Of a stretch of 64,000 nt of DNA, positions 1 to 64,000 are shown piece after piece (the stretch's first letter is position 1; every line of letters begins with the position of its first letter). This DNA comes from Utricularia gibba (Eukaryota; Streptophyta; Magnoliopsida; Lamiales; Lentibulariaceae), in contig NEEC01000010.1 in NCBI GenBank assembly GCA_002189035.1, positions 62,001 through 126,000 on the forward strand, written 5' to 3'. Position numbers and translations under genes: made by a program. The notes below the pieces were generated by a model. It ran no database searches, was not told the DNA's origin, and saw nothing but the letters and a program-made list of their open reading frames with translations.

Positions 1-962
1 ATAATGGAAGCTAATTATCTTGGATGTAAATGATGTGTTCATAGGCATCATGTAAGGGTCTCGACCATCAAGCTCAAGAATCTCTTGGAAAAAAATCATA
101 TATAGCCAATCAAGTATTCCATTGACCATATTTCTATCTTTTATATGCATTTGTGTATTAACACTTTATAAGAAGTGTTCGCTTTTTTCATTTAATGTAT
201 ATAGTGTATCTACATCCATATGACCATGAGTTTATTAGATAGTGCTTGGATAACTTTGATGTAGGTATTTGGCCATCTCGTAGTGGATGACATTTTCACA
301 TCATCTTTTTTCTCATTTAGAATTGCCAAAATGCTTGATGTATGATGTCCTTTGTAGGAATCAATTAGAAGCAATCAATCAATGGGTCTTTCAACCATCA
401 TTATTCGACACACTAATTTTTGTATGGGACCAATCAATGACTATGGAAACAAGTGCATAGGTTCACACCAATCCTATCATCATGGTTTATTTGAAGGAAT
501 TGAGTCACTTATGGTTTGTAAACAATGGGTTGAATACAAGATACAATTATCACAATACCTTCTTGATTGATGACTTACCTCAGAAGTTAATTGGAAATCC
601 AATAAGTTATTTTTGCTATTCGAAACTAGCATGTGTCATGTTATATATGAAAACTTACCCTACATTTTTCAGGAAAACAATGCTATTTTTCCAGTCTTTT
701 ATGTGCATACTAATAGGAAGGATGTATCACTAAATAATTGTGACAAGATAGGAATTTTTCTTGAAGGATTGCTTCATGGTAAAGATGTTTCGAGCTTTGT
801 CAATAACTTCCCATATGTGACGGGCATCCTTTTGCGGGATTGTTATGCATTCCTTGCAAATGATTAAAACCTAGTTGATGTTGTTGTGAACAATTATACA
901 GTAGTTCATGGTTGTTTAGTTTATAGTTTATTAAGATTATTATTGTTTAGAACAAATAAAAA
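1..962. other. Unassigned AT-rich DNA
   Basis: Several short overlapping open frames lie on the + strand, the longest about 84 codons ending near 867. None shows a domain or motif I recognise, and none has a convincing start or splice context. It may be a decayed coding remnant, but I see no basis for naming it. Confidence 0.5.
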
Positions 963-1265
963 CTCAATTTAAAATATTTCAAATGATTAAATGATGTATA
1001 ATATAAATTTAAAATAAAAATATGTATTCGATCTAAATACAATAAATTTAGAATTAAAAAATATACAATCTATTTAAATGACAACTAAAGATCAATTGAT
1101 AATACAAATTTAAAATTAAAAAATATTTACTCAATACAAATAACACGTAAAGATTATTGTTAATATAATTTAAAATTTAAAAAATATGTGCTCGATCCAA
1201 ATAACACATAAGTATCGATTGATAATAGAAACTTATAATAAAAAAATATACATTCAATCCAAATA
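963..1265. repeat. Tandem array of about 60-bp AT-rich units
   Basis: About five imperfect units of roughly 60-64 bp. Each carries an A/T block (AAATTTAAAATTAAAAAATA-like), then a CGATC/CAATCC-type spacer, then an AAATAACA-CTAAAGAT-like segment. The same unit in reverse complement forms the array at 57660-58045. No coding potential is visible. It may be subterminal repeat DNA of a transposon, but no element ends were identified here. Confidence 0.7.
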
Positions 1266-2814
1266 GTAGAGAGGATTTTTCAGACTCTTATCATGGCTAT
1301 GAAAGGCACTTGGGACCATTTCTATACATTCATAACTGCCATGAAGGGGGTCTAGAAATGGTCATGGAAAAGAGATAATGTTTATCAAGCAACGTCAACA
1401 TCTTATGTGGGTGCTTGAGATACACAAATGTTTTTCCAAACTCTTGTAACAATTGCTAAGGGCTCATGGAACCACTTCTAAACCCATAGCACATGTTAAA
1501 GGTGTCTACAAACATTTCTAAAAGATATAGAATCTTTTCCGATCACCCCCAAAGTTATTGTGGGTGCCTAGAAGCACAACTAAATAAATTATCATTTATT
1601 TTCGGTTATTGAATATTCATTCAATGCCCAATAGATAAGGGATAAACAAAAGGCTTCAGATGGTGAGCGTCATGGTTTATAGAGGATTAGGGTCACTCAA
1701 TAGAGTTCATTAGGGATGTGTCCATAGTTGCTACATTGTTTGGCTCTCTTTCTATCTCTACCTTTACTTTCATGCTATCTTTTGGAAGAACCCTTTTTCC
1801 AAAATGAGGGAACATATCCCCATGCCAAAGATGTGGTCATAAAAGCACAGCAAAAAAAGAGGAAGTCTTATTTTATCACTTAACTTTATTTAACTATAGA
1901 TTTTTTTGGCGAAGGAGAACATCCACAAGAAGAAAAAAATCACCTCTTGTTCTTGGTACTTTATGGGAATATGTTCATAATGAATTATCTTCTCCTGATG
2001 TGTCAGCATCCCTTATTTTTCTATTTTTCAAGTTACCACATCTTTGTTCTTTATTTGTTTTCCGTAATTGCCTTAAAGTGGTAAGACGTTACGTAAATTG
2101 CCATAAAAACAAATAAATTGACCAAACTTGGTAACATTCGATGCACTTTGTGGGACCTTGATCCCCATTGAGTTCTCTTGTACAAGTAGAATGATGTTAC
2201 TCAATTTTTTAAGAGTTTGTTGTTATCGCAAATATGGACTGCTCGAATGTAAAGTCACATGAAGGACACATTCTTTGGACTCTCTCCTTCACAAAGATAG
2301 AAATAGTAGAATAGTAGACAACTCGTGACTTAAGAGTTGCTATAAGCAACTCTTCCTTAGAAGCCCAAGCCACTATTTTCTTTAGCAATGAATGTCATAA
2401 TGGAAGCCTTATTAGGTCTGGTGGAAGAGTGTCTAGGATTGGATACAACCTGCTTGGGAGGAGCTCAACACAACAAGATGGAGAAGGAGCCAACACTTGC
2501 CAGCTGGGCCCTTGGAATGATGAACTTTTTGAATCTCTCTCTCCTTAACATCCTTAGGTAGCATGGATATAATAGTTTTGCAAACTTGGGAACCATCTAA
2601 ACTCTCTCAAATAATCTTTTTGTCAACTTCATCATTGTTAATGACTTCCAACTCTTTTTCGTTTGACCTGCCAATCTTCATCATCAAACCTAGATAAGGA
2701 TCCAGAAGATCCCTCCCTCTTCTCTGGTTGGTAATCCTCCTTGCATTTCCAATCGATTCATAACACGCATTACCAGCTAAGTGATTCTAGTTTGTATATT
2801 CCTAATTCACCCAT
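1266..2814. other. Non-coding, unassigned
   Basis: No open frame with recognisable protein similarity was seen on either strand. The sequence has the look of old repeat DNA (short homopolymers, mixed composition), but no LTR, TIR or domain could be recognised. Confidence 0.5.
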
Positions 2815-3507
2815 TAGAGATGGACACGAGTACGGGTCAACTCATCAACCCAACAATTTGACCCGTAGTGAGTCGACTCACGGAATCAACTCAACTTTTT
2901 ATAATAAAAAATACTTTGGGTGTAATAGCCCATTACCTTTCTGTCATGCTTAATTATTAGGTCTAAGCACAGGTCATTTGAGGCTGACTTATATCATTTT
3001 CTACACGTTTTTAATGGGATTTTCAAGTCGATTTCTTTTTCTATTTTATTGATTTTCACCATTTGCGATATAATTTTTTGTATTTCTCTTTGTATATAAT
3101 CTTTGTAAATGCTTGAATCATCAAACCCTTCTATCCCACGGTTATATGATGAATGCATTAATGTCAATACTGTAGAAATGAAGGATGTATGTGTTGGAGA
3201 TGTCCGAGAAGCTTCTTCTACCTAAAAAAAGCATAAATAATCTTTGTTAGACTGGCATGATAGAAAGAAAAATAAGATAATTTGTAAATATTGTTCGATT
3301 TCATATAACCATGCGAAAGTTGGTTCTTCTACCAATTTTTTACATCATATTATAAACAAACATCATGATCTAGATATTTCAAATCTTAGATGGTCAAAAT
3401 TGTATATTGTCAATGGTAGTATTAGTTCCAGATTTATATTTGATTTAAATATAGTTCAATTTGATTATATATTTGCTTTAATTACTAATGAAAAATATTT
3501 TTCATAA
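2815..3507 (+). mobile_element. hAT-type transposon remnant with BED finger
   Basis: The stretch starts with TAGAGATGGACACGAGTACG, which resembles the terminal ends of plant hAT elements. Downstream, an open frame at 3244-3507 contains W-x9-CKYC and then a paired histidine region (LHHIINKHH). Together these match the BED zinc-finger layout (aromatic residue, Cx2C, H..H) at the N-terminus of hAT transposases. The dimerisation and catalytic parts are not seen. Upstream codons between 3110 and 3240 read partly in frame but contain stops. I could not find the opposite terminus or an 8-bp target duplication, so the element boundary is unresolved. Confidence 0.5.
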
Positions 3508-3510
3508 ATT

Positions 3511-4286
3511 GAGAATACATTTATTATGAATTGTTTTTACAATAAAAATGTGACCTCAATTTGTTCTTTTTTCTATAAGAAAGGTTGTTAGAATTTATTT
3601 AGAACTCTGAAAACACTTTTGATTTATCTATTTCAATCAATTAAATATAAATTTTGTTTAACTAACCTTCCCACATCCAACCCAAGTGGATCGCCTATGA
3701 TCTTGCCCTCATCTGTCTCCCCCGCCTCCCCAATCCACGATCGGGACAAGGTACCAATCAAACCGAGTTCAACCCGCCCCCTTGTGCTACACACACACAA
3801 CTTGCCCACGGACTAGAGAATAAGACCCCTTACATTTCGTTTCCTAATCGCCCGCCGGAAGTCGCATCGTTGCCCTATCGCCCCTCGGTTTCACCGTCCA
3901 TGTGGCACCGCAAAAGCCACTGACGCACCGCTAAACTCCGCCCAATTCCCACAAGGCCCGCCCAGTGTTGCATGAGTTGGACGTTATTTTCCTTCAAAGT
4001 TATTATAAACACTAATTGAAGCATACGCGATGCTTGCACTTTAAATATTCAATTCAAATCTACTCATGGCACGAGTTGAGCTCAGGTAAGATTCGATCAA
4101 TTGTATTTTTTATCCTAATTGATGGAGTGACCCGTAATTATGTGAGTGACGTAAGTTAAATAACACAAAATTCGGGCAAGGGGGGAGGTTCTATATTTGA
4201 TGGCGGCCCTTCGCTCGAAAACCCCTCGAAGCTTGTGATTTTCAAACGTACACTGAAAGAGATTTTCTTCTTTCGTCATTGCGACA
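3511..4286. other. Upstream region of the TTLL12-like gene
   Basis: A GC-richer island (about 3700-3970, many CCCGCC and CGCC tracts) interrupts AT-rich DNA. The last roughly 100 bases before the ATG at 4287 are probably promoter and 5' UTR. No TATA box stands out with confidence. Confidence 0.4.
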
Positions 4287-7200
4287 ATGGATAAGTTCGA
4301 AGATTTCGTCGAGGTTCACGGGGTGCTCTTAGCTGCATCCGGTCTTCCATTGCAGCTACACAGGAAGCTTTTTGAGAAACTTGGGGCGGAGAATTTTGAC
4401 GGCGGCTGTCATTTCCAGGTGGAGCTGGTTGAGAATGGGAGGCAGCGGAGGCTTGTGCTCACGGATGATTATCTTGAGAAGAACTCAGATGTCTTTCTTG
4501 TTGATCATGCTTGGACTTTTCGCCTTCCCGACGCTTACAAGCAGGTGCCAATAAACTCAGTCATTCGCTAGTTTGCGTTTTTCTATATTGTTACTGGTCT
4601 TGAATTTGCTTTGTCTAGTATTTTTTTTCTTGGATTCCATACGTTGCGTCTCTTATGCTATGTAATGATTCACAGTTGAAGGAAATCCCAGGATTGGTAG
4701 AGCGAATGGCTTCACTGATGTGCGTCGACACAGACATTGATAATGTTGGCGAGGTGTCTGATGACCATGAAAACGATGGTGCGAAACAAAGTGCAACAGA
4801 AGTAGTCGAGAGAGAGCTATGCAGGGTTAGAGAAGAGGGCAGTCTCTCGGTAAGATGGTTGGAGCTTGAAGATAGTGAAATAGACGACGCTATGCTTGTT
4901 TCACTCGATCTGCCCAATAAATTTCCTGTAAGTGTTTTTTTATGTTTTTTTTTTTTTTTCTGCCGAGTCAAGAATGGCCATCTATGGAGCAGGGTTTGGT
5001 GGACTCACTAAAACACCTGAAATTCGAAGCACAATGAGTGTTGTTACCAAGGCAAATAATGCATAGAGGACATTTGGGTCAAGTACTTATGCAGATGTTT
5101 TACAGAAATTTCTTTTTTCTTCAGCACTTGCTTGCTCTGAGCCTCCGTGGAAACAAGCTCGAAAGCTATGAGACGGTGCTTAAGGTTGTAGCTCAATTTA
5201 CGTCTATTAGAGCCATATGGCTGAACGGTAATCCAGTATGTGAGACATGGTGAGGCTTCAGCATCTGTTTTATAGCTCAATGTTATGATTGCATGCTTAC
5301 ATGCATGACTTCTGCAAATGATCGGTTTTTCTAACTGAAGCTTCTTATCAGTGATAATCGCTATGAAGATGCTATTCTTAATAACTGCCCCGAACTGGAA
5401 ATATATAATTCTCGTTTCACAACCAAGTATGGTACGTGGGCTTTGGGATTCTGTGGAGGATTATATGGAAGGGATAATCCTGGAGATCCTTATCAAGGTG
5501 ATCTGTTGCGTAGTGTTACATCTCTCAACCTCTCAAATAGGTGTATCCGCAGTCTTATTAACCAGGTCAATTGCTATTGAAATCTAGCTTTCTTCATTGG
5601 AGTTTTCTTTGCTTTTTTTGGAATTTTTTATTCGCATTGAGTTGCTCGAGCATGTCTTATGCCTGTTTTCCAGGTCTTTTCTCCTTCCACTTTACCTGCC
5701 CTTTCACACTTGAATATTCATGGAAACCCTGTGGACAAAAATTCTCCTGAAGAACTGCTAGAATATCTTCGAGGTTTCACCAACTTAACTGTTCTAGAGG
5801 TAACGTGTATACAAACATATATGCTCCAGATTATATCACGAGTCTTACCCCCTACTAAAATAGGTGGATATTCCTGGACCTCTGGGGAAAGTGCTGCTAA
5901 TATTGTCAGAGAACTGGCTTCCGTCTCACTGTTGAATGGACGTACTTCTTCTGAAATCTTGGAGTCTGATACCATTATTGTTGATTCGTTGTTAAAGCCT
6001 CGTTTGGTTGATCTTATACCTGGAGAGGCCCTCATCGATCGTGTCCTTAGTGCTATTTGGTTTTATGCAATGACTTATCGGCTTGCAAATGAAGAAAAGA
6101 TTGACGAAACACCTATTTGGTAAGTTTTACAAATCAGGGGGAGGGGGGTGGGGTGGCGTGGTTGTGAATGCTTTCTGACAGTCATTTCAACTTTCAAGAG
6201 CTATTATGATTCATGTCTGTGTCATTTCCCTTTTTTTCAGGTACGTGATGGATGAATTAGGCTCTGCTTTGAGGCATAGTGATGATGCTAATTTTAGAGT
6301 TTCTCCTTTCCTCTACATGCCGTATGGTAAATTGGAGTCTTCTGTGAGGTTTTTCTCTCAAATCTTTCTCCTGTTTATACCAAAGTTGCAACTTTTCTTA
6401 TTAGTGGCTGACTTGTTTAAAAGTGTTTAGCTATTCAGTTCTTTGGCCTGCAAGAGATGTTCGAAGAGGAGATGAATGTACCAGGGATTTTCTATTTGGC
6501 ATTGGCGAGGATAGGCAACGCTCAGCCAGGCTTACAGCCTGGTTCCATACACCAAAGGATTATTTTTTTAGAGTATGCTATTTCAACTGCAACTGATTTG
6601 GTCATCTCAGTACTTCATTCGTAAACTTTCCTTACTGTTTCTTTAGGAGTACAAGAAACACAGCATGAAATTACATTCGAGAAAGTTCTCTCTATCACCA
6701 AAGGTGCTGTCTTCAGAATGTAATCAACTTGATACTCGTGGGAGGGTTTTGCATGTTTTCACTGACATTCCACATGTGGTGGAATATTTGGCACGTCCAG
6801 AATTTGTGATCAGTAAGTATGCTTCGCTCCTGGTTGGCCAGAGTATTTCCTGATTTCTGATTATAAAGTTTTTTTCTCCCAACTTTTGGCGTCTTACCAT
6901 TGAACATATTAGAATCGGTCTTACTGAGTTTTACTAGTAAGTAGATCATAACTACGGATCAGCAAAATGTGTAATTTTTTCGTGGTTTTCTCAATATATT
7001 GACCCTGCTCATTTTATTATGAAGAATATATTTTTTCTGGAATCAACTTTGCCTGATTTATTACAAGCTCATTTTTATATAAATTCACATGCAGCAACTG
7101 AGCCCAAGACTGCTGATATTATATGGACCAGTGTCCAGGTGGATGACGAAATGAAGACAGCAGTTGGGCTCAATGATCAGCAGTATGTTAATCAGTTCCC

Positions 7201-8463
7201 TTCGAGGCTTGCTTGGTTATGAAACATCATCTGGCTGAAACAGTTCTAAAGGTTCAGTAACTGACATTGTTGAAAAATCAGTGACCTGTTCATTTCGCGA
7301 AGGCAGTTGATCATTGATGTGTTCTTGGACCTTTATCTAACAGGCTTATGGTGTCCCTGAATGGCTCCAGCCAACGTATAATCTTGAAACACATCTTGCT
7401 GAACTTATAGGGGACTACTATACTCGTGAGGCGAAAGGGGTTGACAACTTATGGATCCTAAAACCCTGGAACATGGCAAGAACTATTGATACGACCGTGA
7501 TTGAGAATTTATCAGGCATAATCCGACTCATGGAGACTGGTCCCAAGATATGCCAAAAGTACATTGAGCACCCAGCCTTGTTTCAGGGAAGAAAATTTGA
7601 CCTCCGTTATATTGTCCTTCTTCGCTCTTTGAACCCATTGGAGATTTTCCTTTCAGATGTTTTCTGGGTATGGCTTTCTTTTACATTACACAACATTATG
7701 GGAAAATTTATGTTAAAATTTTTCTGTTCTTTTCAAAAGGTTCGATTAGCCAACAATCCCTACTCATTGACGAAGCACAGTTTCTTTGAATACGAGACAC
7801 ATTTCACTGTTATGGTAAGTGACATCTACCTGTTACCTTGTGAACTTACATTCAACGAGTCGTGTAGTTGGTAAGTCTTGATGAAATTCTCTTCAGAATT
7901 ACAGGGGAACAATGAACCACATGTACACCCCAGAGTTTGTTAGGGGATTCGAACAAGAACATCATGGTAATGATGGATCCCATTTGTATAATCCTAATAA
8001 ATGCTCGAATGTTTTGATCTGTATTTTTCCAATGTCATGATTACTATTGTTTGTTTTACAGTTAAATGGTTGGATATCCATGTTAGAATTGAAAGCATGA
8101 TCAGATCCGTATTTGAGGCAGCTGCCAGAGTGCATCCTGAAATGCATTGCCCGATGTCTAGAGCCATGTATGGTGTTGATGTGATGCTTGACAGCCATTA
8201 TCAACCCAAATTATTAGAGGTGGGATTGTAAAATTAGGTTTAAAAGTGAAGGTAGAGATTATGACGGGACTGGGAGAGTTGAGGGCTGTATTATTTATTT
8301 TTTGCAGGTGACATATTGCCCGGACTGCACACGTGCATGCAAGTTCGGCACTGAAAGCGTTGTCGGGGAAAGGGTGGGCACAAGCATCAAAGGCCGGGAC
8401 TTCTACAACAGCGTGTTCGGTTGCCTCTTCTTGAACGAGATGACTCATGTACGCAAATTGTAA
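4287..8463 (+). CDS. TTLL12: Tubulin-tyrosine ligase-like protein 12 (TTLL12 type)
   Basis: Exons by GT-AG junctions and phase: 4287-4544, 4676-4927, 5125-5249, 5352-5565, 5674-5799, 5864-6119, 6241-6348, 6431-6572, 6647-6812, 7095-7251, 7344-7667, 7740-7814, 7897-7966, 8062-8219, 8308-8463. These give about 862 codons, close to plant TTLL12 as I recall it. The N-terminal half has leucine-rich stretches (LLALSLRGNKLES, LSHLNIHGNP). The C-terminal half is the TTL domain: NLWILKPWNMARTIDT, the KYIEHPALFQGRKFDLRYI block (ATP-grasp fold), SFFEYETHFTV, then GVDVMLD and KLLEVTYCPDC near the end. Two positions need one extra base to keep frame: G-run 5884-5887 and CCC-TT 7198-7202. All other splice phases agree. 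TTL enzymes add amino acids to tubulin C-termini. Animal TTLL12 is thought to have little or no ligase activity, so catalysis is not assured. A likely poly(A) signal AATAAA lies at 8603-8608. The family call is firm; whether the gene is intact is open. Confidence 0.93.
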
Positions 8464-8514
8464 CGTCATCCATCATCCAGGAGACTAACGGATTCCGGCC
8501 TCTCATGTTTCATG

Positions 8515-8543
8515 GGTGTCTGTCTGTCTGTCTGTCAGTCTGT
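8515..8543. repeat. (TCTG)n microsatellite
   Basis: A run of TGTC/TCTG tetranucleotides with one interruption, in the 3' flank of the TTLL12-like gene. Confidence 0.9.
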
Positions 8544-8651
8544 GTGTTGCGACATTATTGAAATGGAGTCACATATGCACTTGCTGGTTTTTGAGATGGA
8601 TAAATAAATGCCAATTAAGTTTACTAGCCAGCCAATTATGATTTCAAGCGC

Positions 8652-8676
8652 ACGCAACGCAACGCAACGCAACGCA
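8652..8676. repeat. (ACGCA)5 microsatellite
   Basis: Five perfect ACGCA pentanucleotides just after the probable poly(A) signal of the TTLL12-like gene. Confidence 0.9.
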
Positions 8677-9976
8677 ATCAAGATATGGAAACTATTACTT
8701 ATGGGTGCCAACAATTTGACCTTTTTAAATGGATCCATTAAGACTACGCCATCTTTTTTGACATTCTTCATTCATATTGGGTTAGCTGCTTAATTGCAAG
8801 CAATGCAATTTATTCAATAACTCATTTTACATTCATCTCAAACCCCAAGCGCATTAAATAAATTACGTAATTTACATCTGTAATGCAGATGCCTGCCTGC
8901 CTGCATCTTAATTATGATTAATGATCAATCGCGTTTTCTTCTTCAATTTCATAAGCGATTCAATCCAGTGACACCATTAGCTTAGAGGTGGATGATAAAC
9001 ACATCACATGCTTCCATTCAACAATAATGAGAGTCTCTGCACTTCATTTATGACAACTAACAAATCTATATTTCTGTTTAATATTGGAATTGATTATTTG
9101 ATTTAAAATACAACTTATATAAAATTTTCACTGTGTTTTTCATTTTAAAAATGATTTACTATATCATTAAATTTAAGCTAATGATTGAAAAAATTTTAAA
9201 AAAACAATCGAAAATGCTCATACATCAAGAAAAAATTTTTATTATGAAAATAATTTTGGTATAATTACAGAAACTCTTAAAATTCATTCGTTTAGAAAAC
9301 TTTTCAATCAGTAATCGATTCTTATGTGTCTCTTTTTTGTTTTTTCATGTATAGAGTGTACAATGCTCTTTGCTACTTGTCTCATTTTGCTATTGTATCC
9401 TTTAGATGCAAAAACACACGATCTCATTCTTTTGTTGCATAGTTTAGAGTAGGTGCAAGCAAGCTGGGGTGTGTCAGATTCATTCGCGAGAACACAAGAG
9501 CCACTTGCTCAACGAATGAAGCCCCTAATACGTCTGATTGGGAAGTTTTTCCATTCTCGCCTTGGGTGTGCTCTTTTCATACAAACAGACTTGTCCCTTT
9601 TCTTCCTCCTTATTTTAGCAAGTCTGCCTTATTTTGAAGAGATGTAAGGAATTAATTTTTTTTTTCTATAACATAAATGTTATAAAAAAAATAATGTATA
9701 CTTTTAAGTTTGACCCATTAAACGCATTCCAAATCAAATGGGTGTTCCGTTTTTAAATTTGATTTTAAAACGTTGCATAGAAGAGAATTAAAATAGGCGA
9801 CATGATTTGTTTTGTCCATTATAATTAGAATTAGAAGATAAAAAGAATTGATTTAGTTGACGCAAACAGTGTCTATTATTTTTTGTAAATGGCATCTTTA
9901 CTATTATGATAAAATTGATCATCATTAATAAATCTTAATTTCTTTCCAATCCAATTTCAGTTGTTCTCGTCTCTCG

Positions 9977-10147
9977 ATGGCGCGTCGCATTGGACCACTA
10001 GATGCCCATCGCTTACCGCCCGCCCGCTACATGATCGCTAGCCTCCAGATAGGCCACAAGGCAACGAGCCAGTGGGCTGCAAGGAACGTAATGGGGATGT
10101 ACAGTGACAATTTTATTTGGGGTAAAATTTATCAAATAATACAATAA
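9977..10147 (+). other. Unrecognised 56-codon open frame in a GC-rich patch
   Basis: An ATG-to-TAA frame of 56 codons begins in a GC-rich patch (about 9965-10090) that differs sharply from its AT-rich surroundings. The N-terminal part is basic (MARRIGPLDAHRLPPARYM). I recognise no family. It lies about 240 bases before the beta-galactosidase start, so it could be an upstream transcript feature, a gene fragment or chance. Confidence that it is a gene is low. Confidence 0.15.
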
Positions 10148-10387
10148 TAAAGATCAAATAAAGTATAGTGAGGGTCAAAAAGGAATAAAGAGAAAATATT
10201 ATAAATTTAATTTTCTTTAATACATTAATTTGGGAATTAAATATGTGCAGTATATCAATTAGGGGGGTAGGGATTAAACTTGTAAATAATAGGGAGCTTT
10301 ACATTCTTTATGTAAATGACGCCAACACTTGATCCTTGTAGTTTGTGGGTGTGTAACTAACCAGTCGATCCTTCCTATGCACCAACC

Positions 10388-12285
10388 ATGATAGGAGACA
10401 GGTTTTGGTTTCTCTTGCTGCTGCTTTTGACAGTTTACACTAGTTGTTTAGCCGCTAGCGGCGAAGTCTCCCACGATGGTCGAGGCTTAATCATCGACGG
10501 CCACCGCCGGATTATCCTCTCGGGCTCCATCCACTACCCACGGAGTACCCCTGAGGTGCTTCCTTTACTTGATTGGTGATTGTTTAGGCTTTCTTTTTCT
10601 GAAATTTTGTTACCTTTTGGCTCTTTTGTTTTTCTGTTTTTGGCTTGACTGAACAGATGTGGCCGGATTTGATAAAGAAGGCTAAGGCAGGTGGATTGGA
10701 CGCCATCGAAACGTACGTGTTTTGGAACGCGCATGAGAGGGTTCGAGGGCAGTACGATTTCAGTGGGAATTTGGATCTCATTCGCTTCGTAAAGGCTGTT
10801 CAGGATCAAGGCCTCTACGTGGTCCTACGTATCGGACCCTACGTATGCGCCGAATGGAACTACGGCGGGTTACCAGTTTGGTTGCACAACCTCGCTCGTG
10901 GCGAATTGCGAACCACAAATCCAGGTTTCATGGTATTACTGGGGTGGGGGTGACCCTTGCTTCTTTTACTTCCTTTTCATTCTTTTTTTTTTTTCTAGTA
11001 AAAGTTTAAATCACTACTGGTAGTTTCTCAGAATGAAATGCAAAATTTCACAACTTTGATCGTTGAGATGCTTAAACAAGAGAAGCTATTCTTATCACAA
11101 GGGACTGGGGGCCCCATCATTCTTACACAGGTTGGTTAACTTCCATGTCCTATTACTTTCTTCCCAAGTCCCAACTGAGCTGGATTAGGACAGATCGAGA
11201 ATGAATACGGATCCGTGGAGTCCGGGTACGGAGATGCCGGGAAGGCATATGTGGAATGGTGCGCAGGCATGGCGGAGGCCTTAGACACGGGAGTTCCATG
11301 GATCATGTGCGTCCAAAGTGATGCCCTCAACCCATGGTACTCCTCCTATTTTACTGCTTACCAATATGATTGAGTTATGAAGAGAAAGCAGCTCAGCCCA
11401 GCTCAGCTCGGCTCATATTGATTGACAGATCGACACCTGCAATGGATGGTACTGTGATCAATTCACCCCAAACAATCCAACTAGCCCCAAGATGTGGACC
11501 GAGAACTGGACTGGTTGGTAAGAAACAAACCAAGCACTAATGAATCAGTGATAGTACTTGCAAGAAACCACTAGTGCATTAAAAATAATATAAAAATACA
11601 TACACACGGAATTTACATGATTCATTTTATTAAAAAAACTAGGTTTAAAAATTGGGGTGGACCAGATCCACATCGAACAGCTGAAGATGTGGCATTTTCC
11701 GCGGCACGGTTTTTCCAATCAGGAGGCACCTTCCAAAACTACTACATGGTACTGGAACTGGACTGGAGTGAACGTATGCATATATATATATACATACATA
11801 TATGTGTGTGCGCGTCCGTGCGCGCTATCTCACTCATCTAACACGGTTTTTCTTGTAACGACGCGACAGTATCATGGAGGAACCAACTTCGGCAGGACTG
11901 CTGGAGGACCTTATATCACCACTTCCTATGATTACGATGCCCCACTCAATGAATATGGTACGTAATTGCCCAGTCCCACTTGCACACAAAATGCATTTTC
12001 ATTTTTTAAATTATTAAGAATTAGATAAAATTTTATTTATGGGTTTAAGATAAAAAAATGTGTTTAGTGAATGAGTTTTGTTTATTGAAATAGCATGTTT
12101 GGTTGATAAATATTGTATTTATGATTATTACCTTTAATAAAATATTAATTGTATCAAAAGGATGAACTGATTATAATAAGATTTTGATGTATCAACCCCA
12201 TATGAAAGGTGGATTTCTATAAAACCATGTACATGCATCTAATTGAAATCTAGAAAATCATGTGAGTTTATTTTATCGTTCAACC

Positions 12286-12326
<41 letters not shown>

Positions 12327-14219
12327 AAATTCAAGATAATTAAGTGTCTAACGTGGTTACCAAACAAGGCTATAATGAGTCCTGTTTTTTTTTTTTTTTT
12401 CCGCAGGAGGGTTGAATCAGCCTAAATATGGGCACTTGAAGGAGCTGCATGATGTACTGCACTCTATAGAGATTCAACTAACAATGGGTAACATCTCCAG
12501 CATTCATTATGGAAAAGCAGTCACGGTAAGTGCTTCACAACCATCAACACCAAAGAATGCTGAGATTACCGCTCAATTTTAGCGGATTATCTGAATCTGA
12601 AAACAGGCAACAACTTTTGCTCTTCAAAATGGGTCCAAGAGTTGCTTCTTTGGCAATGCGCACCCCAAATCTGATGCCACCATAACGTACAACGGGGCTG
12701 AATACCATGTTCCAGCCTGGTCCGTTAGCATCCTCCCGGATTGCCAAAAAGAGATTTACAACACGGCCAAGATAAACACTCAGACAACGTTAATGGCAAA
12801 GAAACCCACTGAGCCCTTGGGAATGAAATGGAAATGGAGACCTGAGGTGATACACGACACTATCTCTCTTGGAAGGGGTGACGTTTCTTCTCATCAACTC
12901 TTGGATCAGAAGGCCTTCAATGATTCTACCGATTATTTATGGTACATGACAAGGTACGATGAGCTCATGCACTTGACCCTGTTTTAATAGCAACCAACTC
13001 ACTCTATCCTGTCCTCTGTTTCTGAATCCTAGTGTCATTTTGCAAGAAAACGACCCTATCTTGACCAAGAATGTGAGTCTTCATGCCCATGGAACTGGAC
13101 AAGTCATGCATGCTTATGTGAATGGCCGTAATGTGGGCTCCATGTGGTCAACATACGGTGTTTCTCAGTCTTTGCTCAGCAACAAAGTAACATTGAAAAA
13201 AGGAAAAAATCAAATATCCCTTCTAAGTGCGACTGTCGGCCTACAGAACTTTGGCCCAAGGTTTGATGTCTGGCCAGATGGCATTGTCGGGCCGGTTCTG
13301 ATAGTCGGTGTGGACGGCGACGAGACCATCATAAAGAACTTGTCGACACATAAATGGACCTACAAAGTGGGTTTGCAAGGGGTTACTGATAGTGGAATGC
13401 TCAACAAATCACCTAAATGGAAGTCGAAAGATTTCCCGATCAACAGGAAAATGACCTGGTACAAGGTACCCTTCATGTGTTACCAATTCAACTTTTTCTG
13501 TGTCACAGAATGATGATGACTTCAAACCTTTTTCTTTCGGGTATCAGACGACATTCAAGAATCCCATGGGCGATGAACCATTGGTGGTGGATTTGCAAGG
13601 GATGGGAAAGGGGTTTGCATGGGTCAACAACAACAATCTAGGTCGCTATTGGCCATCCTACCTGGCAGAAGAAGGCAGCTGCTCCCTTGAGCCATGCGAC
13701 TACAGAGGGACATACAACTACTCTAAATGTGTTACGAATTGCGGCAAGCCGACGCAGAGATTTTACCATGTTCCTCGCTCCTTCCTCAAGGAGGATGGCG
13801 ACACCAACGAACTGGTAATGTTCGAGGAGTTTGGGGGAGACCCGAGCATGGTCAACTTCCGGACGGTCTCTCCCGGCACTGTATGTGGCAGTGCATACCA
13901 CCATAAATACATGCATCTCTCGTGCGAAGGCAGCCAGATCTCAGCCATCAAGTTCGCCAGCTTTGGTGATCCACGAGGAAACTGCGGCTCATTCCAGAAA
14001 GGAACATGTGAATCCGAGAAAGAAGCTCTTCTCGTCCTCCAGGTACCCACTTCGTTAGAGATACACAAAATACATGAATTACACATATTTTTGCTGCTTT
14101 TCTAGGAAGCGTGCATCGGGAGAAAAAGTTGCTTAGTTTTGGCTTCCGAACGAGTATTTGGAAAGACCAATTGTAGCACGGTCACAGCATTGAAGCTTGT
14201 GGTGGAAGCTCTGTGCTAG
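10388..14219 (+). CDS. Beta-galactosidase, GH35 with SUEL lectin domain
   Basis: Exons by GT-AG and phase: 10388-10555, 10657-10932, 11032-11130, 11194-11336, 11429-11517, 11643-11748, 11870-11957, 12407-12525, 12607-12953, 13033-13465, 13548-14042, 14106-14219. About 825 codons result, similar in length and layout to Arabidopsis BGAL7/BGAL15. Residues 1-23 form a hydrophobic secretion signal. The GH35 core follows, with [14 protein letters not shown] (acid/base Glu) and [10 protein letters not shown] (nucleophile Glu), then [20 protein letters not shown]. The C-terminal 90 or so residues are a cysteine-rich SUEL-type galactose-binding lectin domain ([19 protein letters not shown], ending KLVVEALC). 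The enzyme should remove terminal beta-galactosyl residues from cell-wall polysaccharides in the apoplast. The join of the exons ending at 11336 and starting at 11429 is one base short: NPM-IDTCNG is expected, but the C-run 11331-11333 shifts the frame. A poly(A) signal AATAAA is at 14263-14268. Confidence 0.95.
11776..11815. repeat. Intronic TA/CA-type microsatellite
   Basis: Alternating TA, ACATA and TGTG dinucleotides in the intron between the exons ending at 11748 and starting at 11870 of the beta-galactosidase gene. Confidence 0.85.
12289..12322. repeat. Intronic (AT)17 microsatellite
   Basis: A perfect AT run of about 34 bases in the longest intron of the beta-galactosidase gene (11958-12406). 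The same intron ends in a long poly-T tract before its CCGCAG acceptor. Confidence 0.9.
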
Positions 14220-14283
14220 CTAGAATCCCTTTATAATGATGGGAAGGGATTCAGTCTTTTTTAATAAAACTGCCTTTATATTT

Positions 14284-14429
14284 AGTTAGAGGTTTTGTTA
14301 AATCTACATAAATAGTTACTTCAGATATTTTATAACTGCTTTGAATTGCCTTTATATCACTTTGATTTGTCAATGAAATATAGTAAAGTTTCTCTTTGCA
14401 ATCTGCTGTTTTTTGTTTCTTAAACTTCA
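14284..14429 (+). repeat. Copia-type LTR 3' end fragment
   Basis: This stretch matches 35304-35427 in the same orientation, with shared blocks GTTAAATCTACATAAATAGT, TTGCAATCTG and TTTGTTTCTTAAACTTCA. Both copies stop matching right after the terminal CA, as an LTR end would. It lies 64 bases after the beta-galactosidase stop codon and is followed by a copia gag remnant, so it is probably the end of a 5' LTR. Confidence 0.6.
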
Positions 14430-14461
14430 AAGCTGCCAAGGTTTAGCTATTATTTGGTTTC

Positions 14462-14490
14462 TTTTTGGATTTTTGGATTTTTGGATTTTT
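14462..14490. repeat. TTTTTGGA minisatellite
   Basis: Three to four copies of a TTTTTGGA octamer followed by a T run. Confidence 0.85.
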
Positions 14491-14519
14491 TCTCTTGGCC
14501 CCTGTCACCCTCTGATATT

Positions 14520-15440
14520 CAATGACTCATGTGTGGCTTCTATACTGAAATCCTTTGACGATCCTCCTATTTTCAATGGTCAGAATTATTCATAGAGGAT
14601 AGTTCTTATATCAACCTGTGTAAAAGGTCAAAAGGTTTGATTGGTTGTCTTTGAAGCCGATGAGCCTTTGGATTCTGTGAATGTAACTCCTACAAAAGCA
14701 CATACTCACAATGAAGATGTTGCTCGGTATTATAGAGCTCTCGATGCCATATTTTTGCTATTGATACTTCTATTTTTACCCCAACTATGAATTGTACCAC
14801 TCCCAAGGAAGTATGGGACCAAATTACTTAAACTTTTCAAGGTTCTGCAAAGAAAAAAAAATTGATATTTTGACTCTAACAGTTTGCAACAATAAAGATG
14901 AAGAAATAAAATAAAGTCAAGGATTATTGATTGTCTTTATGTTATCACCAACTAGATTAGCTTTCTTGGTGATAAATTTGATAATCAACTTATTCATAGC
15001 TTTCTGGATGATAGATTAGCTTTCTTGGTTACAAAAAATGTTAATCTGAAGGTTGATGAATTGGTTTCCACTTTACAATATGTTTACAAATCTTTGACAA
15101 CTAATGAAGCAAAGCAACACTCACAGAAATGCGATAGAAAGGAAAGGGGAAGAAATATAAAGGAAAATCTTATGACAGAAAGTTCCCTCCTCGTCCTATT
15201 GTAAAAAGACTAATAATATAAAGGAAAGTGTTCATAATTTGGGCACATGGAGAAGATTCGTCCGTGGAACTATTCTCAAGCGAAATTAGTTGAAGCTAAG
15301 GGACCAGAATTATCACCAAAATGATGGTGTAGCCTTGGTTTCAATTGGATATGTTTCTCACCAAGCTGATGGTGACGTGAGTTCAGTTTCGATCTTACCA
15401 TTCATTTATCCAAAGGTTGCTTCATTGACAACTATTGTAT
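14520..15440 (+). pseudogene. Ty1/copia gag remnant
   Basis: Broken + strand frames resemble copia gag (UBN2-type). There is a PPIFNGQNYS start-like segment, then TPKEVWDQIT...TFQGSAKK. After that come VDELVSTLQYVYKSL and a degraded zinc-knuckle context (HNLGHMEKI) that has lost cysteines. Several stops and frame shifts separate these blocks, so it is not functional. It follows an LTR end at 14284-14429. Protease, integrase and reverse transcriptase do not follow. Its matching tail may be the piece at 33150-35427. Confidence 0.7.
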
Positions 15441-15849
15441 AGTCACATAATGGATAATAAGGATTATTTCTCTGTTAGTGACACTACATCTATTTTTCAT
15501 AATAATAGATTTATGTAAAAAATAATAAAAGTACAGGTATTCAAATAAAAAATAAGAAATTACGAGTAATCACGGATGGAAGATTCTAAGGCCGTGTTTG
15601 GTAATAGTTTTAGTAATATTAGTATAATTTATATCAGATAAAAATTATCCCTCCTATAAGTACACATTATGTTTGGTAATATGGAATTTATAGGTTGGAA
15701 TAAGATATCCCATAAGTTGTTTGGTAGACATATATTAGATTACTTTTTACAGATTTTGAACAAAGACATTTTTACCGTTCTACATTTTTCTTATATGAGT
15801 AGGGTTCTTGGCTTCAGCTCTTCAATCATTCTCCAATTTTCTGTGCGAA

Positions 15850-17080
15850 ATGAGCACGTCACACACAGAGAACAACAATGGTCAATCGAAATCGAAACGT
15901 GGGTGGAGCATTGAAGAAGAACGTCTTCTTGTTATCGCTTTCAAGGATATTATTGACAGTAGGTGGAAGAGTGAAAATGGTTTTAGAAATGGGTATTATG
16001 TAGCTCTTGAGAAGATGATGAAGAAATACAAACCCACTTCAACTTTGACAGCTATTCCACACATTTCTTCGAAAATCAAGATCTGGAAAAAGGAATACTA
16101 CATGATCATGGACATTCTTTCTCGATCGGGAATAGGGTGGAATAGCACAACAAGGATGTTAGAAGCACCAGACGAGATATGGGATGAACTGGTATTTTCT
16201 AAGAAAGTTCCTACTTTTATTAGTTTGTGACTATTAGGAATCCATTCTGCTAATTATTTGGGAATCATTGCTGATATGAATTAGTTTAATCATATGGTTT
16301 TTGTAATTGTTTTAGAATCCATTTTATGGGAGTTCTTACATTTTTTTATATGTTATTTGTTGTAAGTGTTTGAGAAAAGCTATCGCGAGTATTGAATTTT
16401 GTTTTTAGGCAACCATCAAGGGACTGAAAGGCTTGAGAAATAAGGTATGACCTTTTTATGAAGATTGGGTAGAGATTTTCGGAATAGATCGTGCTACCGG
16501 GAAAGATGAAGTGGCTCATGAGGAAGCTGCCAACCGTGCATCCACTGAAGTCGAAGGCAATAACTATCATGCCAATATGAACAATGAACCAGAATCACCA
16601 ACAACTCAAATATCAGCTTTTGTGCCAATTTCAGAAGAAGAATCATCTGCTCTTAATGGTGATGCTGCTGAGAACAGTGTAGGGTCACACAAGAGGAAAT
16701 TTAACAAGATACAAAGAGAGGATGAACTTAATGGAGAACTTATTGGAGAATTAAAAGCAATGCGTAAAGGATCAGATGCTATCATTGAACTTATACAATA
16801 AAAATTGATGACACTTGTTAATGCTCAATTAAAGCAACAAAATGAGGCTATATCCATCCTTCGTAAAATGGACATGTTATTGACACCCATTCAGATTGTG
16901 CATGTGTCTCAGGTATACTCTTACACAACTCTCATCATTTTTAATATCCCTATTGACAGATAATTAAATCAGTTTTCTTATGTTTAGCTTGTGTTGAAGA
17001 CGCTTGCAGACGTGCAATTGTTTTTGTGCCTCTCAGATGATGAGCGTAGAGCATTGGTCCAACAACTTGTCAGGGAATAG
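15850..17080 (+). pseudogene. Myb/SANT-like DNA-binding protein of a Harbinger element
   Basis: Exons: 15850-16191, 16409-16912, 16988-17080. Exon 1 encodes a Myb/SANT-like domain (Myb_DNA-bind_3 type): GWSIEEERLLVIAFKDII ... ISSKIKIWKKEYYMIMDI ... APDEIWDEL. Exon 2 starts GLRNKV, then a TGA at 16448-16450 where relatives usually have Trp, then PFYEDWVEIFGIDRATGKD. A second in-frame TAA is at 16799-16801, after which the frame continues through a helical tail (NAQLKQQNEAISILRKMD). Exon 3 ends LADVQLFLCLSDDERRALVQ. The phases of all three exons agree. Such proteins partner the Harbinger transposase in DNA binding and nuclear import. Plant L10-interacting Myb proteins share the same domain, but the flanking TIR and transposase favour a transposon origin. 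An earlier in-frame ATG exists at 15808. Confidence 0.8.
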
Positions 17081-17710
17081 ATTTTATCAATGGTGCAATA
17101 TTTTTTTGGGCAGCATCATCCGTTGGTGCTCTTCAAGACCACGGAAAGGATCAATTCATCCGACTTCTTACATGCACTATAGACATTATATAGTTTTGAA
17201 ACATCATAGTTTTGAGCTCCAAAAAATATATATAGAGAGTTGTCAATGTAGATAACAATTTCCCTTGGTTCAAGTGGTGTATCATCCATTATCTTTTTGT
17301 CTTATTCAGTTCACAAACACCTTGACTCCTAAAACTAAAACATAATAATAGGTTCGTATGAAAATTCATAAAAGTAGACCACACTTGCAGCATAACATCA
17401 CCCGAAGAATAATGAGTTGGACGTTATCATATTTTCTAAATTTTTGTTATTCTGTTTTAGCATATAAATCTATTAAGTTATAGTTTAAGAAACAAGTGAA
17501 CCTAATATATGTCTACATCAAAATTTAATAATTTATTTTTATGTGAATAATATACAACATATATTTTATTCTCGAATAATTTCATAAATTGGAATTTTTT
17601 TAATATCAACTTTTGTTTTATTAATATGTTTTACAATTAAAACAACGTTCAACATAAACTTTGATTTATGTATTTAAATTCACGTATTAAATTATTTTAT
17701 ATTAACACTA

Positions 17711-17786
17711 CCTACGAAATAAGTAATTTGGTAAGAGTCCTCTACACAAATGTGTTGGACTCCTACCACATTACTTATTTCGTAGG
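17711..17786. repeat. Near-perfect 30-bp inverted repeat (hairpin)
   Basis: Arms 17711-17740 (CCTACGAAATAAGTAATTTG...) and 17757-17786 match at 28 of 30 positions as inverted copies around a 16-base loop. A third copy of the arm occurs at 17845-17874 in the orientation of the second arm. It sits between the two genes of Harbinger relic 1. Confidence 0.9.
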
Positions 17787-18061
17787 TGCCATTAATGTGG
17801 GATACACACAGGCGTGGTTTATGTATAACTTATGTCCGTGTGTTGGATTTCTACCAAATTACTTATTTCATAGGTAGTATTAATACATGATACACATGGG
17901 TAGAGGTGAGTTCGGTTTGAACCGAAACCGTGGTTCATACCGAAACGTTTGGATATATTCGGTTCCAGGCACCCACATGAGCAAAGATGGGTGCCTGGAA
18001 TTTGGTTGCAGACTCGCAAACACCCTCCCAAGATACCCATATGAGAGAAGTGGGTGTCTGG

Positions 18062-18296
18062 AAAACTGTCTCAAATACCCCTTCCGAGACACCCATATCA
18101 GAGAAGTGTGTGCCTGGAAATGATCTTACCCACTCTTCCCAGACACCCACACAATGCATTATTTTGTAGGTGCCGTCCAACTCTCTTTCCCGACACCCTC
18201 CCGAGGCACCCAAATGAGGGAAATGGGTGTCTGGAAATGGTCTCACCCACTCTTCCTAGACACCAACACAATGCATTATTTTGTAAGTGCCATCCA
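18062..18296. repeat. Two tandem 117-bp units rich in short palindromes
   Basis: Units 18062-18178 and 18179-18296 align along their length. Both contain a CACCCA...GGGTGYCTGGAAATG segment and end in CAATGCATTATTTTGTARGTGCC. A partial related unit precedes them (about 17965-18061). Within each unit, GACACCCA and TGGGTGTC form short hairpins. No protein-coding signal was recognised. Confidence 0.85.
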
Positions 18297-18589
18297 AAGT
18301 ATAACTAAGGATCGAATGCTAATAAAATTAAAAACTAAGAAACTTTCATATTTATCATATGGTTTAATAAATAACATATTTAAATTATTTATATTTTTAG
18401 TAAACATATGTCATATGATTATAAAAATATATTTTTTAATTGTTGCATCTCGCATGTTCTCGTGTGCTTAGAAATAAATATGATTTATAAAAATGCTGAT
18501 AATATTCTTAAGTTCACTTTGCAACGACATGTTCTACCATGTTTAAAAATAACAAATGTTCAATCTTGGATATGATAGTTAACAGAAAC

Positions 18590-18782
18590 ACAAAAAGCAA
18601 ATGCCTATCTATTCATATACTCATTCTACATAATTGTTGCAAGCTCATCACGCCATGTACACCACCCTGGAGAGGTTTCAACAACTGTTATGAACTCACC
18701 AGCCCCTTGCTCAGCAGATTCAATAAAATTCTCTAACACTTCAGCTTCCTACGGATCATATGCCATATTCATTCTTACGAAA
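18590..18782 (-). pseudogene. PIF/Harbinger transposase, C-terminal fragment
   Basis: The minus strand reads NFVRMNMAYDP, then EAEVLENFIESAEQGAGEF, then SPGWCTWRDELATIM. This matches the tail of plant Harbinger (DDE_Tnp_4) proteins, where the transposase ends in a W..WR..LA..M motif. Stops follow. The catalytic core should lie at higher coordinates but is absent, because sequence changes at 18785. It is the convergent partner of the Myb/SANT gene at 15850-17080. Confidence 0.6.
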
Positions 18783-18785
18783 TTG

Positions 18786-18811
18786 TTTAGGGTTTAGGGT
18801 TTAGGGTTTAG
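18786..18811. repeat. Short interstitial telomere-like repeat
   Basis: Three perfect TTTAGGG units and a partial fourth, the plant telomere motif, followed by a short inverted CCCCTAAAC. It lies exactly between the broken Harbinger transposase and the 3' part of gypsy relic A. Confidence 0.9.
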
Positions 18812-19169
18812 CCCCTAAACTCAATTGTAAGTCCTATATACAAACAAGATTAAACAAAGAGTTTTTGTTGGAAAGTGAATTTCTATTCTAAAAAAATTAG
18901 TAAAAATTCATAAAATAGCTTCTACCCTAAAAACAGACTACAAAAAGAGTAGATCACCAAGTCTAGAAATTTAAAAGCAACATCTCACTTAGTTCAAAAA
19001 CTAATCATGCTTAAAAGTAATTTAAACACCCTCAAGTCACTTTTTCGATTGAAGCGTGAAAATAGTAAAGAGAGAAAAAAGCATGCTGGGTTAGGAAAGA
19101 CATTCAAACAAAGTACACATTCTAGCAGGAAATGTAAACTAAACTAGCAGGGTATGAAAATACAGAAAT

Positions 19170-19520
19170 AAAATATATAAAATAAAAAGTTCTTTCAGTT
19201 TTCCAAATCAGTTCTTGTGTGCATGTTAGTTTCTTCTTCTCGTCAAACTAGTTCTAAAGGTTTGCTGGGAAGGTTCTAAGTACTCTACTGCTATTCTAGG
19301 TGATGGAGGTGGTTTCAATGTCACTTTAGAACAGCTTCTGACCTCTTCTTTGCATAGGAAAGTTTCTATTCTATAGGGCTCCAGGTTTTGGAGAAGTTCC
19401 ATTGTCACACTGGAATTGTTCTTCCTTTGTATTCTTCCCTTAAACTTGTTGAAATTCACTAGAAAATTCCCTTCCAGTGTCGAAAATCTCTGTTCTCTCT
19501 CTACTCGATCGTGCCTGACA
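19170..19520 (-). repeat. Direct repeat copy 1 (pair with 24900-25270)
   Basis: The pair shares many blocks in the same order, including TTTGCTGGGAAGGTT/TTTGTTGGGAAGGTT, CCTCTTCTTTGCA and CCTTTGTATTCTTCCCT. The second copy directly abuts the side of the LTR at 23362-24708 opposite to its primer-binding site, so both are best read as 3' untranslated ends of related gypsy elements. Confidence 0.7.
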
Positions 19521-19810
19521 ACATCATACTATCCTACAATGACAAAAGACTCGTCTTTGAGTCTTACCCACAATCGAGACTAAACAATTGACTTTGGCTG
19601 AATTCTCAGTATATCCAAGCATCTAGTATAACAATAAGCCATATAAATCAAAGCTCATTAGAAATCAAAAGTAAGGTCAATGCTCTTGCAAGGCTCAAGA
19701 GTGACACCCCTCAGTGTGCTTAAGCCATCTATTTTCAACTCAGGTATCCTATCACCTAATTCCCAACTAGACTCAAACCAACTATGTTCCCAACTCTAGT
19801 CTATAATAGT

Positions 19811-19940
19811 TACACCATTTTTTTTTTGAACGAAACTCTAGAGGCCCTCAAGACAAAGATTCAACAGTCACACCATTTTTCTTCTTCTTTTTTTTTTCTT
19901 TTTTGAATGAAACTCTAGGGACCCCCAAGACGAAGATTCA
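19811..19940. repeat. Tandem duplication of about 60-70 bp
   Basis: Two neighbouring copies of a segment containing a T-rich run, then GAACGAAACTCTAG / GAATGAAACTCTAG, then CAAGACAAAGATTCA / CAAGACGAAGATTCA. Confidence 0.75.
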
Positions 19941-21149
19941 TTGCCTCTCTTTATCACTTTACACCTTATATCTCTTACCCGTATTCCTCCAAGACACTAA
20001 TTCCCCCTTTGGAGTTTCCCATTCCATTACATTTTACAGCACAACTTTTTTTTTTGTTTTTTCCCGTTTTTTTGCCTCTTTATTTATTTAATATTTTTGT
20101 TATTGACTGACTGATGGACACACAATGACATAAGTCTAATCGGGAAGTGGTTCTAGTGACCTACAGAAAATGATGGACTGCACATGCTAGGGGATCATAC
20201 TTAAGACTGCCGCTCAACTTTCTTTAGAAAGAAAATAAGAAGTGAAGATCAGAATGCTCTAGACCTCGCAAACGGCTAAGGTATGCCCACTATTTGACTA
20301 GACCCTCAAACACTACCGACGATTCAGCCAAACCAATGATAGACTCTTTCCTAAGTTGACGCACTTACATAAAAAATGTAAAACATCATAAAAAGTTTTT
20401 AGAAAATAAACAAGTATAAACAAAAATAAACTGTCCAAAATATACCTGACCATATGAGTAAGTTCAGAGATTGAGTTTGATTACCTCCTTAGGCTGCTCT
20501 TGCCTGAGATGCGTAATTTGCTGTTCCAACATCGCCACTACTTCTTTGTTCACCATAACAGTGCACCTGCAGAGTTTCTTCTCTTCCTCCTTTGCTATTG
20601 TCACTGCTATGGCTTCTCTTGTGATTTGCACTTGGTGAAAATCCTTATACTCACTCTTCTTCTGCTGGGGGATTCCGAAAACATGATATCCCCCTCTTCT
20701 CTGAATAATCCCTATATTTGAAGAAGGTGATATCTATGGGGAGACTGAGTTCTCCAAAGTGCAAGTTCATCTTGGTTAAAATAGAGTTTCAACACAATTG
20801 AATTGCAATTAAAGTAATTAAATGTCCAAATCAGACAATTCTGGAAACTTACATAAAAGAAAAAGATAGCATAAAAAGAAGCAATAAAGTACATAAAATA
20901 AATATAAATTAAATTTGGGGAACTCCCACCAATGCCCTAGTTATTTCTGGTCAAGGGCAGGACTTTCATGATATGCTAATCACATTCTGTAGTGGGGGAG
21001 AGACTCTCTCCCTTTCCTCCATGTTTGTCATTTGGATCTGTCTCAAGATAAAGTTTCAGCTTGTGACCATTTACAGTAAAGGGGTTAGCATCATAATTTC
21101 TATCAAATAATTCAACAGACCCAATGCATAGATTTCACCACAAATGGCC

Positions 21150-22560
21150 CTTCCTATTTCAATTTCAACTTCCATGGGTAGAGTTTGAACATGGAATGAT
21201 ATAGCAATAACTTTTGTCCTAGCTCAAATTCCTTCTTCTGAATTCTGTTGTCATGATAGCGCTTTGTCTGTTCCTTGAAATGGCGTGAATTGTTGTAAGG
21301 AGTTTGCCTCATTTCCATGAGCTCCTGCAATTGAAATTTGTTAACTTTGCTATTTGCATTCGCATTATCAGTCAACATCTACACTGTCCATTTGGTCTTG
21401 TGCTCCAACTTGACTAGTAGATGACAATTCTTACCATAAACAACCCTAAACGAGGTCATGCCTTATTGGAGTTTCGTAAGCAGTTCGAATATCTCAAAGT
21501 GCTTCATCCAGCTTCTAACTCCAATCTTTCTTGGACAAATTAACAGTTTTTCCCGACACTTGCTTAATCTCATGATTGGATACCTTTTCTTGCGCATTAG
21601 TCTAAGGGTGATAAGTATTTGAAGGCTTATACTATACTCCATACTTTTTGAGCAATTTTTCCAATATGTCGCTAATGAGTACCTTTGAAACACCATATTG
21701 AGCAAAAATATTTTTCATTAGGAGAAATACTTCAAAACTTTGGTGTCCTATGCAGGAGTTGGAATTATCTCTATTCACTTGAAAAGATAGTCTACACATA
21801 CCAGAATATATTCATAGTCATTTGAATTAGGAAATGGACCCATGAAATCGATTCCCCACATATCGAATATTTTGGTCACAAAAATGGGTTGCAAAGGCAT
21901 TTCATATTTATGGATAATATTACCTACTCATTGGCAAGCATCATGTGCCATGCAAAAGTGAAAATAATCTCAAAAAATCGATGGCCAATAATATCCATAG
22001 TCAAGTACCTTTCTCGCTGTTCTGTTTGGTCCATGGTAACCCCCACATGGTGATGAATGGAAAAATTCAATAACCTAGTTAATCTCATTGTCGGATAAGC
22101 ATCTACTACAACTCTTCCACAAATATGAGTCATCGCATGTATAGTACTTGCTGCCACTTTTCAACTTGAGCTTCTCATGACTCTGCAAGTTTTCATTGAT
22201 CTTCTTTGTAGAAAGAAAATTACCGAGATCAACATACCTGGGTTCCTTAGTCTTATCAAAGAGCGAAATGGTGCTGATTAGGAGAAGTATCAGCTATCTC
22301 ATCTTCATCCTTTTGCTTCTCAATTTGCTCAAGTGACAAGCGACACAATTCTCTTTGCCTGGTTTATCTTTGATTTCCACATCGAATTCCTGGAGTAGCA
22401 CCACCAATCGCAGCAACCTTGGCTTTGTGTTCTGCTTAGACATTAGATGTCAAATAGCTGCATGTTTAGTATGAACAATAATTTTTTCTAGAGCAAAAAC
22501 AATTGCTAGCATTTCTTTTTCCATAGTCGTGTAATTTCGTGGAGCATCGTCCATCGTTTT
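21150..22560 (-). pseudogene. Ty3/gypsy RNase H and integrase remnant (relic A)
   Basis: Read on the minus strand, the order is RNase H (CYTSKTMDDAPRNYTTMEKE at about 22560), the integrase zinc-binding region (PCGGYHGPNRTARKVLDYGY), the integrase core ([15 protein letters not shown]) and the C-terminal segment (SRHFKEQTKRYHDNRI). Many stops and frame shifts break it. RNase H directly follows gag with no protease or reverse transcriptase between, and the join is out of frame. This is a non-autonomous, decayed Athila/Tat-like gypsy copy. Confidence 0.85.
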
Positions 22561-23330
22561 AGAAGTGTAACAAATCACATGGTTCATTCCTCATGCTCGC
22601 TCCAGTAGTAGCGTCTGTCTGTACTCTGATTGGTGGTAACAGTACTTCCAAAAAGAATTTCACAAGGGAATGCTTCTCATGCCAGTGGTGTGGGCAGCGC
22701 GCTAGCAATTTGTTGAACTTGTCCCAATACTCGTGCAGTGGGTCTCCCATGAATTGGCATATGTTTGCAATTTTACTCCTTAACACCTCATCCTTTGTGA
22801 ACGGAAAATACTTGTTCAAAAACTCCTTTTTCATTTGTATCTAGCTTCCTATGCTTTTGGATTCCAATGCATTGAACCAATCCCTGCATCTCCTTCAAGA
22901 CTAAATTGAAAGACTCTTAGCAGCATGTTATCTTTAATCACTTCCTTTGATTTGAGTGCAGCACTGAATGAAAGATAGTCATCCAAGTGCTGGTGTGCAT
23001 CTTCTTTCCCATTTCTGTAAAATTTCAATGTGTTGATGATTCCTCATCTGAGTACAAATGCAGTGTCTTCTTCTAGAAAATTTATGCAGATCCCTCAGTA
23101 GGAATAATTAGAGCAATCATACTCCTACATAGTTTTCTTCAATGCATTTGCATCAATGATTGATTCGTGTGCAACTGCTCCTTCCTTGGCCTTTGTGGTT
23201 GCCTTGTGCTACTCCTTCTTTGCACCCTTCTTTTTCTCTTTTGTAGCTCTCATTTTTTGGGTCAAGTGGGACAAGAGGTTCACCTAAAAAAGAATGCAAA
23301 TGGATTAACAACAAACAATTCAAATGCACC
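22559..23330 (-). pseudogene. Ty3/gypsy gag remnant (relic A)
   Basis: The clearest part is the minus frame at 22559-22834. It carries FLNKYFPFTKDEVLRSKI, HEYWDKFNKLLARCPHHW and then a leucine-rich end, the usual order of the retrotransposon gag (Retrotrans_gag) domain. Upstream pieces to 23330 are frame-shifted gag. It follows the primer-binding-like site next to the LTR at 23362-24708. Confidence 0.8.
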
Positions 23331-23331
23331 T

Positions 23332-23361
23332 AACTCCCTGGCAATGAGGCCATTTGGATAG
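23332..23361 (-). other. Primer-binding-like site of gypsy relic A
   Basis: Just inside the LTR end, the minus strand reads AATGGCCTCATTGCCAGGGA. This resembles the TGGCGCCGTTGCCGGGGA-type site used by Athila/Tat gypsy elements, with several changes. Confidence 0.55.
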
Positions 23362-24708
23362 TGATAAACGGAAATTTCCTAATATCGTTGCAAATAAAAA
23401 TAGAAAATCCGTATCAAATAAATTTGGAAAACTTGTATAGTGGAAATCGGGGTCGATCACGAAGAGCTTTTGCTTGCTAAGTGTTTTAGTACATGCATAA
23501 TTTCGGATAACAATAGACCTTAGTCTAAGCTCGGACTAACAGTGGTAAACAAGTTCAGTAAACAAGGTAGGTAAGCAATATCAGGTTTCTACGCTAGGGT
23601 AATAGGTACTGGTTTTGACTCAGACTAATACGAGGACGCCTTAAGGGTTTGCGGGTGGTGTTGTGCTAAGCTTCCTAACTCAATTTATTATCTTCCTACA
23701 CTCACAACTTCAAATAACCTAAGTCTACCCAGGTCATTCATCATATTTTTGGCTTAAGCTAGTCCCTAATGCCATAACCCACATTGCAATTAGGTCTACC
23801 CGCATGCAAGGCATATAGAACTAGGTCTACCTGGTTCTACTGGTTCTACCCTGAACTAATACCGATTGCTCCCGTCTTGGTTTGTTGGTCTACCTCTAAA
23901 CCAAGCATCTAAGTTGTGAAACTACTTGTTTCCCTCCTTAGGTCTACCCATGGTTTGTTAGAAACAAGAGTTAAGGAATACACATAAATTTCATCATCAA
24001 ACCTAAACACACACCACACCACTTCACCTTAAAGCATCCCTAAGACTCTAGCCACTCATGCTTGAGAAATAAAACACGATTTCATTCATGTAAGTTGGCC
24101 AAAATGGCAGAAACATTGTAAATAAGTAAAACACATAAACTTGAAATGTTCAAAAAACAGAAAGTAAATAGGATTGTTCTCCCGCCCGTTAGCTACTGTT
24201 CACAGCACGGAACATTAGCACTGGACTGGGCTCCGGTGCTGTTCTTGATGATGGAGGCCTTCCTTCCCCCCCTCTGGTTGGTGTTTCTCCCGTTGGGGAA
24301 GAAGACCCCCTTTGCGTCCCCCTCACTCTTCGCTTCTTTGCTTCACTCCATTGCACATTTCTGACTGCCAGTACTGTTCCTGACCGCCAGTACTGCTCCT
24401 GGCCTGAACTTGCAGACTGCGGTGGCAGCAGAACAATGCCCTTTGTCCTTCTCCGGATTTTGCGCCCTTTTTCGCTTGTTTTACACGCTTGCGAGTCTGA
24501 TTTTCGGCTTATCTCCCTGTTGAACTTACTGAAACATCAGTAACAAGAGTTGTGGACTAAATCAAAGGATTTAGTTCACTTTTCAACATAATCACATAGG
24601 ATTAACATAAACACCACTAAAGCATGAAAAACCACATTTATATAACCTAAACCATAATAAAATATAACTATTTTGCATTATGAATTTCAGGAAAAATGTG
24701 TGTCATCA
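23362..24708 (-). repeat. Gypsy LTR (family 1), inverted relative to 29630-31025
   Basis: Boundaries TGATAAACGG...GTCATCA give about 1347 bp. A reverse-complement copy lies at 29630-31025, sharing blocks around GGTCTACCC, CTTTGATTTAG and ATCCTTTGATTTAG. In minus orientation its inner side has a primer-binding-like site and gag (relic A). Its other side abuts a 3'-UTR-like segment. Confidence 0.8.
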
Positions 24709-25380
24709 GATAGACAGAAAATTCTAAAAGTGTCGCGGGCCCAAAGATTTTGCCCATCAAAAGATATTTATGAAACTAAACAAGCAGTATATATCACATT
24801 CATGAAAAAAACAATGTAGTAGTGGCAAGTCCAGGTCGTTCCACAGGGAACAAGTGGTTTTCAATTGTAAATTGAATTAGAAGGTTGCGAAAATCTAGAA
24901 ATAAAATGCAGAAAATAAAAAGTTCTTTTAGTTCTCCAAATAAGTTCTTGCATGTGTGTGAGCTTCTTCTTCTCATTAGGCTGGTTTTAAAGGTTTGTTG
25001 GGAAGGTTCCAAGTGTTGTGTTGCCGTTCTTAGCTTTAGAGGTAGTGGTTCCAATGTCACTATGGAATAAGTTCTGTCCTCTTCTTTGCACATACAGATT
25101 TCTTTTTTGCAGGGCTCTAAGCATTGGAGGAAGTTCCATTGTCATGCTCGAGCTATTCCTCCTTTGTATTCTTCCCTGAAACTTGTTGAAACTCATAGGA
25201 AAGCCCCCTTCCAGCATCAGAAATCTTCGTTTTCTCTCTACTCGATCGTGCTTTCCCGTTGTTGGGTGCCTTGTTGTGGTAGGCTTCCTTGTTCCTTGTT
25301 TCCCACCGAGTAGTCTTATATCCTTGCGCATGTAGATGTGTAATTCCCATTTTGCCTTGGGTCTAATAAATACTATATAG
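24709..25380 (-). repeat. 3'-UTR-like segment of a second family-1 gypsy copy (includes direct repeat copy 2)
   Basis: 24900-25270 is the diverged partner of 19170-19520. It lies immediately on the U3 side of the LTR, where the 3' untranslated part of an upstream copy would be. A purine-rich tract near 24738 and a GTCGTTCCACAGGGAACAAG segment precede it. No coding signal was found. Confidence 0.55.
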
Positions 25381-26100
25381 TGTGATTAGAATATGCAGCC
25401 CAGCGCAAATGAGCTTGACGTTCTTGGGCTTGGATGAACAATAAGTTCACCCCAACAAGCAACTCAAAGCAAAATATCCCCAAAACATGTTCATACATAA
25501 AAGTAATTCACTAACACTAATTTTGGCATTTTACTTATTCTAAATCGCCTAATTCCTTATACTAACATTGAAAATATCACAATTTCTACCAATTTTGACA
25601 CAACATCAATGTATTTGAGTGATGATAAAAAATTTCAGGTATTTTGATAAATTTTTTTGATTGAAACATGTATATTTTTGGATTGCCAATGACATTGAAT
25701 ATCTAAGAAATGTTTTTTAAACTTTATGGAAAGGATATGGGAATGCTCATCAATTGATAGTTTCTTAATCAAAATTTTCAAAAGGAAAAAAGTGTAGTCT
25801 TTTGAATATGACATGGTGTTCTCCATGATAAAAAAATTACCTTATTTTTTGTGGACTAATGTAGCATCCACCTCTATTTATTTGTAGAATAGACTATAAA
25901 GAAAGATCACCCTTTGCTATGCCCTTTGAAAGATGATTTTGTTTCAAACCTTCAGTAAAGTATTAAAATGTATTTGACAATGTGTGTTCTTACAATCTTC
26001 TAAGTGCTTTGAGGAACAAATTGGACATTTGTGCTTTGGCTGGCGTCTTCGTTGGATATACTGAGTTTTTAAGTGAGGAATGGCCTTATGAAATCAATGC
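25381..26100 (-). other. Unassigned tail of gypsy relic B
   Basis: AT-rich DNA after the integrase of relic B in minus orientation, probably degraded integrase C-terminus and 3' untranslated sequence. No open frame or LTR was recognised. Confidence 0.35.
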
Positions 26101-26920
26101 CCCAAACATCAAATAATCATATACCAAGATTCCTTGCTAAAGCATTTCATCTCTATTGGACAAATTTTCAATTATCTTTGCAATAAGCGTAATAGTCTCT
26201 AGAGATGTGAGGCCAGTAAAATCCATAGTCCAAAATTTTTTTGGTTGTATGGTTTGCTCTATGATGACTGCCAAAAGATCCTACATGATAAAAATTGATA
26301 ATCTCAGGAATTTCAAACTCATGAACATATCTTTGAATGACGTCATCATTGCATCTCTTCCTTAAGTAAGGATCCTCCTTGATATAATATCTGGCATCAT
26401 TGTTTAGTTTTTTCTTCGCATTGTAATCAATTCTTGGTGGCAGCACTTTTGCTAAAACAAAGTTAGCCAAGTTAGCAAACTCTGGTTCACGAATGTTAGT
26501 CCTAATCGAGAATAATTGTTCATCCGGAAACATTTCACTGATAGAACTGCCATTCTTTTTCCTTTCTATTTTTTTGAGATGGTCAGCCACCATGTTTTCC
26601 TCCTAGGTCAGTCCCTGATTTCAATGTTGAACTCCTGGACACGAAGAACCCATTTGATAAGTCTTGGTTTTGAGTCCTTCTTCATCAAGTGCTTCACGGC
26701 TGAATGGTTCGTGTAAATGGTCACCTTGCTACCTAAAAGATAAGATATGAATTTTTCCAAAGCAAATAACACAGATAAAAATTCTCTTTCAGTCACAGTG
26801 TAATTTCTTTACATCATCTAAAGTTTTGGAAGCATAAAAAATGATGTGGTGCTTCCCTTCAATTTTTTGTCCCAAAATTGCTCCTACATCATGACTACTA
26901 ACATCAATTTTTTGTCCTGA
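26101..26920 (-). pseudogene. Ty3/gypsy RNase H and integrase remnant (relic B)
   Basis: The minus strand carries RNase H ([56 protein letters not shown]). It then carries the integrase zinc-binding region (GSHHRANHTTKKILDYGFYW). The frame changes at least twice. Protease (26904-27104) is joined directly to RNase H, out of frame, so the reverse transcriptase region is missing, as in relic A. Confidence 0.85.
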
Positions 26921-28700
26921 AGGCTTTTAATGATCCTAACTTGAGAGTATCATACATAGAAAATGACATCACATTTATGGAGGCTCTCAGGTCAGTCATT
27001 GTTCTCCTGATATTCAAGTCACCAATTTTGCAAGTGAGAAGAGTTGAGCAACTTTCACTTAGCTTCAGCTTGCCTTTTTCCTTTAGTTGGGCTTTGATAT
27101 ACAAAGCTACTTCAGGTACTTCACGTTTTTCGGCACCAAGTCAATATACTTAAAGAGAGTCAAATTTAATTGAGTATTACCTAAAGCTCTTAACATTTTT
27201 TCCTTCTCATTTTGTTCCTCTCTAGCTTTCAACCTTCCTGGAAATGGTGGAGGGGTTACTTTCATAATGAGAGGCTTTGTAGTAATCTCTACCTCATGTT
27301 CTTCAACATCTTCTTCCACCACAACTCCGTACTTTTCTCCCTCCTCTGAATTACTCTCAGGTTGGACTAATTTTCTTCCATACTTTTCTTTCCCATTTCT
27401 CAGTGTCATTGCGATGATATTCTGTCCTCCTTCAGAGTTGGGATTTGATTTCGCTTGCAATGGTAGACTTACTTTCTAATTCAATTCCCTAACCACTATT
27501 GCCAGTTGAGTTACTTTAATTTCCAAGTTCTTGATAACTTGTTGATTCTCAACTTGATTTTTTATAGATTGAGTCATGAAAGTCTTCAAAATATCCTCCA
27601 AAAATTTCCAGAATTATTTTGGTTTGAAGACTTAAATTACTACTAAAACTACTGGTTCGGCTTTTGAAATACTGGGCCTTGATAAGAACGTCGCTGCTGC
27701 ACCTAGAAATTCTGCTGGAACCATTGCAGTCCAGAAGATGAACTCTCACCCTTATTGGAATGTTCATTGTTGCTCCACCGAAAATTGGGATGATCCATCC
27801 ACCCTGGGTTGTATGTTTTAGAGTAGAGATCATACTTATTCCTTTGTAACTTCATTTATCTCATCACCTTCACATGTTCTTCCTCCAATAAGTGTTGGAC
27901 TTTTATCAGCAATGCACCCCATCAGTTACAGTTCCCGTATTGCATATTCTTAACTTGGAATAAAAATAACTCTTTCATCATCTCAAATATTGCAGCAACA
28001 TTTTTCATCAACTCACTTTCTGATGACTTTGGCTTGCATTCCAGCTCATAAACTCTTCGGTTCGAAACTTTTTTCTGATAATATGTCTGGAGTACATAGC
28101 CAACACCTCAAACAAAGAAAGAGCTTCGATTGGTATATTTTTTATCAAAAATCCACCTGCAGTAGAATCAACAACAGCTCTATCTGTGCATAATAGTCCA
28201 TCATAGAAATTTTTACCAAGGCATTGGTTTGAAATCCATGATGTGGGTAGGATCCTAGCAGGTGATTAAATCTGTCCCAATATTTATGCAATGACTCACC
28301 ACTCATTTGCTCAACCTCACTCATTGCTTAAAAATACTTTCCTCATCCCTGACCAGCCCATAATGCTCCTAGGCTTTAGTGAATTCAACCATGTTTTTGC
28401 ACTTCCCTCCAGTGTAAATTAGAATGCTCTCAAAGAGATGGCTTATTCAGTCATCCCAGCACTCTTAAAGGAGGTGAAAACAATAGTGACATTGTCCAAA
28501 TATTCATGTGGGTTTTCTCCCACTTTTCCGTAATACTTAGGCATAAAATTCATCAACCCACGCTTCACTTCATTGACCAAATTATTAGAAAATCTGATGC
28601 ACAACCCCCTATACATTTGGTTAGCTGCGTCAAGCTTATTTAGGGTCTTCTATTGTCTGCCATGATGAAATCAACTTAAGTTGCAATAGGGAGTCTTTTC
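26904..28700 (-). pseudogene. Ty3/gypsy gag and protease remnant (relic B)
   Basis: In minus order: gag (NLVNEVKRGLMNFMPKYYG, GSAKTWLNSLKPRSIMGW, ESLHKYWDRFNHLLGSYPHH). Next is the gag linker TYNPGWMDHPNF typical of Athila/Tat elements, then the gag-protease linker (27107-27460, ending with LFKYIDLVPKNVKYLK). Last is the aspartic protease piece (TCKIGDLNIRRTMTDLRASI, where the active-site DLGAS reads DLRAS). Stops and frame shifts are frequent. Confidence 0.85.
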
Positions 28701-28778
28701 AACCTTGTTGCTTCTCTCACTCCTTGGCGGTTCTTACTGATAGCTCTCTTGATTAATTGCAACACACAACAATTAAAT

Positions 28779-28803
28779 ACCACTCCTTATCAACGATGCC
28801 AAT
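28779..28803 (-). other. Primer-binding-like site of gypsy relic B
   Basis: The minus strand reads ATTGGCATCGTTGATAAGGA next to the LTR end, a diverged Athila/Tat-type primer-binding site. Confidence 0.5.
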
Positions 28804-31363
28804 TGGATAAATGAAAAATTATGCAAGTCATGTAAATTGAAAATTCATGTTTCATATAAATTTATTGCCTAATTCACAATCAATCATACAAAAAATATGA
28901 GCATGGTGGACCATGGTCGAATATACAGAGCTATGTGCTTATTGTGTGAAGGTTGATGCATGCTATTTTTGTCATGGTTCAAAGATTTAGTCTAAAATAA
29001 GACTAAGGTAGTTCGATGATAAAATGTAGAAAAATAGTAAACGGGTAAAAGCAGGTCTTTATCTAAAATTAATAAATGTGATGCTTTGAGACTTCTAGGG
29101 ACTACATGCTTATCACTAAAATAACCTCACCTAATCTACAAATCATGCATCTAATAAGCAAAAGTCTAGGTTTACTCAAACTTTTGTTTTCCCGTAATCT
29201 TTGATTTATCTAATTAGGATTGTTTAAGATGAGTATCACTACCTCTCCCTCCTAGATCTATCCTGATTTATTAAGGAAGTGATGTGACTTATGGATAACA
29301 AGATCAAAATGATGATTTGCATAGTATCCCTTTTTTGTCCCAAGTCACCTCTAATTGCTTAGTTACTCATACTAAGGGAAAATAAAATGTTTTTATAATA
29401 AAACATGAAAACCATCTTCATTTCAAAACTTAGTAGTAAAAAAAGAAATAAAAAATAAGCAGTAATTGGAAGCATAAAGAGTTGTGCAAAAAAGCTAAAA
29501 CTATTATGAGCTAGGAGTAATGTTCTTCGCAAGTGAAAGATGTCTTCAAAAGAGGGCTTGGTTCTTGGTTTGTCTTCTTCGTTCTTCCCGTAAGTTTTTC
29601 TTCAATCCTCCCCTAGAAGTATGTGGCATTGATAGCACATAGATTTTCCTTTTTTTAGGATATGAAAATTACAAGTTTTTCATTATGTTTAGTTGTTTAT
29701 TTTATAATTTTAAGTATTTTTATGTATAATTTAGGAAAATGTGATTTTTGTTGTATTAGTGGGCTAAATCCTTTGATTTAGCCCACCCATGTTCTAACCC
29801 TATTTTGAGTCTAGCAGCAACCTAAAAATCATGGAAAAGAACAAGGATTTCATGGAAGTCACCGTGCAGCAGGGAGCAATGAGTATACTGTCGCGGCGGC
29901 AGTCTGCAAGTCAGGGGCAGGAGCAGTAGAGCTGTCAGAAAGCGTACTTGCCTTGGGAAATGAGAGGCGAGAGAAAGATGAGGAGGAGAGAGAATCGCAA
30001 AGGAGCAAAACCAACAGAGTTAGTAGCACACACACGAGAGGGTTTCTCCCCCAACTCGAACATGAAGAATACTGGAGGAGAAGGATAAAAAAGGCAATTT
30101 TTCTGGAGAAGAAACTCTAGCGTGAAGTAAGAAGATCAAGACCCAGTCCAGCGCTACTGTTCCGGCCTGTGAACAGTAGCAGACAGAAATCAAAACCCTT
30201 ACTGTTTTACTTTAGTTTGTTGATGTTTTTAGTTTCTGCAACCAACTTCTGCACGATGTTCTTGACATTTTCGTTGTTTTATGTTAATATCATTACTTTT
30301 TACCTTCCAAATATTAGTAGCTAGAGCCTTAGGAATGCCTTAAGGTGAAGCATGGTGGTATGGACCTAGGATTCATGATATAATTCATCATTGTTTCTTA
30401 ACTCTTGTTTCTATCATTCCATGGGTAGACCTAAGGAGGGGAACAAGTAGTTTCACAACTGAAATGTTTGATTTAGAGGTAGACCAACAAATCAACACGG
30501 GAGCAGTAGGTGTTAGTTCGGGGTAGAACCAGTAGAACCAGGTAGACCTAATTCTATGTGCCTTGTATGCGGGTAGACCTAATTGCAATGTTGATGATGA
30601 TATTGGTGATTAGCTTAGCCGAAAATGTGATGAATGACCTGGGTAGACTTAGATTATTTGAAGTTGTGAGTGTAGGAACATGGTAAATTAAATTAGGCAT
30701 TTTAGCACCACACCACCTGCATACTCTTAAGGCATCTTCGTATTATTCTGAGTTAGAACCAGTACTTGTTACCATTTGCATTGAAACCTGATTTTTTTTA
30801 TTGAACATACTTGCCACTACTAGTCCGAGCTTAGACTAAGACCACTGTATTCTGAATTATGCATCTATTAAAACACTTAGTAACCACAAGCTCATTGTGA
30901 TCGACCCCGAATTCCATTGTACACTTTGTGTTTAACTTGTCTTTTGTGAGGATTAGGGACTATAAATTTATTTGATACAGATTTCTATTTTTATTGCAAC
31001 GATATTAGGAAATTTCCGTTTATCATACATCTTGTTCAAGATGGTGGAGATATTTCCTCTTTCTCATCATTCCAAAAATCCTTTTTTTTCTTCACCTTGG
31101 GATTTGGCTGTACTTCATTCGGCTTTTGTCCATATCTTCTGTAACTTCACTGTTCTCTTTTGACTCCTTGAGATTTGGGTTGTTGGCATATGTTGATTTC
31201 TCAAGGAAACGATTAGAATTAAAGTTGAGACTAAATCGTAGAGTGAAAGATACAAAAATTGTCGTTAATAAAAAAAATGCATAAATACACTATAAAATCC
31301 AAGTTTTGTAGCATAATACGAATCATTTCCCTATACTAAAGCACTCAAAACTATGTGTTATCA
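28804..31363 (-). repeat. 5' LTR of gypsy relic B (family 2), split by a solo LTR
   Basis: The two parts, 28804-29629 and 31026-31363, together (about 1.16 kb) align with the solo LTR at 43825-44911 in reverse complement. Shared pieces include ACTCCTAGCTCATAATAGTT versus its counterpart near 44327, CCTAGAAGTATGTGGCAT versus the complement near 44215, and TGTGTTATCA versus the TGATAATATCACG start. The LTR at 29630-31025 interrupts it. The outer end at 31363 abuts copia integrase sequence. Confidence 0.75.
29630..31025 (+). repeat. Solo LTR (family 1) inserted in the LTR of relic B
   Basis: Ends TGATAGCACA...CCGTTTATCA, about 1396 bp, inverted copy of 23362-24708. Both neighbours, 29612-29629 and 31026 onward, continue the family-2 LTR sequence. 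No gag or primer-binding site follows its end. The flanking 5-mers GGCAT and TACAT agree at three positions, so the target duplication is eroded or imprecise. Confidence 0.75.
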
Positions 31364-32870
31364 TGTTTCTTCTGTTGGTAGTCAGTTGAGGAGATATAAT
31401 GCTGTGTTTATGGCTTCACCCCAAAATGTCAAAGATGTTCCTTTCTTATATAGCAGACATCGTGCCACGTACATGTCTATCCTATTTCGCCTTTCGCTAA
31501 CTCTTTTTTGTTGTGATGTGTAGGGGTAGTAGGGTAGTAAAGTGATAGATGATTCCTTCTTCATTGCAGAAGTTTTCCAACTCTTAAGATATGTACTCTC
31601 CACCATTATTAGATCTTATGAATTTGATCTTTTTTCCGCTTTGATTTTCCACCATTGCTTTAAATGTGTTGAAGTTTTGTAATACTTCAGACCTGTGTTT
31701 CATGAAGTATACCCAAAAAAACGTAGTGAAATCATCTACAAAGATAAGAAAATATCCATTTCCTATAGTGTCTCTATTTGCATTGGTCTACAAACGTCAC
31801 TATGAATAAGTTTTAGTTTTTTCTTGAAATTCCAGATTCCTTTTCCAAATGGTAGGCAACATGACTTGCCAACTTGGCATATTTCACATACTTCCTTGAT
31901 TGTGGGGATGTTTGGGAGCCCAAATATTATAAATATCAAATATTTCATTAGAAATAAAGGAGCACATGGCTTTTGCAGTATTCTTAGAGTTCTAAGACAA
32001 CTCTCCATTTTCGCTAGTTATTTTCTCTCTTCTCTTCGAGCAGACCCTTTGTATGTGTCCCTTTTCTTTGTAGTAATGAAACATCATCTTTGGATGCAAA
32101 AAGCAGTTGATTTGAAGATGATTCTTTTGAATGCAAAAGGGGCACTCGGGATGAGGCCTAACTCTCTCACCTTTTGATCGGATTTTTTTCAAAGTTTTCC
32201 TTGAAAGGAAGTTCCTTCCTAGCTCTTGCTTTCTCTTGTGTTGTCAGTTAATCCTGAATTGTGGAGAGCATCCAAAAGTTCTCCAGGGGTGTGCCTTTTC
32301 TGCCCTTCAGAGGGTGCGATTGTTGTTAGTGTAGTATCAAAGGAGCTAGGTAGTGCTGAGATAATTGTGTTTTTTATTCTTCTATCATCCACTATTTCTC
32401 CAAGCTTTTCAGTTGTTTCAAGATCATATGAAGAATTTCAGCTAATATTTTGATTGATTCCCCACATTTCATCATCAAATTATCAAGTCGGTGCCACTTG
32501 TGATTGATCTCCTTTTCGATATTTTTGAAGTGGGTTTATAAGCTTTCTTTAATGCCTTCCGTGCCATAATCGGATTAGAGCATTCAATAAACACTTTGCA
32601 AACTTCAAAAATAACCATACCTGATAGAATGTCCATTACTCTAAGCTCCTTCTCTTCTCTTTCTTGTATGAGTTTGCTACTTTCTTCATCAATTGCGTTT
32701 TCTGAAATGGTCAGCTTGACTTAAAACACATCTCAAGCCTATTGGCTTTTGAGATAGAGAATCATCCGTAGTGACCAGATCTTGAAGTCTTTTCCATCGA
32801 ACATTGGGAGTGGCATTGGAGTATTGTATCAAGCCATGTTCAAATCTATAACAAGTGAGTAATCAAAAAC
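31364..32870 (-). pseudogene. Ty1/copia gag-integrase remnant
   Basis: Minus-strand order: gag start (MPLPMFDGKDFKIWSLRM), gag body, a zinc-knuckle-like region (CPFCIQKNHLQINC, CxxC...GHIQRVC), the GAG-pre-integrase segment (CEICQVGKSCCLPF ... KLIHSDVCRPMQ) and the integrase core (FIRSNNGGEYIS, VSERRNRIDMYVARCLL, TFWGEAINTALYLLN). Frame shifts and stops occur between blocks. The integrase reading ends abruptly at 31363, where the LTR of gypsy relic B begins, so B landed inside this copia copy. Confidence 0.85.
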
Positions 32871-33149
32871 TGTTTTGTAGATAAGTGACTTATCCTCCTC
32901 TTATGAATATGTTATATTCGTTTTTTCTAACATTGAGATTACAATCCCAGAGCTCTCACCATGAAAGTATTCGTATAGCCTCTAATCTCAAAGGCTGAAC
33001 GGGGTCTCTGGAAACTTGAAAAGAATACGGAGAGTTCAACTATTTCACAAAAAGGTTACATTGATTGTTTCATAATCCCTAATATATAGAATAGAGGGGT
33101 TATTCTAACGTTGGCTATAGAAAGGAAAGGGACTGATTAGCTACTGATT

Positions 33150-33663
33150 TTGTGGAGTTTTATTAGAAGAGAGGAGCAACTTTGTCATCTCGAATTGTTG
33201 CTTGATTTTTGTACCCTTCCAGGTATATCTCTTCATCTATTGCTGGTTTACTTAAGCAAAGTAAGGTCTTATCAAGAAAATCTAACAATCTCAATGAAAC
33301 TTCTAACTTTGGCATCTTATATACCTATGGTGGTTATTTAAATCTTTTTGGCTTCACAGATTTTAACTTTGCTAGATGCTTGATGATTTAAGAAGTACAT
33401 CAAAGTATTGATCATCAAAGATAAAACCTATAGTTCTTCAATTCATTGTTGATGCAGAATATTATGCTGTTTCAAAGGCTTGCAATCAAGCTTTGTGCTG
33501 AGAAAATTGCTTTCTGATTTGTTGTTAGATTATATTGGTCAAACTAACATACTTTGTGACTTATTGTGTTAAAGATCTGGCAAAAAATCCTGTGATTTAT
33601 GATTGTACCAAGAACATTAATATGAAGTATCATGTCTTGAGAGAAGTTGAAAATGATGATTTT
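33150..33663 (+). pseudogene. Ty1/copia RNase H remnant, left part
   Basis: Plus-strand frames give LNLFGFTDFNFARCLM (relatives: GFTDSDWAG), then DAEYYAVSKACNQAL and a CD..N segment, then KNPVIYDCTKNINMKYHVL. This is the end of a copia polyprotein, with stops and shifts. It is interrupted after 33663 by a solo LTR and resumes at 34811. Confidence 0.75.
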
Positions 33664-34810
33664 TCATGTGTGTCGTTCCACAACAAATTTTAAACATTTT
33701 CAGCTTGTAAAAAACAAAATGCGTAGTAGAGGTGTCGAACACAATGAGTTGATTTTCAAGGAAATAGTGAAGTTCACACCGATTTGTAATTAGGTTTATG
33801 AATTAAAAGGTGGTAAAAACGTAAATGGTGAAACTTGAGTAATGAAATTGCTCAAACAACAAAAACGAACTTAAACGATGAAACTTAAATAAAGAGATGT
33901 TCCTAGAATTGAAATCCTACCCAACTATATTCATTAGGTATCCACTCTTGTTTGATCTTCTCGAATACTCTATTATGAGAGTAAGAAATTGTCTATACTC
34001 TCATACATTCTCTTGGGAGACATAGGAATAGCTCAATATTGTTTGCTTTTGGATGAATGGGAAGATAAGAGATCCAGCTGTTGTTACCCTCACAATTGAA
34101 TTGCACATGTGCGCCATGAGTCCCAATACGAGGTCACTATTTATATATTAATTCTAAAGTACGATCACAAACAAAACATTATTTCTCTGGAACCAAAAGA
34201 GTGAGTCGATACTTTCCACCTTATTCCTCTTCAAAATTCATAGGTAGTGATCAACTAATCGTGAATATTGAATAAGGGATTATATATAAACACTATAGCA
34301 TAATCATGTGGAGGTATACAAAAACCAATGAAATTAAAAAAAGAAGTGGAAATTAATTAGAGAAATGTAGAGCTGGAAGTCTCCCAACCTAGAAAGGGTT
34401 TTTAGCCATGAAAATTTCGTACCCTCCTAATTTTGCAATGATCTTGAGTGACTTGCAAGGGACCTTATGCTCGCCGCCATCATGATTTCTTCTGTCAGAA
34501 GTTACCATGTTCCATATATCAATACTCATTAGGTATCTTCAATCTCCCTAAAATTAAGGGAAATGTCACTTCAGGAAAAATGTATTTTGTCGCCTTCTGT
34601 TCCTTCTTTTCTCCTCTGTCTTGCACATGTTCAACTCTGAAAAAACCTAAATAACACTAAGCTAAAACTTTAGATAAAACACATGAATTAAGATAATTAT
34701 CCTAATTTAGATAAACCTAAAACTTATATTATAAATTCTTAACTAAATACTTTAATTATATTGACACATAGAAAATGATCTAAAATATAGTATCAAAATG
34801 ATACTTAACA
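33664..34810 (+). repeat. Solo LTR (family 3) inside copia RNase H
   Basis: 1147 bp, starting TCATGTGTGTCGTTCC and ending GATACTTAACA. It matches the LTR at 48172-49481 at both ends (CAACAAATTTTAAA near the start, AAAATGAYACTTAACA at the end). Flanking 5-mers ATTTT (33659-33663) and GTTTT (34811-34815) are a likely target duplication with one change. Removing it rejoins the copia reading frame. Confidence 0.8.
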
Positions 34811-34990
34811 GTTTTATCAAATTTATTTACTGCTCTCTAAAACAAGTTGCAAATCTCATGACAAAAGTTTTCATAACCCACAAGGGCGACTTCCAAGGAA
34901 TTAATGCCACAACCTTCAGTTGGTCAAAAGGGACTTCATCTTCTCTAACTTCTCGGAGGCTGTTGAAGAAATTTAGTGAGTTTCCAAGTC
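34811..34990 (+). pseudogene. Ty1/copia C-terminal remnant, right part
   Basis: The plus strand continues IKFIYCSLKQVANLMTKVF, matching the QxADIxTK segment near the end of copia polyproteins. It completes the reading broken at 33663. Confidence 0.7.
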
Positions 34991-35260
34991 GCACGCTGAT
35001 GACCGTTGAGATCTGTGCCAATAAACTTTTACAGATTGGTTGTTAGACCTATACCTATTTAAGCCCGTCATTGCATTTTCGTTGCAGTAGTTTTTCTTCT
35101 CACAATCATTAGACTTATGTTTCATTTCGGTCCAAAAGCCAACAACTTTCTTCCATTTTTGCAAAACCTGAGAGTTGTGTACTTTGTTTTCTCTCTTTCG
35201 TTCCAATTGACAAGCTTTACCTGTTTCAAGGTTGATGCATCTTAGGCAACGGTTTGGCAT
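34991..35260 (-). pseudogene. Possible retrotransposon zinc-knuckle fragment
   Basis: The minus frame contains EMKHKSNDCEKK, like the GHKSNxC end of a gag zinc knuckle but with the first cysteines missing. The assignment is weak. Confidence 0.3.
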
Positions 35261-35303
35261 ATGGTCTTCTTATCATTAAAGAGAAGCTTTACCTGTTTCA
35301 AGG

Positions 35304-35427
35304 TTAGAGGCATTGTTAAATCTACATAAATAGTTGCGTCAATTAGTTTGTAACTGCTTTTATATGACTTTTATTAAAATGTTGTCATTGCAATCTGTGT
35401 GTTTGTTTTGTTTCTTAAACTTCACGT
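35304..35427 (+). repeat. Copia-type LTR 3' end fragment (pair with 14284-14429)
   Basis: Same-strand match to 14284-14429, ending in the same CTTAAACTTCA. It follows the copia C-terminal piece, as a 3' LTR would. Confidence 0.6.
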
Positions 35428-38379
35428 TCAACACCCTTCCGTACAAAATGTTCCTTAACATTTATGTCCTTCAAATAATTAGTTTCCAATACAATGGAAA
35501 TTACAATACCAACTATTCTGTAGAAACAAATATGATTTCCTTTTGTAGAATATTTTAATTTTTTTTCTCAAGTTTAGTTTCTACAAAAATAATAGATTTT
35601 AAAAAAGTGGATATATTTTTAGAGAGCGTTATTTTAAAATACTCATAATTAAATAAATTTTATTTAAAAATTTAAAATAGATATTATTTAATATATACAA
35701 CTAATTAATTGATAAAAAAAAATCAGTAAAAATATTAATTACAAATAATATTTTTTTGGAGCAAGAATGATAAAGAACTTTGACACCTAGAAATTCAGGA
35801 CCTAAAATGTTCATGACTTTTGACAAACGTCAATGCAAAATTTGGTAGGGAGGAGATGCACATGCAACATATTGGTGACATGGAGAATTTAATTCACAAT
35901 GCATTTTAGTTGGAGGGAGCTTTCATACTTAATAAATTTTACATTTTTCTGGTTTTTGAACTTGGAACTCATTTTGTTATTCTTCTCCATCTTCTTCAAT
36001 TTGTAGAAAATGAATCTTAATGTCTATTTTAATTTCAGCTTCGTAATAGAAATTTACAGTTAAAAACTTTGTTTTTGTGTTTAATGAAATTTTGATTTAT
36101 ATTTTTAGCATAAAATTGCAATTTCTGTCTAGATTTTCTTGAGTTTCACATGCCTCCATGTTTTATGTTGTAATCTTTTTGAAATGCCTTTCAAAAAGAT
36201 TCATGGTTATTAAACTATTACTTATTAGCTTTGGTGAAGAGTAAGGACTCTAACTTTTATCCTTTTGTTTTGAGGCAAGTAGTGATTTGCTTGTAACTAG
36301 AATACTTCATCAATGGTAGATGGTGACTTCACATCTGAATTATTTTGTTATGGTAACTTACAATTAGGTCTTGAAAGAAATCGAGAGTTATTTTTTTGTT
36401 TTTTCTTTTTTGATCGTTCAAGTGGGAACAACATGAGATGGCTCTCATCCTCCATATATATGAGTTTATGGGAGTATATGTGATCCTTCTTCTATAACCG
36501 ATTACTTGAGAGAAACCAATGATAGACGAGGTAAGGATAAATGGAGAATAAAATAGATTACATTCCTATAACCATAACTTTTAATCAAGTTTTCTTGTTT
36601 AAATTCTATTTCCTATTTTTTATATTTTTCAAATCCCTTTATAAAATCTTGAAGATTTGTAAATAGTTTGAACTTCATCTTTTATTGGAAAGTCAACTCA
36701 TGTGATTGATACTCATATTATACTTTTATTCCATTTATGATTATGTTGGGGAATTTCTTGTTCCAACATTTGGTGTTGTTTAGTTTCATTTTTTTATTTT
36801 ATTTTCTTCTTCTTGTTTTTCCTTTTTTCTTTTATTATCAAAGGAAAGTGTGTCAAAGAGTTGCTGGTAATTGGCTTCTTTAAATGCGAGCTCCATCATT
36901 ATCTACATCGCGCTGCCTATCTATGCCACCTCGCACTTCTAAAAAGGGGTCCCAAAGTGATTATGCTCCACCGCCCATCATTCTGATGCATCTAATTATC
37001 TTACTTGAGCCTTCTTCTTTTCTATGGGTTCACCATGGTGGACGATGTCAGGGTCTATAGTTGTACCACTATTCAAACATTGGTGTCTTAGCTGCTATTT
37101 GGGAACAATAATGCTCCTCTTTGAATATTATTGTGTAATTTTATTATTATATTTCGTAAAATTTTCTATGCTAAAATATGATCCATGTCGCTGTATTAGG
37201 AATTTAAAATAGTAATTTGAATATTTTCTTAAGAAAATATAATTTTTTATATTTTTATATATTTGTACATTTTTTTCTTAGCATATTCATATCTAGTACA
37301 TGATTAGAGTAACACACGAAAATAAACGCCAAAAAGAGAGCATATCAAACTGAAAGAGATATCTTCCACAACCTATTGTAAAAACATAGGATGTTAATAA
37401 TGAGTCTTGACACATGTCTATTACGACTAACATAAGGAATAATCATGATGTTGTCGCATAATATCAAAATATTGTGTTCCTTACTAGACATGTATGTGAG
37501 AAATAGAATATAATGGAGAATGAGTGTCTAGATAAAAACTTTTTTAATGAATCTTTCTTGCTAAAAAGAGGGAATAGACATCCTATTCATCCACTAGAGA
37601 TACCATGACAGTACATGTACTTGTTGGACTCCTCATATTAATTGAGAACCAAGGAGAATAGGACTTAGGAGATTTTCCAATCTTACCACCCATTGACCAT
37701 GGGCCATCATTGGACTATCAAGGAAGATATATCTGCAAACCATTTCGATTGTCTTTTATGTATCATCTTCAATAAAAAAGAAAACTACGAGCAATGTCTA
37801 TACCCATTCCAGATGCATCCTAAGTTTTTTGGAAGGGAAAACAATGACCCGAACCGCCACCTTTGAGCTTTGCACATGGCATAAAGGAGCAAAGGAGAAC
37901 AAAGTTAAGCTTCAAGTCTTTTTCTGTACTCTTATTAAACTAGCTTTAGTGTAATTCTATGGACTATAACTATCTTCTATTGCTATAGAAGAACATATGG
38001 TTCAAAATTTTTTGCATTGTTATCCATTATAAGGGAGAGCTTTAGTTGGAAGTAGAGCCTTGATTATCATAATGCAAAGTAATGTAAAAAATTTTCAAGA
38101 GTATTATGATCACTTCAATGGAATCTACAACACTTATCCACAACATAGACTCATTGAAAGCCATATTTTGTGGCATTTTTATGAACAATTGACCCCCAAT
38201 GATTCAAGGACAGAGAGATGCCACTTCTAGGAGGTCATTAGTAGAGAATAATCATAGTGCTGATGTTCAATGATTGATTGAATAAATGGTAGCAAACTCC
38301 TATTCCACCACCAATCAATATGATCTCCTACAAAGAGTTCTCTAAACAGTTTAGGCAATGGTTCTAACAATTGATGTAA
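35428..38379. other. Non-coding AT-rich stretch, unassigned
   Basis: No open frame above about 62 codons, no LTR ends and no recognisable domain. Poly-T and A/T runs are frequent. I see nothing I can name. Confidence 0.5.
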
Positions 38380-39543
38380 TGAGATTACTAGAACCTATGT
38401 GTGGGTGTCGATTAGAGAATCGATTCACTGTATGACTCATCTTCGAGATGCTACTATGAGAAGCTAACCAAGTGTCAATAGCAAGATCTCGAATATAATA
38501 GCCGTGCAAGTAAGCTTAGACTTGAAGTTAACAAAGTTATCTTGGCCTTAAACTCACATTTTTGCTCATTACTAATGGGAGTCTAACCATGGCTTGCCTA
38601 GTATGGATGAGTAGAGATGTGACTCCTTAAGGTTGGAGATAGTTGATTGATCAATAAAGGATTCATCACTCATGTTAAGGATGAGATCATATCTCAAGTA
38701 ATTGCATCAAAACCTAACAGTAAGTCCTAGGCCCAGGGTAATGACACTCGAATTGTTTGAGTAGGTCATTGAGTGTTAATGCTTGAATGCAATTATAAGT
38801 TCGATACATCATAAAGACATACACCCATGTTCTAGTATCGAATGAGATATAAGTATGATGAAAGCTGTTCATTGCATGGTGGCTGGTCATGGAAAGGCTC
38901 AATCAGTTCACCTGATTATTCTTTAATCTTGGGGATCATGATATGTTGCTAGACATCACTCATGATCGATAATGATGGATTTGATTAATTAAGAGTTAAT
39001 TAATAAATCCATTATTACGGCCTTGATTGAGGAAGCCTATAGGGTCACACACAACAGTAGAGTCACTCATCGATATAAAATAGAATTACACAATTACATG
39101 AGATGTAATTGGTAAAGTGGATAAATTAAATAGAGAGTTATTTTGAGATTAATATTGATTAAACTCAAAATTAAATATCTCATACAGATATGATTTGATA
39201 TGTCACAAAATATCTATCAAAAAGATTTAGATCTTGAGATCTGCTCCAAGGTCTTCGTATTCTCTGAGACTGATCCACAAGGGGGTGTTTTTCTCTACTA
39301 GCACCTGAGAAATTCGACCAGCATTTAAGATCCTTGAGAAGGTTATCGACGGAGTGCTCCACGTGTGAATACCATAGAGGCCGTCTGCTATTGGCGGTTG
39401 GTGAACAACGGAGTCATCTGAAATGTATTGTGAACATCCCTTTGTCTGATGTATACTATATTCCAAGATCTGCGTTTGGGGTTTCTCAAAAATTTTAAAT
39501 TCCGCTGCTTTTGAGACATACGATGTCTAAGAGAAACCCAACA
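38380..39543 (+). repeat. Probable copia LTR (3' end clear)
   Basis: The end reads AATTCCGCTGCTTTTGAG...AACCCAACA, the usual end style of plant copia LTRs. The upstream part is non-coding and mixed in composition, as LTRs are. The left boundary is a guess, and no second copy lies in the window. Confidence 0.35.
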
Positions 39544-39619
39544 ACCTCATACGGCAATCATTGAACCATCTCGATCCCTATATATCATGAGACCTCTTGA
39601 ACAAGCTATTATCCTCTAT

Positions 39620-40940
39620 CAACTGAACTACAATTTGGAATCCACGATGAAATACCTTGCTGAAAGCACTATCAAGAGGCATGAGAAGCAAAAGGATATA
39701 AAAGGATAGATCACAAGTATTAAAACTCACATGAAAATGAAAGGAGGTTTGTGGTGATACCCAATGAAGAAACTTGAGTACATTAATACAATTTCAATGA
39801 GAAGTGGAATGAATGTACTAGATCCTTATCCACGGTTCATGACTATGGTGGATATATCAAAGGAAAAAGAGTTAGAGATAGAAGATAATCATTTTTAGGT
39901 TTGTAAGAACTCAGATGGCTCACTAATGCAAAGTATTATTAGTTCAAAGCCACTTGAAAATGCTAAGGACAAGGATGCAAATGAAGTCTCTCAAACCAAG
40001 CTATTGGTTAGGTCTTTATCCTTCCCCATGAGACTTGAAGAAGCAACAATGACAAGAGAGGATGAAAAGCTTTCTTTGAAATGATGAAGAAGGTCAATGT
40101 CACAATTTCCCTTATAGACATATTAAATAGGTTCCTAAATATACCAAATTATTGAAGAACTTATGTGATCCAAATAGGAAGGCTAAGGTAGAAGAAGAGG
40201 TATGTTTTCAATTTTTGTTACCAATGAAAATACAAAGATTTTTGTTGTTATGTGTAACATTGAGGCTTTGATAATGTTATGTGTGGGTCTCTTTATCTTT
40301 CTCTTGTATCTAAATTAGACAAACTTAAATCAACTTATATCATGTGTTAATTAACCAATAGATCATAAGTTAGACTAGATGGTAGGATTGAAGATGCATT
40401 TCTTCATGTCAAAGGAAAACAAAAATCAAAAGGTCTCAAAGTCAATTATTTTTGGTGATCATTCATGGTCACTACAATTACCAAAATTGATGTCCCAACA
40501 AATACAATTAATTTTCAATTTGATGGACAAATTTTGGACTTTAGTATTAACAAGGCCATGAAGCATTGAAACCAGATCAGTGAAATAAATTGATTTTCCA
40601 TAAGTGAAACTATTGTTTATCACTATACAATGGTGCATGAGCAAGATCCTACACCCGGATGCATCACTGAAATCTTTCATTTTAAAAACTTTTTTTTTCT
40701 AACCTTGAACTTTTAAACCATTTAAGTTATTCATCTAAAGAATCTAATGTTCAAGATGTTTCTTCTCTTAGCTTCAAAATACCTAGCAAACTACAAGTAC
40801 CTTCCATTATTCAAGCTCCATCGTTAAATTTTTCAGCTTTACCTGAACATTTGAAATATTTTTTCCTTGGCAATAATGAAATCTTTCCTCTAAGTAATAG
40901 CCATCTCTATCCCTTCATTTCCTTAGTTATAAGTATGCTG
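39620..40940 (+). pseudogene. Ty3/gypsy gag-protease-RT linker remnant (relic C)
   Basis: Plus-strand frames give SLSFPMRLEEATMTREDE, VTISLIDILNRFLNIPNY-like codons and a protease tail region (SLYLSLVSKLDKL, GRIEDAFLHVKG). The protease-RT linker follows (NFSALPEHLKYFFLGNNE). All blocks are known from Athila/Tat-type gypsy polyproteins. Stops and shifts are numerous, and reverse transcriptase proper does not follow. Confidence 0.65.
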
Positions 40941-41689
40941 CTTGATTAGTTTGATTAAATCAAAATGAGCTTCTAATTGCTTTTTCTTAACAAAATTCAT
41001 ACATTTTTTGAATTTATGGTAGGAACTATGGATTGGAATGTCAAGAAAAAGAACAATATGTGAAGAACGCTGCTAAGAAAAAATTGTTGAAATAACTAAT
41101 AATAACACTACCATGGATTTTGGAAATACAAAAAGTGTGGCTAGATATTACAAGAAAACAATTTTCATGTATTTGCATATAAGGTGATCATAACTGGCAG
41201 TTGGATAGTTGAAATTGGATTTAGACAGTATACATTAACATTCTTGAAGTGAACAATGTTAAAATTATGTCTAGGTTATGACTTGTGTGCATTAACTCCT
41301 ATTGGATTTAGACTTACTAGATCAGGAAATAATTGAATTCCATGAGTTTTGTGATTGATGCTATGTGTGATACTTGGAACGAAATAATACATGTAATTAT
41401 CTCTTATTTGTGTTTCTTTATGTTGTGTTTGCTTCTCAAAATTAATTTTCTTTTTATATTTATGACCATTGCCAAAAAGTTTCTTTAATTATTTATTTTA
41501 AGAAGGCTATATAATTTCATTATTAAAAAAACTTCTTTTTTTCTTCTTTATGTTATTGCATGTGATATATGAATTCAGAAGTTATTATTTCATTTAGTTA
41601 TATATGGTTTATTGTTCCCATATCTATGATGTTTTTTTCCAAATTGTATTGTTTTATTAGTATATATAAATTGATAATATAAATTTATT
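40941..41689. other. Unassigned AT-rich spacer
   Basis: No open frame or repeat end was recognised between gypsy relic C and the second Harbinger relic. Confidence 0.45.
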
Positions 41690-42310
41690 CATTTTTTTTA
41701 GAAGAGCTCTTCAAAGTTTATTAAATTTAGGTATAAACTCTTTTCATTATGTCCAGATTGGGAAGAAATATTTGGTAGTGATCAAGAATTCACAATGGAG
41801 TATAAAAAGAAATGAATGAAGAAGTACATGAAAATGAGAATGATAACCATTATATTGTTGTTTCATGTTTCAATGATAAGCATAGCATTGGGATCCTTCA
41901 GTTTCATAATCTTCATATGACATCTCACATAGTATCTTTATATCAAAGAGCAAGCTACCTAATACGAGGAAAAAGAATGCTATTGGTAATGTGGAATATA
42001 AAACACATATAAAAAAATTAGCTAAAGTACAAATGAAATGATTGACAGGCTTGGAAATATACTTGGTCATGCTATTATAAAGATGTACAGACAAGAACAA
42101 ATGGCTGATATCATGTTGCAATTGCCATTAGAGATTGAAGATTGTGATCATTTTAGAATTCATGAGGTAATCATATCTAACCCAACTAAGATGGCCCTAT
42201 TGCTAAGGGAAAATGCAGCAATATGGAAGGTTATAGTGTCTGACCTTACACGTACCTTGTTGTCATCTCATAATTACTCTTCATTTTTGCATATTTTAGA
42301 TTTCTGAATA
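41690..42310 (+). pseudogene. Myb/SANT-like remnant (Harbinger relic 2)
   Basis: The plus strand reads PDWEEIFGSDQEF near 41755, like the DW..IFG.DRATG block of Harbinger Myb/SANT proteins. A later frame at 42038-42307 resembles their helical C-terminus (MLQLPLEIEDCDHFRIHE, then NPTKMALLL). It faces the transposase at 43080-43700, the same layout as relic 1. Confidence 0.45.
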
Positions 42311-42509
42311 TTTGATATTTCCAAGTTTGGAAGGTTATAGTAGATTTATTTCCAATCAATACTCACATAGCAAGTTCTATGGTTCATTATAAAAGTATAG
42401 AAATACAATGCATTTGACTACATGGAAAATAGTGCGAGCATGAGAATAGTTGCTTGTGATTTGTTATTATTGTTTAATAAATCATATCGGCACTCTAAAC
42501 ATAAATTTG

Positions 42510-42810
42510 AATTGTTTGTGGTTTTATAGATTTTTTAATAAGAAGCATAAGCATTGCAACACACATTTATGGTGCTTGTAATATTTTAAATTTCTTTATA
42601 ATAAAACATAAACTTATAATGCAAATTTGCAATGTTACTGATATTTTTAAATTTTTTATAAAAAAAGCATAAGCATCGCAAATATTTGGATTGTGGACTA
42701 CAGTGTTAGGCCCTTTATAAAGGGGCAAGCACTACAAATGTACAATTGCAATGCTTGCAGTTATTTTAATTTTTTTTTATAGAAAATGCAAAAATTGAAA
42801 TCGTTCAGTT
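42510..42810. repeat. Tandem repeat of about 80 bp
   Basis: Four imperfect units with TTTTATAAAAAAAGCATAAG-like starts and GCAATGCTTG/GCAATGTTAC-like cores. No protein signal was found. It lies between the two genes of Harbinger relic 2. Confidence 0.6.
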
Positions 42811-43079
42811 TTTTTTTAATAAAGTATCAAATCATGTAAATACAAAGTGTAGCTTTATAATAAGTTTTATTGGAATTATCGAATGACCAAAATCAAATAA
42901 TTTGGAAGTAAAATTAATAATTTCAACTCATAGATTGTAACACATAATTTCAACTTAGACTACAATTCATAATTACACTCCCAAATACTCATTCTACATG
43001 TCTTGTGTCAAAAACATAACAACATGAGGACCTATGAAGATTACTTACTACATTGGAGATGAAGTCTTCAATGTTTTAT

Positions 43080-43700
43080 GAATTATTATCATTCTCAATG
43101 TAATTCTCACCAACCGCTGCTTCGAATGGATCCGTACCTATTTGTAATAGAATGAAATTATGCAATAATAATCAAGCAATGCTTTGTGTTTGAAGGTAGT
43201 AAAAGCAGGGGCCTCATAGAATTGCCCATCGATTCTTCAAAATTGCAAATGCTCAACATGTTTCAAATTGAGGAATGTTTCATATTAAAGTATTCATGAG
43301 CATTTTGTGAAGCTAACGAACCTTCATCCCATTCCTTTAGGTGGTAAAAAGCTGTTCAATATTATTCTCAAAATGCATCGTCATTTTTGTTGCCAATAAT
43401 ACACAAGTAGTATTGACCTAGTATATCCATATTTGTAGATTTAGTTAGTTTGTTTAGTATATACTAATAAAAAAAAACGTGCCTTCAAGAACTTGAAGAC
43501 CATTTGATTGAGAAAAAACATCTCTTAAAATATGAGCACTTGCAGTAGAGCCCTCCCAACCAACAACGAAATATATGAAATTCATATTTTGGTCATATAC
43601 TCCCAAAACATTTGTAGTGATTGTTCCCTTAGAGTTCTATACCTTGGCTTAAATGATTCTTTGACTCTAATTACAATATAAGTATCATCAATGCTCCTAA
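43080..43700 (-). pseudogene. PIF/Harbinger transposase remnant (relic 2)
   Basis: Minus-strand blocks are CLRSIDDTYIVIRVKESF (relatives: GAIDGTHI), NVLGVYDQNMNFIYFVVGWE, ASAHILRDVF, then YHLKEWDEGSLASQNAHEYF and NMKHSSI. These are the DDE_Tnp_4 signature segments in the right order. The first catalytic region keeps an Asp (SIDDTY). Stops and shifts break the frame, and a short insertion or loss lies near 43470. Confidence 0.75.
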
Positions 43701-43824
43701 ACAATGCTAAAATATAATAAAACAATTCAAAAACTATGAATAATAAGTCAAAACATCAAATAAAATAAGGTAACTCAAAGTATTTGAATTTGCTGAGATG
43801 TTCCCTCATTGAAAGGTTGTGGTC

Positions 43825-44911
43825 TGATAATATCACGTATTTTTGAGTATTTGAATATAGGAAAATAACGCATATTGTGCTACATAACTTAATCTACGAT
43901 TTAGTTCAAACCTACGATTTAGTTTTTAAACACAAAGTTAGTTTTTGTGAATAGTATCGCAGGTGTGTCTTTTATTCTTAGTTAGGATTAAATCTACAAA
44001 TTAGTTCAAACCTTGGTTCTTATAGTTCCCTTGAGCAATGCAGCGCATGTCAACAACCCAAATTCTAAGGAGCTGGATATAAACAGTGAAGTAATAGAAT
44101 ATGAGGCGAAAAAATGAAAAAAAAGGACACAAAACCCAAGAAGATGAAAAAAGAGGATTTTGTATACAAAATGAGACCAGATGAAGAGGGAAAAAGAAGA
44201 TCTCCCCATTGGAGAACATGCCACATACAATTCTGGAAGGGAGGAGGTCTAAAAGAACTAAAAAGAACAATGAAGACCCAAGAATGAGCTCGTGTCTGAA
44301 GCTATCTTTTGTTTCTAAAGGATATTACTCCCAACTAGGAGTAGCCTGTGATAGTTTTAGCTTTAGGGGTGACTTGAGGCATAAAGGAAAGTAATATGTT
44401 AATCAATCTTTTTACCTTGTTAATCATAAATCATATTACTTTCTTAACAAAATAGGATAGATCCAGGAGGTGGAAGAAGTGATACTCGTCTTAGAACTCT
44501 AATCAAAGGTAGATCAAAGATAAGGGAAATACAAACGTTCGGGTAGACTAGGACTTTGTTGTTAGATGCATGATTTGTGAGTAGAGCAAGGCTAATTTAG
44601 TGATAAACATGTTTTTCCCTTAGAGTCTTAAGGCATCACTTTGTTCCATTTTAATAAGTTCTATCTTTACCCATTTAATGTCTTTCCGTATATTACCGTC
44701 GAATCGCTTTTAATCCTAGTTCAGACTAAATCTACCAACTGTGACATTAATTACATGCATTGATAATCATATGAGAAGCATTTGCTCTTCTTGTTCGACC
44801 CTGCTCCACTATATAATTATATTTTATATGATTAGTGATGAAATTAGGAATATCAATTTATTTGATACATGAATTTACATTTTAACGACGTGCTAAAAAT
44901 CTCATTTATCA
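43825..44911 (+). repeat. Solo LTR of gypsy family 2
   Basis: About 1087 bp, TGATAATATCACG...CTCATTTATCA. It aligns in reverse complement with the split LTR 28804-31363. No gag follows. The flanking 5-mers (TGGTC and TCTAA) do not match, so the target duplication is lost or the ends are misplaced. It lies just upstream (minus sense) of the Harbinger transposase remnant. Confidence 0.7.
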
Positions 44912-46148
44912 TCTAATAAATAACTTGTCTTGGATTCTAAGAATAACACAAAATATTGAGTTGAAATACATAACCATAATGCTCAAGAATAAAACATAAT
45001 GGTGCAAATGTATTTAATGTTGTGCTATTAGTATCATATACAATCCTATTAAGATTATCAATTTACATAAGAAATTTTGCAAGATACAAATATTTTTTCG
45101 ATTGCTAGCTAATTTCATTGACTTCATCAATTTCCTCAAAAATATTGTTGTTCAATATGCTATATAAACATCAAATTCTAAGAAATGATTTGGCATATGA
45201 CCAAAATTACTGTTGCTTATACAATATTATCACTTATGGTTGATAAATTATTGAATACCTAAATAACACTTCAAGTAGTAAAAATTTGATAACTCTTCTT
45301 TATACATAAGAAAAATTTAAAAATTAGAATACACACGTCTCATAAGATCAAAACTGAATGAAAATTCTAAAAAATCATAGTTTTTATGGTAATTTTGCAA
45401 GCGCTCAGAAACCGTTGAAATAGGGCTTTTTACTTCGAATGTACCCAAACTTTAGATTAATTACACTAAATATATCCAAACTTTCATATTTACTCCAAAT
45501 ATATTTAAACATTTATTTTTTTTACATAAAATGTGATATATGGGCAAGTGCATCTACACGCTTCCAAATCATAATTTTAGCTGCTAAAATTTTCCAAACC
45601 CTAAAAATCCTTCGACGAATTTCCAGATATCTCACTAGAAGCTGGGACCTAAGAGACTATTAGGAATCAGATACACGACAATTTAGAGAACCGATTGCGA
45701 CAAAGGCACTATTTGGTGATCAAAGAGTTGGTAATGCTTCAACATCAATTATTGTTCTTCTGTATTATTGAGCATCTTTTGAGGTTGTGCATATAGCTAT
45801 TTTGTTTTTGTTCTTTAACAATTTCTTCTTCATAATTTTAAGTAATCTATTTTGAGACAATGCTTGAAATTTAAGAGTCTAGCGCTCAGTTTTGTGTTGC
45901 TATACTATTATGAATGTAGATTCTTTTTCTCATTAGATAAGCCTTTATATTTTTAGATTCCAAAGCACAAATGGCAAGTCGAAGTAACACTAAACTGAAA
46001 AGAACACCTCTTTATGCTATTTTTTTCAATATATTTGGAAATTTATGCATATAAATAAATATGATTATTCAATGTTTTTCTCTATTTTATTTTGAGTATG
46101 TTACATTTAGATTATGCATGCATAGATGAGAATATGTTGTGTTGATAA
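44912..46148. other. Unassigned AT-rich DNA
   Basis: On the minus strand, 44912-45000 may hold a little more Harbinger transposase N-terminus (RIQDKLFIR-like), but this is uncertain. The remainder shows no domain. Confidence 0.35.
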
Positions 46149-48171
46149 TTGATTATAGTTATTTTTTGTGTGATTTGTCATGGGTACACAACTATCAAAT
46201 GGAAATTTACAATAGTTATGCAGTATAGAGGTAAGTTGATACTGGAACCAAGTTTCAAATGGATATCAGACAAAGTTGAGTACTTTGATTTCAATGAATT
46301 CGAATGGATTGACACAAAAAGATTGTTTCAATATGCTGAGGAGTTAGGATATTCAAATAAAAGATATATTAGATTTTGGTATAAGAAAAACAAGACAGTG
46401 AGTGATGGATTGAGGTTGTTAGAAACCAATCAACAAATTATGGAGAGGGAGAATTATTTTGATAAAAAAAAAGACAAATTCATGTATATATAGAGTAGTT
46501 AGTTGATGAAGGCACTAAAGAGATGCAATCTGATGCAAATCATATGACTGGGCAATGAGAAGAATGTAATTTAGAAGCAATATATGATGAAGTACCTTCT
46601 TTGTATTCTAGTATATGCAATTACAACATAATTTTCTTGTTTAAGGACTTTGGTCACCGTTCACATTGATGAGAATTTGCAACGGGCAAATATTGAAAAG
46701 GAAAATGTTACACAGAAGACATTCATTGACGAAGACTATAATTTGGAAGCTGACGAAACTTTGGGAATTAAAATCACTCATGATAAATTTGAGTGATGAT
46801 GAGATCAAGAAGACAACCCTACAATAAGGATCATGGATGAAAAAACACATCGAGGAAAAAATGTTTTGGGGAGTAATAGACTGGAAGAAGAAAGTGATGA
46901 TGATATAAAAGCATAATACATTAGACACATGGACAATGGTCCCAATGAGCTTGATATTGGTGATTCAGAGGAAGATCTAAATAGCTATGATGATTCTAAT
47001 GATGAGGGGGAACTCAAATATCCTGTTTATGATACAAAAAAAATCCATTACTTTTCAAAGGAACACTCTTTAAAACTAGAGATTAAGTTAAATATGCAAT
47101 CAGAAGTCATTGCATATGGAAAGGATATGCAATCAGAAATCATTGCATATGGAAAGTATATGCAATCAAATTTGTATGGATTGATTTACAAAGAGTAAGA
47201 GCAGAGTGTATACAAGATGATTGTCCTTGGTATGTGTATGCATCCAAGGAAAGTATTGATATTTCAAGGCAAATCAAATCATTTGGTGAGGATCATAATC
47301 ATGTTGGAAGAAATTTATCACATGAGAAGATTAGCTATTTGTGGTTGGGACAAACGTTTCAAAAAATGTTTATAGCAGATCCTAATTATAATGTTAACGA
47401 TTTCGTGGGCTATATATTCCAAAAGTATCATAGATGAAAGCATATCGAGCCAAAAAATATGCTCTGAAATTGATTAGAGGACAACATGAAGAACAATTTT
47501 CGAATATTTTTACCTATTTCGAAGATCTTTTAAGGGCAAATGAAGGTTCAACATTAAAATTCAAACTTTATGAAAGGGAGCTAGGATAGCAACGTTTTGA
47601 GGGTTGCTATGTATGTTTCAAAGCATGTAAAGAAGGCTTCAAACATGGTTGTCGACCTTTGATAGGACTAGATGGATGTTTTTTAAAAGGCATGTGGAAA
47701 GGCCAGCTCCTAGCTGCTATATCTATTGATCCCAATAATAATATTTTTCCTATAGCATGGGTTGAAGTAGAAAATGAGAGCATAGAAGCTTGGAGATGGT
47801 TTCTTGAGTTACTCATAAATGATATTGATATTAGGCAGCATAATATGAGATCTTACGCATTTATTTCATATAGATAGAAAGGTCTTATTCCAGCAATTGA
47901 AGAAATTTTGCCTCATGTGGAAATAAGATATTGTGTGTGACAAATTTATGAAAATATGAAGAAGGATTGCGTAGTTCAAGAACAATCGATTAAAAATTGT
48001 ATGTGAGAAGCTGCAAGATATAGAAGAGTGCAAACTTTTGAATTTGCAATGGAGAAACTCAAGAAGCTTAGTTTGAATTGCCATAATTGGTTAATGAAAA
48101 TTCTGCCAAAGTTTTGGCGCAGAGCATTTTTCTCAACTTCACCAAAGTGTGATGCGCTGTTGAATAATGGT
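46149..48171 (+). pseudogene. MULE transposase, N-terminal and catalytic part
   Basis: The N-terminal PB1-like domain of MuDR relatives is at 46200-46490 (VEYFDFNEFEWIDTKRLF, EELGYSNKRYIRFWYK). An acidic segment follows (46929-47010), then a DNA-binding region (CPWYVYASKE at 47221 onward). The catalytic region is 47650-48165: GLDGCFLKGMWKGQLLAA carries the first Asp, followed by NNIFPIAWVEVENESIEA. The second catalytic position, usually ISDRQKGL, reads ISYR and then a stop (47875-47877). Frame shifts and stops occur elsewhere. The reading is cut at 48171 by an inserted LTR and resumes at 49482. Confidence 0.85.
47098..47172 (+). repeat. In-frame tandem duplication inside MULE coding DNA
   Basis: Two and a half copies of a 33-bp unit, ATGCAATCAGAAGTCATTGC and onward, encode repeated MQSEVIAYGKD-like residues between the acidic region and the DNA-binding region. 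Confidence 0.85.
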
Positions 48172-49481
48172 TGTTGCGTGTCGTTTCCTCAACAAATTTT
48201 AAATATTTAAAACGTAAAACACTAGAAAGCGTAGTACGAGTATCGATCTCAAGGAGTTGTTTTTTGTAGAAAGTGTTTTGCAAAAAACTTCTGCAAAATG
48301 TCACGGTTTTGTAAAATGGGGTTTTTAGAATACAGAAAGAAAAGTTACAACCTAAGTGATGGGCCTTGACTACGGTACGCAGTTCCTGGGAATAAGATTC
48401 CATCTCCTTCCTTTGTCCGTCCTTGCCTCGGTTTTCACTGATTTCTTCCGAATAGCTGGTTATAGGAGCAAGGAATAGCCTACTCTCCCTTACACTCTGA
48501 TTGACAAGGAGGCACGGGAATAGCCTCATGTGATTCCCTCTTGGATGATAGAGAAGACAAGAGGATTGCCTTCGATTGCCTTCAAAATCGAATTGTGCGG
48601 GTGTGCCTAGCTGTTGCCAATAGCCAGTGGCAGGTCCGAGGTCACAACTGTCCACTATCGTGGTACCTAGGCTACAAACAATCTGCTACTTCCCTCGAAC
48701 CGGTAGGGTTCGAGTTGGTGCTCTTCACCTTGATCTTCACCAAAATCCGCGAGGAGTGGCCTGCTACTCATGGACCTTGACTAAGAGTCGTTACAGAAAG
48801 ACTGCAACAAGATGCATGGAAGTATGCAGAATCCAAATTGAATTCAGCGAAGAACCGAGTGTATTGTTCAGGACTTGGAAGGAAACTTCATCTTCTCCCA
48901 GAAACTAAAAGGTTTTAGCCACAAAGGGCTATGAAAACATAAACGAAAAAGGAAGCTAAGTGTTCTTCCTCCTTGAAGAGGAGGAAGAACCTAAAAGTTC
49001 AAGTCTACAAAGGAAAATGGCAAAAGTCTGAAACTAAGTGCTCCAAGTGGTTTTTATATGACTTCCCACGTGCATTAACTCCTTTGGGTCCCCTTCCCAT
49101 CATTCCTTCTGCCTTGCGTGCGCCACCAAACTTTCTTTGCGTGCAAGTTTGCGCCCAATCATTGCTGCAGACTCTGACATGTCGTAAGTCAGGGGCCTTG
49201 ACTAGTGTCAGTCTTCCGCCCACAATCATTCCAACTCGCGTACAAGGCACGAAAACTGAAAGTCTGACCACCTGCAATACTCCTGCGACACTCTATGACA
49301 GTCTCCTGACATGTCTCGATCAAAGTGTGAGAAAAAAAACATAAAATATACACAAAATGGGAAAATAGGAATTTTCTAGTAAAAATCAAATACTTAATAA
49401 TAAGATTCCTAATTTGAGCGACTTCATACATAATTAACACATAATAATACCTAATAATTAACTAGAAAATGACACTTAACA
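48172..49481 (+). repeat. Solo LTR (family 3) inside the MULE transposase
   Basis: 1310 bp, TGTTGCGTGTCG...GACACTTAACA. Flanking 5-mers ATGGT (48167-48171) and ATGAT (49482-49486) are a target duplication with one change. Without it the MULE reads CDALLNN into CQCFNSF. A second copy lies at 33664-34810. Confidence 0.9.
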
Positions 49482-50160
49482 ATGATTGTCAATGTTTCAA
49501 TTCATTCATTCAAGTTGCAAGAGATCAACTTATCATTAACATGCTTGAAACAATAAAGGATCTTGTAATGGTGAGAATTCACTCCAATAGGATGAAAGCT
49601 AGAAATCGGATTGGACCATTATGTCCTAGTATTCAAAAGTTGCTAGAAAAAAATTTGTGAAGCACATGATGATCTTCCTTTACCATCATATGAGTTTTAC
49701 TGGCAAGTTGGAACTCAAGAGGAGCAATATAATGTAGATCTGGTGGGAAAGAAATGCAGTTGTAGACAATGGCAATTAATTGGTATTCCATGCACACATG
49801 CCATATGTGTGATTAGGTATGTGGGACATGATCCAATTAATTTTATCGATCCAATGCTTTTCAAAGAAATGCACCATGTTTTCTATAGTCTATCAATCCG
49901 CAGTATTGATTCTATGAAACTATGGATGTCAAGTGATAGAATTCCACCATTTACCCCTGTTTTTCTTAAGAGAGTTGGCAGGCCAAAAAAGAAAAGAATA
50001 AGAGCACCTTGTGAGCTATCATCGAAACAACAAGATCCAAGTAGATTAATTGGTATGAAACGGTGCAATAGGTGCTCACGTTGTGGTGAGTTTGGACACA
50101 ATATTCGTAAATGTGAGAATCCTCCAATGGCACCTACTGAAGAAAAAATTCCCAAAAAAA
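49482..50160 (+). pseudogene. MULE transposase C-terminus with SWIM and zinc knuckle
   Basis: The reading resumes with VARDQLIINMLETIKDLVM. The SWIM zinc finger is CSCRQWQLIGIPCTHAI (49755-49805). A CCHC knuckle follows (CSRCGEFGHNIRKC, 50077-50118), with a basic GRPKKKRIR stretch between. The open frame 49743-50192 is intact, but an upstream stop after LLEKNL (near 49658) interrupts the link. Confidence 0.85.
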
Positions 50161-50699
50161 ATGGTATGTTTTCGTATTTTTCTATTCTTTAAAATATGAA
50201 GTGTACTTTGTTTAATTCGTCATCGTAGTACTAATAAATTCAATTTTCTATTATATAGGGATGATCGTGCTCACAAAATCCATCTGCAACTCCAAGGAAG
50301 TAGGAGATCCAAGAACTAGAAATCAAAAAATAGCATTGAAATGAATATCATGTTTTGATGAAAAAAATGAATATTATTTATGTTGATGTTATGCTTTCAT
50401 AGTATTATGGATATCTCTTTTGTTTGATTTACATCTTATTATGTGGTATTATGATGTTATTCTTATTTAAAATGAATTTATATGTTTTATGCAAATATCA
50501 TTATGATATGCACCAATTGTTTATTTTAATGAAATGATTTATATTTTATTCACACAAAGGAAGTGTGTAATATTTTTCGTCACAGGTAGTTTTCTAGAGT
50601 TCTCACTTTTTGGTGAACTCAATTCTGCAACATTACAAGAAGTATTATTGTAAGAAGTTTATTTAATTAATTTAAACATATATGAATGGTGAACATATT
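50161..50699. other. Spacer between MULE and ULP1 relics
   Basis: AT-rich, no domain seen. It may hold the MULE 3' end or introns of the next gene. Confidence 0.4.
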
Positions 50700-51375
50700 A
50701 TTATTTAATGCAATTTGCAGGACAATGATGGGAAGATTTAGTATTGAAAAGGTTTCAAATACGGAGTTATTTGATTGTCTCTGGTTTTACAGCTACCATG
50801 GTGCGAGTGATCGCACTAGTTTGATAAACAAACTACAGAAAAGATCAATCTTGAGAAGGACATATGTCATCACTCCAATAGTGCTTGAATATGTTTTAAT
50901 TTATTTCATATATTTTATTGAAGAAACTAATGATAGTTGTGTGCAGTAAACATTGGAGTTTGCTAGTGTTGTGCAACTTTGGAAACAAGGAAAAACCTAT
51001 AATGCTTCTTCTTGACCCCATAAAAAATCATCCAAATCAAAGTCAAATTGAAAAGGATGTTATGTTTACTATGTCATGAAATGATTACATGTACTAATAT
51101 TTTATTGATATGTTTGCTTGAAATTTACTTAAAACATTCAGTCAAGAAGAGTCATATGAGCATGTATCATATATACCTTTTTTTGAAGCCAAAGGTAAGA
51201 ACGTGTAATTATGAATATTTTCATATATTTAATCTTACAATATATTGCAATATAGGTGCCTCTACAAAGTGAATGGACTGAGTGCAGACTTTATATTTTG
51301 TACTATATCTATAGGTTCATAAAGGAAGCACCCGTTACTTTTGACTTTAAAGGATTTCCATACTTTGTAAGTTGA
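50700..51375 (+). pseudogene. ULP1-type (C48) SUMO protease relic
   Basis: Three blocks are separated by intron-like DNA. Block 1 (50725-50879) reads ELFDCLWFYSY...RTYVITPIV. Block 2 (50948-51075) reads KHWSLLVLCNFGNKEKPIML and LLDPI, giving the catalytic His and Asp regions. Block 3 (51253-51367) starts after a TATAG acceptor with VPLQSEWTECRLYILYYI and RFIKEAPVTF, where the Cys of the DCG/ECG site is kept but Gly is Arg. A GTAAG donor follows. C48 peptidases process or remove SUMO. The part between blocks 2 and 3 is broken by a stop, and N-terminal sequence is unclear. It lies 540 bases after the MULE C-terminus on the same strand. Confidence 0.65.
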
Positions 51376-51839
51376 TTATAATCCTTACACTTCATACCTC
51401 ATAGATAGATTACACAAAATATGTCTTACCAACGATATTCGATTGATTCCTTCTCCTTAAGTACTTGAGGTCAATCTTAGATTCTTCCACACATCCTTGG
51501 GTTATGTGGTACTAAATAGCACATTGGTAAAGAAAACATTGTGAAAAAAAGAATCAAATATCAAATTAAATGTAAAAAAACATGGTAAATCAATCATATG
51601 TATAGGACTTGCACAAGTATGGCTTCACTACAAATCCTTAATTGCAAGAGCTCATACGTGCATGCTTGACTTTAATATAAAATAAATAAGAAAATAGGAA
51701 AAATACAAAGAAAAATTGGTCAAAATATATCTCTAATAATTGAGAGAAGGATTGTTTATCGTAGGGTAAATACAAAATCTTCGTATTGGATAATGCAATA
51801 CTTGTTGCTGGTTGTCTTTTCGGCATGATTAGGGACGGA
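51376..51839. other. Unassigned spacer
   Basis: No recognisable domain between the ULP1 relic and the next Myb/SANT fragment. Confidence 0.4.
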
Positions 51840-52045
51840 TATGAATAACCTTACACACATGCTAGATACATCAGACGAGCTATGGAATGAATTGAAACAT
51901 AAGGCATGCCCTTATTACAATGATTTAGGAGATATTCAGAAAAGATAGAGCTATGGGAGAAAGATCCTTGCAAATTGATGAAGTAATTCATCAATTTGCT
52001 CGAGAGAATGCAAGCATTTATGAGAAAAAGGCCGAGAGCTAATAT
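51840..52045 (+). pseudogene. Myb/SANT-like fragment
   Basis: The plus strand reads HMLDTSDELWNELKHK, then CPYYNDLGDIQKR, then in another frame RKDRAMGERSLQIDEVIHQF and ARENASIYEK. This is the end of a Myb/SANT domain followed by its linker. It is cut off where the minus-strand copia sequence begins. Confidence 0.6.
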
Positions 52046-53800
52046 TTTATTGATTTGGTTGCTGCAGATCCTTGAGAATATACGAGATCCACATTAATTC
52101 GGTCGTAGCGGACACCAGGCTCCGGTACTCCGCTTCCGTGGAAGACCGAGAAATGGTGGCCTGTTTTTTTGTTTTCCAAGAAATGTGACGACCACCCAAA
52201 AGCATGCAGAAACCAGTAAAAGATCTCCTTGTGATCGCACACGCCCCCAATCAGCATAGAGATCCAAATTCCATTTGGCAAAGTAAAACAAACCATGAGA
52301 GGTGGTCCTTAATAGGTATGCGACGATGCGCTTGGCCGTATGAAGGTGATCCTCAGACGGTGCCTGCATAAATTAGGATAACTGTTGAACAGGAATGCGA
52401 TATTCGGGCAGATAAAGCTCAAATACAATAGGCGACCAATGAGGGTTCGAAACACATCCGGATCCGAGAGGAGGGGACTGTCATCTGAGAACTTGAAGTT
52501 GCGAGGCAGCTGAGCAAGGATCTCCCTGTCCTCCAAGCCATGAGACCCAACACTCTACACAATATCAGAAGTATATTTCCGCTGTGAAAGATGAAGACCT
52601 TCAGGTGTTCGAACTAATTCCACACCAAGAAAAAAACTAGCAGGGCTGATGTCCTTGATGGTAAACTGGCGATGGAGATGGCGCTTTAACCCATTAATCT
52701 CATCAAGGTTGGGCCCTACTAGAATAATATCGTCCGCATAGATCAAGGCCAAGAAGTTGCCAGCAGATCCTTTCACAAAAAGACACGGGTCAGAAACAGA
52801 TTGAGGAAAGCCAAGGGTCCCAAGGAAATGAGTTAGCTCAAGGTTCCATTGGCAAGATGCCTGTCAAAGTCCGTATAACAAGCAATGTAACTTGCAAACA
52901 AGTCCCTCATGAATAGCATACTCGAGGGGCATCCATGTATATATCCTCATCAAGGTACCCATATCGAAAGGTATTGTTCACATCAACCAGATGAATATGC
53001 CAATTGTGCTTAGCACTCACGACATACGGACAGTGGTTACCTTAGCCATGGGTGCAAAGTGGTCGGTGAAATCTACACCAGCAACCTAAGTGTAGCCCTT
53101 GGCCACAAGGCAGGCCTTGTGGCACCCTATAGAGTCATCGGCATGTCGCTTAACCTTATAAACCCATTTACATCCAATGGATCGCTTATCCGGATGCAAG
53201 GAAACAAGAGTCCATGTGTGACTGGCAAGGAAGGCCTCCAACTCATGAGACATGGCTGCCTCCCAAACCGAAATACCCTTAGCATGCTCATAGCTAGGAG
53301 GTTCACCGAGCATATACACGGGTTCATGGGACGCAGTATCAAAGGAATGAAGCTGAAGTGACACATAGTCCTGCATCCATCTTGGAGGATGAGTGGGACG
53401 AGAACTGCGCCAGCAACCAAATCCCTCATCCACGGTGTCGGGAATGACAGAATCATCCGAGGACACGGAGAGAGGAGCCGAAGGCTGTGACATAGAAGGA
53501 GACATGGTGGGAGCCATGGGAGATGATGGGGAGACAAAGTCCCTAGTACGGGCAGAATATGGCAGGAAGTTCTCATCGTCACGAGAGAGCACGAAAGGCA
53601 GGGCAGAGTCCATGTCGGGAGCATCCTCTGTGCGACCCCTTTAAGGGAAAAATGTGTTCGAAAAATTTGACATCCCTACTAATGGATACCTCTTGGAAAG
53701 CCACATCATAACACTTGAGACCATCAAAGATATTGGAAAACCTAGGAATGATGTCCTTCGGAGTAATGAAGACTCGATGGATGTTTGAGTTATACCTCTT
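52046..53800 (-). pseudogene. Ty1/copia integrase end, reverse transcriptase and RNase H remnant
   Basis: Minus-strand order: integrase C-terminal segment (EVSISRDVKFFEHIFPLK, 53740-53640). A linker and RT start follow (WEAAMSHELEAFLASHTW, KRSIGCKWVYKVKRHADD). RT core carries ALIYADDIILVG with an intact YADD (52720). Thumb and connection follow (VFRTLIGRLLYLSF), then RNase H (STEAEYRSLVSATTELMW). At least four frame changes and some stops interrupt it. It ends abruptly next to the Myb/SANT fragment. Confidence 0.85.
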
Positions 53801-54019
53801 GTGATGGTGCCAGAAAATGAAGGAGCTGAAGTTGATGATCATGCTCCAGAAGTACCTTACAATCATGAAGAACCAGAGATTGCTAGTAATGAAGATGGTG
53901 TGGTTCAACAATCATCAAGTTGCACTAAAGGTTCCTCTGTGCACACAAGATTAGGAAGGATTGTGTGGCACCCTACTAGATTTTATTCATATGAGTTTAC
54001 CAGAGCAATGTTTGGGTGA
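53801..54019 (+). other. Acidic open frame, possibly retrotransposon linker
   Basis: The frame contains many acidic residues followed by TRLGRIVWHPTRFYSYEF. This resembles the R..R...P..YS linker upstream of copia reverse transcriptase, but on the opposite strand from the neighbouring copia relic. It may belong to a different, mostly lost copy. Confidence 0.3.
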
Positions 54020-55773
54020 TCAGAGCCACTTAGCACCAACGGATCGGAATGATCAATAAAGGCACTAGCACCGTAACCGGACAGAATTGGTTCACCAGCC
54101 ACTTCAGTCATCTTTGTGAACAAGAATTGAAGATATGTTGTGCAGTTGTTTGGAGCAACGTTGGTGCTTGAGCTTGGGAAGTAGATTTCAAAAGACGGTA
54201 CAACAACAGGTAAGACCTGGGAGTATTTAAACTACTTCCTATGAAAGAGTCGACCGTTGCGGTAGATAGTAGGCTTCATTTGATTATTTGGATCTTTGGG
54301 CTTTTCTAAGTTGATGTCGGGCCTCATTCTCTAGTCAACCCAGGTTTCCCTCTCCTCCAGAATCGCAGCATTACAGATCGACGCTGGTGTGTTGAGTTCT
54401 TCAGGATGGAGCGCTGATGCAGCACAATCTAACAGAAATCACCGGGAAGTCAGAGAAGTTTGCTCCACGCTCACCACACCATGTGCGAACGTAAACCGAC
54501 GATAGAAACGAAGAAGAAACGATATTGGGAACAAAATTCAATTTCTGTTGTTGTTGGAAAACATGTGCTAGCTCAGCTAATGTAGTAGAGTTAGCTTACG
54601 TACAGTGCGGTTATAACCGCTAAGTACAACACTTACTTCATGGACTTTAAGCAATCTCCTAATTCCAATATTTCAGACCCAAAGACAAACTCCAAGGAGT
54701 GATATAGCAAGGAACCGGACATCTCTAATGTCAAATGTACTGGGCAAACAAGTAGTAGAAAAAGAATATGAACGTAGATGAATCGTTCAGAGCTAAAATG
54801 AGGGCAATGCATAATGAAACTTGAGCTGACCTTTATTGGAAGTCTGAATAAGGTCAGTGGTAGAATAGATGATTTCCAATGTGGTAATGAGGGTTGACAT
54901 GATATTTTTGCTGATGTTGCTGTTTGAGAATGGATGTTATTGGAGATTTGGATATTGTATTGAGGTTTTTTAGCTATAAAAATAGCATTTTTCTCCTTTA
55001 CAACGAAGCCATATTTATAGAACAGAAAAATAGCCGTTAGGCTGTGTGATTCGCGATATCTTATCCTCTGAGAATTTCTGTTTCCGTTCTCCTTCAGCAG
55101 AACGGTCATCTCGTGGGAGAGGATGCTCTCTACTGGATTGGGCTTGGGACATTGCAGGGCTCAACGAACTTCTGCTTGCATATATGACCTGGTATACTGT
55201 TTATTGGGCCCATAACAATAAGTCCAGTGTCTGTATTTTCCCTCTGATTTCTGGTGATGGACTTTCTGCGACAGTTTTCCTCCCTCGCATCGTTTCCCTT
55301 CGGCTCACGCTCTTCTGCCTCAGGTCCCTGGTGCTTCTGATTTTTCTCAGTTTCAACATCACCGTCCAACAACCTTCGTGTCATTAGCACGCAAATGGGC
55401 GAACTCAGTGGAATGCAAACAAGGGTAGTGGAGATCATCCGAAAAATGGCACTCCATAATCATCGAGATCATTGCATCGAATGTAAGTGCTTTGTTACTG
55501 TCACCGATGACGAGGATGAGAGCACTGTGCTCAATATTGCTGGCAAAAATGAGCAGTAGTTTTAAATTAGGTTCATTTGTTTTTGGATGTTGACTGCTAG
55601 TTATTTTTGGAGAAGTTAAAGACTTCTCTTTATCCATATCCATTTCACATTTAAACTTGGTTGTTTGAGATACTTGTCTTCCGTTAAAAAAACAAAATTG
55701 TCATGTTTTAGATAAGTAAAAATGTACTTGTAATGGAGAATAAAACAACACTGAATTTGCATGAGTTCAAACT
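54020..55773. other. Mixed repeat-like DNA, unassigned
   Basis: Several minus-strand open frames (for example 54633-55109 and 55130-55438) show no recognised domain. The composition is less AT-rich than its neighbours, as in LTR or untranslated parts of a retrotransposon. No boundaries were found. Confidence 0.4.
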
Positions 55774-55938
55774 ATGAAAAGCCTTCAACCTCCTCCTACA
55801 GTTCTGCCGAAGCATAATTTTCGTGCCAAGCATCGGCGCTTTGCACCCTTGACATATCCTCCTCCTCCAAGATCTCAAGGTTACCGTCCTCATCCTTCAA
55901 GCTGGTTTTCAAGTGGAACCCCGAGGAATGTATTTTGA
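55774..55938. other. Small open frame, strand uncertain
   Basis: On the plus strand an ATG frame of 54 codons is basic and proline-rich (PLTYPPPPRSQGYRP). The minus strand over the same bases reads an acidic string (LEILEEEDMSRVQSADAW) with one stop. Either could be a fossil coding exon. I recognise neither. Confidence 0.15.
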
Positions 55939-57655
55939 TTGGTTCCAAAATATTTTAATAATAAATACAATTAATTGTTACACATGCAATTATTGATCAA
56001 CTCAATCGTGGGCTTTCAAGAAATCTACCTACTATGATTTTACATATGGCGACATGGGGCCAAAAATGGAAAGAGAGAAAGTTAATCTGACAAATTTTTT
56101 TATTTATATGTAGGTAATCATTCATTGTATGATTTTTTTTTTTTTTTTTTTGGTATGAATAGCAATTAACGATACCCATATTTATAAATGATCCTACAAA
56201 TCTACTGATCATTTCTCATCTTTACCCTCTATTTGTTTCTAATTATATATATACACATTACATTCATATTATACTATACTATAAAATTTATTAAAATTAA
56301 ATATATGACTATAAAAATTTCGAAAAATTTTAAAAAATTATTAAAAATCTTTTTGTTTTATTAATTTTAATATTCTTTGTTTTCAATATCCATTTATCAT
56401 TTAAATTTTGGATTGTGATTGCTAATAAACATTAGACTTTAAAAAAGAATGTACATTTTAAAATATTTAAGATTTTTAGTATAGATATTAAAAATAAATT
56501 GAAGTTAAAAAATAATGATAATTTGAAAAAAATGTGAAATAAAAAAGAGTCAGTATTAAAATGTTTAAGAAAAACAAGAAAGTGATTAATAACACGTTAC
56601 ATGTAAAATTAAATTTTTGTACGTTTACATTAAAGTGGTTATATTTTTCATAGTGGAAATTTAGGATTTGTTGTCGGATGGATAGGTTTGGATGGTTTGG
56701 ATGAGACTGCCTCCTCCAGATTCCTTCACTCATGACAATCTTCCAATAGGGGAAGAGTCCACAGATTTCTTCTTACTTTCCTGATGTGATGGGGGTAAAA
56801 TATCATATTCAGCATTATTTCTTTATAAAATATTTACAAAGTACCTTATGTCTAGTTATCATAAAAAAATAAAAGTATTGAAAACTTAATTTCTAAACTT
56901 TAAGATAGTATTTAGTAGGTGATTTATTGGTTTTAAAATATGTTTTATTTAACATGTGCGTTTAGTTATAGGTTTTAAATTAAATCAGTAGTTTAATTTA
57001 AAATTGATTTAAGATAAATTAAAACTACGTGAGAGAATGATATATTTTCTATTAAACAATACATTTATTTCTAATTGACTCTTATCTCTTCGTTACTTAT
57101 AAATAAATATAAAATCAATTATTTAATCACAATTTAAACATCTTTTCATCACAGCATATAACACGTCAGATCGAAATCTATCTACCAAACACGAGCTGAT
57201 TGGTCAAATATCATTCTACGGAAAAAACATTTGCTGAATAGCAAACAATTGAAACATATTTGTAAAATAGCATTTTCATATATATTACTCTATTTTATAA
57301 CAAAAAAATACAAATAAAATTCAGTACATTATATTTAGTATTTTATACATAAAATATATATTATACTAATTAAAATCATCCATATTTATTATTTATATTA
57401 AATGTTAAAGTATTTTTGCTATAACATTAATAAAAAATTTTACAATCAATTTTTTTTAATTATAACAAATATAATGATTGATATCTAATGATATCTCATT
57501 GTAATAATAATTCCACAAAATGAATGAATAATTCCCTTCATTTTTGCACACTGGTCAAATTATTTCAGAAGTCCAAAAATGGTGAAATTTCAAAAAAAAA
57601 AAAAAATCAACTTGAGTTGGTTGAGTATGCATATTTTTTAATTGCACATTTCAAT
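55939..57655. other. AT-rich stretch with a possible MITE
   Basis: 56902-57198 may be a Tourist-like MITE. The left end GATAGTATTTAGTAGGTGAT is partly the inverse of the right end, whose complement starts GCTCGTGTTTGGTAGATAGA. The match is imperfect and no clear TAA duplication was found. The rest is AT-rich with no gene. Confidence 0.3.
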
Positions 57656-58045
57656 AGATATGTGTAGACATAGAATTGCAAATTTTTTATTTTAAATTGG
57701 TATTAATAGTCGATCATTAGTTATTACTTGAATCCAGTGCATATTTTTTATATTTGAATTTTTATTATCATTCGATAGGTAAATGTTATTTTGATTTAGT
57801 ATATATTTTTTATTTTAAATTTATATCAAAGTTAAATCTTTAGGTGCTTTCAGATCAAGTAAATATTTTTTATTTTAAATTTGTATTAGTATTTCATCTT
57901 TAGATATTAATTGAATCTAATGAGTATTTTTTATTTTTAATTTATATTAATGCTCAATCTTTAGATATTATTTAGATCAAATACATATTTTTTTATTTTA
58001 AATTAATAATAACACTTGATTTTTAAGTGTTATTTGAATCAAGTG
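57656..58045. repeat. Tandem array, six units of about 60 bp
   Basis: Six units of roughly 59-66 bp, each with TATTTTTTATTTTAAATTTA, a variable middle, then CTTTAGATATTATTTGAATC-like sequence. It is the same family as 963-1265 but in the opposite orientation. It lies about 770 bases from the 3' end of the MULE relic at 58815-60390. Confidence 0.8.
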
Positions 58046-58814
58046 AGTCTCCCACATGGATGTGGATTAAACTGTAACTCATGGCTTCATTCAGTTTTTG
58101 GTTGAGAAAAGGAAAATTGCATTCGGGCATGGTTAAAACTATTACCGATAATATTCATGCAAATTAATAATATTTTCATTTATGTAATTAATAATATTGG
58201 TTATAGGAACAAAATCATCATACATTCTAACTGCGATCATGCATAATGTTTTTGAAAAATCTCAGAATTTTTTACTTTGGTTGTCTCTAAGGTTGTGAAG
58301 TAGTGGATGATGTCATGTAGCACGACATTGACTCACCTGTAGATACCACATTGTGAAATGAATGTCTTGCCACTTGACTAGTTGCACATCATTCAGCTTG
58401 TGTGTTCAAGTCATGTGGATAGTAAGAGAAATGTCGTGGTGCTTTAGTTAACTATTTTCTCCCATTCTTCCTAATCTTGTGAGTCTTAGTTTTCGTTCTC
58501 CTATAGATGATCTTCTTATTGATCCAAGAGCTTCAAAATCCATTACCCCATGCATTTGAGTTGTCTTTTCACAACCGGCATGCTGTCGTTCACCTCGTGT
58601 GATCAGGTTTGGAGCTAACATGAATGGGGCATCATCCCACATTAGCTGGTCCCAAAGGGGGTGATTCACTAGAGTAAGTAGCAACTAGAGCCTTAACAAA
58701 ATAAAATCTATTAATGAATTTTCTAGGACTTATGGAGAAACAATGGCATGCCTGCACAAGAAAAGAATAATTAATCATATTTTTTAAAAAATAACTATAT
58801 TGGTAAGTGGTATA
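58046..58814. other. Unassigned spacer
   Basis: A 78-codon minus frame (58448-58684) shows no domain. It may be the 3' untranslated region of the neighbouring MULE. Confidence 0.4.
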
Positions 58815-60390
58815 TATTGAGCATGAGAGCACAGAATTCTTGCACTCTTCTAAAACCCACAAGTGCATGTTCGATACGATATGTCGACAAGGTGGACCTT
58901 GTTTTGATGTGGGTCTATTTCAATGACAGATGGTGTCATCGTCTGTCGGCTATACTCCTCAAGCATAAGACCATGAAGATTTTTTTATCCCAATTGAAAT
59001 ACCTTTTCGCTTTTCTCTGCGCATAGTTGCCTTTTATTTGCAAGAGTCTCAGCTATTTTGCGACGATCCTCAAAATATTCTTTTCCCTTCATGAATATGA
59101 CCTACATAAGAAATACAACACAGTCAGCTTTCAAACTATTTATAAACAATGAGAGCAAAGTATGAACCTTCGCAATTATAGTTGAGGAAGGCGTTCAGTT
59201 TCACGAAACACTCCATTTATTGACTCAACATGATTCATTGTCATGATCCCATACCTGTTCATTAAGGCATAAATGATCTTTGCAGTGCGATGCAATAAGA
59301 ATGATGATTACCTCATACCACTATCGTGTGATAATGTCCACATATCTAAAGGAATATTCATTAGGTATTTATAGATTCCAGGATTCGTTTAGTAGATCAC
59401 ACCCATCAAACATTCAAATTCCTCAACACGTGGTGTTATGCCTGCAGCCCAAACCAAACCATGCAAATGTTTGCTCCTTTTATGTGTGTAACAGTTGGAT
59501 CTGACACTCGACGATAAAATCAGTGGTATCCATATGACGGCCAAAAACTAGGGACCACATCCAAGGCGACCAATAATCTAGAGCATCTATCACTAATTAA
59601 GCATATGAGATGATGACCACGTATAATATGAACTTGTAATTGTTCTAAAAACCAGATCCATGCAGAATCTGACTCTTCATCCACTAAAGCATAGTCTAAT
59701 GGGAGAGCATGCCCACAAACATCCATGGCCATGGAAATTAGTAGTTTGTATTTATATTGGCGATATAAATGTGTCCCATCTACTTGTATGACTAGACGAC
59801 ATTATTTGTATGTAGCAATATATGGCGCAAATGCCCAGAAAACATAGTGTAGAACCAGCCTTCCCCTATTATCACTAACGTTTTTCCAAATTATCACAAA
59901 CTAGGATTTTGCCTCTCCAGTTCTTGCAAATACTTTGGAAATTCTCTTGTAGAATCCTACCAAGTGTTGTACACAAGCTCATAATCTCATATCAAGATGG
60001 ACCAACCCTTCCAGTAAGAGATTTTGAATTTAAATTGTTGTAGGACTTCCCCTGTATTGTGGAAGCCTTGATTCTTGGTCGGTTTACATGTTCCTATGCT
60101 AAGGAACTCCGAACATTACACGTGTGAGGTTCTTGGAAATCCGTAATCTTCCATAATTTTTTCCGATTTTGGAAGCGTGCGTTCAAGTGCCATGGACATC
60201 TGAATTTTTTTCCCAATTTTGGTGGCAAATGAGATGGTAGATTGAATTACTGCTTCTAGACACATGAAACTCTATTCTCACCATAAAAATAGAGTACTTT
60301 GTGATTGCATCTTTGAACTCAGCCCTACTGTAAAAGAAATCTGGAAGCAAGAAGCATTGTGGTGGCATTATAAGATGAACCAATTTTCAG
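58815..60390 (-). pseudogene. MULE transposase relic 2
   Basis: Minus-strand order: N-terminal DNA-binding region (SRAEFKDAITKYSIFMVR at 60300). The catalytic region follows (VIQVDGTHLYRQYKYKLL near 59780 with the first Asp, then ALVDEESDSAWIWFLEQL, then LICLISDRC with the second Asp). A RRKIAETLANKRQL segment lies near 59050. The SWIM finger (CTCGF, a stop, then ILCSHA) is at 58818-58868. Stops and frame shifts are frequent. Unlike the first MULE, the ISDR motif is kept. Confidence 0.75.
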
Positions 60391-61139
60391 AAGATCAGTT
60401 GAGTTCTGCCACATTGGTGGTATGCGCCCAATTGGAAGAGGTTCATTGTTGGGCTCACTATCATATTCGACCATTTGTAAATCATCATCCTCACTTCATA
60501 GAGTGTCTGGAATAATCTCGCTCTCAGAATATGTAAAAGGGATATTATCTTGCAATAAGATGAATGCACGTTCCTATAATAAACCCTTGTCACATGATGT
60601 CAAAATTGTTTACAAATAATGAAATCGTAAATATCATAGATTTGATAGTTTTAACTCAATTCCACAAAATATTACAAATTTAATGATTTCAAATCTATAT
60701 TATAAATTTAATGAATTCAAGAAAGAAGAAGAACTTAAAGCGAAAAAAAGATACATGAAAATATATTACAATAATTAAAAGAATTTTCCAAATTCACGAT
60801 CAATTTTATTGATAAATTTGGCTTTTTTAAAAAGATTGCATTTACATCAATGTGATTTAGTTGATATTATTCAAAATATGGACATTTGTCTATATATTAT
60901 TCAACTAATTGATTTTTCATAAAGAATTATCAAGCTATTTGGACAACTTTAAATTTTTAAAGGTTGTTTGATAAAAAAACATCAAGTGATGGTATAATGG
61001 ATCATAGATCAACTTAAGTTTATTTTTTTTCAAATGGTTATCTTTTTTAAATATAAAGAATGAAACTTTTGTGATGATTGGAAAATTGAGTAAGAAAAAA
61101 CAATTCATACTTTTTAAGATTAATGTATTTTAAAAAACA
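60391..61139. other. Unassigned AT-rich spacer
   Basis: No open frame or domain. It may hold the 5' untranslated part of MULE relic 2. Confidence 0.4.
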
Positions 61140-61630
61140 ACTTCATATATATAGTTGACAAATGGATTTATATTAATTTGAAAAAAATAAGTATTAATGA
61201 AACACATCAATATAATTGTTGATAAAAACTTATATAAGATAGCCATAAAAACAAAAAATGCCTATCAAATATAATACTGATGAAAACTTATATTGTACAA
61301 CTAGCCAGAAAATCATTGCATTTGATAAATATAATTTTGGTCAAAACTTATACAGTATATATAAAAGCACTATGTTTGTCAAATGGAATTGTGTAAAACT
61401 TATTTTGGTGAAAACTTATGCATGATCATTATGTAGCAAAGTATCATATTTACTAAATTTAGTATTGGTAAAAACATATGCAGTATTGATGCATAGAAAA
61501 GCACAACATTTACCATATTCGATGTTAATAAAAATTATTCATAACAATTATACACTTATAATATAACCATATCTATGAAATTCGATGTTGATGAAATAAA
61601 TAAAAGACATTTGCATTTGTATTACAACAA
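61140..61630. repeat. Tandem array, about eight units of 55-75 bp
   Basis: Diverged units share a core like TTGGTAAAAACTTATGCAGT then ATATA...AAAGCA...CATTTGTCAAAT. It differs from the array at 57656-58045. It lies on the 5' side of MULE relic 2. Confidence 0.7.
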
Positions 61631-61727
61631 TAATATTTTGAATGTATTTTAAAATTTTCATTCATTTAAACAAAAATAACTTATGCTATCTAAAGAATAA
61701 TTTGTTTGTATTATTGGATTAATGAAT

Positions 61728-62208
61728 GCGACCGGAAATATCGTGCCTTGTTATGCTTTTTGGTGATTTGTTCGATGTGATCGAAAGAAATAAGGGTAGG
61801 TGGAGGTTTTTATGTGGAAACCGCCATAAGACGGAAAAAACCACGGAGCTGTCGAAGCTCGCCGGAAAAATTCCTTACTAGACGGAGGTGGTGAAGTATG
61901 GTACAGGTTGGGAGCCTTAGGGTCGAACCCTTTTTCCTTCGGATCTTCTCCTATTTATAGGTGAGGTCGATCTGGCCGAATCCTCGCTTCTATAGGTGTC
62001 GGTTACTTTTGCGCCTGCTATGCCATCTCGCTTTTCAGATATCGGTTGCCTGTTCTGCTGTAATTCGGCTGCTTTTCAGACTATGTTATATGGCCACCGC
62101 TGTTAAATTTCTGACACATATTGATTTGTTGACTGGCGTTATTCTATCAGGGCTCCTTTTAGCAGCCTTTCAGAAGTCGATTATCCTCAACCGATTTATA
62201 TCCCATCA
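61728..62208 (-). repeat. LTR-like repeat, left copy
   Basis: Matches 63350-63860 in the same orientation over its length, with shared GACCGG, ACGGAAAAA, GGAGCT, TCGAACCC/TCGAATCC, CTGACA and GTCGATTA blocks. In minus orientation it starts TGATGGG, and a CCTATAAATAGG box near 61951-61962 fits an LTR promoter. Confidence 0.7.
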
Positions 62209-63349
62209 AATACATAATAAGTTTGAACAATGTCATAGTGTGAATATTGATGGACTAACCAACTTCATACTCATAGATCTAATAGAAAACTTTAATGAAA
62301 CACTATTTAAATCTAAACAGAATTTTAAACACAAAATAACATGAAAGCCAACTTCTTCAAAGCTGCAACAATTACTCAATCATTTGTGTAATTATTCGAT
62401 AAATTGTGTGCTAGTTAGTTTATATTAATAAGAGAGCTCTCAACAATAGAAATAAAATCTGATTTTCCACTATTTTCCTGCAAGCCTTATGGAAAAATTA
62501 ACTCTATTAAATCATGATTCATTTGTGAATAAATGGAATTGTGTAGAAGACCGCGAACTAAAGTTATATCATATTGTTCTTAATTGGATATAACGACTTC
62601 TAACGTAAAATTTTCCATCAAACCTTAAGAATCCTCCTATGCTCTCTCAATTATGCTTATTTTCAATGAATATCTCAAATTAACATATTAAATCTAGCAC
62701 TACTATTAATATCTGAAACTAAGATTCTAGAATGCTCAATCAACCTTGAAATTTTATTGACATATGAATACTATATCTTATCCATTTAAAAACATCAGAA
62801 ATCAACTTTATCACTAATTAAATAATTATCAAATTCATATGCAATATAGTAATAATGATAAATTCGTTTATATCATCGTCCATTTTTTTTGGAGAGGTTT
62901 AAAAGTATAATATAAGCAATTAATAAGATATATAAAAATAAAAATTTTAATTTAAATAAGATATCAAGTAGATAAATCATATAAAATTACTTTAAAACTT
63001 AGGAGTTATATATGTCTAGCAACACCAACACAAAAAAGAGCTTTGAAAAAAAAATATATGTGTATATTATAACTAAATACCTATTCAAAATTGTGTTACA
63101 TAATTGAAAAATAGCTATAAGCAACTAACTTTTATTAAAAAAATGACATGAACAAAGATTAAACAATAATATAACATTCAATTTCAGTATAACATAAATG
63201 AAACATCATAAAAAGACAAATATAATCACTTACATGGATTTTGGGATGAAGAATTCAAGCGTCAATATTTTTGTTTGATTCACCAATGCGTCAAAATCCT
63301 AAAAATCAGACTTTGAATATGTTGTGGTTGAAAATCGGCGTAATGGCAC
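62209..63349. other. Non-coding DNA between two LTR-like repeats
   Basis: About 1.1 kb of AT-rich sequence without protein signals. If the flanking repeats are LTRs of one element, this is its non-coding interior. Confidence 0.4.
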
Positions 63350-63860
63350 TGACCGGTTTTCGATTATGGATGCTGCTGCACGAGTCGTGTCTAGTGGAGA
63401 TTTCAGTGTTTGTGTGGTGTGATCCAGTTAGTAGAAATGAAAGAAGACAAGGATTTTAACGTGAAAATCGTTGGAAAACGGAAAAACCAAGGAGCTATTC
63501 CACCGAAAAAATAACTTCACTAGATGGAAGTGAGGAAGCATGCAAGTTAGGAAGATGGGATTCGAATCCCTTCTCCTTTGGGGTTTCTGATATTTATTGG
63601 GGATATTGATCTGAATGAATTCTGAATTCTGCAAATGTCGACTTCTTTATGCACCTGCTGTACGTATCATGATCTTGTCCTTTAGATAACCGCCATCTAC
63701 TCTGTAATTGCCATAATTTCACTACTTTTCAGACTGTCCAAAAGGGCCGTTGTAGCAAATCTCTGACATATATCGGTCTATTGATCTGCAACATTCCATC
63801 AGAGCACCTTTCGCTCACTTTTCAAAGGTCGATTACCTTCATCCGATTTATCCCCCATCA
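63350..63860 (-). repeat. LTR-like repeat, right copy
   Basis: Partner of 61728-62208. It ends CCCCCATCA followed by AAATA, while the left copy ends CCCATCA followed by AAATAC. The TATA-like box is less clear here. Confidence 0.7.
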
Positions 63861-64000
63861 AAATATTTTTTGAATCTCATTTATATTGAGTGCCATCTTC
63901 TTTTATTTAAAAGCACCATATTATTTTATTTATTTAAAAAATAATTCATTTTTTAAAAAATAAAACTCTTTAAAATTAAAACAACACCCAAATCATTAAA
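63861..64000. other. Window end, AT-rich
   Basis: No feature seen. Confidence 0.5.

Follow-up and report, generated by a model that had tools for sequence, protein, structure and literature searches.

A C48 (ULP-type) protease gene carried by TIR-type Mutator-like elements of Utricularia gibba

Introduction

Does a gene of the C48 (ULP) cysteine protease family that lies closely downstream of a Mutator-like transposase belong to the transposon, or is it a host gene beside which the transposon came to rest? The question is raised by a locus of Utricularia gibba contained in a stretch of 64,000 nucleotides, hereafter the window (C304:62001-126000 of a 100 Mb assembly; the coordinates of the element are positions within the window). 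A first-pass annotation had read there, on one strand, a PB1-like domain, a DDE transposase, a SWIM finger, a zinc knuckle and then a C48 peptidase with intron-like gaps, and had proposed a Mutator-like element (MULE) of the Kaonashi-like class carrying a SUMO protease.

ULP-carrying MULEs are known from melon, rice and grapevine; the KI-MULEs of Arabidopsis are devoid of terminal inverted repeats (TIRs) and carry the ULP reversed relative to mudrA, and in grapevine both orientations of the ULP are found in TIR and in non-TIR MULEs (PMC2528002). The KIU-bearing VANDAL elements have been discussed as anti-silencing systems, and some VANC genes are reported with an Ulp1 domain (PMC13317346).

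Results

The element of the window

The segment 45423-51366 of the window is a decayed, right-truncated copy of a TIR-type MULE (Table 1). Its left border is the TIR at 45423, where the first letters are GGGCTTTTTACTTC, and not 46149 as had been supposed, and this TIR contains tandem sub-repeats of about 31 bp. The domains, called by Pfam on read-through frames of the + strand, follow one another in the order DBD_Tnp_Mut, MULE, SWIM and CCHC, and the C48 protease comes on the same strand about 0.6 kb past the knuckle. The announced same-strand succession of DDE, SWIM, knuckle and C48 is thereby borne out by Pfam and by strand, the knuckle and the DNA-binding domain being sub-threshold, and the PB1-like label is without Pfam support in the window and in the sister copies C321 and C409, the stretch so labelled being nonetheless 80% conserved in C321.

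The transposase gene of this copy is defective because of its several in-frame stops, to which frameshifts are added, and a relative of the nested insertion that splits it is present in C409 at a different site. On the right, the last ULP exon and the TIR are absent, the element being cut by a high-copy repeat from 51379. A pattern search across the window found no right TIR, and C304 has no match to the non-repetitive 3' part of C321 that would betray a displaced right end. Of the terminal repeats and 9-bp duplications that were to be looked for outside 46000 and 51400, the left side thus yielded a TIR and a candidate target-site duplication (TSD), and the right side nothing. Taken with the sister copies, the locus very probably represents a family of TIR-type MULEs that unites, on one strand, a MURA-type transposase and an ULP2/FUG-type C48 cysteine protease gene.

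Table 1. Features of the element and of its borders (positions within the window)
Feature	Position	Strand	Remarks
Candidate left 9-bp TSD GTTGAAATA	45414..45422	.	Directly outside the TIR; right partner not found, right end lost
Left TIR (GGGCTTTTTACTTCGAATG...)	45423..45537	+	87% identity with the right TIR of C321, inverted
Transposase N-terminal conserved stretch	46218..46463	+	Protein 80% identical in the C321 copy; no Pfam match
MuDR-type DNA-binding domain, DBD_Tnp_Mut	47129..47254	+	Pfam 23.0 bits, just below the cut-off of 25
MULE DDE transposase core (PF10551)	47662..47955	+	Pfam 44-47 bits, 44.1 on the read-through frame; contains in-frame stops
Nested insertion of about 1.3 kb, splits the transposase	48175..49478 (about)	.	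A relative in the C409 copy, at a different site
SWIM zinc finger	49728..49820	+	Pfam 26.6 bits
CCHC zinc knuckle CSRCGEFGHNIRKC	50073..50117	+	14.1 bits, below cut-off; exact CX2CX4HX4C motif
ULP (C48) exon A, ends ...RRTYVITPIV	50720..50883	+
ULP exon B, catalytic His and Asp (KHWSLLVLCNF...IMLLLDP)	50945..51063	+
ULP exon C (ESYEHVSYIPFFEAK)	51141..51198	+	Donor gtaag
ULP exon D, Gln and catalytic Cys (VPLQSEWTECRLY...)	51256..51366	+	Bounded by ag and gtaag
High-copy repeat, start	51379..51600	.	Truncates the element; at least 36 further copies listed, about 81-84%

The protease gene

The ULP gene of the family has at least five exons, of which the window copy keeps four, separated by introns, in agreement with the intron-like gaps described earlier. 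Taken exon by exon, the C48 sequence of the window gives no Pfam match; once the exons are joined, PF02902 is narrowly passed in the window copy (21.3 bits against a cut-off of 20.7) and clearly in C321 (38.7 bits against the same cut-off). A genome search that used PF02902 by itself gave seven exons, none of them inside the window, because Pfam misses the intron-split ULPs of transposons. Against the PDB, the C48 profile of the family matched SENP7 (E 1e-17) and the yeast Ulp2 (E 1.5e-11).

In the alignment, His, Asp, Gln and Cys are retained in nearly all families and in most copies; the Asp of the catalytic site is changed to Asn in family G, and in exon D of the window copy the Gly that follows the Cys is replaced by Arg (Cys-Gly to Cys-Arg). 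By the PF02902 cut-off and the His-Asp-Gln-Cys residues, the predicted product is a member of the C48 peptidase family, and the conservation of these residues across families suggests that they were under selection while the elements were active. Between sister copies of families A, B and D, exon identity is about equal to intron identity, which indicates a neutral decay after insertion, with no post-insertion selection visible on the protease; no intact copy was identified among the copies compared. A TGA shared by three copies (in CV*HIYENM) was considered as a sign of trans-mobilisation and dropped, since a methylated CpG may turn CGA into TGA more than once.

Sister copies place the protease inside the element

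A DNA search yielded the copy C321, which is 88-90% identical to that of the window across both genes. It is bounded by a matching pair of inverted repeats (left TIR 48160-48270, right TIR 54796-54910), and the ULP therefore lies within the element. The TIRs of the family measure about 110-150 bp, and inverted ends are seen in C321, C409 and C98. In a degraded copy at C2:2748569-2751378 the ULP exons adjoin the right TIR, and a search of the surrounding 4 kb or so gave no transposase. The copy C409 (about 838599-843884) has both TIRs and no ULP; an intron acceptor with some 20 bp from the start of ULP exon A is fused there directly to the right TIR region, and this stub at the breakpoint shows that the ULP was lost by deletion. 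The objection that MULE copies might always lack the protease thus did not hold, the copy of family A (that of the window) without it being a deletion derivative.

A 9-bp TSD with 8/9 matches borders C409 (TATAAATGT/TACAAATGT) and, likewise with 8/9 matches, the short derivative C98 with its TIRs (TATATTATC/TATATTATT), the chance of such a match at a fixed edge being about 2e-4 each; C321 has no clear TSD. No homology was found directly outside the termini of these copies, and they are therefore separate insertions. The C321 copy also contains a 1.14 kb high-copy repeat in its 3' part.

Pairing of transposase and protease across the genome

The C48 loci pooled from four C48 searches were crossed with the MULE and SWIM lists; the lists are lower bounds. 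For at least 13 of the 58 C48 loci a same-strand MULE domain stands 1.7-3.1 kb upstream, and for one a same-strand MULE domain stands downstream; among the loci listed, none of the 58 shows an opposite-strand MULE domain at a distance of up to 8 kb. The chance expectation for MULE/C48 pairs in any arrangement is about 1.4, the observed pairs including members of the same family and hence being non-independent. Three further pairs (L050, L051 and L056) were recognised through SWIM only. In the sample of seven pairs that were fetched, in addition to those found earlier, DDE and C48 stand on one strand in all seven, with SWIM or CCHC between them in most. The pairs belong to at least five divergent families (A, B, D, F and G, and probably also H), whose DDE cores are 29-57% identical. 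The search for copies with both domains, proposed in the first-pass annotation, has thus produced the C321 copy and these pairs, and its picture of a MULE carrying a SUMO protease stands, the proteolytic activity being predicted from the sequence.

The position of the ULP inside the C321 TIRs, the deletion stub of C409 and the same-strand pairing over the genome make the protease a gene of the element and not a neighbouring host gene. A chance neighbourhood, in which a host ULP gene or pseudogene lies beside a MULE insertion, could appeal to the window copy, which without its right TIR cannot alone place the ULP inside the element, but the C321 copy and the genome-wide pairing (13 same-strand pairs for about 1.4 expected) already refute it. 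The ULP that adjoins the right TIR in C2 and the exon A stub retained in C409 speak further against it, and it keeps practically no probability.

The related host gene

A host gene with intact exons lies at C3:2599795-2600566, with no MULE match within 8 kb; we take it to resemble FUG1 (At3g48480, a class IV plant ULP). Exon D starts with ag/V-P-x-Q (the stroke marks the splice junction) both in the transposon ULPs and in the C3 gene, at the same position as in two ULP2-class host genes (ag/L-P-Q-Q), and its end, F/gt, has one and the same position in families A (window), B, D, F, G and H and in the C3 gene. In a tree built from 14 C48 segments, in which OTS and SPF are not told apart and ESD4-type genes are left out, human SENP7 and the two ULP2 host genes fall on one side and the C3 gene with the transposon ULPs on the other (support 98/96). 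Inside the latter clade the FUG-like C3 gene stands among the transposon sequences in an unresolved branching order, and a constraint of monophyly on the transposon ULPs lowers the likelihood by only 1.5 log units (p-AU 0.26), so that a place of the C3 gene outside them is not rejected. In this tree the transposon proteases group with the apparent FUG-type gene of the host.

The C3 gene is the nearest by identity to nearly every transposon family (42-57%, versus 35-49% between families), as would be expected of a slowly evolving host gene whichever the direction of the transfer. No significant correlation links the DDE distances to those of C48 (r=0.31, 23/120 permutations as high). The DDE-domain tree, whose branching order is not resolved and one outgroup row of which (L001) had been translated in a wrong frame, is set aside. 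Upstream of exon A, a motif P-x-x-R-x-Y/F-G-x-L is present in families C, D, F and G and, in a weaker form, in B; in a comparison that is itself weak, it was not found upstream of the C3 host gene. The sharing of this motif by several families faintly hints at a single acquisition.

Discussion

The origin of the protease

Rice Pack-MULEs pick up host gene fragments. A recent capture of this kind, by which part of the FUG-type gene of the host would have been trapped as a protease without a role, could account for the introns, which stand at the same positions as in the host gene as if they came from genomic DNA, and for the decay of the copies. It is nevertheless very improbable: over exons B and D, the identity between the protease of the window family and the host gene is only about 48%. 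Moreover, MULE families with DDE cores of no more than 29-57% identity have comparable pairs, which makes the association an old one, throughout which the catalytic residues have been retained.

If the association is old, it may still have been formed more than once. Several independent captures of FUG-type genes in separate MULE families, as opposed to a single old acquisition, would fit the proximity of the C3 gene to nearly every family and the lack of a significant correlation between DDE and C48 distances, and the grapevine data have been read likewise (PMC2528002). On the other hand, the ULP occupies the same strand and the same place past the knuckle across families, and the upstream motif is common to four families, weaker in a fifth, and not found in the weak comparison with the host gene. 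We give these repeated captures a weight that comes somewhat short of even, and they are compatible with our preferred reading of a TIR-type MULE family that carries its own protease.

The reverse transfer, namely that the FUG1 class was domesticated by the host from a protease carried by Mutator-like transposons, would agree with the place of the C3 gene among the transposon proteases in the tree, and we hold it to be unlikely. The origin of the FUG class has been called elusive, and its occurrence is given as flowering plants or as seed plants, to which FUG1 is reported to be confined (PMC6117577, PMC11371177); in Arabidopsis, FUG1 is needed for the silencing induced by a repeat expansion (PMC12177298). 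Our literature search, whose scope was outside subscription papers such as Hoen 2006 and van Leeuwen 2007, found no work joining FUG1, SUMO and Mutator.

Comparison with known elements

The closest likeness, drawn from descriptions and not from sequences, is with CUMULE of melon (van Leeuwen 2007) and Mutavine of grapevine (Benjak 2008), which are likewise TIR-MULEs with a downstream ULP, a reported direct form and a 9-bp TSD, the last paralleled here by the 8/9 duplications of C409 and C98; the window family differs from them by its plant of origin, by the decay of its copies and in that its protease has here been compared with a FUG-type host gene. With the Kaonashi KI-MULE/KIU (Hoen 2006) it shares a C48 ULP-like gene carried by a MULE, but the KI-MULEs are non-TIR with a reverse ULP and the window family has TIRs and, in all 13 pairs, an ULP on the strand of the transposase; the Kaonashi-like class first proposed is therefore abandoned. 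VANDAL/VANC is similar as a MULE with an accessory gene and different in that VANDALs are non-TIR. By this comparison, the window family is an ULP-carrying TIR-MULE of the melon/grapevine type in direct orientation, a kind already known.

A proposed model of the living element

The model that we propose combines the two genes. In the living element, the transposase would bind the TIRs, move the element and leave 9-bp duplications, and the protease would travel with it inside the terminal repeats. The protease would most likely remove SUMO from nuclear proteins to the benefit of the element, acting either on silencing factors of the host or on the element's own transposase. That past mobility was driven by the element's own transposase, that the protease was active and that it had such targets is what we infer, and the role as a whole, the deSUMOylation of silencing factors or of the transposase in favour of the element, is advanced tentatively, as a possibility to which we would not give the better half of the odds.

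In conclusion, our observations point to a SUMO protease that several divergent MULE families of Utricularia gibba carry as a standing second gene, and not as a passenger caught once. They go beyond the known ULP-MULEs in that the pairing recurs across divergent families and that the protease groups with the host's apparent FUG-type gene, and it is this tie between a transposon protease and the class IV (FUG) clade of the host, whether by capture or by domestication, that most deserves attention. Did plants adopt a transposon tool for silencing, or did transposons take a host tool against silencing? If the shared origin is true, it would be one or the other.

Repeats and related fragments

The TIR of the window copy is made up of tandem sub-repeats of ~31 bp (TTTACTCCAAATATATCCAAACTTTACATTA), a series which is possibly a protein-binding array, and the coding region of its transposase contains a tandem duplication (33-bp unit, 2.3 copies, 95%) that is seemingly not present in the sister copy on C321. 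A ~1.3 kb repeat with inverted ends of the GTGTC type and internal repeats of GGCCTTGACTA lies at different insertion points in the window and C409 copies of the same MULE. The high-copy repeat truncating the window element is adjoined by Ty1-copia polymerase remnants; in the C321 copy, a high-copy repeat of 1.14 kb (~40 copies at ~80-87% among the matches listed) has inserted between the right TIR and the last ULP exon.

Coordinates of the repeats and fragments
Feature	Location	Strand
TIR sub-repeats	window 45429-45518	
33-bp duplication	window 47092-47168	
~1.3 kb repeat	window 48175-49478; C409:840378-841672	
Ty1-copia remnants	window 52047-53640	-
Fragment of second transposase	window 59553-59801	-
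1.14 kb repeat (L047)	C321:53616-54758	
Short derivative (L071)	C98:344204-346291	

The fragment comes from a second, distantly related MULE transposase (~31% identical), and no C48 was found near it within the window. The short derivative (~2.1 kb) bears family-A TIRs, a segment of the 3' part near its left end and a TSD matching at 8/9 positions; it is likely a non-autonomous form.
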